Assembly (NCBI RefSeq): GCF_029392675.1
Contig: NZ_CP113941.1
Coordinates: 112,001 to 176,000, forward strand
Length of the DNA: 64,000 nt
Origin: Lactobacillus sp. ESL0684
GTDB lineage: Bacteria > Bacillota > Bacilli > Lactobacillales > Lactobacillaceae
Direction of reading: 5' to 3'
The notes under the pieces were generated by a model. It did no database searches, had not been told where the DNA came from, and worked only from the letters and a program-made list of their open reading frames with translations. A program made the translations under genes and the position numbers. Numbering within the stretch: the first letter of the stretch is position 1; every line of letters starts with the position of its first letter. Below, one piece after another: positions 1 to 64,000 of this stretch.

Positions 1-2
1 CA

Positions 3-161
3 TATCCTTGGACCGTGATTATTGCAGTAATTGCGTTTTTAATTATTTTGATTAATAATTTCTTTGATGATCCAGTAACTTCATTACTAGGGCTATTAAT
101 TCCAGCACTTTCGGTAGGGGTTTATTATTACTTTAGACACAAATATCCAGTTAACGAATAA
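3..161 (+). CDS. C-terminal end of a membrane transporter, probably an amino acid permease (cut by the window edge)
   Basis: The frame is open from the left edge and ends at TAA 159-161. The last 52 residues contain two hydrophobic stretches separated by the short polar loop NNFFDDP, followed by a charged tail (RHKYPVNE). That is the usual end of an APC-superfamily amino acid permease of lactobacilli, but the fragment is too short to be sure. The dipeptidase gene starts 16 bases downstream on the same strand, so the two may be cotranscribed. Confidence 0.5.
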   Translation, partial: YPWTVIIAVIAFLIILINNFFDDPVTSLLGLLIPALSVGVYYYFRHKYPVNE

Positions 162-177
162 AGTTAGGTAGTTTTGA

Positions 178-765
178 ATGAACATAAAACAGATAGAGGC
201 TCAAGTAGCTGCAATTAAGCCAGATCCTGGATTTTTAAATATTCAAAAAGTTGATTCGAACATAATCGTCGATTTAAAGTACGCAACACCAGATAATTTT
301 ACTGGACATAAAATTTATGACTTTACTACTGCCATTGCTAGGGCGGGTACGGCTAGAAAGCTAGGCATTGCTGCTAAAATATTGTATGAGCGAGGTTATC
401 GCATTAAGGTTTGGGATGCTTTTCGTCCTAACAGTGCGCAAAAAAGAATGTATCAGATTTATCCACACGATGAATGGGTGGCGGCTCCTAATCCTAATTA
501 CAGTCATGAAAAAGGTGTTACTTTTGATTTAACAATTACGGATCTAGCTGGCAAGGAACTGCCGATGCAAAGCGGTTTTGATGATTTTACGGGTAAGGCA
601 TTAAGGAATTATCCCAGAACTGGGCAGCAAGAGCGTAATTACCAAATTTTGGATAATGCGATGCAGCTAGCTGGTTTTCATGGGTATGAAAGTGAATGGT
701 GGGATTATCAAGATAACGATGCAGATAGGTATCAACCTGCCCAAGCTAACCCTAATGACTACTAA
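178..765 (+). CDS. D-Ala-D-Ala dipeptidase, VanX/DdpX-like (peptidase M15D)
   Basis: Predicted cytoplasmic zinc dipeptidase that splits D-Ala-D-Ala; no signal peptide is visible and the 195 residues fit the family length of about 200. Landmarks in order are VDLKYATPDNF (31-41), WDAFRP (79-84, with the substrate-binding Arg83), SHEKGVTFD (109-117, zinc ligands His110 and Asp117) and EWWDY (173-177, catalytic Glu173). In VanX the last block reads EWWH and its His is the third zinc ligand; here Asp176 stands in that place, so activity is less certain. The gene follows a permease end by 16 bases. In a Lactobacillus a role in peptidoglycan or D-Ala recycling is more likely than vancomycin resistance, since no vanH or vanA gene is near. 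Confidence 0.75.
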   Translation: MNIKQIEAQVAAIKPDPGFLNIQKVDSNIIVDLKYATPDNFTGHKIYDFTTAIARAGTARKLGIAAKILYERGYRIKVWDAFRPNSAQKRMYQIYPHDEWVAAPNPNYSHEKGVTFDLTITDLAGKELPMQSGFDDFTGKALRNYPRTGQQERNYQILDNAMQLAGFHGYESEWWDYQDNDADRYQPAQANPNDY

Positions 766-812
766 AACGTAGCACTAATTTGCAATACTTAAAATTTTTT
801 TGCAAATAAGTA

Positions 813-841
813 TTGAAATCGCTTTAACACTTGTTTATAAT
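813..841 (+). promoter_or_regulatory. Promoter of the beta-glucoside operon with an overlapping cre site
   Basis: A -35 box TTGAAA (813-818) and a -10 box TATAAT (836-841) are separated by 17 bases. The 14-mer TGAAATCGCTTTAA (814-827) fits the CcpA cre consensus TGWAANCGNTNWCA at 13 of 14 positions and covers the -35 box, so CcpA binding should block RNA polymerase when glucose is present. Confidence 0.75.
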
Positions 842-853
842 TAAAAAAGTATT

Positions 854-933
854 GAGCGTGTTACTGATTCGATCAGGCATTAACCTATGAATAAGCATTA
901 CCATAATTGGAATGGTTATTTGTAGGCTTTTTT
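854..933 (+). promoter_or_regulatory. RAT antiterminator site and overlapping terminator ahead of licT
   Basis: Bases 854-885 contain GTTACTGATTCGATCAGGC, which matches the ribonucleic antiterminator (RAT) hairpin bound by LicT/BglG proteins. Its 3' edge overlaps a terminator: CCTATGAATAA (884-894) pairs with TTATTTGTAGG (916-926), with an inner CATTACC/GGAATG pairing, and a T-run follows (928-933). Binding of the antiterminator would exclude the terminator and let transcription enter the operon. Confidence 0.85.
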
Positions 934-955
934 ATTGGAAAAGGGAGTTGGCTGA

Positions 956-1825
956 GTGAAATTTATTAAGAATTTTAACAATAACGCTGCTTTGGTGTCA
1001 GATGAATCTGGGGTTGACTGGGTTGTAATTGGTAACGGAATTGGCTTTGGCAAAAAAGCAGGCGATGCGATTGATGAAGCGAAAATTACTCGGCGTTTTG
1101 TCGCTGTCCAAAAGAATATCAAAATGATTGATAGTGTCAGCAATATTGATGCAAGGACTTTGAATTTAACTACTGACGTCATTGATTTAGCTTCAAAAGA
1201 ATTAAATATTACCTTTTCTGATTATCAATACCTATCTCTAGCTGATCACATTGATTTTATGTTTAAGCGTGCCGATGAGCATTTGGAATTAGGTCAAGAA
1301 ACTGTGCGTTGGGAAGTAGGAAAATTATTTCCTAAAGAGTTTCAAGTTGCTAAGAAAGCACTGCAGTTAATGCGTGATGAGAGCAAATTAGATTTGCCCA
1401 AAAGTGAGACAGTTTTGTTAACCTATCACTTTATTAATGCCGATTCGGACCAGACCAAGCTGCAAGATACGATTAAAATCACTAAATTGGTGCGTGGTGT
1501 GGTTGCAATTATTGAATACCAATATGGAATTCAATTAGATACAGAATCGTTTAATTTTAGTCGCTTTATGACACATCTACGTTCATTCATGGTACGTCAT
1601 ATCACTAGTAGCGATGATGATATTGGTAGTGGTCAAGAATTGGATAGCGCGTTGCTAAAACTAATGCAGGATAAATATCCGAAGGCTTATGCTACGGTAT
1701 TAAAAATTGGAACTTACTTGCATAAACAAGCCGGATGGGACTTGCAACCTGATGATGAAGTTTATCTAACCTTACATGTTTGGCGAGTTACCCATAGACA
1801 AAGTGATATTAAAGAAGTAAAATAA
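956..1825 (+). CDS. licT: BglG/LicT-family transcriptional antiterminator
   Basis: RNA-binding antiterminator of 289 residues, the normal family length. The N-terminal CAT domain (about 1-55, with DWVVIGNGIGFGKKAGD) binds RAT RNA. Two PTS regulation domains follow, PRD1 (about 70-170, HIDFMFKRADEHL) and PRD2 (about 180-280, HLRSFMVRH and LTLHVWRV); their histidines are phosphorylated by HPr or the partner EII to gate dimerisation. The start is GTG 956 behind AAGGGAG. The gene lies between two RAT/terminator units, the classical bgl layout in which the regulator controls both its own gene and the permease downstream. Its ligand is the phosphorylation state of the beta-glucoside EII encoded next. 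Confidence 0.95.
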   Translation: MKFIKNFNNNAALVSDESGVDWVVIGNGIGFGKKAGDAIDEAKITRRFVAVQKNIKMIDSVSNIDARTLNLTTDVIDLASKELNITFSDYQYLSLADHIDFMFKRADEHLELGQETVRWEVGKLFPKEFQVAKKALQLMRDESKLDLPKSETVLLTYHFINADSDQTKLQDTIKITKLVRGVVAIIEYQYGIQLDTESFNFSRFMTHLRSFMVRHITSSDDDIGSGQELDSALLKLMQDKYPKAYATVLKIGTYLHKQAGWDLQPDDEVYLTLHVWRVTHRQSDIKEVK

Positions 1826-1844
1826 CAAATGTTTTTTAGCCAAA

Positions 1845-3916
<2,072 letters not shown>

Positions 3917-3925
3917 ATTAAATAA

Positions 3926-5386
<1,461 letters not shown>

Positions 5387-5417
5387 CAAAGTTAAAACTT
5401 TGGAAAGGCAAAAAGAA

Positions 5418-5742
5418 ATGAAACACAAATTGATAAAAGCGCTGCTTTTAATCTCAAGTTTATCCACCACTTTTCTGATTAGCTCAAATCCCGCTGAGGC
5501 CAAGAGTAAGAATACAACTAAGCCAGTGACAATTTATTTAACTCGTCACGGAGAAACAACTGCTAACGTAATGCATCTAGCTCAAGGTTGGAGTGATTTT
5601 ACCCTGACTGATAACGGGGTCAAAGGTGCAGAATACCTTGGTCGAGGCCTAAAGGGCACTAAGTTCAAGGCTGCGTATTCTGGCGATTTAACTCGTCAGG
5701 AAAAGACAGCTGAAGGTGCTCTCAAGTATTCCGGCAATAAAA
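5418..5742 (+). pseudogene. Exported histidine-phosphatase-family protein, N-terminal part (gene split by IS110 element)
   Basis: This is the first part of a secreted histidine phosphatase (phosphoglycerate mutase-like). ATG 5418 lies behind GGAAAGG. A signal peptide (about 1-33: MKHKLIKALLL..., cleavage near NPAEAKS) is followed by YLTRHGETTAN with the phospho-accepting His and by YSGDLTRQEKTA. The coding sequence runs into the insertion element at an A-run near 5739-5743 and stops at TAA 5748-5750. The rest of the gene resumes in frame at about 7412, so the undisturbed protein would be about 272 residues. The substrate of this extracellular phosphatase is unknown. Confidence 0.85.
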
Positions 5743-5754
5743 CATACTAACCTA

Positions 5755-6005
5755 GTAGTGGGTCAATATTCGACGGAATATTGATTCACTGCTTTTTCTT
5801 TGTTTTAAAATTGAAGCAGGGTTGAAGTTAATATGCCCTAGTTACTTTTGACGCTTGTACCTAGTACTTGACGCCCTAAATAAAACTGACAGCTTCATCA
5901 GTTAAACTTAAATCTCTTCGTAGTATGTTGGCACTTGATGTCCGGTATAGAAAATTAGATATAGTTTAGCTTGTAACTTCTACCCTGCACAATTAAGTTA
6001 GTTGG
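5755..6005 (+). ncRNA. Candidate bridge RNA in the left end of the IS110 element
   Basis: Elements of the IS110 group encode a structured bridge RNA in the non-coding left end that pairs with target and donor DNA. This interval fits in place, size and structure. It opens with a strong hairpin, GTGGGTCAATATTC (5757-5770) pairing with GAATATTGATTCAC (5775-5788) over a four-base loop. A second hairpin AACTGA/TCAGTT (5884-5903) and two related segments, CTAGTTACTTTTGACGC and CTAGTACTTGACGCC (5838-5875), follow. RNA boundaries, loops and guide sequences are inferred; the first hairpin plus T-rich tract could alternatively act as a terminator protecting the transposase from read-through. Confidence 0.45.
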
Positions 6006-6017
6006 AGGTATTTGAAG

Positions 6018-7241
6018 ATGAATAATTTAGTTGTAGTGGGAATTGACGTGAGCAGTCGTAAATCTGCTGTTTGTATCATGCTTAATAAGCAAGTCATTAA
6101 ACAGTTTAATATCACCAATGATGCCATTGGTTTTCAGCAGCTACTTGATGAATTAGAATTTTATCACCAACAACCACAGATTGTCTTTGAAGCAACTGGG
6201 GTTTATTCTTGCAGATTGCAGGCTTTTCTTAACCAATATCATTATCGCTACACTATGCTTAACCCACTTAAAGCCAAACAGCAATTAGATCAATTTAGAC
6301 GCAATAAAACTGATCGCCGCGATGCTAAAGATTTAGCTTACTCACAGTTTATTTATCATCGCGGACCAACTTATCTACAAGACCCTAACTATAAGCAGTT
6401 AGGTGCCATGAGTCGTTTTTATGAGCAATTAACTCATGATTTGGTTTCAGCTAAGAACCGGTTACACCGCGTATTACAGTTTACTTTTCCTGAGCTAGAA
6501 ACCTTAACTAGTCATCCTGACGGTACGAATTATTGGCGCTATGTCCAAACTTTTACGCATCCACAAATCGTTAAAAATTTAGGTTACGAAGGAGTTATGC
6601 AGTATTTTTTAAGCTTCCATGGTATTGGTAAGCAGCGTGCAAATAAGTTGGCAACTAACTTACTTGAACTGGCTGACACAGCTTATCCAGCAGTTGATAA
6701 AGCTGCTTTTGAAGTTGAACAAGCTAGATATTATGCTCAACGACTAACCAAACTAACTAAAGAGCGTGAAAATGTCATTCAAAAGATGTCTGACTTAGCT
6801 AGTAAATTACCCAACCGTGATCTAAAAATTCTTGAAAGTATTCCAGGTATTTCACAAATTACCGCAGTTAGATTATTAGGTGAATTAGGCGATATCAGAC
6901 GTTTTCGTAATCCTAATGCCTTAAATGCCTTTGTTGGTTTAGACTTACGTCATTACCAGTCGGGCGAAATGGAATTGACTGATCATATTAGTAAACGTGG
7001 CAATCCCATTGGTCGTAAGATTCTCTACCGTACGATTGGACAAATGGATTCAGTAAGATATTCTGAGCCTTGTCACATTGCCGATTATTACGAAAAGAAA
7101 AAACGATCTTCTCAAAGTAGAAACTTCAAGAAGATCGCCATCGCAGCAGTCCACAAACTAACACGGACTGTCTACTATTTGATTGTGCATGATCAATTAT
7201 ATGATTATAGCGTAGTCAAAAATAAACAGGGCTTTAACTAA
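6018..7241 (+). CDS. IS110-family transposase (DEDD recombinase)
   Basis: Recombinase of 407 residues. The N-terminal RuvC-like DEDD domain shows Asp10 (GIDVSS), Glu58 (VFEATG) and Asp99 and Asp102 (TDRRDAKD). The C-terminal Transposase_20 domain includes ESIPGISQITAVRLLGELG and the block VGLDLRHYQSGEM, whose Ser315 is the likely nucleophilic serine. A coiled-coil-like stretch around 225-265 joins the domains. ATG 6018 follows GGAGGT by eight bases; a TTG two codons earlier is less likely. The frame is intact, so the element may still move. A hairpin downstream (7270-7302) probably ends the transcript. Confidence 0.95.
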   Translation: MNNLVVVGIDVSSRKSAVCIMLNKQVIKQFNITNDAIGFQQLLDELEFYHQQPQIVFEATGVYSCRLQAFLNQYHYRYTMLNPLKAKQQLDQFRRNKTDRRDAKDLAYSQFIYHRGPTYLQDPNYKQLGAMSRFYEQLTHDLVSAKNRLHRVLQFTFPELETLTSHPDGTNYWRYVQTFTHPQIVKNLGYEGVMQYFLSFHGIGKQRANKLATNLLELADTAYPAVDKAAFEVEQARYYAQRLTKLTKERENVIQKMSDLASKLPNRDLKILESIPGISQITAVRLLGELGDIRRFRNPNALNAFVGLDLRHYQSGEMELTDHISKRGNPIGRKILYRTIGQMDSVRYSEPCHIADYYEKKKRSSQSRNFKKIAIAAVHKLTRTVYYLIVHDQLYDYSVVKNKQGFN

Positions 7242-7268
7242 AACCAATTGATCATAAGATTACTATAA

Positions 7269-7308
7269 CAGCTTAGTTCAAAAATGCAATTGGACTAAGC
7301 TTATTTGG
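7269..7308 (+). terminator. Hairpin in the right end of the IS110 element
   Basis: AGCTTAGTTC (7270-7279) can pair with GGACTAAGCT (7292-7301) apart from one wobble, with the sequence TTATTTGGG after it. It lies 28 bases beyond the transposase stop and probably works as its terminator; a structural role in the element end is also possible. Confidence 0.5.
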
Positions 7309-7411
7309 GTTACAACATATTATCTAAGTTTAATCTACTTAAAGATAATTCTAATGACGGACTACAAGAATTATGATTTAATACCTTGATATACTTGACT
7401 TTGAGTAGAAA

Positions 7412-7909
7412 AAAGTAAAATTACAAATTGATCAACGTTTACGTGAATGCAATTATGGTAGTTATGAAGGTCGTCCTGATATGGCTAAAAATGTGCCAGA
7501 AATTTCGGCATATTTGGGCTATAGTAGCATGGAAGAATTCCAAACTAAGGCTGGTAAGAGATTACAGAATGAAATGCAGGATGGCTACTATGGCTTAGAT
7601 AAAGAAAATAAGTTGAATACGACTTTGCCAGACGCTTATCGTGCAGAAAGCTCTCAAACAGTTGAAAAGAGAATGACAGCTGCTCTAAAAGCAATCGCTA
7701 AAAAACAACAGAAAAAAGGTGGCAATGTCTTAGTTGTAAGTTCAGGCATGTCAATCAACCTATTCTTATCAACACAAGACTATCCACAATATGAAGGAAC
7801 TGGATTAGCTAATGATTCAGTCACGAAGTTAACTTACCGCAATGGTAAATTTAAACTATCAGGTGAGATTGGTAGTTTGGAATACTATAACGCTGGTAAA
7901 AATAAATAA
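7412..7909 (+). pseudogene. Exported histidine-phosphatase-family protein, C-terminal part
   Basis: The second half of the gene begun at 5418. The frame is open from 7409 and reads VKLQIDQRLRECNYGSYEG, the expected sequence after the N-terminal half. No start codon and ribosome site lie close to the junction, so this part is probably not translated; an internal ATG at 7481 lacks a good site. Near the end, VLVVSSGMSINL aligns with the block that normally reads VSHG and carries the second catalytic histidine; here it is Ser, so even the intact protein would miss a core residue. Precise excision of the element could restore the frame. Confidence 0.85.
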
Positions 7910-7941
7910 TACTCGATAATTTTATACCCTTTCAAAAATAA

Positions 7942-7987
7942 AAATACTGTCTGTAACTTTAGAGTTATAGGCAGTATTTTTTTACTT
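7942..7987. terminator. Bidirectional terminator
   Basis: AATACTGTCTGTAAC pairs with GTTATAGGCAGTATT around a TTTAGA loop, with A-rich and T-rich flanks on both sides. It separates the convergent phosphatase remnant and MFS gene and should work in both directions. Confidence 0.85.
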
Positions 7988-9217
7988 AGCTGATTTTTTG
8001 AAGCTGAAAAAGATAATTAAAATAAAATTGAGTAACAATGTAATTCCGGTTGTCCAAAAGACACTAGCGTAGTTGAAGACTCCAGAAATAGTCGAGCCCA
8101 TCAGTGAACCAAAGACTGAACCAACTGCTTGAAAAGATTGGTTATAACTAAAGATCCGTCCAAAACTTTCTGCAGGAGTATTGAGTGTTAGTACAGTCTG
8201 AGCAGCTGGCAACATTGCGGCACTAGCAATTCCTAATAAAAAGCGTAAACCGGCTAGAACCCATGGCGAATTAGTTAAAGCCATTGGCACAAACAAGATG
8301 GCACCAGCTATTAAGCCAAGTCGTAATATTTTTAAGGGTCCAATTTCATCCATTTTATGACCAACTTTAGAAGCAGCTAGCAGTGTTCCTAAGCCTGGTG
8401 TTGCAGCAACAATACCAGCAATAAAAGCGACGTTTTTACTATTTGGCATCATTGACTTAACGTAAAGTGAGACGATTGGATCAATTGACATGTTAGCTGC
8501 CTGTACCAATAAGGTTGTAATAAACATAACAATGATTAACTTGGTATTAGGCAGCGTATGCATGATTTCCTTCATTGGTTTCATTTCTGTTCGTGAAATT
8601 GGAGTAAAATCTTCATGAACTAAGAAGGTAGAACCAAGGAACACCAATAACATTAAAAAGCCAGTAATGAAGAAAGGAATTCGATAACCCCAGGCACCGC
8701 CTAACAAATTACCAAAGAAACTTGATAACACTCCGCCAAGTAAAGGCCCAACTAAATTACCAGCAGTTCCTGCAGTCATCATTTGACTCATCACCCAACC
8801 ACTTTTTTGGTGGGGAGTTTCACCAGCAATTAAGGCAGTGGCGTTATTAATATAACCGGAAAAGGCACCTTGGATAAAGCGCATCACAATGATATAACCT
8901 GCGTTTGGTGCAAAACCAGTGGCAGTAATTGTTAACGCCATTACGCCAGAAGCACGCATACACATTAGCTTTCGTCCTTTACGATCAGCTAAATTGCCCC
9001 AATAAGGAGAAACAATTGCTTGTGCAATAAAAGTTACGGCAAAGGCCAAACCAGAATACATGCTGATTTGCAATTGACTATAATGGCCAAGATCAGCAAT
9101 AAATAACGAAATAAAGGGCATGGTCATTGAATAGCCCATACCAGTGATAAAACAGCCTAGCCATAAGGTGTAGAATGCCTTGTACCAATTGGCTGATAAT
9201 TTAATATTTTTGGTCAA
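7982..9217 (-). CDS. MFS transporter, probable drug exporter
   Basis: Integral membrane carrier of 411 residues with about twelve predicted spans. The MFS motif A between spans 2 and 3 is present as GNLADRKGRKLM, and motif C-like glycine-rich stretches (GPLLGGVLSSFFG) are seen in span 5, typical of proton-driven exporters. The likely start is TTG 9217, preceded by AAAGGATG; the next Met would remove the first span. It is monocistronic and divergent from the membrane protein gene at 9351. The substrate cannot be predicted. Confidence 0.85.
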   Translation of the reverse strand: MTKNIKLSANWYKAFYTLWLGCFITGMGYSMTMPFISLFIADLGHYSQLQISMYSGLAFAVTFIAQAIVSPYWGNLADRKGRKLMCMRASGVMALTITATGFAPNAGYIIVMRFIQGAFSGYINNATALIAGETPHQKSGWVMSQMMTAGTAGNLVGPLLGGVLSSFFGNLLGGAWGYRIPFFITGFLMLLVFLGSTFLVHEDFTPISRTEMKPMKEIMHTLPNTKLIIVMFITTLLVQAANMSIDPIVSLYVKSMMPNSKNVAFIAGIVAATPGLGTLLAASKVGHKMDEIGPLKILRLGLIAGAILFVPMALTNSPWVLAGLRFLLGIASAAMLPAAQTVLTLNTPAESFGRIFSYNQSFQAVGSVFGSLMGSTISGVFNYASVFWTTGITLLLNFILIIFFSFKKSAK

Positions 9218-9350
9218 AATTCACTCATCCTTTTGTAAAAAAACATATCATTTCTATGATAGCACTAAGAATTGCTAAAAAATTATTAAATTTGTAATAT
9301 TTGCAAGATAATCGTGTTAGGATGATGTTTCTGAAAGGAAGAGTTACAGC

Positions 9351-10274
9351 ATGAGTAAAAATTCACGCATGACTAGAAGCGAGTATCGTAAGCAGATGTC
9401 ACATGATGTGGAAATTTCACAAACGAACTCTTATGTTCAAGAAAAGGTTGAGGTTTCACAAACGCGAACCAATTATCGCCATTTGAAATTGAATTTTTGG
9501 GAAGTTTTTTCTGATCGACCATATCTTGCAGTGGCAATTGCGGTTTTAGCAATTTTCTTAGTGATGGTCAAATTATGGTGGTTATTAGGAATATTATTAA
9601 TTATCGTGGTAGTTGGTATCTATATTATTGGCCGCAGCCACCATCCTGACCGCGTACTTAGTTTAGAATTTAAGTTAAAGGCTACCAAAAAGTTAAGTAT
9701 GCTAAGGGCCCTGCAATTTGGTGGTTCGATGGTAATGTTTCTGGCTACTTATATGAAGAAAGTAGTCACCGTTAATTTTTCAACGGCTGGTTCAACTGAT
9801 GGCTTGCAAGTTGTGCAAGGTGTATTGTCTAATCGCGGCGGGTTTTATGGTCAACAAGGCTCGTATTTGTTAAGCCTGCTTAATACGTTGACTGGCGGAC
9901 AACTTTGGGGGAAATATCGTTATGCGGCTAATAGCGCTCAAATGATGAATAGTGATGCGGGACGATTAATCATTATGTGGGTGCTATTATTGATGATTGC
10001 ACCAGCGATTTCGTTCTTAGCACAATTTTTTAAGGAGCCGTATTCAAGAAACGTTGTTTTAATATCAGCGGCAGTTGCAACTGTTAGCTTTATCTTAACG
10101 CCTCACTTAATGAATAAATGGATTGTGGCTTATGCCATGGAGAATCAAATGACTCATGCACAGGCACAAGCAGCTGTGCATGTGGGGCCAATGGCTTATG
10201 TTGCTATGCTTTGTGCAATTTTAGTGTTAGTAATTGCGATATACCGTGTTTTTAAACAGGATCGATTTGAATAA
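9351..10274 (+). CDS. Multi-span membrane protein of unknown function
   Basis: A 307-residue protein with a charged N-terminal cytosolic part (1-50, rich in Ser, Thr and Gln), two spans close together (about 57-95), and three more in the C-terminal half (about 203-222, 232-252, 275-300). The central stretch NRGGFYGQQGSYLLSLLNTLTGGQ is probably extracellular. ATG 9351 follows AAAGGAAGAG. I do not recognise a family with a known role; it resembles conserved lactobacillus membrane proteins. The following small gene overlaps its last codons. Confidence 0.75.
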   Translation: MSKNSRMTRSEYRKQMSHDVEISQTNSYVQEKVEVSQTRTNYRHLKLNFWEVFSDRPYLAVAIAVLAIFLVMVKLWWLLGILLIIVVVGIYIIGRSHHPDRVLSLEFKLKATKKLSMLRALQFGGSMVMFLATYMKKVVTVNFSTAGSTDGLQVVQGVLSNRGGFYGQQGSYLLSLLNTLTGGQLWGKYRYAANSAQMMNSDAGRLIIMWVLLLMIAPAISFLAQFFKEPYSRNVVLISAAVATVSFILTPHLMNKWIVAYAMENQMTHAQAQAAVHVGPMAYVAMLCAILVLVIAIYRVFKQDRFE

Positions 10275-10626
10275 AAGATTGAAAAGAATATGCGACTTTC
10301 TAATAACGTTATTTGTACTGATAATTATTGGTATAGCAGGTTTTAAAGTATTTGATGATTATGGAGAATCTTTACTTAAGAATGCAGTATATTCAAAAAT
10401 TAAACAAAAAAACACCGTTCACAAATATAGTGTGAATACCAAAACAGATAAAAAACTTATTAATGAAAATACAGAATTAATATCTATAGAATCAGATAAT
10501 CAAGGCTCTGGAAATATTCTTTATTATATTATAAAAATTGGTAAATCAGATTATGGAGTAATGTTTAAGAGTGCTGGCTTATCAAAACAACCAAAATTGA
10601 AAGGTATCAAATATTTAGGAAAATAA
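10267..10626 (+). CDS. Small membrane-anchored protein of unknown function
   Basis: About 119 residues: a basic start (LNKRLKRI), one membrane span (about 8-27, LITLFVLIIIGIAGF), then a soluble Lys/Asn-rich domain ending KLKGIKYLGK. TTG 10267 overlaps the end of the upstream gene and is preceded by CAGG, which suggests translational coupling; a start at TTG 10234 is possible but has no clear ribosome site. Base composition is more AT-rich than the neighbours. No family recognised. Confidence 0.55.
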   Translation: MNKRLKRICDFLITLFVLIIIGIAGFKVFDDYGESLLKNAVYSKIKQKNTVHKYSVNTKTDKKLINENTELISIESDNQGSGNILYYIIKIGKSDYGVMFKSAGLSKQPKLKGIKYLGK

Positions 10627-10640
10627 AAGTTTCCAAGCAA

Positions 10641-10678
10641 AAAGCCTCGCAGAAGATAAATCTGTGAGGCTTTATTTT
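10641..10678. terminator. Bidirectional terminator
   Basis: AAAGCCTCGCAGA pairs with TCTGTGAGGCTTT (10661-10673) over a short loop, followed by TATTTTG. It lies between convergent genes and serves the small membrane protein gene and the ABC operon. Confidence 0.85.
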
Positions 10679-10702
10679 GTCCAATATAAAGATGAAACTT
10701 TT

Positions 10703-11506
10703 TTAAGCTAGCAAGATGGCATCGTCTTTTAGTTCTGTGCCAACGTGTTTTTGGAATAATTCCATGAGCTTTGGGACTGTCATTTGCTTCTTTTCTTCAT
10801 CAGCAAGGTCTAAGGCTACACGTCCCTGATGGAGCATAATAAGCCGATTGCCATAGCGAATGGCATCTTCCATATTGTGGGTTACCATGAAGGCGGTTAG
10901 TTTTTGCTCAGCGATCAATTTCTCGGTTAAATTCATTACTGTGATCGAAGTTTGCGGATCTAATGCGGCAGTGTGTTCATCCAGTAAAATTAAATCGGGA
11001 CGCCTGAGTGTTGCCATTAAGAGAGTGATAGCTTGACGCTGGCCGCCAGATAGCAAGCCGATTTCGGTATCTAACCGATTTTCTAAGTTTAAGTCAAGCT
11101 GGGCTAATTGTTCTTTGAAAAAGCTGCGATCTGCTTTTTTAACGCCAGCACGGAAAGTTCGCCGTTGACCGCGTTTCATTGCTAAAGCAAGATTTTCTTC
11201 GACAGTTAGCCGCACAGCAGTCCCCATCTTAGGGTCTTGAAAAACGCGACTAATTCGTTTTGAACGTTTAGTTACTGACTGTTTACTAATATCTTGGTCA
11301 TTGAGAATAATTTTTCCTTGTTGAATTGGCAAAGTACCAGCAATACTGTTGAGCAAAGTTGATTTGCCGGCACCATTACTACCAATAATGGTAACAAAAT
11401 CACCGGCTGCTAGCTCTAAATTGACACCGCGCAAGACGCGATTTTCATTAACGGTTCCTTGTTCAAAAGTTTGATGTAAGTTCTTAATTTTCAATACTTG
11501 AGACAT
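10703..11506 (-). CDS. ABC importer ATP-binding protein, TrpX-associated family
   Basis: Cytoplasmic ATPase of 267 residues that powers the importer encoded with it. It has the Walker A GSNGAGKST (about 38-46), the Q-loop, the signature LLSGGQRQA, Walker B LILLDEHTAALDP and a switch histidine in MVTHNM. Glu before His in Walker B (DEHTAALD instead of DEPT) is usual for this subfamily. It overlaps the permease gene by 23 bases. Together with the following two genes it forms an importer of the kind called trpXYZ in streptococci. Confidence 0.9.
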   Translation of the reverse strand: MSQVLKIKNLHQTFEQGTVNENRVLRGVNLELAAGDFVTIIGSNGAGKSTLLNSIAGTLPIQQGKIILNDQDISKQSVTKRSKRISRVFQDPKMGTAVRLTVEENLALAMKRGQRRTFRAGVKKADRSFFKEQLAQLDLNLENRLDTEIGLLSGGQRQAITLLMATLRRPDLILLDEHTAALDPQTSITVMNLTEKLIAEQKLTAFMVTHNMEDAIRYGNRLIMLHQGRVALDLADEEKKQMTVPKLMELFQKHVGTELKDDAILLA

Positions 11507-12398
11507 TGTTCTTTTCCCCTTTGTTTTTATTTGATAAATGAAAATTAGGTAATGCCAAGCAGATGATTAAGACTAGAGCAGAAGCTAATTTAGCATCAGA
11601 AGGTTCAACATTCATTTGGAAGACAAGTGCCAAGATTAGCCGGTAAATAATGGCGCCGATTACTAACGTAACTAAGCGCATGCCAATTGGCAAATGCCGC
11701 AGTAAAACTTCGGCGATAATAATGGAAGCTAAGCCAATAACTAGGGTTCCAACACCAGAGTTCAAGTCTGCGAAACCATTATTTTGGGCCAATAGTGCAC
11801 CAGAAAGGGCAATGCTACCGTTAGAAATCATATAACCCCAGATTTTCATACTTTGAGTGTTAATCCCATTAGCAGCACTCATCTCAGGGTTGTCACCTGT
11901 TGACCGCATGGCCAAGCCGATTTCTGTTCTAAAGAAGCCAACTAGTAAAATAATTGCTAGTAAGGCAACGATTAGTCCCATAACGATCACGGCATTGTTG
12001 TGAGATAACCCCCAATCTTGGGCAATTGAAAAGAGGGTTCTTTTGCCTAATAAAGAAACGTTGGCTGCATTTTTCATTACTCGAGAAGTGATGGAATATA
12101 ATCCCGTCATGGTTACAATCCCGGCTAATAGAGAAGGGATTTTTAATTTAGTATTTAACACTCCAGTTACTAGTCCTGCTAGCATGCCGCCGCCAAAGGC
12201 AGCAATAGTTGCTAGAACTGGATTGACTCCGCTAATCAGGCACATTGTGGTAATTGCTCCGCCTAACGGAAAACTTCCTTCGGCTGTCATGTCAGCTAAA
12301 TCTAATATTCGAAAAGTTAAATAGACGCCAATCGCCATTAGTGACCACAACAGTCCTTGTGAAGTCGATGATAGCAATAAATCTGTAAAAGTACTCAT
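11484..12398 (-). CDS. ABC importer permease, TrpX-associated family
   Basis: Membrane subunit of 304 residues with eight or nine predicted spans, of the LivH/BPD_transp_2 type (IYLTFRILDLADMTAEGSFPLGGA near the N-terminus is characteristic of the branch paired with TrpX binding proteins). ATG 12398 follows GAAAGG. The gene starts 27 bases after the binding protein gene and overlaps the ATPase gene, so the three subunits are made from one message. Confidence 0.88.
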   Translation of the reverse strand: MSTFTDLLLSSTSQGLLWSLMAIGVYLTFRILDLADMTAEGSFPLGGAITTMCLISGVNPVLATIAAFGGGMLAGLVTGVLNTKLKIPSLLAGIVTMTGLYSITSRVMKNAANVSLLGKRTLFSIAQDWGLSHNNAVIVMGLIVALLAIILLVGFFRTEIGLAMRSTGDNPEMSAANGINTQSMKIWGYMISNGSIALSGALLAQNNGFADLNSGVGTLVIGLASIIIAEVLLRHLPIGMRLVTLVIGAIIYRLILALVFQMNVEPSDAKLASALVLIICLALPNFHLSNKNKGEKNNVSSIEN

Positions 12399-12425
12399 AG
12401 TAATTCTGTTTTCTGCCTTTCTAGC

Positions 12426-13391
12426 TTACTTAGGTGCTTTAATCGATTTTGGATCAATCTTTAAAGCTTTAGCCATGTCCTTATTAACTACTAATTTTAA
12501 ATTATCGGCTTTTTCGACTGGCATGTCTTTAGGTTTGGCTTTGCCGGATAAAATTTTAGCGGCCATTTTACCAGTTTGTTTACCTAAAGCTTTGTAATCA
12601 ATCCCAATAGTGGCTAAACCACCAGTTTTAACTTGATCAGCTGAACCAGCAACTAATGGAATTTTGTGCTTCTTGACTACTTTACCAACTAGGGATGATG
12701 CGGAAGCAAAGGTGTTATCTGTAGGAATGTAGATTCCTTGTACCTTTCCAGCTAACGTTTCAGTTACTTGTTGCACGTCATTAGTAGTATTGGCGGTTTT
12801 AACTAAAACTTTTACCCCGGATTTCTTCAGTGCTTTAATTGCCAAATCAGCTTGGATCTTTGAATTGGATTCACCAGCATTGTACATAATGCCAATGGTT
12901 TTAGCTTTTGGCACAATTGATAGCAATAGTTTAATTTGATTATCAATTGAAACCATATCGGTTGTTCCTGTAACATTGCCGCCTGGCTTAGTATTCGATT
13001 TTACTAATTTAGCAGCTTTTAAGTCGGTAACGGCAGTGACCACGATAGGAATATCTTGAGTTGTATTAGCTAAACTTTGTGCTGCTGGCGTCCCAATTCC
13101 TAATACCAGATCAGACTTATCATTGATTAGTTTGTCACTCATACTTTTCAAATTATCTTGGTTATTTTGCGCATTTTGATAATCAATTTTCAGATTCTTA
13201 CCTTCGACATAACCGCCAGCTTTTAGGCCTGCCTTAAAGCCTTTGTATGCTTGGTCAAGCGATGGGTGCTGCACAACTTGCAAAACGCCCACGTGCTTAA
13301 CTTCAGCTTTTTTGTCTGACTTATTACTGCAGCCACCTAATAATAGTAATCCAGCTAGGCTAAGTCCCAGTAACATCTTCTTAATCTTCAT
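12426..13391 (-). CDS. ABC importer substrate-binding lipoprotein, TrpX type
   Basis: Binding protein of 321 residues with a lipoprotein signal (about 1-21, lipobox LLGGC) so it is anchored outside the membrane. The mature part has the ABC_sub_bind fold: HVGVLQVVQHPSLDQAYKGF at the N-terminus, GIGTPAAQSLANTTQDIPIV, and GIYIPTDNTFAS. Members with known ligands bind tryptophan or other aromatic amino acids; that ligand is an inference here, supported by the Tyr/Phe-rich leader peptide upstream. ATG 13391 follows GGAGG. It is the first gene of a three-gene operon. Confidence 0.88.
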   Translation of the reverse strand: MKIKKMLLGLSLAGLLLLGGCSNKSDKKAEVKHVGVLQVVQHPSLDQAYKGFKAGLKAGGYVEGKNLKIDYQNAQNNQDNLKSMSDKLINDKSDLVLGIGTPAAQSLANTTQDIPIVVTAVTDLKAAKLVKSNTKPGGNVTGTTDMVSIDNQIKLLLSIVPKAKTIGIMYNAGESNSKIQADLAIKALKKSGVKVLVKTANTTNDVQQVTETLAGKVQGIYIPTDNTFASASSLVGKVVKKHKIPLVAGSADQVKTGGLATIGIDYKALGKQTGKMAAKILSGKAKPKDMPVEKADNLKLVVNKDMAKALKIDPKSIKAPK

Positions 13392-13419
13392 TATTATTGT
13401 TCCTCCATAAAAAATTGTA

Positions 13420-13590
13420 ATAAAAAATACCCACTTATTTCTAAGCAGGTATCACAAAGTCATTTTTTAAAATTCATTGTTGTGCTTAGCCACTTAGAAT
13501 TATGTGACTAACCGCAAACAAATCGCTCTAGCCATCATAGATAAATTCAAACTTACGTTTCGCTTGAACTCATCTAGATGAATCCAAACG
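13420..13590 (-). promoter_or_regulatory. Transcription attenuator of the TrpX-type ABC operon
   Basis: Reading the minus strand after the leader-peptide stop there are: a long stem AGATGAGTTCAAGC/GTTTGAATTTATCT (13562-13575 with 13539-13552, several G-U pairs); a hairpin TTAGTCAC/GTGGCTAA (13504-13511 with 13486-13493); and a terminator ATACCTGCTTA/TAAGTGGGTAT (13442-13452 with 13427-13437) followed by six T. The segment CTAAGCA (13483-13489) can pair either in the second hairpin or with TGCTTAG (13441-13447) of the terminator, giving the mutually exclusive forms of a ribosome-controlled attenuator. No T-box motif is visible. Confidence 0.7.
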
Positions 13591-13656
13591 CTATCTAAAA
13601 TAGCTAAAGTAATAACGAGTATTCAATTGTAATTGATGACATTCAGTTCTAGCCAT
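13591..13656 (-). CDS. Aromatic-rich leader peptide, 21 residues
   Basis: A short reading frame with an excellent ribosome site (GGAGG at 13665-13669, eight bases before ATG 13656) begins MARTECHQLQ and ends with the run RYYFSYFR: three Tyr and two Phe within six codons. Its position just before alternative hairpins and a terminator fits a leader peptide whose translation senses charged Tyr or Phe tRNA and controls entry into the downstream importer operon. It is too short for usual gene callers. Confidence 0.7.
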   Translation of the reverse strand: MARTECHQLQLNTRYYFSYFR

Positions 13657-13685
13657 GAGAATTACCTCCAACACTTGATGAGAGA

Positions 13686-13714
13686 ATTATAAATTATTAA
13701 AAAAGTAAAGTCAA
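13686..13714 (-). promoter_or_regulatory. Promoter of the leader and TrpX-type ABC operon
   Basis: On the minus strand TTGACT (13709-13714) and TATAAT (13686-13691) are exactly 17 bases apart, a near-consensus vegetative promoter. Transcription would begin near 13680, a few bases before the leader ribosome site, giving an RNA leader of about 290 bases before the binding-protein gene. Confidence 0.8.
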
Positions 13715-13779
13715 TAGCTAAAATTATTAGGTAGTCTTGTATTGTGATTTTAATATCTTTCGTCAAAAGAAATTTTAAA

Positions 13780-15012
13780 TTACTGTTTTTGTTTAGCCGA
13801 ATGCATGACGGCTAAGGTAACTATGAAAACACCAATACTAACAGCAATTATGCCATATAATGCGTAATTAACTCTAGTTGTTCCCGCGATACTGGTAAAG
13901 ATAGTGGTCATTAATGGCCCAGCAATCAATAAAATAGTATTGAGCATCCCCACAGAAGAAGCCAGAATATCGTGATCAACCGAGGTAATCAACCATTGTG
14001 ATAATTTGGGACTGCCCACTCCAGCAAAGAATCCTAACAGGCTACCAAAGACTAGACAGGCAAGCATATTTTTGGTAAGTAAAGCTATTACCATAGCAAT
14101 ACTAGCAAGGGTGTCTAGCAAAGAAATAATAAATAATGAGGTTTGCTTAAAAATTTTGGTACCAATTGCACTACCTAAAGCCATCCCGATTGAATCAAGT
14201 GCCCCAAATAATGCAATTGTGAAACTATAAGTACCAACTAGCATGCTTTTATTACCAGCAACTAGAATTGAAAGTAATGGCTCGATCGTACTGAGAATAC
14301 CGTTAAGCAAGGCGAATACTAAGACGATAGTTAGTAAGCCATGAGCTGTTTTTACTTGGTGATAGGATGATTTTAAGGTTGCCCAAAAGGACTGTTGATT
14401 AACATTAGTGTTGATTGGCTGCTGCTTCTGGTAGTTACGGCCAACATTGAGATAAAGTAATCCTGAAATTAAAAAGGTGACAGCATTAACAATTGCCAGG
14501 TTGGTATACGACATGAAAAGCAATAGTCCGGAACCGATAAACTGTGCTAGCATCGTAATAACTTGATTAATTCCGTTAGTAAAGCCTTCAGCTTCAGCTA
14601 AATCGTTTTGTCCAACTAGATCGACGATTAACGGAGTTGATAATCCGCCAGAATAGGTACCTGCTAAATCAGAGATGAAATTAAGTCCGATAACTAGTAA
14701 AACCAAATTCCAACCCGCTAAGTTGCTAGCAAAGAGCAGACCAACAACTAGGTAAAGCGCGCAGCGGATTAAGGCTAGGGTAACAATCACATGATATTTG
14801 TTTTTGGTGCGATCAGCAAAATAGCCGCCAATACTGGATAATAAATTAGGAATAGCTTCCATAATTGCAATTAGCGATAGTGCTAATGAATAGTTTTTTA
14901 ATTTGCTAGCATAGGTCATGAGGGCCAAGTAGAATAGAATATTACCAGCACCAGACAGCCAACTAGCAACTGAAAGTTTACGATAATTTTTGTTTCTTAA
15001 AAAAATGTCCAT
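13780..15012 (-). CDS. MFS transporter, macrolide-efflux-like
   Basis: Membrane carrier of 410 residues with about twelve spans. The N-terminal region (LRNKNYRKLSVASWLSGAGN) and the motif GGYFADRTKNKYHVI between spans 2 and 3 are characteristic of the macrolide-efflux (MefA-like) branch of MFS. ATG 15012 follows AAGGAGA. It is divergent from an Rgg-type regulator 101 bases away, which is the likely controller of this exporter. Exported compound unknown. Confidence 0.85.
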   Translation of the reverse strand: MDIFLRNKNYRKLSVASWLSGAGNILFYLALMTYASKLKNYSLALSLIAIMEAIPNLLSSIGGYFADRTKNKYHVIVTLALIRCALYLVVGLLFASNLAGWNLVLLVIGLNFISDLAGTYSGGLSTPLIVDLVGQNDLAEAEGFTNGINQVITMLAQFIGSGLLLFMSYTNLAIVNAVTFLISGLLYLNVGRNYQKQQPINTNVNQQSFWATLKSSYHQVKTAHGLLTIVLVFALLNGILSTIEPLLSILVAGNKSMLVGTYSFTIALFGALDSIGMALGSAIGTKIFKQTSLFIISLLDTLASIAMVIALLTKNMLACLVFGSLLGFFAGVGSPKLSQWLITSVDHDILASSVGMLNTILLIAGPLMTTIFTSIAGTTRVNYALYGIIAVSIGVFIVTLAVMHSAKQKQ

Positions 15013-15113
15013 AAGTTTCTCCTTTATTTAACGATATATTAAGTATATTTAAGTTATAATTAAAAAAACGAAAGTAGCGTATTTGACACTTTTTAAGATA
15101 GTGGGTAGCTAAA

Positions 15114-15962
15114 ATGACGATTGGCGAATTATTGAAATCATATCGTGTTAGACAAGGCAAAACTAAAAAAGACTGGGCCGGCAAGGTTATCAGTCCTTCA
15201 TATTATGGTAAAGTGGAACAAGATCGCCACAGAATTACCGCCCAAGATTTAGTTAAATTGTTGCAGTTTAATAAAGTTCCATTAATGGACTTTTTTAGTG
15301 AACTAGATCAAAACGTCGATAATCAACGCCAATTGAAGCAAAAGATTAGTCAGGCAGTAACATATGCTTTTTATCACAAATCCAATAATGAATTGTTGGC
15401 TGTTAAAGAACTTGTTAAAAACAGTAATTTGCCTGATAAGGATGAGCAGTTATTGTATATTGACGCGTTTATGGCAATGACTGATAGAGATTTGTCAGAG
15501 TTGAGCGAGGATAAGCAGAATAAATTAAGAGAGCTAATTTTTAATATTCCTGACTTTAATCGCGAAAAATTGGAATTATATTGTAACTTTATTGACCTAT
15601 ATGATCTTGATAGTAACTTAGTAATTACCAAGAGAGTCATTAAGCAGTTTCAAAAGACGACAGATGTAAATATTCAAGAACTTTTATTGGGTATTATTGT
15701 TAATGTAGCTGATAATTGTATCGAACAAAAACGTGATAATGAAGCTGCACAATTGCTAGAGTTTGCTGACCAGATCCCGACTAGACCAGAAATCTTTTTC
15801 CTTAAAAATGTAATTTACTTATTTGCTAATCTGCTTAAGTATCATTTACAAAATGAGCCAATTTATCTGACTAATGTCAAGCTGGCATTACAGAATTTCA
15901 CGATTTTGGGGATGCCAGAATATGGTCAACAACTGTCAGACTTTGTCGAAAAAAATAAGTAA
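15114..15962 (+). CDS. Rgg/GadR/MutR-family transcriptional regulator
   Basis: Cytoplasmic regulator of 282 residues. An N-terminal XRE-type helix-turn-helix (about 4-62, with GELLKSYRVRQGKTKKDWAG and SPSYYGKVEQDRHRI) is followed by an all-helical TPR-like domain of about 200 residues, as in Rgg proteins that bind small peptides. The W and Y positions (DWAG, SYYGKVE) are typical. It is divergent from the MFS gene and may regulate it. I found no small hydrophobic peptide gene in the 101-base gap. The ribosome site is weak (GTGGG). Confidence 0.85.
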   Translation: MTIGELLKSYRVRQGKTKKDWAGKVISPSYYGKVEQDRHRITAQDLVKLLQFNKVPLMDFFSELDQNVDNQRQLKQKISQAVTYAFYHKSNNELLAVKELVKNSNLPDKDEQLLYIDAFMAMTDRDLSELSEDKQNKLRELIFNIPDFNREKLELYCNFIDLYDLDSNLVITKRVIKQFQKTTDVNIQELLLGIIVNVADNCIEQKRDNEAAQLLEFADQIPTRPEIFFLKNVIYLFANLLKYHLQNEPIYLTNVKLALQNFTILGMPEYGQQLSDFVEKNK

Positions 15963-15977
15963 GAATTTAGCAAACTA

Positions 15978-16019
15978 AAAATAGCTTTACCTCTTAAACA
16001 GGAGATAAAGCTATTTTGT
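15978..16019. terminator. Bidirectional terminator
   Basis: AAAATAGCTTTACCTC pairs with GAGATAAAGCTATTTT (16002-16017), one wobble, between the convergent Rgg-type regulator and GH31 genes. Confidence 0.85.
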
Positions 16020-16038
16020 TAATTCAATAATGACCGTT

Positions 16039-19032
16039 TTATTTCTTGGCTCTAAAAAATTCGATTTCTTTAGCAGCAACTATTGCACCAGATGCTTCAT
16101 GAATAGTCAGGCGTAATGATTTAGCACGCACGTCACGGAGGCCAACAACCTTGTTTTTACTATCGGCTTTCCAGTGAATATGTTCAGCGTAAGTAGTGTA
16201 ATTCACCTCATCGGTAGAAATCGCAATACTAATATCAGTAGGATTACCATTATGGTCAATATTGCGTGGTACTAGTACCATACGGCTCAGTTTCTCAATA
16301 TCTTTAAAGGTAAAAGTTAATTGCAGAGGCTTTTCTTTAGTAGCAACAGTGTTAGTTTGCCATTCACTAGCTAGTTTTAGGTCAGTTAAGTATTGCAATG
16401 GATGATTAGGTTCACTGGTAAAATTAGCGGTAACAGCGATATCTTTAATTGCATATTCACTAGCGGCATGTTTAGTGATAACTCCGAAGTAGTCTGACCA
16501 TTCAGATACTTTATTGCCCATGACATAGCGCATTCGGATAATATAACGGGTATTGGGAGCTAATTCATGGAAAGTAAAGGAACTCCCAACAATTCCTTGG
16601 TAAAGAATCTGATTAATCTCTACTTCTACCTGACTGGTTTTTGACCATGCAAGTTCAAAAGAGTGTGCCGTAATCTTGCTTGGATCAACTGCTGGCAACT
16701 TAGGTGATGGTAATAAACTATCAGTAATGGCGTGAACGAGGACATTATCGCCATAAACATGATTATGAATAATGATTTCAAACTTGCTAGTAGTAATATC
16801 GCGAGCGGCTAATTTGATTTGTAGTGCCGCTTGTTTAGGAGCTTGATAATAGTTGAATGCTGGTACAGGACTGTAATTCGAATTGTAGAAGAAGCCTTCT
16901 TTAGCATGGTTAAAGGCATCAATTGTTCCAAATTCTTGTAGTGATAATCTTTGGTCATTAATCTTAACCGTTATTTGATCAGGATAAGCATCACACATAA
17001 TAGTAAGCATAGTAGGTTGTTCTGGTTCAAGACTTGGATAATTACCCTGAATAGGATCAATGGTTATCGTTAGCTCATTAGCGCTTTTAATGCTGCTAAT
17101 TTTGGTTTCAGTATGGTTATGAATAAAATCGTTCAGATCATCATCGTCATAAATTGTGGTACTGCTTTGTCCCTGTGGATAGAAGACAAAATTGCGCTGA
17201 CCAAAGTCAAAAATACTTCCGCCGCGAACAAAAACGGGTAAGTGCCACAAAGCATAAGTAAGATGATTATAAACTCGACCACCAGCATATTTTTCACCAG
17301 TAAACAAGTCAATCCACATGGTGCGCTGATCGGGTAAATATAGGTTATCTTTGCGTGAGCGGCCATTGGCATCTTCACGACCATTGGTAATTGGAGCAAT
17401 TAGTAAATTGGTACCAAGCATAAATTCACTTTTAAACTGTTCAGTATAATTAACTAACTCATTAGGAAAGTTAATAAATATTGGGCCGACAATTGTAGCA
17501 CCATTTTGAGCTTGATAACTTAGTGTATATAGATAACTTTGGAACTGATAACGTAATTGTAAATATGCTTGGTTAATCTCAGTTATCTTTTTATTGAAAG
17601 CAAAAGGTGTTTTACTAAACTCACCTTGATCATCAAGATTAAATAATAGTGGGGTAAAGGCTTTCCATTCAAAGTCACGAATATTAATTTGCGCATTACC
17701 GCCGCCTTGGTCGCCGTCAACTGCTGTACTAGCAAAGGGTATCCCAGACAAGCTAGCTCCAATGAGTCCAGCAACTTGGGTAGTGATGTTTTCCCAATTA
17801 CCACCGATGTCGCTAAAGATGATGGCTGCTTTTGACTGCATACCTATGCTGCCGTGAGTATTTAATACTAGCGGTCGCTTGCTGTTTAGACTAGCTAGCA
17901 ACTTTTCATTATCTGATGTCACTGCTGCGCTATTATTTGTTAATGTGAAGCTAGTGGTGTTTGGTAAGTCAGTTTCTTTTGCATGCCAATATCCTGGTTG
18001 CACATCTTGGCTGTGTGCATATTCATTAAAGCTCGCAAGCGCCTCGTGATCGGGTTGAGTATTATAGTTAGGGATAAACCAGCTTAAAGCAAAGTGTAGT
18101 TTTTTGTAACGATCGATCATTGCGCGAGCTGAGAATTGATAATCTTCTTCGCCGTTAAGAGAGGCCTTCTTGGTGGCAACTGTAGAATCTTGAGTACGCG
18201 TGTAATAATTTCCAGCAATTTTGCTAGCATTGCGGTCTTTAGCCTGACTTGGTTGCCATAAGGTAGTTTCATAATTACCAATATGACCTAGGCCTAAGCT
18301 ATATTTTGGCGGCATTAGCGGTTTACCAGTTAAGGAATAATATTTTACTAAGATATCTTGAGTAGTCTTACCAATTAGGTAAAAAGTATCAAAAATCCGA
18401 TCTTGATGACTAATAGTTGTTAGGCGATGATCATTAACGCCGAAATCATAGGTGCCTGTTTGGTTAGTATTGCGCAATTCGCCATAGCCAGTATTAGACC
18501 AAAAGAAAGGAGTTTGCGTGATTACGCCGCCTTTACCAGTAATTTGATCGTGCTTAATCTCAATTTGGCGACCTTTATGGCCGAAATAGCCATTTTGCAA
18601 ACCACCACCATAGTAAAATTCGTTTTTATTCTGAACCAAAAATTCACTTGTCTGGTTAGCGTTAAGTTCTAAAGGCTTAGCTTGCGCCATCCGAGTTCTA
18701 TGTAATTCCTCATCAAAAATACTAATTATAGCTGGTTCTTTTCCAAATAAGATTTGATAATGCCCAGCTTGAATAATAAGTGAGTCATTAGTTGCTCGTA
18801 CTGTAGACTGATTAAAATGAGATTGATCAAAGTTAGCTAATTGAATTAACGAAGTCTGATTTTCCTCAAAAATCTTAGTTGGATCAAGTAAAAATCGGAA
18901 AATACCGTCAGCTAATATGTAAAAGCGGGCGACTTCTCCTGTTGAATAATGCAGTTCGTAATAATTTTCACAGCGATTGGCACCAGTTAGTGAGCCTAAC
19001 TGGTGTTTTGGATTTTGAATATCTTGTATCAT
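16039..19032 (-). CDS. Large GH31-family glycosidase, possibly alpha-N-acetylgalactosaminidase (GH31_18-like)
   Basis: A 997-residue protein without signal peptide. Parts in order: N-terminal beta domain (about 1-240), GH31 barrel (about 245-570), a beta-sandwich domain, a fibronectin-III-like domain (about 765-845, ending SEWSDYFGV) and a C-terminal discoidin/F5-8C (CBM32-like) domain (about 850-997). The acid/base is probably Asp408 (IIFSDIGGNWEN) and the nucleophile Asp355 (KETDLPNT); the spacing of 53 residues and the FN3-CBM32 tail recall enterococcal GH31 alpha-GalNAcases, as I remember them. The standard DMNE motif is absent. A NagR-type operator and nagA lie directly upstream, divergent, which supports an amino-sugar substrate. 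ATG 19032 follows AGGAAG. Confidence 0.7.
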   Translation of the reverse strand: MIQDIQNPKHQLGSLTGANRCENYYELHYSTGEVARFYILADGIFRFLLDPTKIFEENQTSLIQLANFDQSHFNQSTVRATNDSLIIQAGHYQILFGKEPAIISIFDEELHRTRMAQAKPLELNANQTSEFLVQNKNEFYYGGGLQNGYFGHKGRQIEIKHDQITGKGGVITQTPFFWSNTGYGELRNTNQTGTYDFGVNDHRLTTISHQDRIFDTFYLIGKTTQDILVKYYSLTGKPLMPPKYSLGLGHIGNYETTLWQPSQAKDRNASKIAGNYYTRTQDSTVATKKASLNGEEDYQFSARAMIDRYKKLHFALSWFIPNYNTQPDHEALASFNEYAHSQDVQPGYWHAKETDLPNTTSFTLTNNSAAVTSDNEKLLASLNSKRPLVLNTHGSIGMQSKAAIIFSDIGGNWENITTQVAGLIGASLSGIPFASTAVDGDQGGGNAQINIRDFEWKAFTPLLFNLDDQGEFSKTPFAFNKKITEINQAYLQLRYQFQSYLYTLSYQAQNGATIVGPIFINFPNELVNYTEQFKSEFMLGTNLLIAPITNGREDANGRSRKDNLYLPDQRTMWIDLFTGEKYAGGRVYNHLTYALWHLPVFVRGGSIFDFGQRNFVFYPQGQSSTTIYDDDDLNDFIHNHTETKISSIKSANELTITIDPIQGNYPSLEPEQPTMLTIMCDAYPDQITVKINDQRLSLQEFGTIDAFNHAKEGFFYNSNYSPVPAFNYYQAPKQAALQIKLAARDITTSKFEIIIHNHVYGDNVLVHAITDSLLPSPKLPAVDPSKITAHSFELAWSKTSQVEVEINQILYQGIVGSSFTFHELAPNTRYIIRMRYVMGNKVSEWSDYFGVITKHAASEYAIKDIAVTANFTSEPNHPLQYLTDLKLASEWQTNTVATKEKPLQLTFTFKDIEKLSRMVLVPRNIDHNGNPTDISIAISTDEVNYTTYAEHIHWKADSKNKVVGLRDVRAKSLRLTIHEASGAIVAAKEIEFFRAKK

Positions 19033-19111
19033 GCTTTTGCTTCCTAATATAGTTTTACCTAGTATCCATTATAACTAAAAATTTGCTATTTTCGTTACTA
19101 TTTGTGATTAA

Positions 19112-19142
19112 ACTGGTCAAGACCAATCTGTTAGGCTAAAAT
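19112..19142 (+). promoter_or_regulatory. NagR/DasR-type operator (dre) in the GH31-nagA promoter region
   Basis: ACTGGTCAAGACCAAT (19112-19127) contains the perfect inverted repeat TGGTC-AA-GACCA and closely resembles the dre operator (ACTGGTCTAGACCACT) of the GntR-family amino-sugar regulators NagR (YvoA) and DasR. A -10 box TAAAAT (19137-19142) lies 17 bases from TGGTCA inside the operator, so repressor binding would cover the nagA -35 region. No nagR gene lies in the window. Confidence 0.75.
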
Positions 19143-19190
19143 AAGTTTAGCAATAACAATTTAAATTTTTAATTCAGGAAAGGGGAAACA

Positions 19191-20345
19191 ATGACTTATT
19201 ATATCCATGCAGATAAATTTTTCTTAGAAAATACCACTGAGGAGGGTGGTTATCTGGAAGTTCAAGATAATGGCAAATTTGGTTTTTATTATCGTGAAAA
19301 TGAAAAACCGGCTGGCAAGATTATCGATTACACAGGTCAATGGATTGCACCGGGCTTAGTTGATACTCACGTTCACGGTTCGCTCAAAGAAGATGTCATG
19401 AAGAGTGATTGGCAAGGAATTAATCACTTGTCAGAGGGTTTTTTACGGTCGGGTGTAACTAGTTGGCTGCCAACAACTTATACGGCTGGTGCCGATACAC
19501 TCATGCAAATTTGTCAAATGTTTGGCAAGCACAAAGGTGAAGAAACAGGTGCCAAAATTCAAGGACTGCATTTTGAAGGCCCGTATTTTACCGCTGAACA
19601 TGCAGGAGCAGAGAATCCAAAGTATTTACTTGATCCAGATATTGATCAGTTTAATGCTTGGCGCGATGCATCAAGTGGTTTATTAAATAAAATTTCCTTA
19701 GCACCTGAAAGAAAGGGAGCCAAGGAATTTATTCGTGAGGCTGTTAAAGAAGGCGTAGTGGTTTCTTTAGGACATTCTAGTAGCAATTATGAACAAGCTA
19801 CTGATGGCATAGAAGCTGGTGCAACGATGTTTACTCATACTTTTAATGGGATGCCAGATCCTTCTCATCATGCACCAACAATGTCTAATGCGGCAATGGC
19901 CTTAAATAATGTTACGGCAGAGTTGATTTGTGATGGTCATCACGTTAAGCCAGCATTGGTGCGTGCTTTTGTGCAATTAAAAGGCCCAGAACATATTGCC
20001 CTAATTACTGATTGTATGGAAGCTGGGATGATGCCTGACGGCGATTATAGCTTGGGTGAATTACCAGTTTATGTTAAGGATGGTATGGCTCGGCTAAAAG
20101 ACGGTGATAATTTAGCTGGTAGTATTTTGCAACTGAATACAGCTGTTAAGAATATCGTTGACTGGAATGTAGCTACTCCAGAAGCAGCAATTATGATGGC
20201 TTCTTATGTTCCAGCTAAGAGTGCTCATATTTTAGATGAGTGTGGTTCGATTGCACCAGATAAGGCCGCCGATTTCTTAGTGCTTAATCCAGATATGACC
20301 TTGAGTGAAACCTATTTAAATGGTGAATCACGTTATCAAGCTTAA
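19191..20345 (+). CDS. nagA: N-acetylglucosamine-6-phosphate deacetylase
   Basis: Cytoplasmic metal-dependent amidohydrolase of 384 residues that removes acetate from N-acetylglucosamine 6-phosphate, feeding glucosamine 6-phosphate into glycolysis or wall precursors. Landmarks: LVDTHVHG (about 57-64), LHFEGPYF with the metal-binding Glu, LGHSSSNYEQA and THTFNGM with metal-binding histidines, and ITDCMEAG with the catalytic Asp. ATG 19191 follows AAAGGGGA. The promoter carries a NagR-type operator shared with the divergent GH31 gene. Confidence 0.95.
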   Translation: MTYYIHADKFFLENTTEEGGYLEVQDNGKFGFYYRENEKPAGKIIDYTGQWIAPGLVDTHVHGSLKEDVMKSDWQGINHLSEGFLRSGVTSWLPTTYTAGADTLMQICQMFGKHKGEETGAKIQGLHFEGPYFTAEHAGAENPKYLLDPDIDQFNAWRDASSGLLNKISLAPERKGAKEFIREAVKEGVVVSLGHSSSNYEQATDGIEAGATMFTHTFNGMPDPSHHAPTMSNAAMALNNVTAELICDGHHVKPALVRAFVQLKGPEHIALITDCMEAGMMPDGDYSLGELPVYVKDGMARLKDGDNLAGSILQLNTAVKNIVDWNVATPEAAIMMASYVPAKSAHILDECGSIAPDKAADFLVLNPDMTLSETYLNGESRYQA

Positions 20346-20392
20346 AAATATTGTGCAAAAAAATAGAACCTAGCTTTTTGAGCTTGATCTGA

Positions 20393-20430
20393 ACCCCAAA
20401 ATTAAGACAAATTAATTTCGGGGTTTTTAT
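20393..20430 (+). terminator. Terminator after nagA, at the edge of the IS3 remnant
   Basis: ACCCCAAAATTAA (20393-20405) pairs with TTAATTTCGGGGT (20412-20424, one mismatch) and is followed by TTTTATT. It sits 47 bases beyond nagA and two bases before the first IS3 codon region, so it may belong to the element end as well as serving nagA. Confidence 0.75.
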
Positions 20431-20431
20431 T

Positions 20432-20674
20432 ATGTCCAAATTATCTAAACAAGACAAAATTGATATTTATAATCTAATGTTGTTATTAAACCGAAAGGAC
20501 GCCCTAAGCATGACTCCCAAAGAAAAGCTGATCAAGCAGGAAAATCATCGTCTCAAACAACGGGTCAAGGACTTACAAGAGCAGAACTTGCAGCTTACCA
20601 TCGAGAACGAATACGTAAAAAAATTGCACGTCTTAGTCAACCAAAGGACCAAGAACCAAAAGCCGAAGAAATAG
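20432..20674 (+). pseudogene. IS3-family OrfA, internally deleted
   Basis: An 80-residue frame starts MSKLSKQDKIDIYNLM, the usual N-terminus of OrfA in lactobacillus IS1223-type elements, and continues with a Lys/Gln-rich coiled coil (about 28-65) typical of the OrfA C-terminus. The helix-turn-helix in between (around 90 residues in complete copies, from memory) is missing, so DNA binding should be lost. Near the end a run of seven A (20616-20622) could serve the programmed -1 shift into orfB. Confidence 0.75.
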
Positions 20675-21333
20675 CGCAGTCAGTTACCCAGCTAAGACGT
20701 GAACTTAAAGTCAGTGTAACTTTTATTCTTGAAACGATTAATGCAAATCCAGATCTGCCACACATGTCGCGTAGTAATTATTACTACACCATTAACAAAG
20801 CAGATAAAGATGCGAAAAATACGCCGTTAATGACTTTAATTCGTAAGATATATGAAGCTAACCAGCATCGTTACGGTTATCGTCGGATTGCTTTAGCAAT
20901 TAATAATTTAGGGATTAAAGTTAACCATAAAAAAGTAAAGCGATTAATGCTCAAAATGAAATTATTTGGCATTAGCATCAAGGGCTGGCGTAAATACAAC
21001 AGTTATCGCGGTATTCAAGGTCCAATTAAACCAGATTTGATTAGACGTAATTTTAGCGCTATTTTACCTAATCACAAGTGGTATTCCGATGTCACCGAGT
21101 TCAAACTTAATGGTCAAAAGACTTATTTGTTACCAATTATTGACGGTTGCACGCAGGAAATTATTTCTTACACAATTTCACGTCATCCTAATTTAAAACA
21201 GACTATGGCAATGTTAGAGTTAGCTTGGCAGAAGCATCTGGCATTGAATAGACTAATATTTCATACCGTAAGTATAGAGAAATTACGAAACACAATACGT
21301 GTGAGAGAATTACTACTTGTTTTATATTTTTAA
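20590..21333 (+). pseudogene. IS3-family OrfB (rve integrase domain), truncated
   Basis: The frame overlaps orfA and would be reached by -1 shifting. It shows the HTH_21 region (HRYGYRRIALAINNLGIKVN) and the start of the integrase core, HKWYSDVTEFKL with the first catalytic Asp. The later parts with the second Asp and the Glu are absent: after LALNRLIFHT the reading frame runs into foreign sequence and stops at 21333. About half of a normal OrfB remains. Confidence 0.8.
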
Positions 21334-21373
21334 AATTACCAAAAGTGAGCCTCTCCATTGTGCAAGTCTATTC

Positions 21374-21511
21374 TCAACGTTTTAGCCAGCAAAACCGTTT
21401 TCTGTATCGTCTCGAATAGCCAAGCTTCATTTCAGGTCTCTTTTTAAATGCCACATCACTCAAAATACTCGAAAAGTTTGTTGCTACTTTATCAAAAGTG
21501 AAGTTACTCAT
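21374..21511 (-). other. Unassigned stretch with a 45-codon minus-strand frame
   Basis: The gap between the IS3 remnant and the controller gene holds one clear small frame on the minus strand, from ATG 21511 (MSNFTFDKVATNF...) to a basic end (RRYRKRFCWLKR). There is no good ribosome site and I recognise no family; it could be a remnant of a mobile gene or chance. The plus strand shows nothing convincing apart from the promoter region of the controller gene. Confidence 0.2.
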
Positions 21512-21565
21512 AAGCCGTTGATTGATAAGCAACTAAATTTTAATCTTAGATTAGGAGGTATTAGT

Positions 21566-21772
21566 ATGATATCTATTGATTTTGGTAAGCGTCTTAAAGA
21601 ACTCAGAGTTAATGCTGGGATTAGCCAAGAAAAGTTTGCTTTAAAGATCGATATGGATAGAACTTACTACGCTTCTGTAGAAGCAGGTAAGCGAAACATA
21701 TCCTTATTTAATATTAAAAAAATTGCAGATGGATTTGGAATATCTCTTAGCGAATTATTTGAAAATTTATAA
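21566..21772 (+). CDS. Controller (C) protein of the restriction-modification system, XRE-type HTH
   Basis: A 68-residue DNA-binding protein that is almost entirely one helix-turn-helix: FGKRLKELRVNAGISQEKFALKIDMDRTYYASVEAGKRNISL. This size and the SQEKFA...DRTYYASVE pattern are standard for C proteins, which delay endonuclease expression and activate their own promoter until the methylase has protected the host. ATG 21566 follows AGGAGG; an earlier in-frame start would add 16 residues without a ribosome site. The endonuclease gene begins 21 bases downstream, so both are probably on one message. Confidence 0.85.
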   Translation: MISIDFGKRLKELRVNAGISQEKFALKIDMDRTYYASVEAGKRNISLFNIKKIADGFGISLSELFENL

Positions 21773-21793
21773 TTTATATGAAGGGTAATTACA

Positions 21794-22669
21794 ATGTCGG
21801 AAGAAACGGAACTTAAAACTTTTATCATTGATCAACTTAAAGATATGGCTAAAACTATTGTTAAAAATACAGAAAAAAACATTAAATCTAGAACTAATAA
21901 TCCATTCAATAGTATATCTGATGAAGTTGGAAAGCATATGGGATTAGGAAGAAGTTTTGATTCACAGTTAGGAACACGACTGCAAAAAATAGCTTTATAT
22001 CTTGCAAGAAGAAAATATGGAAAAGAAAACGTCCCAAATATTATTTTAATGAGTTCTAAGAACAATCAAGATATTGTTAATGTTGTTCGTATAGCATATG
22101 ACTTGAGTCCTGAATTTGGAATGACACAAAAAGTATATTGGAAAGAACCAGGTTTTGACTTCAAGGGTGTATTTACACATGAACTTATAAAGCTTTATAA
22201 AAAAGATCCTAGTAAATTCTGTATCAAAAACGACAGTATTCATTGTACAATTGATGAAATATTAACTATAAAAAACAAAATTAACGAGATAGATGAAAAC
22301 GGAAATGGAATTCCAGTAGATTTGGTATTCTTCGATAAAAAAGATAATGCACACACATTTGAGCTTAAAGCTGGCGGTAATCTTGATACCAAAAATACTA
22401 AGTCAAACGTGAGCGAAGTTGAAAACTTGAAACTTATTTTTAAGATCTTCGGTAACAATGAATCTAAATTTGCAACATGCTATAATAACAATGGAGAAGG
22501 TAATACACCTAAGGGAACAATATTTAATAAATTATCTTCTAAAGAACAAGCAGTTGGTAAAAACTTTTGGGAAGAAATACTTCCTAAAAGTTTAACCTAC
22601 GACAAATTTATACAAATTTATCATAAAGCTTTCAAAGAAGCAAAAGTAGAAGAAACTATCGTAAAATGA
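21794..22669 (+). CDS. Type II restriction endonuclease, PD-(D/E)xK fold, TdeIII-like
   Basis: A 291-residue protein with a probable PD-(D/E)xK core: acidic residues in GIPVDLVFFDKKDN (about 171-184) followed by HTFELKAGGNLDTKNTKSNVSEVE, where ELK supplies the catalytic Glu and Lys. This tail motif resembles the TdeIII family of GGNCC-cutting enzymes as I remember it; the assignment is tentative and the specificity cannot be read from the sequence. The gene is flanked by a controller gene and a DNA methylase whose start overlaps its last four bases, which makes the nuclease role very likely. Codon use is AT-rich, unlike the neighbouring core genes. Confidence 0.7.
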   Translation: MSEETELKTFIIDQLKDMAKTIVKNTEKNIKSRTNNPFNSISDEVGKHMGLGRSFDSQLGTRLQKIALYLARRKYGKENVPNIILMSSKNNQDIVNVVRIAYDLSPEFGMTQKVYWKEPGFDFKGVFTHELIKLYKKDPSKFCIKNDSIHCTIDEILTIKNKINEIDENGNGIPVDLVFFDKKDNAHTFELKAGGNLDTKNTKSNVSEVENLKLIFKIFGNNESKFATCYNNNGEGNTPKGTIFNKLSSKEQAVGKNFWEEILPKSLTYDKFIQIYHKAFKEAKVEETIVK

Positions 22670-23361
22670 GTTTTTACAATATATATAATGCTGATTGTCG
22701 TAAACAAATTAAGTTAATTAAAGATTCTTCCGTTGATTTTATATTAACAGATCCTCCATACAACATAGCAAAGTATTCTACAGGTAATATAAACCTTTCA
22801 GGAAGAAGTTCAATAAATAACGATGTAGGGAAATGGGATTTAAATGCTATTAATCCTGCTGATTTTTTATATGATTTTAAGAGAATACTTAAGCCTGACG
22901 GAAATATTTTTATTTTTACCAGTTACAATTTAATTGGTAAATGGCATGCTGTTTTTGACCCAGAATTTGACACTTTTCAATTCTTTATATGGCATAAAAC
23001 TAATCCTATACCCAAAATATATAAAAATGGCTTTCTAAATAGTTGTGAAATGATTATCTGTCTTTGGAACAAGGGGCATAAATGGAATTTCTCTTCTCAA
23101 ACAAAAATGCATAATTTTTATGAATCACCAATATGCATGGGAAACGAGCGCTTAAAGAATCCAAAACATCCTGCACAAAAACCTTTAAAATTGCTAAAGC
23201 ATTTCATAAAAATAGCAAGTGATGAAGGTGACATTGTTTATGATCCATTTATGGGTGTAGGCTCTACCGGTGTAGCAGCTAACTTGCTAAATCGATCATT
23301 TATAGGCTGTGAAATTGATGATATATATTTCAATGCAGCAAAAGATAGATTAAAAATATAG
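22666..23361 (+). CDS. DNA methyltransferase, beta class (N6-adenine or N4-cytosine)
   Basis: A 231-residue enzyme that methylates the recognition site to protect it. Order of motifs: catalytic block TDPPYNIA (about 28-35), target-recognition region in the middle, then KHPAQKP and the AdoMet-binding DPFMGVGSTGVAA (about 190-202). DPPY before FxGxG defines the beta class. The catalytic DPPY fits N6-adenine as well as N4-cytosine. ATG 22666 overlaps the endonuclease stop by four bases (ATGA), so translation is coupled. Confidence 0.88.
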   Translation: MSFYNIYNADCRKQIKLIKDSSVDFILTDPPYNIAKYSTGNINLSGRSSINNDVGKWDLNAINPADFLYDFKRILKPDGNIFIFTSYNLIGKWHAVFDPEFDTFQFFIWHKTNPIPKIYKNGFLNSCEMIICLWNKGHKWNFSSQTKMHNFYESPICMGNERLKNPKHPAQKPLKLLKHFIKIASDEGDIVYDPFMGVGSTGVAANLLNRSFIGCEIDDIYFNAAKDRLKI

Positions 23362-23363
23362 TA

Positions 23364-23398
23364 AAAAGATTATTTCAATAGCTGAAATAATCTTTTCT
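23364..23398. terminator. Bidirectional terminator between two methylase genes
   Basis: AAAAGATTATTTCA pairs perfectly with TGAAATAATCTTTT (23383-23396) over a five-base loop, with A and T tracts on the two sides. It ends the restriction operon and the convergent D12 methylase transcript. Confidence 0.85.
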
Positions 23399-23438
23399 TA
23401 TAATAGCAAGTTAAAATAATTCTGAAGCATCTTAATAA

Positions 23439-24497
23439 TTAGTAGTTTGTAATTATAAGATGCTTTACTTTTTTTTCATTTCTATTCATAAAACTGACTA
23501 AATAATTTTTTGTAAAACTTTCAATATGAAATGTATCATGATACATTTCATAAATAAATTCCGTGTTTTTTATTATGAGCATAAATCGTGCTGATGTATG
23601 TTTTAAGCAATTAAATAATCGCTTTTGCTCTGATTTGCCAAATTTATTTTTATCGTATGTTGAAAAATCACTATCATAAGGCGGATCAAGAAATATAAAG
23701 TCATTTTTATTAAGTCTTAGTTCATCAATAAATTTTTCAAAATCTTTATTTTGAATAGACGTATTTCTTAATTTGTCAAAAACTTCAGTTGATAAAGCAT
23801 ATCTTATTTTTTTTCCAAAGTCTTTTTTGTTATAGCTTATTCCACCATAAGGAACATTAAAATCTCCATTTTTATTATATCTAAACATTGAAGAGTAGCA
23901 GTATTCACGTATAAACCAAAAAATAGCTGCTTGCCTACCTTTAGAAAAAGAAGTCATATTATTTAGTAGATAGCGTATATACATATAATAAGCAGATTTA
24001 ACAGCAGCTTCTATATTGGCCATTTTATCTTTACTAGAAATAGCACCATTTTCTTTTTCTAACTTTGCTGATCTTTTTATTTTTCTAGAAAGGTTACTTT
24101 TTAACTCTTTTACAAAAATACGGCTATAATCACTAGTAAATAATTTGAATTCTTCCAAAAATATTCTGACAAAAGTATCTATTGGAATATTTTGGTTATA
24201 TACATCCAAAACAAGACTTTTATTATCCTCAATTATACTACTGATTAATAAAAACTCTTCGTACTCTTGTTGAATACATCTTACAAAATCCTTATCTTTA
24301 TCCTTTATACAATTATAAAAGTTTATAAGATCTGACGATTTATCATTAATGTAGCAAGATGGATTACTTGTATCAAAAAAAACTGCTCCACCACCGACAA
24401 AGGGCTCGACATATCTTCCGCTATAAGTCGGAATTTTTTTTCTTATTATTTCTAACTCTTTTTCTTTGCCACCTGGCCATTTTAAAATAGGTTTCAT
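23439..24497 (-). CDS. DNA adenine methylase, D12 (Dam/alpha) class
   Basis: A 352-residue N6-adenine methylase. AdoMet motif KWPGGKEKELE (7-17) and YVEPFVGGGAVFFD (about 29-42) come first, the catalytic block FIFLDPPYDSDFSTYD is in the last third (about 265-280): alpha order. Between them lies a longer-than-usual helical region (about 100-230). It is convergent with the other methylase gene, with a shared terminator. It may be the second methylase of the same system, as needed for an asymmetric site or for single-strand protection, or a solitary enzyme. AT-rich like the rest of the island. ATG 24497 follows AGGGGAATGT. Confidence 0.88.
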   Translation of the reverse strand: MKPILKWPGGKEKELEIIRKKIPTYSGRYVEPFVGGGAVFFDTSNPSCYINDKSSDLINFYNCIKDKDKDFVRCIQQEYEEFLLISSIIEDNKSLVLDVYNQNIPIDTFVRIFLEEFKLFTSDYSRIFVKELKSNLSRKIKRSAKLEKENGAISSKDKMANIEAAVKSAYYMYIRYLLNNMTSFSKGRQAAIFWFIREYCYSSMFRYNKNGDFNVPYGGISYNKKDFGKKIRYALSTEVFDKLRNTSIQNKDFEKFIDELRLNKNDFIFLDPPYDSDFSTYDKNKFGKSEQKRLFNCLKHTSARFMLIIKNTEFIYEMYHDTFHIESFTKNYLVSFMNRNEKKVKHLIITNY

Positions 24498-25027
24498 ACA
24501 TTCCCCTGTTTTAACTATTTACTATTACTTTTTTAAAATAATAGCTTTATTTGGAATATCATAATATACATTAAATTTCGTTTTTCCCGTCTCCACACCA
24601 AGATTTAATAAAAAACTCTTAGGAAGCCTAATTATCATATCCTTTTATAATAAGTATGTTTCTAAATATACGAGATCATCTGTCATAAAAGTATTCCTTG
24701 CCTTATATAGTGCTGTTTCAGACTATTATGTGCCTATAATTAGGGAAAAGCAACTTCAGAATTTTGATTTTTAGGTTATGAAATCATCATCGTATAATAA
24801 CTACTTAATTCTATTTGCACTGTATACTTCCAGAAAAACGTTCAAAAGCTTAATTTTCAATCTCACTGCTGAAGATGACCTACAAATATTAAAGAAGTAA
24901 GCGATACCACCGTAAATCAAAATTAGCTTCTCAGTTTAATCTTAAGAAGCCTTTTTCTTTAGTAGCCTATTTAAAAGCATCCCAAATTTAAAACTGAAGT
25001 GCAATGTTAATTGTTAAATAAAAAGTA
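24498..25027. other. Gene-poor right flank of the restriction island
   Basis: About 530 AT-rich bases without a convincing gene. A 40-codon plus-strand frame (24778-24900, MKSSSYNNYL... ending TAEDDLQILKK) lacks a good ribosome site but ends just before a real terminator (24926-24960), so it may be the tail of a decayed gene. The minus strand near 25000 shows traces of the 5'-nucleotidase frame described next. Nothing else is supported. Confidence 0.4.
24926..24960 (+). terminator. Rho-independent terminator
   Basis: GCTTCT (24926-24931) pairs with AGAAGC (24945-24950) around CAGTTTAATCTTA, and CTTTTTCTTT follows. It has no intact gene upstream on its strand, which points to lost sequence. 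Confidence 0.6.
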
Positions 25028-25159
25028 TCAGCTGTCAATTAATAACGAATTAGGATAATTTTGCTTGATATTTTGAAGAGCCAGTGCAGGTTGCTGGTCA
25101 GTATTTGAAATAAAGCCATGCAAATCAGTTGTGGTTAAAATATTAATTTGTTGTTCCAT
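25028..25159 (-). pseudogene. N-terminal stub of a 5'-nucleotidase/metallophosphatase
   Basis: From ATG 25159, behind a good AGGAGT site, the minus strand reads MEQQINILTTTDLHGFI, the start of UshA/CpdB-type 5'-nucleotidases with the first metal-binding block TDLHG, and continues to SLLIDS before TGA at 25028. Complete relatives go on with SGD, the next metal ligand, for about 400 more residues. A small deletion after IDS would explain the stop, as GAT ACT TTT follows in another frame. The gene lies directly downstream of ndt and may have been a nucleoside-salvage partner. Confidence 0.7.
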
Positions 25160-25186
25160 TTAAAACTCCTTAAATTTAGAATGCAA

Positions 25187-25217
25187 AAAAAGTTAAGCAG
25201 AAGTCGCTTAACTTTTA
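25187..25217 (-). terminator. Terminator after ndt
   Basis: On the minus strand AAAAGTTAAGC pairs with GCTTAACTTTT around GACTTCT and is followed by further T. It ends the ndt transcript ahead of the 5'-nucleotidase stub. Confidence 0.85.
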
Positions 25218-25229
25218 AATTGTGTTTCT

Positions 25230-25706
25230 TTAATAAACAGCTCCATCATAGAAATTATAACGAGGCTTATTGAAGTCAAAATCTTTTAGTTCACTAATTT
25301 TAATGGCGTTATCGCAAGCACCCCAACTCATTAAGTTGATTGGCTTACCATAATCTTCATCTGGCATAACTAATAAAATGTATTTTCCTTGACCTACGGC
25401 GTAACCCATTTCCATTGCTAAACCTGGATCTTCTTCATCTGGCAGATAAACGCCAAGCACTACATCACTTGATTTAATACCAACTAAATCGCCATTGTAT
25501 GTAGCAGTTGCCCATTCGCGATCATGTAAGTATTCAGGATGCTCGGCTACGTTAATCCCTTTGTATTGATTATCTAGTGGGACATAGCTGTTTTCTAAAT
25601 CGATCGTAGGGTTGGCTTTTAGTGCTTGCATGGCTGCCTTATAAGCATCATTTTGCTTTTCATTAAACCAACCAGCACCAAAATAAACGGTTTTTGTTTT
25701 CGTCAT
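25230..25706 (-). CDS. ndt: Nucleoside 2-deoxyribosyltransferase, type II
   Basis: Cytoplasmic enzyme that swaps the base of 2'-deoxynucleosides, used by lactobacilli for deoxynucleoside salvage. The 158 residues match the known lactobacillus NDT in length and pattern: VYFGAGWFNEKQNDAY, NSYVPLDNQYKGI, EYLHDREWATATYNGDL, the catalytic Glu99 in GLAMEMGYA, and the C-terminal YNFYDGAVY whose Tyr and carboxylate help bind substrate. It starts 15 bases after the phosphatase gene, so the two share a message. Confidence 0.96.
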   Translation of the reverse strand: MTKTKTVYFGAGWFNEKQNDAYKAAMQALKANPTIDLENSYVPLDNQYKGINVAEHPEYLHDREWATATYNGDLVGIKSSDVVLGVYLPDEEDPGLAMEMGYAVGQGKYILLVMPDEDYGKPINLMSWGACDNAIKISELKDFDFNKPRYNFYDGAVY

Positions 25707-25721
25707 CGGTCTTTTGCTCCT

Positions 25722-26522
25722 TTATTCTAAATAGATTTTACGCAACTGACTGATTTCATCATCAGTCAATTTCATAATATCACGCAGATAGTTGTTAACG
25801 CCACCATAATTTTTATCAAGCGTTTCGAAAACATGGTCAATGTATTCAGGGTGAACGGTTTGGAAGTCCTTAATAATATTTAAGGTAGCCTCGTTTGCTC
25901 CTTTTGCTTTGGCTTTAGCTAGGAAATCTTCGACAAAATCCGCGGTTGTCACGTTGGTTAATAAGTAATCTTGCTTAATGGTTTGAGCAGGAACACCTAA
26001 AGCGCTCAAAATGAGCAATGCACCAAAGCCGGTCCGATCCTTTCCAGCTGTACAATGGAAAATTAGACTTTGACCGTCTTGATCATTGGCTAGTAGTAGA
26101 TCAAAGAAATGACGGTAAGCCTTTTGTGCGGAAGCGCTAGTAATCATGTCGTCGTAGGCAATAAACATATGCTTAAAACCAGCCTGCGGATCTTTTTCGC
26201 CCATGGCAACGACATTTTCAACACTGCTAGAAGCATTAGTTAAATCTTCGCTAAAAACAGGATCAAAATCATAGCTAGCACCTTCAGGAATTCGATCGGG
26301 TTCGGCTTCAGCTTCGGTACTACTTCTGAAGTCTACGATGTATTTCACACCGTAATCTTGCAAAAGCTTTTGATCATTTTCATCTAGTGTTCCTAAGTTT
26401 GCCGTCCGCAATAATTTGTGCATCTTTACGGTTTTGCCGTCTTTAGTTTGGTAACCACCCAACTCGCGAAAGTTCCGTCCACTTTTGACACCAATTAGTT
26501 GGTTTTTAAGTTTTTCTGTCAT
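25722..26522 (-). CDS. Tyrosine-protein phosphatase family protein (Y_phosphatase3)
   Basis: Cytoplasmic phosphatase of 266 residues. The P-loop IFHCTAGKDRTGFGALL holds the nucleophilic Cys and the Arg of the Cx5R signature; FRELGGYQTKDG near the N-terminus and YIVDFRSSTEAE are standard for this bacterial family, which acts on phosphotyrosine or phosphoinositides. ATG 26522 follows AAGGATGG. It is the first gene of a two-gene unit with ndt. The physiological substrate is unknown. Confidence 0.88.
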   Translation of the reverse strand: MTEKLKNQLIGVKSGRNFRELGGYQTKDGKTVKMHKLLRTANLGTLDENDQKLLQDYGVKYIVDFRSSTEAEAEPDRIPEGASYDFDPVFSEDLTNASSSVENVVAMGEKDPQAGFKHMFIAYDDMITSASAQKAYRHFFDLLLANDQDGQSLIFHCTAGKDRTGFGALLILSALGVPAQTIKQDYLLTNVTTADFVEDFLAKAKAKGANEATLNIIKDFQTVHPEYIDHVFETLDKNYGGVNNYLRDIMKLTDDEISQLRKIYLE

Positions 26523-26666
26523 CTTTTTCCATCCTTGCCTTTTGACTTTTAAGTTCTATTTTAGCAATAAACCTTTTTATAAACAATTACAAAAAAGCCG
26601 AGTTAATTCAAAACTATGTTAAAATAAAATCTAAAGTAGAATACTATATTTTTAGAGGATGATTAC

Positions 26667-27146
26667 ATGAGTACGAAAAAAAACAATATTTTAGTTCCAG
26701 TTGATGGCTCGGATTCTGCTGAAAGATCTTTTGATAAGGCAGTTAAGATTGCGCTATCAGAGGGGGCGCACATTGATATCTTAAATGTGATTGATACCAG
26801 ACAATTTTTGGGTGAAATGCAAGATACGGTGATTACTAGTGATACTTTTTATCAGATGACTCAAGATGCAGCTGAATACCTCAAAAGCCTTAAAGCATGG
26901 GCTCATGATAATTTTGACTTTGATGATATCGATTATCACATTCGTTATGGCAGTCCAAAGGCGATAATTTCCTATGACTTTATTAAAGATCATCATAATA
27001 ATTTGATTATTATGGGAGCAACAGGGTTAAATCGAGTTGAGAGAATGTTAATGGGCTCAGTAACAGAATATGTTAATCAGCATGCTCTGGCTGACGTATT
27101 GATTGTACGCACGGATATTAACAATCAGCCTCTTAAACAAAAATGA
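26667..27146 (+). CDS. Universal stress protein, UspA family
   Basis: Small cytoplasmic protein of 159 residues with the Usp fold. ILVPVDGSDSAERSFDKAV at the N-terminus and the ATP-binding motif IIMGATGLNRVERMLMGSVTEYV (G2xG9GS/T type) near the C-terminus indicate an ATP-binding member. ATG 26667 follows AGAGGATG. It is monocistronic and divergent from the phosphatase-ndt unit; role in stress response inferred from family. Confidence 0.92.
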   Translation: MSTKKNNILVPVDGSDSAERSFDKAVKIALSEGAHIDILNVIDTRQFLGEMQDTVITSDTFYQMTQDAAEYLKSLKAWAHDNFDFDDIDYHIRYGSPKAIISYDFIKDHHNNLIIMGATGLNRVERMLMGSVTEYVNQHALADVLIVRTDINNQPLKQK

Positions 27147-27232
27147 TTTTTTTGCTGAATGCTCTTTCATTTTAGCTTAAAATCTGCTATCATCTTGATT
27201 GGTTAATTTTGTGGCTAAAGGAGATGGCAACA

Positions 27233-27337
27233 ATGACGATGAATGTTCAAAATTCCAGTATCAATTTTGTTGTTCAGCTTTTACAGTTTCCAAAATTAAA
27301 TAATTTAAAGTGTAATTTCAAGATGGACTTGATGTGA
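27233..27337 (+). CDS. Putative leader peptide before the first PhnD-type gene
   Basis: A 34-codon frame (MTMNVQNSSINF...) with AAAGGAG nine bases before ATG 27233. Its stop codon (27335-27337) lies inside the 5' arm of the terminator that precedes the binding-protein gene, so a ribosome reaching the stop would disturb the hairpin. Codon content shows no obvious repeated amino acid. It could be an attenuation leader or a chance frame in a structured 5' region. Confidence 0.45.
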   Translation: MTMNVQNSSINFVVQLLQFPKLNNLKCNFKMDLM

Positions 27338-27370
27338 ATTACTTAGGTAATTTGCATTGAGTCTTTTTTT
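27326..27370 (+). terminator. Attenuator-type terminator ahead of the first PhnD-type gene
   Basis: GACTTGATGTGAATTAC (27326-27342) pairs with GTAATTTGCATTGAGTC (27347-27363) along 17 positions with four G-U pairs, and seven T follow. It stands 20 bases before the start of the binding-protein gene and after the putative leader frame, so it must be read through for expression. Confidence 0.8.
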
Positions 27371-27390
27371 GAGCTTTAGGGAGGCCGATG

Positions 27391-28326
27391 ATGAAGAAAT
27401 TTAAGCGGATAATGATAAGTGCGTTAGCTGCAATTAGTGTAGTGACTTTAACAGCTTGTGCTAATCAAAAAGAGTCAAAAACTAGTAAAAGTAATGACCC
27501 CAAGTCGTTGAATGTGCAATTTGTTCCTAGTGATGCTTCTGGTCGTATGGAAGGTGAGGGTAAACCGTTAGAAAAGATGCTCTCGAAACGGTTAGGTATT
27601 CCAGTTCATGTGACTACTTCGACTGACAATAATGCCGAAATCGAAGCTATGAAATCCAAGAAGGTTGATGTTGGCTTTTTGGCGGCGGATGCCTATGTTC
27701 AAGCTCATAAGCAAGGTGCAGCCGATGTACTTTTGCAATCTGAGCGTTATGGAATTAAGCAACCAGGCGGAACTTGGACTAAGAAATTGGTACACACGCT
27801 GCGTGCTGAGATAGTTGTCAGAAAAAACTCTAACATCAAAAGTTGGAAGGACTTAAAAGGTAAATCAATTTCAATTCAAAGTCCAACTTCAACAACTGGT
27901 TATATCTTTCCAGTGGCAGAATTAAAGCAAAAAGGCTTAGATGTAACCAAAAAGTGTAAGTTAGTCACGGTTAATGGTCACGATATGGCAGTCTTAAATG
28001 TTATGAGTGGCGATACTGATGCGGCTTTTGTATTTGAGGATGCACGTAATAAAGTCTTAAAAGATGCTCCTAAGATTAAACAAAAGGTAGTGCCGATTTA
28101 CTTTACTACACCAATTCCTAATGATACTATCTCGGTTTCTCCAAGTATGCCGAAAGCATTTCGTAAGAAGTTGGCTAATGCTTTTATCGATATTAGTAAG
28201 ACTAAAGACGGTCAAAAATTAATCCAAAAAATGTATGACCAATATGGTTATCGTAAGGCTAAAGACAGTGATTATGATATAGTTCGTAAGTACGAGAAAA
28301 TCGCCCAATCACTTAAAAAGCATTAA
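27391..28326 (+). CDS. phnD: PhnD-type phosphate/phosphonate ABC binding lipoprotein, copy 1
   Basis: Extracytoplasmic binding lipoprotein of 311 residues: signal peptide with lipobox LTAC (about 18-23), then the PhnD fold with LNVQFVPSDASGRMEG, LEKMLSKRLGIPVHV, KKVDVGFLAADAYV, SWKDLKGKSISIQSPTST and DTDAAFVFEDAR. ATG 27391 is chosen over ATG 27388 because AGGGAGG is then six bases away and the start aligns with the paralogs (MKKF). It is the first of four tandem paralogs that share one transporter downstream. The family binds phosphonate, phosphite or phosphate; which one, or another ligand, is not known. Confidence 0.88.
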   Translation: MKKFKRIMISALAAISVVTLTACANQKESKTSKSNDPKSLNVQFVPSDASGRMEGEGKPLEKMLSKRLGIPVHVTTSTDNNAEIEAMKSKKVDVGFLAADAYVQAHKQGAADVLLQSERYGIKQPGGTWTKKLVHTLRAEIVVRKNSNIKSWKDLKGKSISIQSPTSTTGYIFPVAELKQKGLDVTKKCKLVTVNGHDMAVLNVMSGDTDAAFVFEDARNKVLKDAPKIKQKVVPIYFTTPIPNDTISVSPSMPKAFRKKLANAFIDISKTKDGQKLIQKMYDQYGYRKAKDSDYDIVRKYEKIAQSLKKH

Positions 28327-28344
28327 CTTGGTTAAAATTTATTG

Positions 28345-28374
28345 TTGCAGCAACCCGAATATTTATGCTATATT
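28345..28374 (+). promoter_or_regulatory. Possible promoter before the second PhnD-type gene
   Basis: TTGCAG (28345-28350) and TATATT (28369-28374) are 18 bases apart; a second -10-like TATAAT lies at 28374-28379. It would give the second copy its own transcript with a leader of about 190 bases. Confidence 0.45.
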
Positions 28375-28416
28375 ATAATCGTAACGAACGTAAATATTAG
28401 TGGGAGGTTGAGGGCA

Positions 28417-28527
28417 ATGATGAATAATATTCTTGAATTAGCAAAGAATTATTACTGCTTGACTGATTATGCACATAAATTAACAATGTTCGTTTTTATT
28501 GAAATATTAAATAAAGGTATGATGTGA
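28417..28527 (+). CDS. Putative leader peptide before the second PhnD-type gene
   Basis: A 36-codon frame (MMNNILELAKNYYCL...) starts at ATG 28417 behind GGGAGG and GAGGG. Its last codons (NKGMM) form the 5' arm of the following terminator and its stop lies in the loop, the same geometry as at the first copy. It holds three Tyr close together (NYYCLTDY). Sequence is unrelated to the first leader. Function as an attenuation sensor is inferred. Confidence 0.45.
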   Translation: MMNNILELAKNYYCLTDYAHKLTMFVFIEILNKGMM

Positions 28528-28549
28528 TTTTGCATCATGCCTTTTTACG
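28513..28549 (+). terminator. Attenuator-type terminator ahead of the second PhnD-type gene
   Basis: AAAGGTATGATG (28513-28524) pairs with CATCATGCCTTT (28533-28544, one wobble) around TGATTTTG and ends in a T-run. It lies about 30 bases before ATG 28577 and after the second leader frame. Confidence 0.8.
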
Positions 28550-28576
28550 TGTGCAATTATGCCATGGAGGGGCAAA

Positions 28577-29512
28577 ATGAAAAAAATAAGACGGTTTTTA
28601 TTAGGCTTTGTTGCGATTTTGGGTACAGTATTGTTAACAGCTTGTTCACAGCAAACTTCACAATCAAAAAGTAAAAGTTATACGCCCAAATCGTTAACTG
28701 TAGAGTTCGTTCCCAGTATTGCAGCTAATAAGTTGGAGGGACGGGCTAAGCCATTAGAGAAAATGCTTTCTAAAAAACTAGGTATACCAGTACATGTATT
28801 AGTCTCAACTAGTGATAACGCGCTAATGGAGGCAATGCGTTCTAAGAAAGTGGATGTCGGCTTTTTGCCGCCTGATGGTTATGTGGTCGCTCATCGACGC
28901 GGTGCAGCTGATGTATTATTGCAATCTGAACGCTACGATATCAAGCAACCAGGTGGTCGCTGGACTAATACGTTAACTAAATCGTTTAGGGCAGAAATTG
29001 TGGCACGCAAGGACTCTAAAGTAAAGAATTGGAAAGATTTAAAGGGAAAATCAGTTTCGATTCAAAGTCCCACCTCAACTGCTGGTTATATTTATCCGAT
29101 TGCAGAATTGAAGCAAAAGGGCTTTGATGTTTTGAAAAATTGTAAATTAGTGACAGTAACAGGTCATGATCAGGCTGTTTTGAATGTGTTAAATGGTGAT
29201 ACGGATGCTGCCTTTGTGTTTGAAGATGCTCGTAACAAGGTGTTAAAGGATTATCCGAAGATTATGAGTAAAGTAGTGCCAATTTACTTTACCAAGGCAC
29301 GAATTCCGAATGATACTGTTTCGGTAGTACCTAGCATGTCTAAAGCATTTCGGAAAAAGCTGTCTAAGGCTTTTATTGAGATTAGTAAATCCAAAAAAGG
29401 CCATAAACTCATTGAAAACGTCTATGCTCATGAAGGGTATGTACCAGTCAAAGACAGTGACTTTGATACTGTACGCAAATATGAAAAAATTGTTAAGACA
29501 ATGCAAAAATAA
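28577..29512 (+). CDS. phnD: PhnD-type ABC binding lipoprotein, copy 2
   Basis: Lipoprotein of 311 residues with lipobox LLTAC. It shares the whole PhnD framework with its neighbours (LTVEFVPSIAANKLEG, KKVDVGFLPPDGYV, NWKDLKGKSVSIQSPTST, DTDAAFVFEDAR) but differs at positions facing the ligand cleft in the family, e.g. LVSTSDNALMEAM against TTSTDNNAEIEAM in copy 1, and has an extra residue in TKARIPNDT. ATG 28577 follows GGAGGGG. It has its own leader and terminator, so its expression can be set apart from the other copies. Confidence 0.88.
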   Translation: MKKIRRFLLGFVAILGTVLLTACSQQTSQSKSKSYTPKSLTVEFVPSIAANKLEGRAKPLEKMLSKKLGIPVHVLVSTSDNALMEAMRSKKVDVGFLPPDGYVVAHRRGAADVLLQSERYDIKQPGGRWTNTLTKSFRAEIVARKDSKVKNWKDLKGKSVSIQSPTSTAGYIYPIAELKQKGFDVLKNCKLVTVTGHDQAVLNVLNGDTDAAFVFEDARNKVLKDYPKIMSKVVPIYFTKARIPNDTVSVVPSMSKAFRKKLSKAFIEISKSKKGHKLIENVYAHEGYVPVKDSDFDTVRKYEKIVKTMQK

Positions 29513-29590
29513 TTAAACAGGAACGTTAACCCTTACTGCTCATTGGGATAGCAATCTTGTGGGAGCTGAATTTTAAATTTTAACTGGTAA

Positions 29591-29636
29591 ATACTATATA
29601 TTGTGGTATAGTGATATTGAAAACTATATGTAGTGG
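29591..29636 (+). promoter_or_regulatory. Tandem NrdR-box-like repeats ahead of the third PhnD-type gene
   Basis: Two related 16-mers, ATACTATATATTGTGG (29591-29606) and AAACTATATGTAGTGG (29621-29636), are 30 bases apart, about three helical turns, and flank a -10-like TATAGT (29607-29612). Each fits the NrdR box consensus (ACACWATATVTWGTGT) at about 14 of 16 positions. NrdR normally controls ribonucleotide reductase genes, so a different repressor with a similar site is possible. No leader frame plus terminator is found here, unlike the other three copies. Confidence 0.45.
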
Positions 29637-29683
29637 ACGTAAAAAGACATAATTTTTTAAAATAATCTTCTGGAGTAGCTAAA

Positions 29684-30622
29684 ATGACCAAATTAAAAAA
29701 AGTAATTATAACGTTTTTCTTGTTGTTGTTAACTGTAGGTGCAACAGCTTGTTCAAACAAAAAGGAAACTTCAAGCAAGAGTAACTCTCCTAAATCAATT
29801 AATGTACAGTTTGTGCCAAGTATTTCAGCCAATAAGTTGGAGTCTCGGGTTAAACCGATGGAAAAATTGTTATCAGATAAGCTTGGAATTCCGGTTCATG
29901 TAACCATGTCAACTGACTACAATACGGTAGTTGAAGCAATGAAATCTAAGAAAGTTGATGTTGGCTTCCTGCCGTCTGATGCCTATGTAATGGCACACAA
30001 GCAACATGCAGCTAATTTACTGTTGCAGGCGCAGAGGTATGGTATCAAGCAACCTAATGGTCAGCAAACTGATAAGTTAGTTAATTCATATCGTGGTCAA
30101 GTTGTTGTTAAAAAGAGTTCTGCTATTAAGAGCTGGAAAGACTTAAAAGGTAAGTCAATTTCTGTTTCTAATCCGACATCTGATTCTGGTTATGTTTTTC
30201 CAGTGGCAGAATTAAAGCAAAAAGGTCTGGATGTGCCTAAAAGTTGTAAGTTGGTAACAGTGACAGGTCAAGATCAAGCTGTGTTAAACGTCTTGAATGG
30301 TGATACAGACGCGGCTTTTACCTTCGAAGATGCTCGTAATAGTGTTAAAGAGGACAACCCAGATATTATGTCTAAGGTAGTGCCGATTTACTTTACTAAG
30401 CAAATTCCGAACGATACTATTTCGGTTGTGCCGAATATGCCTAAATCCTTCCAGAAAAAGTTAGCCAAAGCCTTTATTGAAATTGGAAAATCTAAAAAAG
30501 GTAAGAAAATTATCGAAAGAATTTATAGTCACGAGGGTTATACTTACGGTAAGGATAGTGACTATGATGTCATTAGAGAATACAATAAGGTAATTGCCTC
30601 GACTAAAAAGAAGAACGATTAA
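29684..30622 (+). CDS. phnD: PhnD-type ABC binding lipoprotein, copy 3
   Basis: Lipoprotein of 312 residues with lipobox ATAC. Framework: INVQFVPSISANKLESR, KLGIPVHVTMSTDYNTVVEAM, KKVDVGFLPSDAYVMAHKQH, SWKDLKGKSISVSNPTSDSGY, DTDAAFTFEDAR. The segment MSTDYNTVVEAM is shared with copy 4 but not with copies 1 and 2, so copies 3 and 4 look like the closer pair. ATG 29684 follows CTGGAGTAG. It differs from the others in having no terminator in its 5' region. Confidence 0.88.
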   Translation: MTKLKKVIITFFLLLLTVGATACSNKKETSSKSNSPKSINVQFVPSISANKLESRVKPMEKLLSDKLGIPVHVTMSTDYNTVVEAMKSKKVDVGFLPSDAYVMAHKQHAANLLLQAQRYGIKQPNGQQTDKLVNSYRGQVVVKKSSAIKSWKDLKGKSISVSNPTSDSGYVFPVAELKQKGLDVPKSCKLVTVTGQDQAVLNVLNGDTDAAFTFEDARNSVKEDNPDIMSKVVPIYFTKQIPNDTISVVPNMPKSFQKKLAKAFIEIGKSKKGKKIIERIYSHEGYTYGKDSDYDVIREYNKVIASTKKKND

Positions 30623-30737
30623 ACTAAATAAACCAAAAATTATCCGAAAAAGTTGACTGAAATTCCTTTGCTAAAACGAATATTTTTGTTATCATTGATT
30701 AGAATGTATACAGTATAGCTGAAAGGGAGTGAAAGCC

Positions 30738-30926
30738 ATGCAAAGATATGAAGAGCGCAACGCGTTCATTAGTGTTTTTGCAGTTGTTGCTTTTATTCCC
30801 CACAGAATAAGAGTATTGTTCGCGTTTTATTTGAAAGAATTATTGAAAGACTTAAGATTAATTCACGTTTGTGTTTTTGCATTAAGTCTTTTTTTGTGTC
30901 TAGGAGGGCATAATGAAGAAGTTTAG
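30738..30926 (+). CDS. Putative leader frame before the fourth PhnD-type gene
   Basis: A frame with AAAGGGAGTG eight bases before ATG 30738 reads MQRYEERNAFISVFAVVAF... and is rich in Phe, Val and Leu. Unlike the first two leaders it has no stop before the terminator; it continues through it and overlaps the start of the fourth binding-protein gene by 14 bases, which could give translational coupling. The long open frame may be partly chance. Confidence 0.35.
   Translation: MQRYEERNAFISVFAVVAFIPHRIRVLFAFYLKELLKDLRLIHVCVFALSLFLCLGGHNEEV
30845..30895 (+). terminator. Attenuator-type terminator ahead of the fourth PhnD-type gene
   Basis: AAAGACTTAA (30845-30854) pairs with TTAAGTCTTT (30881-30890) around a 26-base inner region, followed by a continuous T-run. 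It lies about 20 bases before ATG 30913. Confidence 0.75.
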
Positions 30927-31848
30927 AAAAGTTCTAGTTGGTGCTGCTGTTTTTTTGGTAGCAATAATGGCAACCGCTTGTTCCAATAAGAGTAAGCAAG
31001 AAAGCCAAGATAGTTACACACCCAAGTCTTTAAAAGTGCAATTCGTACCTAGTCAAGCTGCAACTAAGCTCGAATCACGTGCTAAGCCACTTGAAAAAAT
31101 GCTTTCCGACCGTTTAGGAATTCCAGTTCATGTGTCAATGTCAACTGACTATAACACGGTAGTCGAAGCGATGAAGTCTAAAAAAGTTGATGTTGGTTTC
31201 TTGCCACCAAATGGGTATATTTTAGCGCATAAACAAGGTGCAGCTGATGTGTTGTTGCAAGCACAAAGATATGGCGTCAAACAACCTAATGGTCGACCAA
31301 CTAAGGACTTAGTTGATTTTTATCGAGCAGAGATTGTTGCTAAGAAAGGTTCTAAAATTAAGAGCTGGAAAGACTTAAAGGGTAAGTCAATTTCTGTGCA
31401 AAGCCCAACTTCATCTGCTGGTTATGTTTTTCCAATTGCTGAATTAAAGGAAAAAGGCTTGGATGTTCCTAAGAGTTGTAAATTGGTAACTGTTACTGGT
31501 CAAGACCAAGCTGTCTTGAATGTCTTAAATGGTGATACAGATGCAGCCTTTGTCTTTGAGGATGCCCGTACAATCGTTCAAAAAGATAACCCAAAGATTA
31601 TGGATCAGGTTGTCCCAATCTACTTTACAAAGCCAATTCCTAACGATACGATTTCGGTTGTTCCAAGCATGTCAAAATCTTTCCAGAAAAAATTAGCTAA
31701 TGCCTTCATTGATATTGGTAAAACCAAGAAGGGTAAGAAGGTAATTGAAAGTATTTATACTCATGAAGGTTATGTTCGCGCTAAAGATAGCGACTTTAAC
31801 GTTGTGCGTAAATATGAAAAGATTATCGAATCAACCAAAAAGAAATAG
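30913..31848 (+). CDS. phnD: PhnD-type ABC binding lipoprotein, copy 4
   Basis: Lipoprotein of 311 residues with lipobox ATAC, next to the transporter genes and so probably the founding member. Framework: LKVQFVPSQAATKLESR, LGIPVHVSMSTDYNTVVEAM, KKVDVGFLPPNGYI, SWKDLKGKSISVQSPTSSAGY, DTDAAFVFEDAR. ATG 30913 follows AGGAGGG. The ATPase gene begins 12 bases after its stop, so copy 4 and phnC-phnE-phnE form one message. Confidence 0.9.
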   Translation: MKKFRKVLVGAAVFLVAIMATACSNKSKQESQDSYTPKSLKVQFVPSQAATKLESRAKPLEKMLSDRLGIPVHVSMSTDYNTVVEAMKSKKVDVGFLPPNGYILAHKQGAADVLLQAQRYGVKQPNGRPTKDLVDFYRAEIVAKKGSKIKSWKDLKGKSISVQSPTSSAGYVFPIAELKEKGLDVPKSCKLVTVTGQDQAVLNVLNGDTDAAFVFEDARTIVQKDNPKIMDQVVPIYFTKPIPNDTISVVPSMSKSFQKKLANAFIDIGKTKKGKKVIESIYTHEGYVRAKDSDFNVVRKYEKIIESTKKK

Positions 31849-31860
31849 AGGATATATCTG

Positions 31861-32634
31861 ATGGCAAATTCTTCAACACAGCCAATTATTGAATTAAAGA
31901 ATGTACAAAAAATCTATGGCAAAGATATTGTTGGCTTAAAGGATGTTAATTTAACAATTAATCAAGGTGAGTTTGTAGTTATTGTTGGCTTATCAGGTGC
32001 TGGGAAGTCGACTTTATTACGATCAATTAATCGGTTAATTGATATTACTTCAGGTGACATTTTAATTAATGGTAAATCAATTACGCAAGCTAAAGGTAAG
32101 AAGCTGCGATTATTACGGCGTAATATTGGAATGATTTTCCAAAGCTTTAATTTAGTTAAACGTTCAAGTGTCCTGCGGAATGTTTTGACTGGACGTGTAG
32201 GCTACTATCCAACTTGGAAGAGTAGTTTGAATTTATTTACTAAAGAAGATAAGCAAAAAGCATATGAAGCTTTAGAGCAGGTGGATTTAGCTGATAAGGT
32301 TTATGCACGAGCTGATGAATTATCAGGTGGTCAACAACAACGGGTTGCGATTGCCAGAGTTTTAACTCAGAATCCAGATATAATTTTGGCAGATGAACCA
32401 ACTGCTTCGCTAGATCCGCAAACTTCACGTCGTGTATTACAGGATCTAAAAATGTTAAATGAAAAGCATGGCATGACTGTCGTAATTAATTTACATAGTG
32501 TCGATCTGGCTCGGGAATTTGGTAAGCGAGTAATCGGTGTGCGTAGTGGCGAGATTATTTATGATGGCAAAATGAGTGAGACATCTGAAGCAACTTTTGC
32601 CCAAATTTATAATGGCGGTGAGCAGGATGACTGA
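31861..32634 (+). CDS. phnC: Phosphonate-type ABC transporter ATP-binding protein
   Basis: Cytoplasmic ATPase of 257 residues that drives the importer. Walker A is GLSGAGKST (about 44-52), signature [13 protein letters not shown], Walker [14 protein letters not shown], switch histidine in [10 protein letters not shown]. The PhnC branch is recognised by [22 protein letters not shown] and [18 protein letters not shown] 31861 follows GAGGATAT. Its last eight bases overlap the first permease gene. Confidence 0.93.
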
Positions 32635-33430
32635 TACCAATAAGGAAATGCTACTGGAATTACCTAAGAAAAAATTCAAAGTTATGAATTTGCTGTGGGT
32701 CATTATTTTTGTAGCTGGATTATTTGTTTCAACAGATGTTACTAATACCAATTTAGGGGCGTTGTTTGCCAACTTTAGTCAATTTACGGATATTTTTATT
32801 CAGATGTTACACCCTGATTGGTCTTATTTAGGTTCGGTTGTTCCCTTACTCTTAGAGACAATCAAGATGGCTATTTTGGGAACAGTCATTGGTTCTGCTT
32901 TGGCCTTTGTCTATTCGTTGTTAATTGCACGTAATATTATTAAAAATAAGGCAGTTACTGGCGTTTTAAGATTAATTATGAATATTATCAGAACAATTCC
33001 GGACTTGCTGCTTGGAGCAATCTTTGTAGCAATTGTCGGAATTGGGCCAGTTGCCGGTGTTTTAGCGTTAGCAATTTGTACTTTTGGAATTGTCGTTAAA
33101 TTGTTTTATGAGGCAATTGAAACGATTGATCCTGGTCCAATTGAAGCATTGACCGCAGTTGGTGCCAATAAATTACAAATTATTATGTTTGCTGTTTTAC
33201 CACAAGTAATTACGTATTTCATTTCATATTGTTTGTATGCTTTTGAAATTAATGTTCGGGCCTCAACTGTACTTGGCTATATTGGTGCTGGTGGTATTGG
33301 ACTGTATCTGCAACAGACGCTGCAAGTCTTTGATTATGCCAAAACGGGAACAATTATTATTGTAATTATTTTGGTTGTGGTCTTAATCGATTATGTTTCG
33401 TCTAAATCTCGGGAGGCGTTGATGGACTAA
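32627..33430 (+). CDS. phnE: Phosphonate-type ABC transporter permease 1
   Basis: Membrane subunit of 267 residues with about six spans and the binding-protein-dependent EAA loop [24 protein letters not shown] that contacts the ATPase. It ends with the span region [27 protein letters not shown] 32627 overlaps phnC by eight bases and is preceded by GAGCAGG; a longer upstream start would overlap phnC by more than 50 bases without a ribosome site. It pairs with the second permease at one base overlap. Confidence 0.93.
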
Positions 33431-34242
33431 TGAATACAAAAATGAAAACTTTACCTCCTAAACCAGTTGATTCGAAAAAAAGATTATTGCACTGGTCACT
33501 AGGGATAGTCACTGTTGCATTAATTGTTTGGTCTTGTACTGGAATGGACTTTGGTGGAATTAAGGCAACGGCTGGACAGATTGCTGGTGCGATTTTTAGT
33601 GGGATTTTTCATCCTGATTGGTCATATGTGTATAATGGTAGCGGTGAAGATTTGGTTTCACAATTATGGCAAACTATCTGTATTGCATTTTTAGGAACGT
33701 TTATTTCTGCAATAATTTCCTTACCATTTGCTTTTTGGGCTGCGCATACGAAACATAAAAAATGGTATGTCTCGCGTACAGGTAAGATAGTTTTAGCAAT
33801 TGTTCGGTCATTTCCAGAAATTGTGTTGGCCTTAATGTTTATTAAGGCAGTTGGTCCGGGTTCGGCAGCCGGTGTGTTGGCCTTAGGATTTCATTCAGTT
33901 GGGATGCTAGCAAAGCTATTTTCTGAAGCAATAGAAAACTTGGATGACGGTCCAAATGAAGCTGTTACGGCAGTTGGAGGATCTAAAACTAATGTAACGA
34001 TGTTCGCAACTTTACCTAACTTAATGCCAGCTTTAATCTCTAATACATTGTACCGATTCGATGTGTCAATTCGTTCAGCTTCAATTCTTGGCTTAGTTGG
34101 TGCTGGTGGTATTGGTTATCCGTTAATTATTGCTTTGCAATATCGCCAATGGGATCGTGTAGGAATTATCCTATTAGGTATCATTATCATGGTAATTGTG
34201 ATTGACTGGATTTCGGGTATGATTCGGAAGAAGCTAGTTTAA
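33430..34242 (+). CDS. phnE: Phosphonate-type ABC transporter permease 2
   Basis: Second membrane subunit, 270 residues, about six spans, with the EAA loop SEAIENLDDGPNEAVTAVGGSKTN. Its start overlaps the preceding stop by one base (TAATG), a sign of coupled translation. Together with permease 1 it forms the heterodimeric channel shared by the four binding lipoproteins. A terminator follows directly. Confidence 0.93.
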   Translation: MNTKMKTLPPKPVDSKKRLLHWSLGIVTVALIVWSCTGMDFGGIKATAGQIAGAIFSGIFHPDWSYVYNGSGEDLVSQLWQTICIAFLGTFISAIISLPFAFWAAHTKHKKWYVSRTGKIVLAIVRSFPEIVLALMFIKAVGPGSAAGVLALGFHSVGMLAKLFSEAIENLDDGPNEAVTAVGGSKTNVTMFATLPNLMPALISNTLYRFDVSIRSASILGLVGAGGIGYPLIIALQYRQWDRVGIILLGIIIMVIVIDWISGMIRKKLV

Positions 34243-34248
34243 TAACTA

Positions 34249-34284
34249 AAAATAAGCAATGCTTGACTGCATTGCTTATTTTTT
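34249..34284. terminator. Bidirectional terminator after the phn transporter genes
   Basis: AAATAAGCAATGC pairs perfectly with GCATTGCTTATTT (34269-34281) over TTGACT, with T and A tracts. It ends both the transporter operon and the convergent tag gene. Confidence 0.9.
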
Positions 34285-34849
34285 AGCCATGATATTTAAA
34301 TACACAGTATTCTAAGTGATCATTAATTAAACCAATACTTTGCAAATATGAATAGATTGTAACTGGGCCAACAAATGAGAACCCATCTTTTTTCATTTGC
34401 CTAGCTAAGTCAGTAGCAACAGAATTGGTAGTAGGTAATCTCTCGGTATTCTCAAAATGATGCACAATTGGTGTTTTAACAAATTGTTGTAAGTATTGAG
34501 CAAAGCTGCCTTGGGTTGCTTCAATTTTTAAAATCATTTTGGCATTATTAATTGCAGCAGTAATCTTCATCCTGTTACGTATGATAGAACTATCCTGCAT
34601 TAGTCGAGTAACATCTGTTTCGTCCATCTTTGCAACAGTTAACAAATCAAAATCATTAAATGCTTTGCGAAAGTTGCTTCGTTTATGCAGTACAGTTGAC
34701 CAACTTAGACCAGATTGAAATGACTCTAAGACTAGCATTTCGTAAAGATGTTTTTCATCTAAGTTTAGTTTTCCCCATTCATGATCATGATATTTCTGCA
34801 TTAAAGTATCACTGTCGGTGCACCAAGGACAGCGTTTTGTTTCAGTCAT
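34283..34849 (-). CDS. tag: DNA-3-methyladenine glycosylase I
   Basis: DNA-repair glycosylase of 188 residues that removes 3-methyladenine to start base-excision repair. The TagI zinc-binding residues are visible at both ends: RCPWC near the N-terminus and NDHLEYC near the C-terminus. ESFQSGLSWSTVLHKRSNFRKAF is the family signature, with the Glu that recognises the base. ATG 34849 follows AAGGAGA. Convergent with the phn operon and divergent from galM. Confidence 0.93.
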   Translation of the reverse strand: MTETKRCPWCTDSDTLMQKYHDHEWGKLNLDEKHLYEMLVLESFQSGLSWSTVLHKRSNFRKAFNDFDLLTVAKMDETDVTRLMQDSSIIRNRMKITAAINNAKMILKIEATQGSFAQYLQQFVKTPIVHHFENTERLPTTNSVATDLARQMKKDGFSFVGPVTIYSYLQSIGLINDHLEYCVFKYHG

Positions 34850-35022
34850 GATAAAAGTCTCCTTTGTTCACTATTTTACTTGATTTTAAGTAAGTACGCA
34901 AAAAAATGTGGAATTTTTTGCAACTATAAAGAAAACAGTTTATAGTTATTGTGTAAGCGAATTCAATGCCTACCAATTTTAGCTTTGGTAGTATTTAATA
35001 AAATACTTAGGAGATAGTATTA

Positions 35023-36069
35023 ATGATAAATAAAACGAGTGGGACAGTAGTAGATTTTGATGAATATCAGGAACAAAAAATTAAAAAGTTCAGTTTGACC
35101 AATCAACATGGAGTTACTCTTTCGGTATTGGGCTTAGGTTCAACAATCTATGAAATTAGTGTTCCAACTAAAACTGGTAAACGTAATTTAGTATTAAATT
35201 ATGCTCATAGTCGAGATTATTTAGATAATCCCTTCTATGTTTGCATGGCGATTGGGAGAACTGCTGGACGAATTGCTAATGGAAGATTGATGCTTGATGG
35301 TCAAACTATTCAATTACCAACGAATGAAGGTTCAACTACTCTTCATGGGGGTGCTCAAGGCTTCAATACACAAATTTGGCAGGGTGAAATTGTTCATGCG
35401 ACTAATGAAGATGTGATCAAGATGTATCACGAACAAGCTAGCAGTGACGGCTTTCCTGGTCAAATGCTAGTCTGTGTTACGTATTCCTTAACTAAGGATG
35501 ATGTAGTAGAGATTAAGTTTAGTGCTAATAGTAATGAAAAGACGGTTTTTAATCCTACACAGCATACCTATTTTAACCTTGGTAAGACTGAGACTATTAA
35601 GCAGCATTGGTTAAAGATAAACAGTAATCAAGTTTTAGAATTAGATAAGCAAAAGATCCCAACTACCAAAAAATTGCCTGTTGCTCATACATCGTTTGAT
35701 TTTCAAGGTTCAACTAAACTTGGAACAGCAATTGCGGCAATGAGTGACACAAACGAAAAGGGCCTTGACGATCTTTTTGTAGTTCAACCTGATGAAAGTG
35801 GAATAATTGCGGAGCTAGCAGATCCAGAAACCAATATCAGTGTAGCAATTGAATCTAAGCGTAATGGATTAGTCGCTTTTACTGCTAACTCCTTTACTGA
35901 AGAGCACATGAATCTAATTAGAACAAAAGGTGTTGGACGGCCATACGCAGGGATAGCTTTAGAACCTGAAACTTTGACTGGTCTGGAAAAAGAAAATGAT
36001 TTTTCTGAGATTGAGTTACAACCAAATAGACCAAAGTCTTATACAATCAAGTACCATTTACACTTTTAA
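35023..36069 (+). CDS. galM: Aldose 1-epimerase (mutarotase)
   Basis: Cytoplasmic enzyme of 348 residues that interconverts alpha and beta forms of galactose or glucose. NEGSTTLHGGAQGF holds the first catalytic His region, NPTQHTYFNLG the second His, and IALEPETLTG the catalytic Glu. ATG 35023 follows AGGAGATAG. It stands alone, without a galactose operon beside it. Confidence 0.92.
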   Translation: MINKTSGTVVDFDEYQEQKIKKFSLTNQHGVTLSVLGLGSTIYEISVPTKTGKRNLVLNYAHSRDYLDNPFYVCMAIGRTAGRIANGRLMLDGQTIQLPTNEGSTTLHGGAQGFNTQIWQGEIVHATNEDVIKMYHEQASSDGFPGQMLVCVTYSLTKDDVVEIKFSANSNEKTVFNPTQHTYFNLGKTETIKQHWLKINSNQVLELDKQKIPTTKKLPVAHTSFDFQGSTKLGTAIAAMSDTNEKGLDDLFVVQPDESGIIAELADPETNISVAIESKRNGLVAFTANSFTEEHMNLIRTKGVGRPYAGIALEPETLTGLEKENDFSEIELQPNRPKSYTIKYHLHF

Positions 36070-36075
36070 AAATCA

Positions 36076-37473
36076 TTATAGTGATAGTTTTCCAGTGATT
36101 AAGACTATTAAGGCAGATAGACCAATAATTGTAATAATTGCGATAGCTAGTTTTTCTGGTAAAGTTAATTTTCGCTTCGCTTTGATTGTGCGATAGTAAA
36201 GATATAGACCAGGAATATAAATAATTGTACAGGCAAGAAGATATTTTAAGCCAGCTGAGAGAATCCCAATTACTTCAAAAATCAATGTACCTACTCCAAT
36301 TAATAATTGTAGTAGGTTTTTTTCTTGCCAGGAAATCTTGACTTGAAAGGCAGCAATAATTAGATAGGTAATGATAATGGCAACAGTACTTAGACTATAG
36401 GTTAATTTGTATGCTTTATTAGTAAATAATAGACTGATTAAAAATAGTTGAATTACTGTACCGGTTACTAATAATGCGGTTGTTGGTGCCCCGAAACTAT
36501 TTTTATTATTCAGCTTATTAGTTAAAAGTTGATCTTGAGCCATTGATTGCATTGTTTCTGAAGGTAAGATAGTTCCGGAAATTAAAGTACCAAGTGAAGA
36601 TAAAAGTACCCCCACAGTAATTAATAAGCCTCCCCAATTTCCAACTATTTTACTTAACAAATAGGCCATAGGTGGTTGAGGAGCATTAATCAATTGTTTT
36701 CGAGTGAAATAGCCATAAGGTAAAATCGAAGTTAGAATATAAATTACGAGTAATAAAATAACGCCTACTAAAGTAGAACGTCCTGCAGTTTTTTTACTTT
36801 TTGCGCGTGCGGCTAAAACAGTGGCTCCCTCTAATCCGACGAAGAGCCACATCATAACTACAAAACAATTTTTTACTTGTGAAAAAGTAGTCTGCAAATT
36901 GAAGGAATTAGTCAGATTACCCCAAAAGTTACGAGAGAAAAAGCCAACTTTAAAAACTACCCAGCTAATAATGATAAAAGTGATAATTGGAACTAATTTG
37001 CAAATTGTAATAATTGAGTCTAGAAAAGCAGCATTTTCAATCCCACGCGAAACTAATAAAATTAACAGCCATGTGCAAATACTAGCCCCTGTAATTGTGT
37101 AAGGGCTATTACTTTTAGAAAAAATTGGTAAAAAACTCCCTAATGTACTCATGAAAACAGTTGAGATTGCGACATTACCTAGCCAGCCTGACATCCAATA
37201 ACCCCAACCGCTTAAAAAGCCAGTGAAATCGCCAAACCCTTTTTTGCCGTAAGCAAAAATACCATCAAGTTGAGGGCATTTATTGAGTAAATTATTAAGT
37301 GTTGCTGCTAGTAATAAGCTTCCTAAGCCAACAATTCCCCAAGCAATTAGGGCAGGACCAGGTGCGGCTGCTTGCGCTAACTGACTGTTGAGAGCTAAAA
37401 CTCCCGCCCCAATTGAAGCAGTTACAATTAACATGACTAAAGTGAAACCGCCTATTTTTTTCTTTTTTTCCAT
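36076..37473 (-). CDS. Amino acid antiporter, arginine/ornithine (ArcD) type, second copy
   Basis: Membrane carrier of 465 residues, about twelve spans, of the basic amino acid/polyamine antiporter (APA) family. The start TLVMLIVTASIGAGVLALNSQLAQAAAPGPALIAW and the block GYWMSGWLGNVAISTVFMS match the ArcD protein encoded at 40987-42405 closely in pattern, so the two are paralogs. Lying beside the arc locus it probably exchanges arginine with ornithine or another amine; the substrate is inferred. The promoter has a cre site at 37509-37522. Convergent with galM with a very short gap. Confidence 0.85.
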   Translation of the reverse strand: MEKKKKIGGFTLVMLIVTASIGAGVLALNSQLAQAAAPGPALIAWGIVGLGSLLLAATLNNLLNKCPQLDGIFAYGKKGFGDFTGFLSGWGYWMSGWLGNVAISTVFMSTLGSFLPIFSKSNSPYTITGASICTWLLILLVSRGIENAAFLDSIITICKLVPIITFIIISWVVFKVGFFSRNFWGNLTNSFNLQTTFSQVKNCFVVMMWLFVGLEGATVLAARAKSKKTAGRSTLVGVILLLVIYILTSILPYGYFTRKQLINAPQPPMAYLLSKIVGNWGGLLITVGVLLSSLGTLISGTILPSETMQSMAQDQLLTNKLNNKNSFGAPTTALLVTGTVIQLFLISLLFTNKAYKLTYSLSTVAIIITYLIIAAFQVKISWQEKNLLQLLIGVGTLIFEVIGILSAGLKYLLACTIIYIPGLYLYYRTIKAKRKLTLPEKLAIAIITIIGLSALIVLITGKLSL

Positions 37474-37508
37474 TATCCTTGAATTCCTTGTCCATTAATT
37501 CACTATCT

Positions 37509-37522
37509 TGGAAGCGCTTATA
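37509..37522 (-). promoter_or_regulatory. cre (CcpA) site in the promoter of the second antiporter gene
   Basis: On the minus strand TATAAGCGCTTCCA fits the cre consensus at 12 of 14 positions; it overlaps -10-like TATTAT and TATAAG sequences about 45 bases before the gene. Catabolite repression of the antiporter, as for arcA, is a reasonable inference. Confidence 0.55.
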
Positions 37523-37626
37523 TAATAACACATTATTTTAATAGATGCAAAGAAAAAAACAGAAAATATTCACATACAAAATACAATTGATAATAATTTA
37601 ACTTATCACAAAAAGATTGGATAAAA

Positions 37627-37662
37627 AATACATTTCAACTTATTCTGTTGAAATGTATTTTT
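37627..37662. terminator. Strong hairpin between the antiporter and gntR genes
   Basis: AATACATTTCAAC (37628-37640) pairs with GTTGAAATGTATT (37647-37659) and T-rich sequence follows on the plus strand, A-rich on the other side. Likely terminator for the minus-strand gntR-type gene upstream. Confidence 0.7.
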
Positions 37663-37678
37663 ACAAGTACCTAATATA

Positions 37679-37736
37679 GGAAGAAACTGGAAAGTTTATC
37701 ATGAACTTATACAAAATTTTCTAGTTTCTTCCTATT
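37679..37736. repeat. Long inverted repeat downstream of the GntR-type gene
   Basis: AGGAAGAAACTGGAAA (37679-37694) and TTTCTAGTTTCTTCCT (37719-37734) form a 16-base inverted repeat with one G-U position and a loop of 24 bases. No T-run follows on either strand, so it is not a standard terminator. It sits 15 bases beyond the regulator stop and may stabilise or end that transcript. Confidence 0.5.
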
Positions 37737-37750
37737 ATATAGACTAATTA

Positions 37751-38401
37751 TCAAGAAACATCATAGCGAGAATTATTGGGATTCCAATGTACCTCTTCGA
37801 TATATTTACGTAAGTCAGCTGTATTATGCTGCTTGAATAAGTTAAGGATATGTTGATGCTCAAGAATAGTTTGCTTCAATAGATTAGTAATTTCTGTGTC
37901 AGATAGTTTTGCGTAATCCTTGCCAATAAAACTTTTCTTTTTACTTCTTAATTCTTGTCTTAATAATTTATTGGCACACTTATCTAAATAAATATCATGA
38001 AATTGTTCTTGTAGCTCATTGTATTTTGTATACAGCCGATTGGCTAGTGCAGAATTCATGCTATCTACGTAAAATTGCATGAGTGAGTAATCTTGATCGG
38101 TTAATTGGTCAATAGTTGATTCAGCAATTTTGCCATCAAGTAACCCAATTAAACTATAAAGCTCACGTAAATCTTTTTTGGTATAAAACTTAATTCTAAA
38201 GCCTTTATTGGGAATTCTTTCAAGAATATTATCCATGGAAAGTTCTAATAAAGCCTCTCGTATAGGGGTTCTACTCATTCCAAGCTGATCTGCTAAGGAT
38301 TGTTCCGTGATGTGCTCATGGCGATTAATTTTTCCTAGTGTTAGTTGTTGGGCTAAATAATTATAAACTTTCTCTTTTGGAGAAAAAATTTTGTTGGTCA
38401 T
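37751..38401 (-). CDS. GntR/FadR-family transcriptional regulator of the arginine locus
   Basis: Regulator of 216 residues. N-terminal winged helix (about 1-70) with LADQLGMSRTPIREALLELSMDNIL and RIPNKGFRI, followed by an all-helical FCD effector domain (about 80-200) with the metal-binding type histidines QFHDIYLDK and EHQHILNLF. ATG 38401 follows GGAGGT by seven bases; an earlier start has no site. It is divergent from arcA, so it probably senses a ligand of arginine metabolism and acts on the shared region, where a 30-base palindrome is found. Confidence 0.85.
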   Translation of the reverse strand: MTNKIFSPKEKVYNYLAQQLTLGKINRHEHITEQSLADQLGMSRTPIREALLELSMDNILERIPNKGFRIKFYTKKDLRELYSLIGLLDGKIAESTIDQLTDQDYSLMQFYVDSMNSALANRLYTKYNELQEQFHDIYLDKCANKLLRQELRSKKKSFIGKDYAKLSDTEITNLLKQTILEHQHILNLFKQHNTADLRKYIEEVHWNPNNSRYDVS

Positions 38402-38442
38402 AAAAAACACCTCCAAGCTTGATTATAATATACTTCCAGCAG

Positions 38443-38519
38443 GTTTGAAAAAGGTAATTTTTACTGTTCAAATCAAAAAAATGTTTGACAGCGTTTGCAG
38501 TTATGTATTAATATTCGAC
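38443..38519 (+). promoter_or_regulatory. arcA control region: palindrome, cre site and ARG box
   Basis: Three sites lie in order. An imperfect palindrome TTTGAA...GTAATTTTTAC...TTCAAA (38443-38472) is a candidate site of the divergent GntR regulator. TGACAGCGTTTGCA (38486-38499) fits the cre consensus at 13 of 14 and overlaps the -35 TTGACA (38485-38490), with TAATAT (38509-38514) as -10. TATGTATTAATATTCGAC (38502-38519) resembles an ARG box (TNTGAATWWWWATTCANW) and covers the -10. The arrangement implies control by glucose and by arginine. Confidence 0.7.
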
Positions 38520-38575
38520 GTGTTGAGTGCACTTCAATCAAAAAAATCAAAACTAGTCACAAAGGAGTGATTTTT

Positions 38576-39805
38576 ATGTCACAACATGCAATTCATGTAA
38601 CTTCAGAAATTGGTAAGTTAAAGACTGTTATCTTAAAACGACCTGGTGAGGAAGTTGAGAATATTACCCCAGATTCAATGGAGCGTCTATTATTTGACGA
38701 TATTCCCTATCTGCCAATTGCTCAAGAAGAACATGACGATTTTGCTAATACTCTAAAAGATAATGGCGTTGAAGTCTTATACATGGAGCAATTAGCTGCT
38801 CAAGCTTTGGCTGATGAAGGCACTAAAGAACAATTTCTAGATCAGATGTTGGCAGAGTCAGGTTATGCTGCTGGGTCAGTTCATGATGCCTTAAAAGCAT
38901 ATTTACTTAGCTTGGATAACCAAGCAATGGTTAACAAAATTATTGCTGGTGTTCGCAAGACTGATATCGATGTTAAGCTGAATTCATTAGCAGAATTAGC
39001 AGAAGATGCCGAATATCCATTCTTGATGGATCCAATGCCGAATACGTATTTTACAAGAGATCCGGCAGCTGCAATTGGAGATGGTTTATCAATTAATCAT
39101 ATGACTTTTGCTGCGCGTAACCGAGAATCATTATTTATGCAATATATTATTGCTAATCACCCACGCTTTAAAGATCAGGGTATTCATGTTTGGCGTGATC
39201 GGAACCACACTAGCCGTATAGAAGGCGGAGACGAACTGGTACTTAGTCAGCGTGTTTTGGCAATTGGTGTTTCACAAAGAACATCAGCTAAGGCGATCGA
39301 GGATATTGCTCATAATTTGTTTAAGGATTCTGATTTTGATACCGTTTTGGCGATTCGGATTCCACATAATCATGCAATGATGCACTTAGATACTGTCTTT
39401 ACGATGATTAATTACAATCAATTTACGGTGCATCCTGCGATTTTAAAAGCAGATGGAAAACTTGATGTATACGTTTTAACTGCTGATGAAAATGGTCAAA
39501 TTAAAGTTGATTATCATGACGATATTGTTGAAGTTCTGAAAAAAGAATTGAATCAATCAGAAATTGACTTAATCCCAACTGGCAATGGTGATCCAATTGT
39601 GGCGCCAAGAGAGCAGTGGAACGATGGTTCTAATACATTAACAATTGCTCCAGGAGAAGTAGTAACTTATAACCGTAATTATGTTTCAAATGATTTGTTA
39701 CGTGAACACGGTATTTTAGTACATGAGGTTCGCTCGAGTGAATTATCACGCGGTCGTGGTGGTCCTAGATGTATGTCAATGCCAATCGTTAGAGAAGATA
39801 TTTAA
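38576..39805 (+). CDS. arcA: Arginine deiminase
   Basis: First enzyme of the arginine deiminase pathway, converting arginine to citrulline and ammonia in the cytoplasm. The 409 residues are normal. Catalytic landmarks are NTYFTRDP (guanidinium-binding Asp), the HxxR and HMDT-like block [12 protein letters not shown], and the nucleophilic Cys in [11 protein letters not shown] at the C-terminus. ATG 38576 follows AAAGGAG. It heads the arcA-arcB-arcD-arcC run, with promoter control by cre and ARG box. Confidence 0.97.
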
Positions 39806-39834
39806 TAGTTTGATAAGATGGAGAATTAATTATA

Positions 39835-40875
39835 ATGGACAAAAGATTTAACGGAAAAAAGAACAGTATATTCCAAGGTAGAAGTGTTTTATCTGAGACT
39901 TCATTAACGCCTGCAGAAATGAACTATTTGATTGATTTTGGTTTACATTTGAAATATCTCAAACGGCATAATATTCCACATCGTTATCTTGAGGGTAAGA
40001 GTATTGCTCTTTTGTTTGAGAAGGCATCGACTAGAACTCGTTCATCTTTTGTTACAGCAGCAGTTGAACTCGGAGCTCATCCAGATTACTTAGGTAAAGA
40101 TGACATTCACTTAGGAAAAAAGGAATCAGTTGAAGATACTGCTAAAATCTTGGGTAGTATGTTTGATGGAATCGAGTTTCGTGGTTTTAAACAATCAACA
40201 GTTGATGGTTTAGCTAAGTATTCGGGTGTACCTGTTTGGAATGGATTAACTGATGAATGGCATCCAACACAAACAATTCCAGATTTAATGACTCTAAAAG
40301 AAAACTTTGGCTATCTCAAGGGTCTAACTTTGACCTTTATTGGTGATGGTCGCAACAATGTTGCTAATTCACTTTTAGTTGGTGGCTCAATGGTTGGCAT
40401 AAATGTTCATATAGTAGCACCAAAATCATTGTTACCTTCAGAAAATCATGTTGAAATTGCTAAAAAATATGCTCAAGAAAGTGGCTCAGAAATTGTAATT
40501 ACTGATGACATTGATAAGGGTGTTAAAGGTTCGAATGCAATCTACACTGATGTTTGGGTATCAATGGGTGAGTCAGATTGGGAAGAACGGGTTAAGTTGC
40601 TAAAGCCATATCAAGTAAATATGGATTTAATGCGTAAAACTGGTACTCCAGACGATGAATTGATCTTTATGCATTGTTTACCTGCTTTTCATGACACAAA
40701 GACCGAATATGGTAAAGAGATTGAAGAAAAGTATGGCATCACCGAAATGGAAGTAACCGATGAGGTCTTCCGTAGCAAATATTCACGCGTTTTCGAGGAG
40801 GGGGAGAATCGTAAGCATGGTATTAAGGCAATTATGGCTGCAACATTAGGTGATTTATTCATTCCTAAAGCTTAG
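39835..40875 (+). CDS. arcB: Ornithine carbamoyltransferase, catabolic
   Basis: Converts citrulline and phosphate to ornithine and carbamoyl phosphate. The 346 residues include the carbamoyl-phosphate-binding STRTRSSF (about 63-70), [11 protein letters not shown], and the ornithine-binding [13 protein letters not shown] 39835 lies 29 bases after arcA in the same operon. Membership in this gene cluster marks it as the catabolic rather than the biosynthetic enzyme. Confidence 0.97.
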
Positions 40876-40986
40876 GTTTAAATTAATTAATATCTCTGTT
40901 ATAAAGTTACAAAAAGGCAGCAGTTTTACTTCAGAAGTTCTTTGGTATGCGGCTGTTTTTTTATTAAAAAATCTAGGAGATTTACA

Positions 40987-42405
40987 ATGGATAAAGAAAC
41001 AGGAATTAGTAAAACGGGGTTAACTGCCCTGATTGTTAGTTCTTCAATTGGAACAGGCATTTTTGGAATTACGAGTGATCTCGCTAATGCAGCGGCTCCA
41101 GGACCAGCATTACTAGCTTGGCTATTTTGTGGGATTGGTATCTATGCTTTAGTATTGTCACTTAATAATCTGTCGAAAAAACAACCAGAATTAAATTCCG
41201 GTATTTTCAGTTATGCTAAGGCAGCTTTCGGACCACTTGGAGGATTTCTAAGTGGTTGGGGATATTGGTTGTCTGCTTGGCTAGGAAACATTGCTTTTGC
41301 CACAATGCTGATGAGTGCTATAGGATACTTTTTCCCTGTATTCAAGGGTGGACAAAATTTGCCGTCAATTTTTGTTGCTATTATTTTTGTTTGGGGACTA
41401 AGCTGGCTGGTAAATAATGGTGTGGAAAGTGCAAGTTTTGTTAACACTATTGTAACTATTTGCAAGCTAGTTCCACTGGTAGTATTTATGATTATTACCA
41501 TAGTTGGCTTTAAAGCAGGAATTTTTACTGCTGACTTTTGGGGCAATGTGGCCAATAATCTATTGCACGGTGGTAAAGTACTTAGTATTTTTGGTCAAAT
41601 GAAGCAAAGCATTATGATTATTATGTGGGTCTTTATTGGGATCGAAGGTGCTAGTGTATTAGCCAATCGTGCCAAAAGGCGTTCAGATGCACAAGCTGCA
41701 ACCATTATGGGATTAGCAACTTTAATTATTATTTATGTTTTTGCATCAATCTTACCTTATGGTGTTTTGAGTCAAGCACAATTAGCCACAATTAAACAGC
41801 CAGCCATGGCAAATATCTTGAAACATGTTGTTGGTGATTGGGGAGCAAGTTTTATTAATGTCGGTGTTATTATCTCAACAATTGGTTCTTGGCTATCATG
41901 GACTATGTTACCAGCTGAAACCACAACATTGATGGTTAAGGATCAAACCCTACCTTCATACTGGGGTAAATTAAACGCTAAAAATTCACCCACAACTTCT
42001 TTAATAATTACTGGTGTTATGCAGACATTGTTTCTGTTTACCTTGCTAGCAACGGATTATGCTTATAATTTTGCTTATACATTGGCAACAGCAGCGATTT
42101 TATTAAGTTATTTGCTGGTTGGTGTCTATCAAATGAAATATTCATACCAAAATGGCGACTGGGGTCAGTTTGCAATTGGAATATTGGCAGCTGGATTTCA
42201 GTTATTAGCAATGATTTTAGCTGGATGGCAACAAGTATTAATGACGACGCTGGCATATTTACCAGGATTATACTTCTATTGGGAAGCATCCAAAGAATAT
42301 AAGCACAAAATAACTAAAATGGAAAAAGTGGTAATGGTAATTATTTTATTGTTAGCACTATTAACTATTACTTTATTAATTAACGGCACAATTAAAATAA
42401 ATTAG
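40987..42405 (+). CDS. arcD: Arginine/ornithine antiporter
   Basis: Membrane antiporter of 472 residues, about twelve spans, exchanging external arginine for ornithine without energy cost. TALIVSSSIGTGIFGITSDLANAAAPGPALLAW at the start and the GYWLSAWLGNIAFATMLMS block identify the ArcD branch of the APA family. ATG 40987 follows CTAGGAG; an upstream frame extension has no site. The 110-base gap after arcB contains a weak hairpin near 40915-40968 that could partly terminate or process the message. A paralog lies at 36076-37473. Confidence 0.92.
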   Translation: MDKETGISKTGLTALIVSSSIGTGIFGITSDLANAAAPGPALLAWLFCGIGIYALVLSLNNLSKKQPELNSGIFSYAKAAFGPLGGFLSGWGYWLSAWLGNIAFATMLMSAIGYFFPVFKGGQNLPSIFVAIIFVWGLSWLVNNGVESASFVNTIVTICKLVPLVVFMIITIVGFKAGIFTADFWGNVANNLLHGGKVLSIFGQMKQSIMIIMWVFIGIEGASVLANRAKRRSDAQAATIMGLATLIIIYVFASILPYGVLSQAQLATIKQPAMANILKHVVGDWGASFINVGVIISTIGSWLSWTMLPAETTTLMVKDQTLPSYWGKLNAKNSPTTSLIITGVMQTLFLFTLLATDYAYNFAYTLATAAILLSYLLVGVYQMKYSYQNGDWGQFAIGILAAGFQLLAMILAGWQQVLMTTLAYLPGLYFYWEASKEYKHKITKMEKVVMVIILLLALLTITLLINGTIKIN

Positions 42406-42422
42406 AATTGAGGAAATTATTT

Positions 42423-43364
42423 ATGACAAATAGTCGAGTTGTTGTTGCCTTAGGGGGAAATGCGATTTTATCAACTGACCCAACAGCTAGAGCGCAACAA
42501 GCAGCAGTTAAAAAAACAGCAAAAGTTTTAGTTAACTTTATTAAAAATGGTGACGAGCTCATCGTAACTCATGGTAATGGACCACAAGTTGGTAATCTAC
42601 TATTACAGCAATTAGCTGCTAATAGTCCTAAAAATCCTGCTATGCCACTTGACACAGTTGGTGCGATGACTCAAGGAAGTATAGGTTATTGGTTACAAAA
42701 TGCTCTGCAAACAGAACTGGCTAAAAATGGGATTGCTAAAGACGTTATTTCAATCGTAACCCAAACTGTTATTGATGGGCAGGATCCGGCATTTAGTCAG
42801 CCATCTAAACCAATTGGTCCGTTTTATGATGAAACCGAAATGACAGAAATGAAACATCAAAATCCCGATTGGGTTTTTGTTGAAGACTCAGGACGTGGGT
42901 ACCGAAGAGTTGTTCCTTCTCCTAAGCCACAAAAAATTCAAGAGTATCGTGCAATTCAACAAGTAATTGATAATGGCACTGTACCAATTGTTGCTGGCGG
43001 CGGCGGAATTCCGGTGGTAGAGACTGATCAGCAACTTGTGGGTAAAGAAGCTGTAATTGATAAAGATTTTAGTGCAGCTAAATTGGCTGAACTTGTGGAT
43101 GCAGATCGGTTAATTATTTTAACTTCTGTTGCTGGCGTTTGTATTAATTTTGGTCAGCCCGATGAAGAATGCTTGGGTGATGTGAGTGTACAAGGACTAC
43201 AAAAATATATTGCTGAAGATCAATTTGCTAAAGGCAGTATGTTGCCTAAAGTACAGGCGGCAATTAATTTTGTTGAAGCAAGTGGCAAAGAAGCAGTCAT
43301 TGGCTCCTTAGATAATGTTAACCAAATTATTCAGGGTACTTCTGGAACAGTGGTTAAACCTTAG
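42423..43364 (+). CDS. arcC: Carbamate kinase
   Basis: Last step of the pathway: carbamoyl phosphate plus ADP gives ATP, carbon dioxide and ammonia. The 313 residues show VVALGGNAIL (about 6-15), THGNGPQVGNLLLQ, GRGYRRVVPSPKP and IVAGGGGIPVV, all standard. ATG 42423 follows GAGGAAA and lies 17 bases after arcD; the upstream in-frame TTG lacks a site. A terminator follows, so arcC ends the operon. Confidence 0.97.
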   Translation: MTNSRVVVALGGNAILSTDPTARAQQAAVKKTAKVLVNFIKNGDELIVTHGNGPQVGNLLLQQLAANSPKNPAMPLDTVGAMTQGSIGYWLQNALQTELAKNGIAKDVISIVTQTVIDGQDPAFSQPSKPIGPFYDETEMTEMKHQNPDWVFVEDSGRGYRRVVPSPKPQKIQEYRAIQQVIDNGTVPIVAGGGGIPVVETDQQLVGKEAVIDKDFSAAKLAELVDADRLIILTSVAGVCINFGQPDEECLGDVSVQGLQKYIAEDQFAKGSMLPKVQAAINFVEASGKEAVIGSLDNVNQIIQGTSGTVVKP

Positions 43365-43388
43365 AACTTAAATTTTACAATAAAAATG

Positions 43389-43653
43389 TTTACTTAATGA
43401 TGATAGTAGAGAGCCTAGTTGGGCATGCTACTATCATTTTTTATGTTACGGCAACGGAAAAGGATTGCTTTTTAAAATAATATAAGTTATTTTATTTATA
43501 ATTTTAAAACGATTATGTTATTTATCTTATCAACTTTTAGGTTATTTAACTAATTTAAAAAGATTGAGAAACATTTGTTATTTAAATTGATTTAATCGAA
43601 ATATATAATATACTTAAAAAATAAAGTTTTTAATTTAGGTATATTCGGAGGTA
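43389..43653 (+). repeat. Copy 1 of a duplicated control region (terminator, upstream region, promoter, ribosome site)
   Basis: This interval before the SLAP surface-protein gene is related to 45570-45845 before the BspA-type remnant. Shared in the same order are TTTACTTAAT and a GATAGTA terminator hairpin, GTTATTTTATTT, GTTATTTAA, ATATACTTAAA and the exact 18-mer TTAGGTATATTCGGAGGT (43635-43652). The distances differ by only about ten bases overall. It carries the promoter and the GGAGG site of the gene at 43661. Confidence 0.75.
43400..43443 (+). terminator. Terminator of the arc operon
   Basis: ATGATAGTAG pairs with CTACTATCAT (43428-43437) around AGAGCCTAGTTGGGCATG and a T-run follows. 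The same hairpin type recurs at 45580-45624 as part of a duplicated intergenic segment. Confidence 0.9.
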
Positions 43654-43660
43654 GAATACT

Positions 43661-45553
43661 TTGTATAAAAATGATGAAATAAAAATAACAAAAGTAGGAC
43701 ATAAGATATTGCTGAGCGCAGCAGTTGCTGGAGGTATTCTAGGTTCGGTAGCAATGACTAATGCTAATAGTGCATTGGTAAAGGCAGATTCGCAAGTGGC
43801 TGAAGTAGCTAAGAGTAAGGCAACTAAAGCAACAACAGTCCAGAAGGGACAATTGAAGAAAAACGCTTATACTTATAACCAAAAAGGTAAACGGGTTGGG
43901 AAGAAGGCTTTAAAAAAGAACAAAATTGTAAACCTATATGGAACTAAAGTCATTAAGGGAAAAAAGTATTATTTGCTTGATAACGGCAAGTACCTTAAGG
44001 CAGATAATGTAAAATTAGCTAAAACAGTAACAGTTACTAAGACGACACGGCTCTATAACAGTAAGGGTAAAAAGGCTGGCAAGACAACCGTTAAATCTGG
44101 TAAATCGGTTGCAACGTATGGTACAAAGAAGATTAAGGGTAAGAAATATTATTCACTTGGTAATGGCAAATACTTGCCAGTAGCTAATGCTAAAAAGCAA
44201 ACTTCGGCAGCTAAACCTGCCCCAAGTGAAAGTGCCAAACCTGACAAGCAACCAACTGAAAATAATCAGTCAAATAAACCAAACGGTTCCGCAACTAGCA
44301 CTAACACTTCAGCAGCACCAAGTAACTCTGGAACTGCTGCTCCTAGTCAACCAAGTAATGGTGGCAATAACTCGGCAGCAGCAGCTCCCAGTCAGCCAAG
44401 TAATAGTAATGGAACTGGTGCGATAACTACACCTGATAAACCAAGTGATAATAAGCCAGCAACTACTCCGAATAAGCCCGATAATGGTAGTGACAACTCA
44501 AACTCAACGCCAGCTAAGGTAAGTAAAGTTGCTGAACAGGCCAGCTCTGTAGCAACTGCTATGCGCCCAGGTGTTGATCAAGTTGCTAAGGGTTTGGAAG
44601 GATTGCGTAGTTCGCTGACTCCTAGCGAATATCAAGCTATTAAAAAAGATCTTGCTGGAGTTATGGCTGATATCGGAAGTTTACCAGCTACTTGGGATGT
44701 TGAGGCTCAATCACAAGCTGTTTCAATCGGATTTAAGTTGACTGCAATAATTAATGGATTATCTAATAAAGGCCTTAAAGCAGACCTTAACCTTATCTTT
44801 CATGGTATGCAAAACGTTGGTAATAGTTTAGATCAAACTCAAATTGATAATCTTAAAGGGATTTATAGTGCATTTGAAAATTATCATGGTAATGATGAAA
44901 CATTAAAGGGAGTTGCTGATGTTGCAACTCAATTACGTCCAGGATTAGCACAAATTTTTTATGCAGTAAATAGTTTACAAAATGATTTGGCTGGTAATAA
45001 TGATTTGAAGCAAATGGATCCTGAGCAAAGTGAAAAAGTTCAAGCGGATGTAGTCAATATCTTAAAGGGGTTAACAACTCTTAGCGATAGCGTTCAAGAT
45101 AAACAAGTTGCAGAGATTCAAGCTGCTTATAATAGCATTTTAGGTCTAAAAGGTAATTCTGATGCTACATTAAACGCAATTGGAGATATAGCAACAACTT
45201 CGCAATCTGATCTATCTAGCATTTACAATTCAATTTTGAAGATTGGGCAAGATGCGCAGGGATTGGACTTTGATGCTATGGGTAACAGCTTTGCGCATAT
45301 TTTGACACAATTACAGGGAACTAATTTGCATGATCCCAGTGCTGTGCAAACTAGCTTGCCAGTAATCTATAATGATATTAAGGCAATTATCAACCCATTT
45401 AAAGAGACACAAGTTGGTACTGATGTAGTAAGTATTATTGATAGTATTGAGAATCTGAATTCTAAGATGGGGCAAGATCAAACTAAAGAATTAAATGATA
45501 TTTATGATGCTATTCAAAGTAAGCAGTTTACTTGGTTGAATAATTTTGAATAA
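43661..45553 (+). CDS. Exported SLAP-domain surface protein with helical repeat region
   Basis: A 630-residue protein. Signal peptide (about 1-42, KILLSAAVAGGILGSVAM, cleavage near VKADS), two SLAP (S-layer-protein C-terminal-type) wall-binding modules (about 62-110 and 128-175; KKYYLLDNGKYL and KKYYSLGNGKYL), a long Ser/Asn/Pro-rich linker (about 178-285) and an all-helical region of about 340 residues with three related segments (ATAMRPGVDQVAKGL, ATQLRPGLAQIFYAV, ATTSQSDLSSIYNSI). Start is TTG 43661 behind GGAGGTAG. The wall-binding part sits at the N-terminus, the helical part should project outward. Ligand unknown. Confidence 0.82.
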   Translation: MYKNDEIKITKVGHKILLSAAVAGGILGSVAMTNANSALVKADSQVAEVAKSKATKATTVQKGQLKKNAYTYNQKGKRVGKKALKKNKIVNLYGTKVIKGKKYYLLDNGKYLKADNVKLAKTVTVTKTTRLYNSKGKKAGKTTVKSGKSVATYGTKKIKGKKYYSLGNGKYLPVANAKKQTSAAKPAPSESAKPDKQPTENNQSNKPNGSATSTNTSAAPSNSGTAAPSQPSNGGNNSAAAAPSQPSNSNGTGAITTPDKPSDNKPATTPNKPDNGSDNSNSTPAKVSKVAEQASSVATAMRPGVDQVAKGLEGLRSSLTPSEYQAIKKDLAGVMADIGSLPATWDVEAQSQAVSIGFKLTAIINGLSNKGLKADLNLIFHGMQNVGNSLDQTQIDNLKGIYSAFENYHGNDETLKGVADVATQLRPGLAQIFYAVNSLQNDLAGNNDLKQMDPEQSEKVQADVVNILKGLTTLSDSVQDKQVAEIQAAYNSILGLKGNSDATLNAIGDIATTSQSDLSSIYNSILKIGQDAQGLDFDAMGNSFAHILTQLQGTNLHDPSAVQTSLPVIYNDIKAIINPFKETQVGTDVVSIIDSIENLNSKMGQDQTKELNDIYDAIQSKQFTWLNNFE

Positions 45554-45569
45554 AGAAAAATAAAAAATA

Positions 45570-45845
45570 TTTACTTAATAGTGATAGTAAGGCAAGTTGA
45601 TCAATTTGCTGCTATCACTTTTTTATTGGTATAGAGTTAAACCGAAATAGCTCAATGTATAATATATTATATGTTATTTTATTTGGAGCTATTTATCTAT
45701 TATAAAAGTACCTGGTTGTTTATAAAACCGCTATTAATGTTATTTAGCTGGTCTTAATTGAGGCTGCAAGCTTTCGTTATTTAACTTGATTAAAAAAAGG
45801 AATATACTTAAAGCCAAATTGGAGAATTAGGTATATTCGGAGGTG
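45570..45845 (+). repeat. Copy 2 of the duplicated control region
   Basis: Counterpart of 43389-43653, with the exact shared 18-mer TTAGGTATATTCGGAGGT at 45827-45844. It now drives only a broken surface-protein frame. The most likely history is tandem duplication of a surface-protein locus followed by divergence or replacement of the coding part. Confidence 0.75.
45580..45624 (+). terminator. Terminator of the SLAP surface-protein gene
   Basis: AGTGATAG (45580-45587) pairs with CTATCACT (45612-45619), with an inner GGCAA/TTTGC pairing, and T follow. It is the copy 2 version of the arc terminator. Confidence 0.85.
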
Positions 45846-45851
45846 GAGAGA

Positions 45852-46152
45852 TTGACTAATAGCGATAAAAAAAGTTTGACTAAGATAAGTCATAAAGTGT
45901 TAGACAAAGTTGATACTAGTCAGGTAACAGATATGCATAAAATGTTTGCTTTCTATCCAAAACTTAAGAGCTTAGATGTAAGTAATTTTAGAACGCAGAA
46001 AGTTACAAGTATGATGGCTATGTTCCATAAAGTTCTTGGACCAATCGAAGGAATAGATAACTTTGATTTTAGTTCCATAAATGAATGATGGATATAATGG
46101 AAATGCAAGTAATCATTACAATATGTACAATACAGCATTATCTAATGATTAA
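45852..46152 (+). pseudogene. Remnant of a BspA-type leucine-rich-repeat surface protein
   Basis: From TTG 45852 behind GGAGGTGGAG about 78 residues are readable: DTSQVTDMHKMFAF, LKSLDVSNFRTQKVTSMMAMF and FDFSSINE. This is the bacterial surface-protein 26-residue repeat (DUF285/BspA type: VTDM..MF...LDVSNF.T..VT.M..MF). Complete relatives are several hundred residues with signal peptide; here there is none. A TGA follows at 46086, and one frame over the coding-like stretch NDGYNGNASNHYNMYN continues to TAA 46150-46152. Confidence 0.7.
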
Positions 46153-46172
46153 TTAATAATTTTTAACAACCT

Positions 46173-46219
46173 AAAAATCCCTTAACTGTTAGTGTAATTC
46201 TGACAATTAGGGATTTTTT
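46173..46219 (+). terminator. Terminator between the surface-protein remnant and mazEF
   Basis: AAATCCCTTAA and TTAGGGATTT form the outer stem and CTGTTAG/CTGACAA an imperfect inner part; six T follow. It isolates the toxin-antitoxin pair from upstream transcription. Confidence 0.75.
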
Positions 46220-46281
46220 GTTTGAAAAGCAAGTTAACCGGTGTATACTTGTAGTTACATAAATGGAATGGAGCAAGTAAA

Positions 46282-46539
46282 ATGGAAAAAGACTTAGGTA
46301 ATATTATAGCTAGAAAGACTGGTAACTCGGTATCATTAACGATTCCGGCTAAGGCAAAGGTTAAAGTAGGACAAAAATTTAAATTAGTTCAGGAAGATAG
46401 TGACACATTAATTTACAAAGCGATTGATGCAAATCCTTGGTTTAATGGTGATTATGATAATGTTGACTTTAGAAAAGAAATGTCAGATGTTGGCAATCCC
46501 GATACAATGCAAGTGGGTAAGGAGAATATTGCATGGTAA
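46282..46539 (+). CDS. mazE: Antitoxin, MazE/AbrB-type
   Basis: An 85-residue protein with an N-terminal swapped-hairpin AbrB-type DNA-binding domain (NIIARKTGNSVSLTIPAKAKVKVGQKFKLVQ) and an acidic C-terminal tail (about 50-85) that would wrap around the toxin. ATG 46282 follows GGAGCAAG. It overlaps the toxin gene by seven bases, the normal antitoxin-first order, and probably represses its own promoter. Confidence 0.88.
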   Translation: MEKDLGNIIARKTGNSVSLTIPAKAKVKVGQKFKLVQEDSDTLIYKAIDANPWFNGDYDNVDFRKEMSDVGNPDTMQVGKENIAW

Positions 46540-46904
46540 GGTATCCTAAGCAAGGAGATCTTATTTGGATTGATTCCGAACCTCATGTAGGGCATGAAGA
46601 AGGAGGACATAATCCAGAAACTGGAAATACTCAGAGACCAGCGGTTGTAATTTCTAATACTAGTTACAACGAAAAAACTGGACTAGTTGTCTGCATGCTT
46701 TTTACTCACGACTTAAATAAAGGGAAAGCTAATCTTTATTATCCAATTATAGATTTAGCCAGTCAATTATCAGGGAGTGTGATTACTTTTCAGATGCCTA
46801 ATTATGATTTTCAAGGTAGACATGGAAAAGTTGTGGGTCACGTAAAGGAAAAGGATTTAGAAATACTTTTAGCTAAGGCGTATCAAATCTTAGATAAACG
46901 CTAA
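46533..46904 (+). CDS. mazF: mRNA-interferase toxin, MazF/PemK type
   Basis: A 123-residue endoribonuclease of the PemK/MazF fold. Landmarks: YPKQGDLIWIDSEP, TGNTQRPAVVISNTSYNEKTGLVVCM with the catalytic Arg and Thr region, and SGSVITFQMPNYDF. The insert between strands 1 and 2 (HVGHEEGGHNPETGNTQ) resembles that of PemK. It starts inside the last codons of the antitoxin gene, so both are made together. Confidence 0.9.
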   Translation: MVRYPKQGDLIWIDSEPHVGHEEGGHNPETGNTQRPAVVISNTSYNEKTGLVVCMLFTHDLNKGKANLYYPIIDLASQLSGSVITFQMPNYDFQGRHGKVVGHVKEKDLEILLAKAYQILDKR

Positions 46905-46928
46905 TTTTAAATTGAAATATTGCAAACT

Positions 46929-46962
46929 AAAAAAGCCGCACAATAATATGTGCAGCTTTTTT
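46929..46962. terminator. Bidirectional terminator
   Basis: AAAAAAGCCGCACA pairs with TGTGCAGCTTTTTT (46949-46962), one mismatch, over a short loop, between mazF and the convergent peptidase gene. Confidence 0.88.
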
Positions 46963-46979
46963 AATTATGTTGGTTGAAA

Positions 46980-49301
46980 TTACCAAATCTTTACTCGTTT
47001 ATTTGGAGCCAACCACATGCCATCGCCTGGCTTAACGTTAAAGACCTTATAAAAGTCATCTTGACATTGGACTTGCACATTGGCACGTAACGGACTAGGT
47101 GCATGGGCATCTTGGGCTAATAGAAATTTGGCTTCTTGAGGAGTTGTCTTGATACGCCAAATTCGTGCATAACTTTCAAATAATTCACGCAAATCCGCGT
47201 TTTCACTCTTTGCTACTTCAATTGCCGTGGATAAACCACCCTGATCAGCAATATTCTCTGACACTGTTTGCTTGCCATTTACTTTTCCTGAACCATATTT
47301 AATGCCATTAAATAATTTGATTTCTGCTTGAATCCGTTTTTGAAATTCAGCGTAGTCTTGCTTGGTCCACCAATTGTCTAAATTACCGTATTTGTCAAAT
47401 TGGGCACCATTATTATCAAAAGCGTGAGAAATCTCGTGACCAATTACACTGCCAATCCCGCCCAAGTTAGCAGCTTTACTTTGATTTTTATCATAAAAAG
47501 GTGCTTGTAAAATCGCAGCTGGGAAAGTAATGTCATTGCTGTACACATTATAAGCAGCATTAACAGTGTCACCAGTCATGCTCCATTCAGTGCGATCAAC
47601 TGGCTTAGATAACTGGGCATAGTTTTCTTTATTTTCTTCAATTGCAATTGCGCGGTTGTTAGAATATAAAGTTCCGCCTTGGCTTGCTGGGGTCACTTTT
47701 AGATGATGGTAAGATTCTGACACCTTGTCTGGGTATCCTACCTTGACAACCATCGCTTTTAACTTAGCAATTGCTTGTTGTTTAGTTGCTTCAGACAACC
47801 AATTGTTATTTTGTAGCCTTTTTTCATATGTCTGCAAGAATTGGTTAATCATGGCTGTAACATCTTTTTTAGCAGCTGAGCCAAAATATGTTTTACCGTA
47901 ATAAATCCCAATTACCTCGTCAAAGGCGCTATCGGCAGTGGCGAAAGCTTGCTTATCTGCCGACGCTAACTTGGTTGTGCCATTTATAGCTTGAGCGTAT
48001 GGTAAACATGCTTCTTGGAATTCTTGAGAAAGGTCTTCAACGGCATCATTAATAAAGTTGACAATTAGCCAGCTTTTAAGGCCATCAAAATTTTTGCGGT
48101 TAATGACTTTATTGACATTATCTAAGAAGCTTGGATCAGTTATCAAGATTCGCTTAGGTTCTTGCCCCACGGTTCCTTGTAGGAACTTTTGAATATCAAA
48201 GTCAGTAAATTTGGCTTTAAAATCTTGCAAGTTCATTGGGTGATAATTGCTAGTAAGATCAGCACTTTCTTCAGCTGAGCCAGTATTTTTAGCAATTAAT
48301 TGATCAAATTTAAGTGCATCTGCTACATAGGTGGTGGCTTGGGTCTTATCGACGCCTGCCATGGTTAATAGCTTAATAGCTTTTTGTTTTAGCAAACTTT
48401 TTAGTTTTTTGAATTCTGATTTACTATAATTACTTGCATCAGGCAACATAGTTCCGATTTCGCTAAAATAAAGCGCATTGGTTTGAGCGTGCTTCATGTC
48501 TGGACTAGCATAGAATCCAATTGGAAAGTCAATAATAGTGTTGTCTAAGTCTGCTGCTTTAGCATTAAGGTCGTCGAAATCTTTAATATTTTCCAGTTGT
48601 GCCAGATCTGCCTTAATTGGTTTTGCACCATCGTGATTACGTTTATCAGTATCACGGGCAATCTTATATAGTTCAACTGCCTTATTAAGATCTGGGATAT
48701 TAGGCACTGCCTTTTTTCCGTTAGCAAAGTCTGCCATATCTTGACTTAATTGCTGGTTAACTTTTGAGTTAATATCGTCAAATGAGCTTGTCCGGAATTC
48801 ATCTGCTGGAATTTTAGCTTGCTGCATCCAAGTAGAATTAACTGCTAAATACAAATTATCTTGTGGACGTGTCCCGACTTTTGGTTGCAACAGATTGCCG
48901 CTACCGCCGATAGTTGCCTTGGATGTTTTTTTAGGTTGCTGATTAACTACTTTAACTTTGGGACCGGTAACTTTTCCCGTGTTACTTTGCTTAATCCAGA
49001 GATTTTTACCCGAATATTTGCTACCTGCAAGACGATAGTAGAGCTTACTCCCAATGTAACGTGCTTGGTCAACACTAACTTTGGTATGCTTTTTTAGTTT
49101 ATGCTTAGTGGCCTTACCCTTAGCGTTATAAATACGTGAGTTGCGACGCAACTTAGTAGTACTTTTGTGGGTTTGCTTTTTAGCTTTAGTGGCCGCCAGT
49201 ACTACTGATTGATTATTATTGGTATCAGTAGCTGTATTAAGCGGACTGAGTGTGATAATCGCCACAATTATGGCAATTATTAACTTAAATTTACGTTTCA
49301 T
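46980..49301 (-). CDS. Exported, wall-bound M13-family metallopeptidase (PepO-like) with SLAP domain
   Basis: A 773-residue zinc endopeptidase. Signal peptide (about 1-36), SLAP-type wall-binding module (about 50-105, RRNSRIYNAKGKATKHK and SKLYYRLAGSKYSGKNLWIK), a linker, then the M13 (neprilysin) domain from about 135. The zinc site is HEISH (His622, Glu623, His626) with the downstream ENIADQGG supplying the third ligand Glu. The protein ends MWLAPNKRVKIW. ATG 49301 follows AAGGGAG. It is a paralog of the cytosolic PepO at 56292; the extra N-terminal part places this one outside, where it could cut peptides or surface proteins. Confidence 0.9.
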   Translation of the reverse strand: MKRKFKLIIAIIVAIITLSPLNTATDTNNNQSVVLAATKAKKQTHKSTTKLRRNSRIYNAKGKATKHKLKKHTKVSVDQARYIGSKLYYRLAGSKYSGKNLWIKQSNTGKVTGPKVKVVNQQPKKTSKATIGGSGNLLQPKVGTRPQDNLYLAVNSTWMQQAKIPADEFRTSSFDDINSKVNQQLSQDMADFANGKKAVPNIPDLNKAVELYKIARDTDKRNHDGAKPIKADLAQLENIKDFDDLNAKAADLDNTIIDFPIGFYASPDMKHAQTNALYFSEIGTMLPDASNYSKSEFKKLKSLLKQKAIKLLTMAGVDKTQATTYVADALKFDQLIAKNTGSAEESADLTSNYHPMNLQDFKAKFTDFDIQKFLQGTVGQEPKRILITDPSFLDNVNKVINRKNFDGLKSWLIVNFINDAVEDLSQEFQEACLPYAQAINGTTKLASADKQAFATADSAFDEVIGIYYGKTYFGSAAKKDVTAMINQFLQTYEKRLQNNNWLSEATKQQAIAKLKAMVVKVGYPDKVSESYHHLKVTPASQGGTLYSNNRAIAIEENKENYAQLSKPVDRTEWSMTGDTVNAAYNVYSNDITFPAAILQAPFYDKNQSKAANLGGIGSVIGHEISHAFDNNGAQFDKYGNLDNWWTKQDYAEFQKRIQAEIKLFNGIKYGSGKVNGKQTVSENIADQGGLSTAIEVAKSENADLRELFESYARIWRIKTTPQEAKFLLAQDAHAPSPLRANVQVQCQDDFYKVFNVKPGDGMWLAPNKRVKIW

Positions 49302-49579
49302 CTTACTCCCTTATCTTGTGTTTTAATTACCTAGCAATTTAAGGTTAATTTTATCCTTAATAATTAATAATGTCTATAAATTGACGAATAATAAGTTGCT
49401 TGACTTTATTTAGGCTTAAACTATAACTATACTCAAAAATATAGTTAGTTTTAGCTGGTTGTTTTTGAATTAGTTAATTTAATCAAAAGTGATGTTTAAG
49501 TCTGAAATCGCTTAAAAATAATAAAGGTACTACTTAATAGCCGTATTTGTTATAATAGAAGTTAATTTAGGAGGAAATC

Positions 49580-50065
49580 ATGGAAGAATTAGCAACAATG
49601 ACTTTGGCTGACAATTTGGCCAAAAATCAAACTGAAATTCTAAATAATGAACAAGATTTTAATGCGGAAGCTGTCTATGAAGCAATTGATAGCTTGCAAA
49701 TTCTGCACAAGCCGATTAAAGAATACTTTGACATGACGCAAGAACAATATTATGAGTCAGAAAGTGATCATAAATTGACCTTGATTAAGTTATCAGAAAA
49801 ACTGGCAGATTTACATGATCGTGTGTTAACTAATCATGTGGATGGTTTTGTTAATCAAAACCAACTTAATTTGACTTATAATCATGAAAATCCTTATGAG
49901 GATGATTTTTATAATGCAGAAGTTGATTATCATGTTATTACTTATAGCCTTAAGGTAATTAGTGCTGTCCAGGCTGTTGCCGGTAAAGATTTACAGACTG
50001 TTTTGTCTAAAGATGCTGTCTTATCAATTGGGTTGGCAGCACACGCTTTGGCAAATCGGGTATAG
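49580..50065 (+). CDS. Lactobacillus protein of unknown function
   Basis: An acidic, mainly helical protein of 161 residues without signal peptide or membrane span (MEELATMTLADNLAKNQTEIL...; ends GLAAHALANRV). ATG 49580 follows AGGAGG and a -10 box TATAAT lies at 49551-49556, so it is a real gene. I recognise no domain. The phosphoesterase gene follows after 53 bases and may be cotranscribed. The 278 bases upstream of it hold only promoter sequence. Confidence 0.7.
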   Translation: MEELATMTLADNLAKNQTEILNNEQDFNAEAVYEAIDSLQILHKPIKEYFDMTQEQYYESESDHKLTLIKLSEKLADLHDRVLTNHVDGFVNQNQLNLTYNHENPYEDDFYNAEVDYHVITYSLKVISAVQAVAGKDLQTVLSKDAVLSIGLAAHALANRV

Positions 50066-50118
50066 TTGTTTAAAAGCTGGGTATAGTCCGGCTTTTTCTT
50101 TAGCTTTGAGGCCAAATA

Positions 50119-51513
50119 ATGAATATTTTTAAGCAAGTTGTAGGTATGGCCAGTCATGTTAAGGACGTTAGAAAACGACCTATTTATTCTAAAAAAGCTA
50201 GCTTAGACCCGCTGCAATCATATCGCAGTGTTGGCGAGTATCAGGTTGGCGCTGATGAAAGAACTCCGCGCGGACAAGAGTATCACTTAACTGTTTATCA
50301 AGATGAAAATGATTTATTACATCAGGCACTTAGCTTAGAAAGTACCGAAAAGTTAGCTCCAGAATATGTGCGTGAATTTAATCCGGAACTAGATCGTTAT
50401 CGTGCTTTTGTTAGTCCGCAGACTGGGCGGCGCTATGTAGTAGAAGAATATTTGGATCAATTTGTTGAACGGGTGCGCAAGCATATTCGGCAAGGTGATA
50501 ATTCAGTTAACGTGAGTTTAATTTCTGATACACATTATAAAGACCGTAATAGTAGTGACTTTTATGGTTGGAATGGTCTAACGCATGTTAACGAGTTTTC
50601 TTATCTTGACCAAGCAAAGCTACTAGATTTAAAAGTACACTTAGGTGATTGGATTGACGGCTCTGATACTGGATTTTTAAGTGAGAGTGAATTAACCAAA
50701 CTACGTGATTCGTTTTGCGATAGTCAAGTGCCAGCAGTGCTAATTAAAGGTAATCATGATGAAAACGATAAGTATGATGAGCATCATGATTTGCGTGCCT
50801 CTTTTCCTGAAAACGAATTTGAAAAAATCATGTGGCCCAAGATGTATGCTCAAAAGGGGATTAATTATGTGTCACGGGTTCACGGAGTCTGTTACTATGA
50901 TGTTGGTAATTTGCGTTTCATCTCCGTTAATACTTCGGATGTACCATATATCTTAAATGCTCAGGGACAAAAAAAATATGATGAGAAGTTAACTTTGGCG
51001 ATTCGTGAAGATCAGATTGAGGAAATTATTGAAATTTTGACGCAGTCATCAAATAAGCAAATTATTTTAATGAGTCATGCTAATCCAATTAATCGTAAAG
51101 GTTCAAATGCTCTTAAGTATAATGGTCGTTCGCTGCATGAATTGCTGGTGGCTTTTAACCAGCGTGAAAAGGGTCGGATGCATTCTGTGCAAGGAATTCC
51201 GGCAGAGTTCCGCCTAACCAATGATTTCGACTTTACTAAAATTAAAAATGCTAGAATTATCGCTTACTTTTGCGGTCATCGGCATCGTGAAGACCAGTAT
51301 CGCATTAATGGCATTCAATATATTTTGTTTAATTGCTCAGCTTTAATGGGTGAAAGTCATTCACTGACTACCAAATACAATAAAAATTGGCATCGTCAGC
51401 TTGATTCTCAAACTGAATTTGCAGGTTATATTGTAAATATTGATTTGACTAAGCACTTGATTCAGGTCTTTGGGTACGGTGCTGCTTCTAAGCGTAGATT
51501 CTTTTATATTTAG
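50119..51513 (+). CDS. Calcineurin-like metallophosphoesterase
   Basis: A 464-residue protein with the complete metallophosphoesterase set: ISDTHYKD (about 136-143), VHLGDWIDG, LIKGNHDEND, LMSHANPI and YFCGHRHRED, which bind two metal ions. An extra N-terminal region of about 130 residues (GEYQVGADERTPRGQEYH...) precedes the catalytic domain and is not recognised. No signal peptide is evident. Substrate unknown. ATG 50119 has only a weak ribosome site (GAGGCC). Confidence 0.85.
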   Translation: MNIFKQVVGMASHVKDVRKRPIYSKKASLDPLQSYRSVGEYQVGADERTPRGQEYHLTVYQDENDLLHQALSLESTEKLAPEYVREFNPELDRYRAFVSPQTGRRYVVEEYLDQFVERVRKHIRQGDNSVNVSLISDTHYKDRNSSDFYGWNGLTHVNEFSYLDQAKLLDLKVHLGDWIDGSDTGFLSESELTKLRDSFCDSQVPAVLIKGNHDENDKYDEHHDLRASFPENEFEKIMWPKMYAQKGINYVSRVHGVCYYDVGNLRFISVNTSDVPYILNAQGQKKYDEKLTLAIREDQIEEIIEILTQSSNKQIILMSHANPINRKGSNALKYNGRSLHELLVAFNQREKGRMHSVQGIPAEFRLTNDFDFTKIKNARIIAYFCGHRHREDQYRINGIQYILFNCSALMGESHSLTTKYNKNWHRQLDSQTEFAGYIVNIDLTKHLIQVFGYGAASKRRFFYI

Positions 51514-51620
51514 TTAAATAAGAACGGGGAGTTTGGAAAACCACCGCCTTTTAGCATATAATAGAAAAGTTAATTAAAAGAACTGATAAAACTAAAAAAA
51601 CTGATTAAGGAAAGATAAAT

Positions 51621-53570
51621 ATGTGCGGAATTGTCGCTTTTTACGATCCAGCAATAAATGACAAGCAAGCCGCCATTGGTAAGATGATGGCGACGATTAA
51701 ACATCGGGGGCCAGATTCAGATGGCTTTTACACTAATGATAAGGTTGCACTTGGCTTTAGAAGGCTATCAATTATCGACTTACGGGGTGGCAGCCAGCCA
51801 ATCTATAATGAAGACAATACCAAGGCGATTATCTTTAATGGTGAAATTTATAACTTTAAGCCGTTAAGAAAAGAATTAATTGCCGCTGGTCATACTTTTA
51901 CTACTAAGACTGATACGGAAGTATTATTGCATGGCTTTGAAGAGTGGGGCATGGATGGCCTGCTTAAACGAGTACGTGGCATGTTTGCCTTTATTATTTG
52001 GGATGATGAAAACCAGACAATGTATGGTGCTCGAGATTTCTTTGGTATTAAGCCGCTATATTATAGTAACGAAAATGGCCATTTATTAGTAGGATCTGAA
52101 CTCAAAAGTTTTTTGGCTTTTCCTGGTTTTAAGCGTAGATTAAACACTGAGGCTGTTAAGCCATACTTAATGAACCAATATAATGATTTAGATGAAACCT
52201 TCTTTAAGGGAGTTTATCGTTTTCCAGCTGGGAACTGGTTTGAATATCATGATGGCGAGATGAAGACTCATCAATATTGGGATGCTGAATATCAAGCTAA
52301 TAATCTTAGCTTTGAAGAAACGGTTGAAAAGATTGACGAGGACCTGAAAGAAACGGTTGAACTTTATCATAACGCTGATGTACCAGTTGGGGCATTTCTA
52401 TCAGAAGGGGTAGATTCGAGTTATATCACGAGTATTTTAGATCCTGATGATGTATTCTCAATTTCTTTTGATGATGCGACTTATGATGAAGCTTCAAAGG
52501 CGAAAGATTTAGCAGATATCAAAGGCTGGAAATTTTTCTCAGATAAAGTAAATGCAGACGAGGCCATGAATGACTTTGCGGAAATGCAATATCATATGGA
52601 TGAGCCAGATGCTAATCCGTCGATCATCCCGCTGTGGTATCTGTGTAAAATGGCGCGCAAGCATGTGACTGTTGCTCTATCAGGTGAAGGTGCTGATGAA
52701 TTATTTGCAGGTTATGTCAATTACGGTATGCATACTCATAATAGTGTGATTAAAGTCTTTACTTCTCAATTGAAAAAACTGCCAAAGAAAAATCGGGTAA
52801 GATTAGCGCACAAGGTTAAGAAAATGCCGAACTTTCCTGGCAAGGTTCACCTGTATACTAATTTAGCTGAGCCAAGTGAGTTTTATGTTGGACAGTCAGT
52901 AATCTACGATATGGATTATCCCACTATCTTCACTGCTGATGATGCCAATAGTATTTTGAAGCCATCATATCGTAACAAGCTAACTGTTAACGGTATTTAT
53001 CAACACGATTTTAAGAAAGTTAAAGATCTCGATAATGTACGTCAAATGCAATACATTGATTTGCATCACTTTATGTTAAATGATATTGAGCAAAAGGCGG
53101 ATAAGATTTCGATGGCACATTCACTGGAGTTGCGGGTGCCATATCTTGACCGTAAGATTGCTGAACGGGCAAATTCAATTCCAACGGAATATTTAGTTAA
53201 TAAACATGACACTAAATATGCTTTACGTAAAGCGAGTGAAAAGGTTTTGCCAGATGAATGGGCTAAACGACCTAAATTAGGCTTTCCGACCCCAATCAAA
53301 GCCTGGTTAAAAGAGCCACGTTTTTATAAGCAAGTACGTGAGTTATTTAGTGAAGACTTTGTTAGCGATATTTTTGATCAGCAAAAGATTTTGCAAATGT
53401 TAGATGATAATTATCAAGGTGATGGTTCAGCACGTCGGCAAATTTGGACGATCTATACTTTCCTTGTGTGGTACAAGTTGTTCTTCGTTGATTATGAAGG
53501 AACAGTTGCTAAGTATCAGCACGTGCAACCAGAAGTAGCTAGTTTACTTGAACAAGGAAAGCTAGTTTGA
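51621..53570 (+). CDS. asnB: Glutamine-dependent asparagine synthase family protein, probably amidating D-Asp in cell wall
   Basis: A 649-residue amidotransferase. The N-terminal Ntn glutaminase domain starts at Cys2 (MCGIVAFYD) after Met removal; the C-terminal domain has the ATP-pyrophosphatase loop FLSEGVDSSY, where Glu replaces the first Gly of the usual SGGxDS, and VALSGEGADELFAGY. ATG 51621 follows AAGGAAAG. The next gene, 19 bases away, is a D-aspartate-ligase-like ATP-grasp protein. In lactococci AsnH amidates the D-Asp side chain of peptidoglycan, so the same role is plausible here; free asparagine synthesis is the alternative. Confidence 0.85.
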   Translation: MCGIVAFYDPAINDKQAAIGKMMATIKHRGPDSDGFYTNDKVALGFRRLSIIDLRGGSQPIYNEDNTKAIIFNGEIYNFKPLRKELIAAGHTFTTKTDTEVLLHGFEEWGMDGLLKRVRGMFAFIIWDDENQTMYGARDFFGIKPLYYSNENGHLLVGSELKSFLAFPGFKRRLNTEAVKPYLMNQYNDLDETFFKGVYRFPAGNWFEYHDGEMKTHQYWDAEYQANNLSFEETVEKIDEDLKETVELYHNADVPVGAFLSEGVDSSYITSILDPDDVFSISFDDATYDEASKAKDLADIKGWKFFSDKVNADEAMNDFAEMQYHMDEPDANPSIIPLWYLCKMARKHVTVALSGEGADELFAGYVNYGMHTHNSVIKVFTSQLKKLPKKNRVRLAHKVKKMPNFPGKVHLYTNLAEPSEFYVGQSVIYDMDYPTIFTADDANSILKPSYRNKLTVNGIYQHDFKKVKDLDNVRQMQYIDLHHFMLNDIEQKADKISMAHSLELRVPYLDRKIAERANSIPTEYLVNKHDTKYALRKASEKVLPDEWAKRPKLGFPTPIKAWLKEPRFYKQVRELFSEDFVSDIFDQQKILQMLDDNYQGDGSARRQIWTIYTFLVWYKLFFVDYEGTVAKYQHVQPEVASLLEQGKLV

Positions 53571-53589
53571 TTAGGAGCAGATTTTAAAA

Positions 53590-54858
53590 ATGAAGCAAGA
53601 TTTTACACCAATCATTCTTGGTAGTGATATTAACGTATATGGAATGGCTCGTTCATTCAATGAGGCTTATGGAATTAGTGTCAAGGCATTGGCTGATACA
53701 CAATTAGCGCCAACACGTTATTCGAAGATTGTTGATGTTGAATTGCACCATGGCTTTAGTGAGGATCCAACTTTTATCGAAGTCATGCGTGAGCAGATGC
53801 AACTTTATCAAGACCACCAAGAACCAGTTATTTTGATTGCTTGTGGTGACGGGTATGCCGAGCTGCTTTCTAAGCATAAAGAAGAGTTACAACAGACCTT
53901 TGTTGTGCCATATATCGACTATGATTTACTGGAAAAACTGATCTCTAAAGAAGGCTTCTATCAGATAGCTGAGGAGCATGGCTTGCCATACCCAAAGACT
54001 AAAATTATTACTAAGGCTGACTTTAAGAATGCAGACTATTTGGACTTTCCATTTGATTATCCAGTAGAACTTAAGCCAGAAGATCCAGTTTCTTGGCTTG
54101 ATGTCCAGTTTGAAGGGCGTAAAAAGGCCTTTACGATTCATGATGAAGAAGAACTCCAAGATATTGTAGGCAAAATCTATAATAATGGTTATCAGGCTGA
54201 TTTAATCTTGCAAGACTTTATTCCAGGTGATGATTCTAACATGCGTGTATTGAATGCTTATGTTGGTAAAGATCACCGTCTCAAAATGTTGTGTCTAGGA
54301 CATCCATTGTTAGAAGATCCAACACCACAGGCAATTGGCAATTACATGGCGATTTTGCCAGAATTTAACGAAAAGCTGTATGAACAAGTTGAGGCTTTTT
54401 TGGAAGACCTGAATTATACTGGAATGGCCAACTTCGATTTGAAATACGATGAGCGTGATGGTGAGTTTAAATTCTTCGAAATTAATCTGCGTCAAGGTCG
54501 TTCGAGCTTTTACGTCACGCTAAATGGCTATAATCTAGCTAAATGGTATATTGATGATTATGTCTACGATACTTTGAAGGATAAGCCAACTGTTTACGGG
54601 AATAAACTTAAGTCTAAGCAAGTTTTATGGCTAGGTGTTCCAGTAAAAATCTTTAAGCAATATGCTTATGATAATAAAGCAAAGCAAATTGCTGAGGAAC
54701 TAATCCATGAAGGACGCTATGGTACGACGGTTTTTTATGATAAAGATCATGGCTTTAAGCGTTGGTTATTAATGAGGTATATGTTCCATAATTATTACGC
54801 ACGATATAAGGAATATTACCAAGTTAATAAGGGACAATTCTTTGGTAAGAAAAACTAA
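53590..54858 (+). CDS. aslA: ATP-grasp ligase, probable D-aspartate ligase of peptidoglycan
   Basis: A 422-residue ATP-grasp enzyme. The start FTPIILGSDINVYGMARSFNEAYGI matches the N-terminus of enterococcal and lactococcal D-aspartate ligases as I remember them; the ATP-grasp core follows (FPFDYPVELKPEDPVSW, LILQDFIPGDDSN, GEFKFFEINLRQGRSSFY with the metal-binding Glu and Asn). It would attach D-Asp to the lysine of the wall precursor, giving the D-Asx bridge typical of lactobacilli. It lies 19 bases after the amidotransferase gene and a terminator follows, so the two form an operon. Confidence 0.75.
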   Translation: MKQDFTPIILGSDINVYGMARSFNEAYGISVKALADTQLAPTRYSKIVDVELHHGFSEDPTFIEVMREQMQLYQDHQEPVILIACGDGYAELLSKHKEELQQTFVVPYIDYDLLEKLISKEGFYQIAEEHGLPYPKTKIITKADFKNADYLDFPFDYPVELKPEDPVSWLDVQFEGRKKAFTIHDEEELQDIVGKIYNNGYQADLILQDFIPGDDSNMRVLNAYVGKDHRLKMLCLGHPLLEDPTPQAIGNYMAILPEFNEKLYEQVEAFLEDLNYTGMANFDLKYDERDGEFKFFEINLRQGRSSFYVTLNGYNLAKWYIDDYVYDTLKDKPTVYGNKLKSKQVLWLGVPVKIFKQYAYDNKAKQIAEELIHEGRYGTTVFYDKDHGFKRWLLMRYMFHNYYARYKEYYQVNKGQFFGKKN

Positions 54859-54865
54859 CTATGAT

Positions 54866-54908
54866 AAAGGATAATTTCAGAATCAAGCTGAAGTTGTCTT
54901 TTTTCTTT
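54866..54908 (+). terminator. Terminator of the asnB-aslA operon
   Basis: AAAGGATAATTTCAG pairs with CTGAAGTTGTCTTTT (54888-54902) along 15 positions with three wobbles, followed by TTCTTTG. Confidence 0.8.
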
Positions 54909-54982
54909 GCTTGAGGGTGTTCTTTTTTATGGGTTATTGCTAAACTATTAGATGGACTTTAATGATAGAAAGGACTGAAAAA

Positions 54983-56203
54983 ATGAAACTTACACATGGA
55001 TCAAATAATGAAACAGAAATCAAATTACGTTGGTTACTTCTAGGTGAGTTAGCCACGTGGATTGGTGAAAGCTTTGTTTGGCCGTTAACATCAGTTTATC
55101 TGAATAAGCAGCTCCACATTAGCTTGTCGGTTATTGGAATAGTACTATTTTGTAATTGTGCTAGCAATGTTTTGGGGTCGCTGGTTGCAGGACGATTATA
55201 TGATCGCTGTGATCCATATCCGTTAATAGTTGCTGGTCTAGGTTTAGATGCAGTAGTTTTATTTTTAATGGCCTTTTTTCATGGTTGGCCAGAATACTGG
55301 GTTTGGCTCACGATTACTGGCTTTATTAGTGGTTGGAATGCTACATTAATTAATTCGATAGCAACTAGTTTAAAGAAATATCCAGGGCGGTATGTTTTTA
55401 ATTTAATCTATTTTGCTCAAAATCTAGGGACAGTGACTGGTACCCTAATTGTTGGTTATTTGTATGATTTTTCGATTGAATTCTTATTTATCTTGGCTGC
55501 ATCTTTATTTGTAATTGCTTGTATTAATGCGGCGATTAATTATCGGCCAATTATTAGCTTTCATCAAAAGCGGCAAAGTCAAAAAAAGACTGGTGGCAAT
55601 ATTCCCAAAGCTGAACCGATGCCTAAACCTAATTTTATGTTAATGATGGGATTTTTGGTTTCATTAGCAGTAACCTGGTTAATGTATATGAATTGGGAGT
55701 CTAATCTTTCCGTTTACATGGTTTCACTTGGGATACCATTCCATATGTATAGTTTATTATGGACGTTGAATGGCGCAGTAATTGTGATTATGCAAATGAT
55801 TCTGGCTCGTTTTCCGCGATTATTTAAAAACCTATTCCAGCAAATCATTTTTGGGACATTTATGTTCGCTATTTCCTTTGTTACATTGATTTTTGCGCGT
55901 GATTTTGGTCATTTTGCTTTATCGATGTTCATTTTAACGTTAGGTGAATCAACCGCCTTTCCGGCTGTCCCTGCCTATATCAATGATTTGTCGCCAATGA
56001 GTAGTAAAGGTAAGTATCAAGGTGAAATTAATGTGGCTCGTGGTACCGGACAAGCCTTTGGTCCGTTATTTGGCGGGATGATTATTGACCATGCCGGTTA
56101 TTTGCCGTTTTTTATGGTAGCAGCGATTGGTATTTTACTGATGATTATTTTATTAGTGCCACTTCATGCCAAATTGCGCAAAGATATTACTTTGTATAAA
56201 TGA
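54983..56203 (+). CDS. MFS transporter
   Basis: Membrane carrier of 406 residues with about twelve spans. Motif A-like AGRLYDRCDPYPLI is seen between spans 2 and 3, and the central loop (about 185-215) is basic with QKRQSQKKTGGN. ATG 54983 follows AAAGGACTG; an earlier ATG at 54962 would add seven polar residues without a ribosome site. It stands between terminated operons, so it is probably monocistronic. Substrate not predictable. Confidence 0.85.
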   Translation: MKLTHGSNNETEIKLRWLLLGELATWIGESFVWPLTSVYLNKQLHISLSVIGIVLFCNCASNVLGSLVAGRLYDRCDPYPLIVAGLGLDAVVLFLMAFFHGWPEYWVWLTITGFISGWNATLINSIATSLKKYPGRYVFNLIYFAQNLGTVTGTLIVGYLYDFSIEFLFILAASLFVIACINAAINYRPIISFHQKRQSQKKTGGNIPKAEPMPKPNFMLMMGFLVSLAVTWLMYMNWESNLSVYMVSLGIPFHMYSLLWTLNGAVIVIMQMILARFPRLFKNLFQQIIFGTFMFAISFVTLIFARDFGHFALSMFILTLGESTAFPAVPAYINDLSPMSSKGKYQGEINVARGTGQAFGPLFGGMIIDHAGYLPFFMVAAIGILLMIILLVPLHAKLRKDITLYK

Positions 56204-56291
56204 TTTTGTAAAGAGTTTTTAATGTTTAATGATTCAATAAAATGATAATATTAGACTATGTAAATTTTAGATGAAGAGGGGGAATTACTGA

Positions 56292-58241
56292 ATGAAAAAT
56301 ATTAGTGCTGTCCGCGGTGGCAGTGGTGGTGTGATTGAACCTAAAGTAGGTACTAGACCACAAGATAATATTTACTTAGCCGTAAATTCTGAATGGTTAG
56401 AAAAGACTGACATTCCTGCCGATCGTTCACGAATGGCAGCGTTTGACATGATTGATGTCAATGTTGAAAAGCACTTAATGCAAGACTTTGCGGACTTTGC
56501 AGCTGGCAAAAAGGCTGTTCCCGCTATTGCTAATCTCGACAAAGCAGTGAATTTGTATAAATTAGCTAAGGACTTTGATAAGCGTAATGCTGATGGAGCA
56601 CAGCCAATCAAAGCTGACTTGACAAGGTTGACAGAACTTAAAGACTTTTCTGATTATAATTTGAACGCAGCTGATTTAGCTAGTTTTGCTTCAATTCCAT
56701 TTGGACTTAGTGTTGATCCTGATATGAAGAATACTAAGGTTAATTTGTTGGGATTTTCAGGTCCAGGAACCTATTTACCAGACACTACTACTTATGAGAC
56801 TGAAGATGCTCCTAAGTTGTTAGCTATTTTGCAAAAGCAGTCTGTTAAGCTGTTGGAAATGGCAGGAATTGAGACTGAGCAAGCAGAACAATATGCAGCA
56901 GATGCAATTAAGTTTGATGCAAGACTTGCTAAGGTGGTTAAGTCGGCTGAAGAGTGGGCTGATTATCCAGCTTGTTATAATCCGATGAAGATTGCTGACT
57001 TTGAAGCTAAGTTCAAAGACTTCAAGATTAAGCAATACCTGGTAGCAGTTGTTGGTGAAGAGCCTGATCGAATTAATGTGGAAGAACCACGTTATCTTGA
57101 TCATATCAATGAGATCATTAATGAAGCTAATTTTGCTGAAATCAAGGGTTGGATGATTGTTAACTTTATTAATGGTGCAGCGTCTGATTTATCACAAGAT
57201 TTTCGTGAAGCAGCTTTTCCATTCAGTCAAGCATTGTCCGGACAACCTGAACTGTCTAGTGGTGAAAAACAGGCTTATCATATTGCCAATGGAGCTTTTA
57301 GCGAAGTTGTTGGTGTATATTATGGGCAAACTTATTTTGGTGCTGAAGCCAAAAAAGATGTTGAAGATATGATTCACCGAATGCTTGATGTATATGAGGA
57401 GCGCTTGCTAGCTAATGATTGGTTGTCAGAAGCAACTAAGCAAAAAGCAGTTGGTAAATTAACAGCTTTAGAACTGAAGATTGGCTACCCAGAAAAAATT
57501 GAAGACATCTATAACCGTTTGGAAGTAACTCCCGCTAGTCAAGGCGGAAGCTTGTATTCGAATGATCGTGCATTTGCAATTGCTGAACAAAAATATAATA
57601 TGGAACAATTGCATAAAGAAGTTGATCGGACTGTTTGGGCAATGCCAGCCAACTTGGTTAATGCATGTTATGATCCTCAAAGAAATGATCTAACGTTCCC
57701 AGCAGCGATTTTACAAGCGCCGTTTTACGATTTGAAGCAAGACAGAGCAACTAATTTTGGTGGAATTGGTTCTGTGATTGCCCATGAAGTTTCACATGCA
57801 TTTGATAATAATGGTGCTCAATTCGATAAATTTGGGAATATGACTAATTGGTGGACTGACGAAGATTATGCCGAGTTTAAAAAGAGAACTCAAGCAGAAA
57901 TTGACTTATTTGACGGTCTTGAATATGGTCCAGTTAAATTAAATGGTAAGCAAATTGTATCAGAGAATATTGCTGATCAAGGTGGTCTTACCGCTGCCGT
58001 TGAAGCCGCAAAGAATGAAAATGATGATTTAAAGAAATTATTTGAAAACTTTGCACGGATTTGGGCTAATAAGCAATTAGTTGAATCCATTAAATCGCAA
58101 ACAGCGGTTGATGTGCATGCGCCCGGTCCAGATCGAGCTAACGTACAGATTCAGTGTCAAGATGACTTTTATGAAGTCTTTGGTGTAAAACCCACTGATG
58201 GTATGTGGCTCGATCCAGCTGAGCGCGTGCACATCTGGTAA
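56292..58241 (+). CDS. pepO: Cytosolic endopeptidase O, M13 family
   Basis: Zinc endopeptidase of 649 residues without a signal peptide, as usual for lactobacillus PepO, which degrades casein-derived oligopeptides after uptake. Start region VIEPKVGTRPQDNIYLAVNSEWLEK; zinc site HEVSH (His498, Glu499, His502) and ENIADQGG (Glu558, Asp562); C-terminal MWLDPAERVHIW. ATG 56292 follows GAGGGGG. A paralog with signal peptide and wall-binding domain is encoded at 46980-49301. A strong terminator follows. Confidence 0.94.
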   Translation: MKNISAVRGGSGGVIEPKVGTRPQDNIYLAVNSEWLEKTDIPADRSRMAAFDMIDVNVEKHLMQDFADFAAGKKAVPAIANLDKAVNLYKLAKDFDKRNADGAQPIKADLTRLTELKDFSDYNLNAADLASFASIPFGLSVDPDMKNTKVNLLGFSGPGTYLPDTTTYETEDAPKLLAILQKQSVKLLEMAGIETEQAEQYAADAIKFDARLAKVVKSAEEWADYPACYNPMKIADFEAKFKDFKIKQYLVAVVGEEPDRINVEEPRYLDHINEIINEANFAEIKGWMIVNFINGAASDLSQDFREAAFPFSQALSGQPELSSGEKQAYHIANGAFSEVVGVYYGQTYFGAEAKKDVEDMIHRMLDVYEERLLANDWLSEATKQKAVGKLTALELKIGYPEKIEDIYNRLEVTPASQGGSLYSNDRAFAIAEQKYNMEQLHKEVDRTVWAMPANLVNACYDPQRNDLTFPAAILQAPFYDLKQDRATNFGGIGSVIAHEVSHAFDNNGAQFDKFGNMTNWWTDEDYAEFKKRTQAEIDLFDGLEYGPVKLNGKQIVSENIADQGGLTAAVEAAKNENDDLKKLFENFARIWANKQLVESIKSQTAVDVHAPGPDRANVQIQCQDDFYEVFGVKPTDGMWLDPAERVHIW

Positions 58242-58285
58242 AATTTATTAGGTTTTTTAGCTATTTTAGCTAGATGAATTACACG

Positions 58286-58321
58286 AAAAGACCCTACTCC
58301 GTTTGGAGTAGGGTCTTTTTT
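58286..58321. terminator. Strong bidirectional terminator
   Basis: AAAAGACCCTACTCC pairs perfectly with GGAGTAGGGTCTTTT over a GTTT tetraloop. It ends pepO and the convergent kup gene. Confidence 0.95.
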
Positions 58322-58333
58322 ATGTTGTATTAT

Positions 58334-60364
58334 TTAGTTATTGTCTGCATTTTTTAAATTGGAATAGTCTTTGGGAGCAACCCGTTTAATATGCAGGTTG
58401 CCTTCTGGTTTACCTAAAATTAGTGGCACCTTTTCGATTACTGTATCAGTATATTCTAAACCAAACCAAGTGGCTGGATTAGATGAGAGATTCTGGAGCC
58501 AGACACGAGCTTGAACAATCCACTTTTCATAGCCCCTTAGCTTAGTTAAAGGGCTGACCATGTCATTAATAATTACAAAGGAAAAGTCGCCAACGTCTCG
58601 TCCAGGCGTAGTAGTATATTCTTGGGGCTGAGCTTCAATTGTCCCATCCTTAATAAGATCATGAACAATTTGCCGCAGATAAATGTTGACACTAGTTTGC
58701 TTTTTAAAACCTAAGAAGAGCTGAACGTTAATCACATTCTTGGTGTCATAGGTGTTAACCGCGTATTTTGCGGTAAAAGGTTCGTTAGTAATATTCACGG
58801 AAACAAACCAATACGCTTTAGCACGTTTAGGTCGCTTATCCAAAATTGAGTACATCACTTCACGCTTAATGAACTTATTATATTTAACTTTAGCCATATA
58901 GACTAAATTAGTAGCATAAATTGGATAGTCTTCATCGTGACTAAGATCAGTTAACATATCAGTACATTCGTCTAAGCGAACGTAAGTATGAGCACCTTCA
59001 TGTTTATCCCGTACTTGATTACCAAAGTACCAGATGAACATGACTACGCCGATTAGACCAGCGATTAAGACAGTTACGTAACCACCACGCATGAATTTAG
59101 TTAAACTAGAAATTAAAAACATGCTTTCAATAAAGCCAAAAATTAACAAGAAGCCTAATCGTAAAACTAGCGGTTGCTGTTTGCTACCTAGGTATTCGAA
59201 TAGTAATAATGTTGTCATTAGCATAGTCACGGTAATTGCCAGACCATAAGCGGCTTCCATGTGTTGCGATGTTTGGAAGAAAATTACTACTGCGATGGTT
59301 CCGGCACAAATCATTTTGTTAATCGCAGGAATATAAATCTGGCCATGTTCAGTAGTAGGGTAGTTAATATTCATCCTAGGCAAGAACTTTAACCCAATAG
59401 CTTCAGAAACTAAAGTGAATGAACCAGTAATTAGAGCTTGTGAAGCAATAATTGCAGCTAATGTTGCCAAAATAATGGCGAATAACCGCCAACTGCTTGG
59501 CACAGCTTCAAAGAAAGGGTTAAGTTCAGTTCCATTAGCTTGATAGTGTGGATTTTGCAAGATCCAGACACCTTGTCCTAAATAATTTAGTGCTAAACAA
59601 ATGAATACGTATGGCCAAGAACCACGAATATTGGCCTTACCAACATGACCAACGTCTGAATAAAGAGCTTCGGCACCGGTTGTAGCTAAGAAAATTGATC
59701 CAAGAATGAAAATTCCAACTTTGTTAGCTGGACTAAACAAAATCTTAATTGCCCAAATTGGATTAAGCGCGGCCAAAATTGACCAATCTTGTCGCAGATT
59801 AATTAGTCCAATAATCCCTAAAAAAGTAAACCAAATAAACATAACGGGACCAAAGGCTTTACCGATACTACTAGTACCTAGCATTTGGATTGAAAAGAGC
59901 AGTAATAAGATAATGATGGTAATCATAATTACTACTCCTTGGTTAGGCACAGGAACATTAGCACCGAAATGCATGTTCTTTAAGCCTTCAATCGAAGTCG
60001 TAACGGTTACTGCGGGAGTTAGCGTTCCATCAGCCAGCAATGCGGCACCGCCCAATAAGGCAGGAATTACCAGCCATTTGGCACGTTTGCGAACTAAAGC
60101 ATAAAGAGCAAAAATCCCGCCTTCACCACGGTTAGTGGCATTTAATGCAACTAACACGTATTTCACTGTGGTTAACAAAGTGACAGTCCAAAAAATTAAT
60201 GAAATTGAACCTAAAATTAGTTCACGATTAACGGAAGCAATGCCGCCATTACCAGCTAAAATTGACTTCATTACGTAAAGCGGACTGGTACCAATATCTC
60301 CATAAACAATCCCAATAGTAATCAAAAGTCCAGCAGCTGAGATTCGTTTCTTATTCTGCTTCAT
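58334..60364 (-). CDS. kup: Kup-family potassium transporter
   Basis: Proton-coupled potassium uptake protein of 676 residues, the family length. About twelve spans (residues 10-460) begin with GLLITIGIVYGDIGTSPLYVMKSIL, the Kup signature; GEGGIFALYALVRK and ATTGAEALYSDVGHVGK are further hallmarks. A cytosolic C-terminal domain of about 210 residues follows. ATG 60364 follows AGGGAGT. It is monocistronic, between two terminators. No cyclic-di-AMP riboswitch fits in the short upstream gap. Confidence 0.96.
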   Translation of the reverse strand: MKQNKKRISAAGLLITIGIVYGDIGTSPLYVMKSILAGNGGIASVNRELILGSISLIFWTVTLLTTVKYVLVALNATNRGEGGIFALYALVRKRAKWLVIPALLGGAALLADGTLTPAVTVTTSIEGLKNMHFGANVPVPNQGVVIMITIIILLLLFSIQMLGTSSIGKAFGPVMFIWFTFLGIIGLINLRQDWSILAALNPIWAIKILFSPANKVGIFILGSIFLATTGAEALYSDVGHVGKANIRGSWPYVFICLALNYLGQGVWILQNPHYQANGTELNPFFEAVPSSWRLFAIILATLAAIIASQALITGSFTLVSEAIGLKFLPRMNINYPTTEHGQIYIPAINKMICAGTIAVVIFFQTSQHMEAAYGLAITVTMLMTTLLLFEYLGSKQQPLVLRLGFLLIFGFIESMFLISSLTKFMRGGYVTVLIAGLIGVVMFIWYFGNQVRDKHEGAHTYVRLDECTDMLTDLSHDEDYPIYATNLVYMAKVKYNKFIKREVMYSILDKRPKRAKAYWFVSVNITNEPFTAKYAVNTYDTKNVINVQLFLGFKKQTSVNIYLRQIVHDLIKDGTIEAQPQEYTTTPGRDVGDFSFVIINDMVSPLTKLRGYEKWIVQARVWLQNLSSNPATWFGLEYTDTVIEKVPLILGKPEGNLHIKRVAPKDYSNLKNADNN

Positions 60365-60412
60365 AGTTATTGCATACTCCCTGTAGATAACAATAATATA
60401 TTTATTTTTAAG

Positions 60413-60468
60413 TAAAAAAGAACGTCATAATGACATTCTCTTCTAAGCATCTATTTTGTTCTTTTTTT
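60413..60468. terminator. Terminator between the unknown gene and kup
   Basis: AAAAAAGAAC (60414-60423) pairs with GTTCTTTTTT (60458-60467), and GTCATAATGAC (60424-60434) can form an inner palindrome. A and T tracts on both sides allow action in either direction; it ends the minus-strand gene at 60486. Confidence 0.75.
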
Positions 60469-60485
60469 AACTATATTACAAGTAA

Positions 60486-60902
60486 TTATGACAAAGAATT
60501 AGTAATGTGGGAACGTCTGTCCTCATACCAATTTTCCCAATCTTGATAAGTAGTCATTTCCGTTGGTGCAATGTTATCTTGTTTGACAATTTCATCAACT
60601 AGATTTTGGAAATTTTGTCCGTGATATTGCAAAACATGCTTAACTAATTCGCGCCGTGAAAAGTTAATATTATCAATAATGTAATGGTTAATATCAACCA
60701 TATTGGCGTCAGTGTCATAAGCATCCATAATTTCTAAATCACGCTCGTTGAATTGAGCAATATAGAAATCGGCAAAAATTTGTAAATAATCAGGTTGACT
60801 AGTAAATTCTTCTTGCGGCATAGTTTTCCAGTTAGCTTGTGGCACTACTACTTCAAGATCAATTGTTTCTTCATTATCTTTGGTATTTTTTTCTTTTTCA
60901 GT
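60486..60902 (-). CDS. Conserved lactobacillus protein of unknown function
   Basis: An acidic soluble protein of about 138 residues. The first 30 residues are charged and probably disordered (LTEKEKNTKDNEETIDLEV); the rest is helical with many aromatic residues (PDYLQIFADFYIAQFNERDLEIM, YQDWENWYEDRRS). TTG 60902 is chosen because AAAGGAG lies eight bases before it; an ATG at 60947 would put that site inside the gene. No domain recognised. It is preceded by another unknown gene with a gap of 116 bases. Confidence 0.65.
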   Translation of the reverse strand, partial: TEKEKNTKDNEETIDLEVVVPQANWKTMPQEEFTSQPDYLQIFADFYIAQFNERDLEIMDAYDTDANMVDINHYIIDNINFSRRELVKHVLQYHGQNFQNLVDEIVKQDNIAPTEMTTYQDWENWYEDRRSHITNSLS

Positions 60903-61018
60903 CAAAGCAGACACTCCTTTAATAAAAATAGGAAACGTGAAAGTCAATAGTCATTCTACCGAGTTTACACACTAAAAGCAACTTTTGCGGTAATTTATCC
61001 TTAAAACGAGGATATTAG

Positions 61019-61903
61019 TTAGGGTTTTAGATAAGTTTGAATATCTTTTTTGGTTATTTGGTTAATATTACTGCGACCACTCTTGCGGTACATATCAATT
61101 AAGTCTTGCGGACTCCAAGACATTGCATCAAAGCCTAGGCTACCAACTTGTTTACGCAATTGGGTAATTTGATCGTCTGTTACGGTCTTGCCATGCACCT
61201 TGTGATCGCCCATAGAGCCTTCACCAGTCTTACCAGCATTACCAGTATCTTCATTGGCCTTGTTTGTAGAAGAACTATTGGTATTTGCTTGAGTGGATTG
61301 CTTGTTGGTAGTCGAATCATTATTAACTTGGCTAGCTTTTTGATCAGCCTTAATGCCGTCCTCAGCTTCTTGTTTATAAGTAGCATAGTATTTGCCATTA
61401 ATGTAAGGCAAGTCTAAGATACTTTGATACTGCTTAATTGCTTCACTGTATTTGCTATCAGTTTCGGCTTTTTTAGCATCAGCCAGCAATGGTTTGATTT
61501 CGTGTTGGTAATTGTCTTGTACTTCGTTAACGGTTGTTTTTAACTTTTGTCCTTGCTTATTTAAAACAGAATAGCCATTATCTTCATTAGTGACCGCAGC
61601 TACTTTTTGTAAAGCAGTACTATATTTGCCATCTTTAGTAGCATTAACGGCTGCTTGCATATTATTAGCTTGCTTTTCATAAATTTGTGCGGTTTTGGTT
61701 TGTTTGACTTCATTGGCTTTTGCAAAATCACTGCGAGCTGCAACATAATCTTGATCTTTAACAGCTTCCTTGCCACTGTTCATCGCCTTTTCATAAGCAG
61801 CATCTACTTTGTTGCTGCTGGCTTTTTCTGTGCCATAAATGACACCCCCGCCAATGGCAATTACTGCTGCTGCAACAATTGCCCAAATTGTAGTTTTCTT
61901 CAT
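61019..61903 (-). CDS. Membrane-anchored protein with TPR-like helical region, unknown function
   Basis: A 294-residue protein with one N-terminal span (about 5-25, TTIWAIVAAAVIAIGGGVIYG) and no lipobox, so probably anchored with the rest outside. Helical repeats (about 33-190) recall tetratricopeptide units (AARSDFAKANEVKQTKTAQIYEKQ, YSEAIKQYQSILDLP). A Ser/Asn/Thr-rich linker (about 195-230) leads to a small C-terminal domain (DDQITQLRKQVGSLGFDAMSWSPQDLIDMYRK...). ATG 61903 follows GGAGGAGAA. Function unknown; possibly a scaffold or stress-related envelope protein. Confidence 0.7.
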   Translation of the reverse strand: MKKTTIWAIVAAAVIAIGGGVIYGTEKASSNKVDAAYEKAMNSGKEAVKDQDYVAARSDFAKANEVKQTKTAQIYEKQANNMQAAVNATKDGKYSTALQKVAAVTNEDNGYSVLNKQGQKLKTTVNEVQDNYQHEIKPLLADAKKAETDSKYSEAIKQYQSILDLPYINGKYYATYKQEAEDGIKADQKASQVNNDSTTNKQSTQANTNSSSTNKANEDTGNAGKTGEGSMGDHKVHGKTVTDDQITQLRKQVGSLGFDAMSWSPQDLIDMYRKSGRSNINQITKKDIQTYLKP

Positions 61904-62021
61904 AATAGGAAATTCTCCTCCTTATTAAACCTTATCTTAATTATAATTGCTTTAGTGATATTTGACTACTGCAGATGTTTTTTAATAAAAATCTTTAAGG
62001 TTTAAGTAGGTTTTCTGCTAA

Positions 62022-62058
62022 TTAAAAACGAGCGCTTGTAAAAAACGCTCGTTATAAT
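62022..62058. terminator. Terminator after nupC
   Basis: AACGAGCG (62027-62034) pairs with CGCTCGTT (62046-62053); on the minus strand a T-run follows. It lies just beyond the nupC stop. Confidence 0.85.
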
Positions 62059-62075
62059 TTTTGTAAATAACTGAA

Positions 62076-63266
62076 TTAGAAGTATAAACCAACAATCGTA
62101 CCAGTCAAAATTGAGGCCAAAGTTGCACCAAGCAGTAATTTCATTGAAAACTTGGAAACGATCGTACCGGCCTTTTTGCTAATCGATCTAATTGAGCCAG
62201 TAATAATACCGATCACGCCGAAGTTGGCAAAGGAGATTAAATAAGATGAAATAATCGCGTTAGCCTTAGGCGTCAAAGTTGCAGCAATTTTAGTTAGATC
62301 ACCTAAAGCAACAAACTCGTTAGTTAAAATCTTGGTGGCCATCAAGCTACCTACCTTGGTAACATCTTGCATAGGTACACCCATAATAAAGGCAATCGGT
62401 GAGAAAATATAACCAAGAATGCTAGTGAAGCTAATATGGAAGATATTAGTAAAGGCGCTGTTCAAAAATGAAATTAAGGCAACGAAGCCGATTAGCATTG
62501 CGGCAACGGTGATTGCCATATTAAAACCATCTTGAATATAGTTGCCCACGACTTGGAAAAAGGGCTCCTTTTCAGTCGTATTTTCTGCTTCAACATGTAG
62601 TTCGTTATCTGCTGTTACATCGTATGGATTGACGATGCAGGTAACAATTAGTGCAGATAAGATATTTAAAAAGACAGCAGTTACTACGAACTTACCAGGT
62701 ACTAGTTGCATATATGACGCTAATACAGCTGCTGATACTGCACTCATAGCAGATGCACAGATAGTGTAGAGCCTTTTTTCATCTAGTTTAGGAATTTGCT
62801 CTTTAACTGTTAAGAAAACTTCGGGCTGACCTAAAATAGCAGTCGAAACAGCGAAGTAACTCTCAAGTTCGCCCATTCCTGCCAACTTATTAAGCAAAAA
62901 GCCGGTCCACTTGATAATAAAAGGCAGGATCTTTAGATAATTGAGAATTCCCACTAAGGCTGAAATGAATACGATAGGCATTAGCACGTCTAGAAAAAAG
63001 ACTGAGGCTCCCTTTTTGATTACTACCCCGCCAAATACGAAATTAACGCCGGCAGCAGCTTGGGTCATTAACCAACCAAAAAAGTTAGAGATTGCGCCCA
63101 TTGCACTGACACCGCCAGAAGTTTTTAAACAAAGAAATGAAATCAGCAGTTGCAATGCAAACATAATTCCGATTTTCTTAAACTTAATATGTTTACGATC
63201 GTTGCTGACTAACCAGCCGATAATGAAGACTAGGGCCATTCCGGTTAGTAAGAATAAAAATTGCAT
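62076..63266 (-). CDS. nupC: Concentrative nucleoside transporter, NupC family
   Basis: Membrane nucleoside-cation symporter of 396 residues with about ten spans. CNT landmarks: GVNFVFGG (about 73-80), AVSTAILGQPEVFLTVKEQIP with the nucleoside-binding Gln-Pro-Glu, and SYLISFANFGVIGIITGSI near the C-terminus. ATG 63266 follows AAAGGTT. It is divergent from deoC, so the pair links deoxynucleoside uptake to breakdown of deoxyribose phosphate; the gap holds paired palindromes. Confidence 0.95.
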   Translation of the reverse strand: MQFLFLLTGMALVFIIGWLVSNDRKHIKFKKIGIMFALQLLISFLCLKTSGGVSAMGAISNFFGWLMTQAAAGVNFVFGGVVIKKGASVFFLDVLMPIVFISALVGILNYLKILPFIIKWTGFLLNKLAGMGELESYFAVSTAILGQPEVFLTVKEQIPKLDEKRLYTICASAMSAVSAAVLASYMQLVPGKFVVTAVFLNILSALIVTCIVNPYDVTADNELHVEAENTTEKEPFFQVVGNYIQDGFNMAITVAAMLIGFVALISFLNSAFTNIFHISFTSILGYIFSPIAFIMGVPMQDVTKVGSLMATKILTNEFVALGDLTKIAATLTPKANAIISSYLISFANFGVIGIITGSIRSISKKAGTIVSKFSMKLLLGATLASILTGTIVGLYF

Positions 63267-63411
63267 GAAGATAAACCTTTCTACTAAATAATACAGTCCA
63301 AATTAAACAAGGTTAATAATTAATCTGGAGTAGGTTGATTTTAAATTAATTACTAAAAGGATTGCGCTACCAATTGCCTTTTAACTTGACTTGCATAGAT
63401 TAGCACGATTC

Positions 63412-63425
63412 TTTACATATGTAAA
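63412..63425. promoter_or_regulatory. Palindromic operator candidate 1 in the nupC-deoC gap
   Basis: TTTACATATGTAAA is a perfect 14-base palindrome, nearly identical to the one at 63516-63529. The two sites are 104 bases apart (about ten helical turns), which would suit repression by DNA looping. The regulator is not in the window. Confidence 0.55.
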
Positions 63426-63515
63426 CAGTTTATGTGAAATTATGTTCATAAGCTTTTATGAAAGGCTTGATCTAAAATTGAATTTCAAAAATGCTACAAA
63501 TGTTCAACTAAAACA

Positions 63516-63543
63516 TTTACATTTGTAAAAAAATAGTTATACT
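63516..63543 (+). promoter_or_regulatory. Palindromic operator candidate 2 and deoC promoter
   Basis: TTTACATTTGTAAA (63516-63529) repeats the upstream palindrome with one change. Its TTTACA serves as -35 box, 16 bases before a -10 TATACT (63538-63543); GAAAGGAG and the deoC start follow. A protein bound here would block the promoter. Confidence 0.6.
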
Positions 63544-63567
63544 TTAAAGTGAAAGGAGTTGTTGAAC

Positions 63568-64000
63568 ATGGATAAAACAACATTAGCTAAATATTTAGAT
63601 CACACACTTTTGAAACCCAATGCAACTAAGGAGGATATCTTAAAGACCTGTGCTGAGGCTAAGGAATACAATACCGCTTCAGTTTGCGTTAATTCTTATT
63701 GGGCAAGTTTAGTGGCTGAAGAATTAAAGGGTACGGACATTAATACTTGTTGTGTAGTTGGTTTTCCTCTGGGAGCTATGAGCAGTGAGGCCAAGGCTGA
63801 TGAAGCAACTAAGGCAATTGCCGATGGGGCCGAAGAAATTGATATGGTAATCAATATTGGTGAATTAATTGCTGGTAACGATGATGCAGTGTTAGCTGAT
63901 ATTAAGACGGTTACTGAAGCAGTTCATGCTCAAGGCAAGATTCTTAAAGTGATTATTGAAACTTCATTTTTGAATGATGAACAAAAGGTTCGTGCCTGCA
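63568..64000 (+). CDS. deoC: Deoxyribose-phosphate aldolase (continues beyond the window)
   Basis: Cytoplasmic class I aldolase that splits 2-deoxyribose 5-phosphate into glyceraldehyde 3-phosphate and acetaldehyde, the end of deoxynucleoside catabolism. The visible 144 residues include LAKYLDHTLLKPNATKEDI, ASVCVNSYWASL, CVVGFPLGAMSSEAKADEA, EIDMVINIGELIAG with the catalytic Asp, and LKVIIETSFLNDEQ; the Schiff-base lysine lies beyond the edge. ATG 63568 follows AAAGGAG. Divergent from nupC. Confidence 0.96.
   Translation, partial: MDKTTLAKYLDHTLLKPNATKEDILKTCAEAKEYNTASVCVNSYWASLVAEELKGTDINTCCVVGFPLGAMSSEAKADEATKAIADGAEEIDMVINIGELIAGNDDAVLADIKTVTEAVHAQGKILKVIIETSFLNDEQKVRAC

Follow-up and report, generated by a model that had tools for sequence, protein, structure and literature searches.

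The leader upstream of an ABC transporter operon on the minus strand of the window (the whole 64,000-nucleotide stretch of DNA that was analysed) is very probably a ribosome-mediated transcription attenuator that responds to tyrosine and phenylalanine; no starvation experiment and no expression data stand behind this assignment. Our computations demonstrated a leader reading frame, its conservation, the co-adaptation of six pairings, the placement of the control codons, and a link both to Tyr/Phe genes and to the pocket type of the transporter. The class of mechanism is known; the family, its decoy relay, the codon swaps and two reclassifications appear to be new in the literature searched. 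No description of this attenuator was recognised there, with coverage of subscription journals being incomplete; Panina et al. 2003 (FEMS Microbiol Lett 222:211), which reportedly deals with aromatic regulation in low-GC Gram-positive bacteria, might describe part of it.

Layout of the leader and the predicted switch

The original prediction placed a promoter, a ribosome site, a short leader frame, hairpins and a terminator in front of the operon, and all of them were re-found on the minus strand at the positions it gave. The features of the locus are as follows.

13686-13714, minus strand: sigma-70-type promoter TTGACT-17-TATAAT, 11 of 12 consensus bases
13591-13656, minus strand: leader peptide ORF, MARTECHQLQLNTRYYFSYFR and stop, 21 codons (ATG at 13656, TAG at 13593-13591)
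13591-13608, minus strand: segment 1, the 3' end of the leader ORF; partner of segment 2 if no ribosome is on it
13577-13589, minus strand: segment A, directly 3' of the stop codon; partner of B
13562-13574, minus strand: segment B; partner of A or C
13536-13552, minus strand: segment C, overlapping segment 2 and a near-copy of A; partner of B when a ribosome at the stop codon covers A
13529-13544, minus strand: segment 2; partner of 1 (OFF) or 3 (ON)
13500-13513, minus strand: segment 3; partner of 2 (ON) or 4 (OFF)
13483-13497, minus strand: segment 4; partner of 3 (OFF) or of terminator arm 5 (ON)
13441-13453, minus strand: segment 5, the 5' arm of the terminator
13426-13439, minus strand: segment 6, the 3' arm of the terminator, followed by six T
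13397-13607, minus strand: match to Rfam RF02863 (sRNA_2410)
12426-13391, minus strand: ABC substrate-binding protein, pocket Ser250/Tyr266, Phe/Tyr type and not Trp type
11484-12398, minus strand: ABC permease (BPD_transp_2)
10703-11506, minus strand: ABC ATPase

The promoter runs on the minus strand from the first base of TTGACT at 13714 to the last base of TATAAT at 13686, with a spacer of 17 nt; the scanned stretch contains four promoter-like sites, 2.4 being expected. A GGAGG ribosome site precedes the ATG at 13656, and judged from the sequence a translatable ORF is present between promoter and structural gene, its actual translation being inferred. The control codons of MARTECHQLQLNTRYYFSYFR are Tyr15, Tyr16, Phe17, Tyr19 and Phe20. 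The terminator, a 12-bp stem (13453-13426) with six T, is the only one detected in 13380-13800, and shuffled versions of this region contain a mean of 0.0 (sd 0.2). RNA folding of the minus-strand leader, which the original prediction had proposed as a check, gave a structure stable beyond shuffled controls (277 nt, z = -5.06; 0 of 200 shuffles equally good).

From 5' to 3' the elements are 1, which ends the ORF, then A and B, then C and 2, which overlap, and then 3, 4, 5 and 6. The leader RNA offers alternative partners: B may pair with A or C, 3 with 2 or 4, and 5 with 4 or 6. We propose that a translating ribosome reads the charging of tRNA-Tyr and tRNA-Phe through these alternatives. First, with no ribosome on the leader, 1:2, A:B and 3:4 would form, terminator 5:6 would form as well, and the operon would be OFF. 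Second, a ribosome that finishes the leader and parks at the stop codon would cover 1 and A, leaving B to take C; B:C would hinder 2:3, as C overlaps 2, and the terminator could form (OFF). Third, a ribosome stalled at the Tyr/Phe codons would cover 1 and leave A free, A:B would form first and 2:3 afterwards; 2:3 would release 4 for pairing with arm 5, and the polymerase would read into the transporter genes (ON). Stalling, the order of folding, the OFF outcome at the stop codon, and the import of Tyr and/or Phe are inferred. The switch drawn in the original prediction was correct in being an attenuator, but the relay is longer than described and includes a decoy near the stop codon, made by the duplicated A/C. 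The predicted alternative pairing to the 5' arm of the terminator exists, but the register that relatives support is CUAAGUGG with CUGCUUAG, not CUAAGCA.

The RF02863 match (63.6 bits, cut-off 61) is the only Rfam match above gathering score in the 64-kb window. A second copy elsewhere in the same genome scores 52.1 bits, below the cut-off; its leader is MIMIINKCHQLQLNTYYSYYR and stop, and it lies upstream of an orphan binding protein. A match to the Rfam Na+ riboswitch aptamer (locus L140, 2927-2986) adjoins this second attenuator copy.

Conservation of the leader frame and of the alternative pairings

Of 395 genomes from Lactobacillales, the order to which the window belongs, 214 have a match to RF02863 (above the cut-off in 98 genomes); none of 14 control genomes has one. 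Eighty loci were read, picked for spread among the places listed, and all 80 have an in-frame leader ending in aromatic-Ser/Gly-aromatic-aromatic-Arg (YFSYFR-type). This count carries a caveat, as the search targeted that pattern and the RNA model spans the last leader codons; for this reason the reading frame served as the independent test. A frame with a Shine-Dalgarno site and ATG opening into the conserved core was found for the leader frame in 71/80 loci and for each other frame in 0/80. The N-terminal half of the leader varies, Tyr and Phe interchange, and the stop is TAG, TAA or TGA; in seven loci the leader extends three codons beyond Arg (FRSCL, FRRCL, FRYGL and similar). Numbered relative to the codon that follows Arg, codon -6 encodes Tyr in 73 loci and Phe in 7, codon -3 Tyr in 70 and Phe in 10, and codon -7 Phe in 38 and Tyr in 31. 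The Ser near the end is AGC in 79/80, and the pairing of segment 1 itself limits codon choice at the leader end. The comparison of leaders suggested in the original prediction thus found frame and stems conserved together, which supports attenuation by a translated leader as far as sequence evidence can; stems without the frame, the first of its refuting cases, were not met.

A second feature of the peptide is the motif [QKE]LN upstream of the control codons, present in 56 of the 80 Tyr/Phe leaders (13621-13629, minus strand, in the window); in 44 of these 56 it lies eight codons upstream of the point where the Arg codon ends. A Gln/Lys-Leu-Asn motif also precedes Trp in 20 of 62 Trp leaders. 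The Leu of [QKE]LN is encoded by CTG (34), TTG (13), TTA (5) or CTA (4); as these codons vary synonymously, the peptide itself seems to be selected.

A model built from the Tyr/Phe leaders (R1) matched 65 of 201 genomes of the window's family. In a draw of 398 genomes from the class it matched 35, of which five lie outside the order. Wide searches of this kind, including those with RF04312 (below), lose some weak matches to stricter filters.

RF02863 was defined on sRNA_2410 of E. faecium Aus0004, a 195-nt RNA found by RNA-seq, seen as two transcripts on Northern blots and listed among small RNAs tested under daptomycin (PMC5593968). These data speak for the annotation as a trans-acting small RNA; the two transcripts are, by inference, compatible with a terminated leader plus a longer product, and the terms 'leader peptide' and 'attenuat' are absent from the main text of that article. 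The element follows a leader ORF in 80/80 loci, and a binding-protein or aromatic-pathway gene comes next in 78/80. Since both position and reading frame are conserved in cis, a main role in trans was rejected and we regard it as highly improbable.

The attenuator's alternative pairings were examined by partner swapping, in which own and swapped partners were compared over non-redundant loci (n = 64, or 61 for 4:5; 300 shuffles). Own partners were better than all 300 shuffles for each of the six predicted pairings, with z = -5.6 for 1:2, -16.5 for A:B, -7.3 for B:C, -3.1 for 2:3, -7.2 for 3:4 and -10.3 for 4:5. The unpredicted pairs A:C, 1:3, 2:5 and B:3 paired no better with their own than with swapped partners in the same test. 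When partners were exchanged only inside a family, a gene class or the two combined, no more than 3 of 1000 shuffles were as good for any of the six, and the unpredicted pairs under such confined swaps again had no own-partner advantage.

Covariation was read from 65 rows. The OFF helices are 93.9% paired, with changes on both sides in 20 of 36 pairs (0/500 shuffles). B:C is 95.4% paired; a slid control matches its both-side counts, yet is only 55% paired. For 2:3, which is 95.3% paired, both-side changes occur in two pairs, equalled by 100 of 500 shuffles (three in the slid control, which is far less paired), and amount to five cells, reached in 0/500 shuffles. Column counts thus back B:C and 2:3 less strongly than the OFF helices. 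Segment 4 tends to differ between transporter leaders (CUAAGUGG) and aro leaders (CUAUAGUGG), and segment 5 co-varies with it. As far as alignments can tell, the mutually exclusive terminator and antiterminator pairings are both conserved, the covariation of 2:3 is the weakest among the pairings, and the fold of the window is ambiguous.

Folding was repeated with a ribosome placed on the leader, the RNA being covered to 13 nt from the first A-site base. In the 39 of 80 loci where a strict script located the terminator, 2:3 had a mean of 1.1 pairs in the absence of a ribosome. The mean was 6.5-9.2 when the A site lay at codons -8 to -3 (peak of 9.2 at -5 and -4) and 2.3 when it lay at the codon following Arg; the region -8 to -3, in which masking mainly raises 2:3, holds the Tyr/Phe codons. 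In the same loci a broad measure of 4:5 gave 4.1 with no ribosome, 8.7 for -5 and 6.2 for the stop. RNA ending after segment 4 gave a profile of the same shape once A:B was held (n = 65). With segments 3 and 4 shuffled as a control, downstream pairing was 4.9 versus 2.9 at equilibrium and 8.4 versus 7.0 with A:B held. As the shuffled control pairs as much or more, folding alone does not prove 2:3 specific, and partner swapping was used for this reason; the masked folds are model results that tell when segment 2 is freed, not which partner it takes.

The window itself behaves less simply. In its RNA and in two relatives of its family, 2:3 reaches at most 0.7 pairs at equilibrium with the ribosome at codons -8 to -3; in the window RNA with a stalled ribosome B:C dominates, and the ON state is not obtained. 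With A:B held as already formed, the same RNA gives 9.8 pairs in 2:3 and 9.4 in 4:5. Holding A:B is plausible, though inferred, because A and B are made before C; in these models only a kinetic argument yields ON for the window. Its full-length fold always retained the terminator. Among four examples folded (the window, L112, L092 and L099), ON wins at equilibrium in L112 and L092, and L099 resembles the window. A ribosome placed at the stop leaves B:C fully formed in each of the four. The 3:4 and 4:5 pairings then stand at 6.9 vs 4.6 in L112 and 6.6 vs 4.5 in L092, with 3:4 alone in L099; in the window 4:5 exceeds 3:4 at one truncation (8.2 vs 1.3) and ties with it at another (4.8 vs 4.9). 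Since the stop-codon folds of the window favour 4:5 or tie, OFF at the stop is the least certain part of the scheme.

The ambiguity at the stop could also permit read-through in a different kind of sensor, in which the aromatic nascent peptide ending in Arg-stop binds free ligand in the tunnel and arrests the ribosome there, as in leaders of the TnaC/SpeFL type. The strongly conserved aromatic peptide end and the apparent selection on [QKE]LN would suit such a sensor. However, the stop codon is not fixed and seven leaders continue past Arg; mean 2:3 is high when the ribosome is on the Tyr/Phe codons but low when it is at the stop; the antiterminator of the Trp-reading relatives (below) is lowest at the stop; and Tyr-only, Phe-only and Trp leader versions exist. 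A stop-codon arrest peptide was rejected, as stop codon and peptide end vary, and we consider this sensor unlikely.

Genes and transporters behind the leaders

In 51 of the 80 loci the first downstream gene encodes a homologue of the window's (TrpX-type) binding protein, and in 27 it is an aromatic-biosynthesis gene (aroE in 20, DAHP synthase in four, aroC, pheA and tyrA in one each). In the remaining two, L056 has another gene (by eye an amino-acid ABC protein), and one contig ends first. For aroE, DAHP synthase, aroB, aroC, pheA and tyrA, a single reference of each was identified by Pfam and the rest by BLAST against these references. Wider R1 matches precede genes for a transketolase, an aminotransferase, a D-2-hydroxyacid dehydrogenase and an MFS-chorismate mutase fusion (Pfam, one of each). 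The genes behind these leaders are a Tyr/Phe regulon.

Several loci deserve separate mention. MFS transporters lie behind leaders of the Tyr/Phe type at L212, L216 and L217; that of L212 is fused to a chorismate mutase type II domain, an odd combination of transporter and enzyme. At L200, outside the order, a transketolase gene follows a leader that combines Tyr and Phe codons with a single Trp codon (RYYYFGWFS), which might tie the supply of erythrose-4-phosphate to the regulon. Tandem operons with one Tyr-rich and one Phe-only leader occur in the window's family (L205-L208, L189 and L191), and are natural material for tests of codon specificity.

The substrate of the window's importer was approached through its binding protein. 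Its best solved relative is CD0873 of C. difficile (267.5 bits), followed by SP1069 of S. pneumoniae (202.9) and VC_1101 (197.2), which bind Tyr, Trp and Phe, respectively (PMC6816091). According to the same source, Gln-284 of SP1069 lets Trp in, whereas a Tyr in its place keeps Trp out. In the window protein the Gln-284 site is Tyr266, so that the Trp-admitting Gln is lacking, and the second pocket site is Ser250; in comparison with CD0873, Tyr266 is the same as at the 279 site, and Ser250 stands instead of Glu at the 263 site. It scores 337.1 bits against the TrpX equivalog NF041285, below the 390-bit cut-off. As leader codons and pocket type agree, the importer probably takes Tyr/Phe rather than Trp, by sequence comparison only and without a choice between Tyr and Phe. 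The original prediction had inferred the same substrate from the leader codons, and it is supported by Tyr266 and by the presence of the same leader class before the 27 aromatic-biosynthesis genes.

The window's binding protein (locus 10703-13656) clusters with proteins of Enterococcaceae type and not with most of its own family. Twelve same-genus genomes, among those listed, have no RF02863 match. Horizontal acquisition of the window locus is likely.

The match between codons and pocket extends over the family. In a comparison of 145 labelled binding-protein rows (L361 excluded, one Trp locus counted twice), the specificity site of the 88 proteins with Tyr/Phe leaders is Tyr in 82, Phe in six and Gln in none, and in all 55 rows with Trp leaders it is Gln, as it is in a single T-box protein and in a single protein with no leader found. 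Six Gln-type paralogues were inspected, of which five have Trp codons in their own leader and one has a T-box. Both kinds occur in the window's genome, where two Tyr/Phe leaders go with Tyr or Phe and a paralogue with leader MINSFNLLNASWQGQHD goes with Gln. In the tree, the proteins with Tyr/Phe leaders are all on one side of a single branch (support 100, quick method); therefore the codon-pocket match represents one old split, not many independent events.

Residue 250 was considered as a rule separating Tyr from Phe. In the tandem pairs of L205, L206 and L208 the residue is Ala or Val behind the Phe-only leader and Asp or Thr behind the Tyr leader; L209 has Ala behind its Phe-only and Ser behind its Tyr-only leader. 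Other loci do not fit: Ser occurs with Phe-only leaders in 12 AFSFFFR loci and two more, and Ala with Tyr-rich leaders in L045 and L183. No rule is claimed.

Any ribosome stalled over codons -8 to -3 should turn the switch on, and a general sensor of slow translation or stress, not specific for Tyr/Phe, could be imagined; with daptomycin sRNA_2410 counts went up 2.3-fold by RNA-seq and 4.1-fold by qPCR, mostly uniform according to the text of the paper (PMC5593968). Such a sensor does not account for the genes of aromatic transport or synthesis downstream in 78/80 loci, nor for codon class tracking the pocket, and seems to us very unlikely. An antibiotic-sensing leader was also considered and rejected, no resistance gene being the next gene in the loci read.

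Tryptophan relatives and comparison with known systems

Weak R1 matches led to leaders ending in WQNWRR or WQTWRR before binding proteins with 41-45% identity. These stretches correspond to Rfam RF04312, the trpB motif, ranked as a strong riboswitch candidate (SRC-39-1) by Narunsky et al. 2024 (PMC11109978), who remark that a classic attenuator cannot be excluded. The sample read comprised 73 loci, weak ones included (33 from order and phylum searches and 40 hand-chosen). A Trp-codon ORF with a ribosome site lies directly upstream in 62 of them, one being doubtful, and was not found in 11 (L305, L306, L307, L344, L361, L362, L368, L371, L372, L373 and L376), of which L362 is a Tyr/Phe leader.

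In the RF04312 consensus, B:C makes up the first hairpin. In the swapping test (n = 60), own partners prevailed in A:B, in B:C and in the pairing of C to the terminator arm (0/500 shuffles), and not in three control pairs. With a ribosome placed on the leader, the antiterminator has 9.5-9.8 pairs when the A site lies between the first Trp codon and two codons further on. It has 8.5 pairs one codon earlier, 5.2-6.1 over codons -8 to -2, and 5.2 with the ribosome at the stop (n = 60; this profile has no shuffled control). RF04312 matches occur in 114 of 198 genomes of the window's order, and in the phylum draw in 4 of 398; a single one of these four exceeds the cut-off, and the remaining three lack a Trp leader.

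A metabolite riboswitch, as proposed for RF04312, has that ranking in its favour, and faces the Trp-codon ORF upstream of most loci read and the reservation of its own authors. Its counterpart, a divergent T-box, is opposed by the lack of an RF00230 match above cut-off at the window locus, in a genome with 20 T-box matches elsewhere (six over the cut-off); T-box identity was rejected on this absence. Neither can be given more than marginal credence.

The attenuators of the two families may share one history. We lean, with some reservation, towards an ancestral scaffold reprogrammed by codon swaps (Tyr+Phe, Tyr-only, Phe-only, Trp) in step with transporter duplication and pocket change, which would have given lactic acid bacteria a codon-readable alternative to the T-box; the trpB candidate and sRNA_2410 would be its members, and the specificity of dozens of TrpX-like transporters would be readable from the leader. 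Two labels, small RNA and strong riboswitch candidate without ligand, would be replaced by one testable mechanism, with a specificity rule for a large transporter family and natural codon swaps that ease testing. The original prediction had held peptide-leader attenuation to be less common in Firmicutes; this does not fit the present order, where it looks common. The matches (RF02863 in 214/395 and RF04312 in 114/198 genomes) point to wide use of ribosome-mediated attenuation in an order for which T-boxes are the usual topic.

RF02863 is among the nearest known elements: the window scores above gathering and has the same element from the last leader codons on. It differs in that Rfam and the source paper describe a small RNA, whereas here it is read as a cis attenuator of Tyr/Phe genes; the model omits most of the upstream leader ORF. 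RF04312 resembles the Tyr/Phe leaders in its leader ORF, A, B, C, an antiterminator part overlapping C, and the terminator, and three of its loci were recovered with the model made from Tyr/Phe leaders; as read from the sequences, it differs in having Trp codons, a Gln transporter pocket and one relay hairpin fewer.

In the enterobacterial hisL six-segment relay, trpL and pheL, as in the scheme proposed here, a ribosome that stalls at codons for the amino acid made by the operon redirects a series of alternative hairpins. These attenuators belong to other organisms and have other sequences; here Tyr and Phe codons are mixed, and the decoy is made by the duplicated A/C. T-box leaders govern homologous transporters by the charging state of tRNA, as in streptococcal trpXYZ under a Trp T-box (PMC9382623), but the window has no T-box match, and its sensor would be the translating ribosome. 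Finally, in bacilli a leader peptide also replaces a T-box before hisZ/hisS in Firmicutes (PMC2965389), the amino acid there being His and the genes being different.
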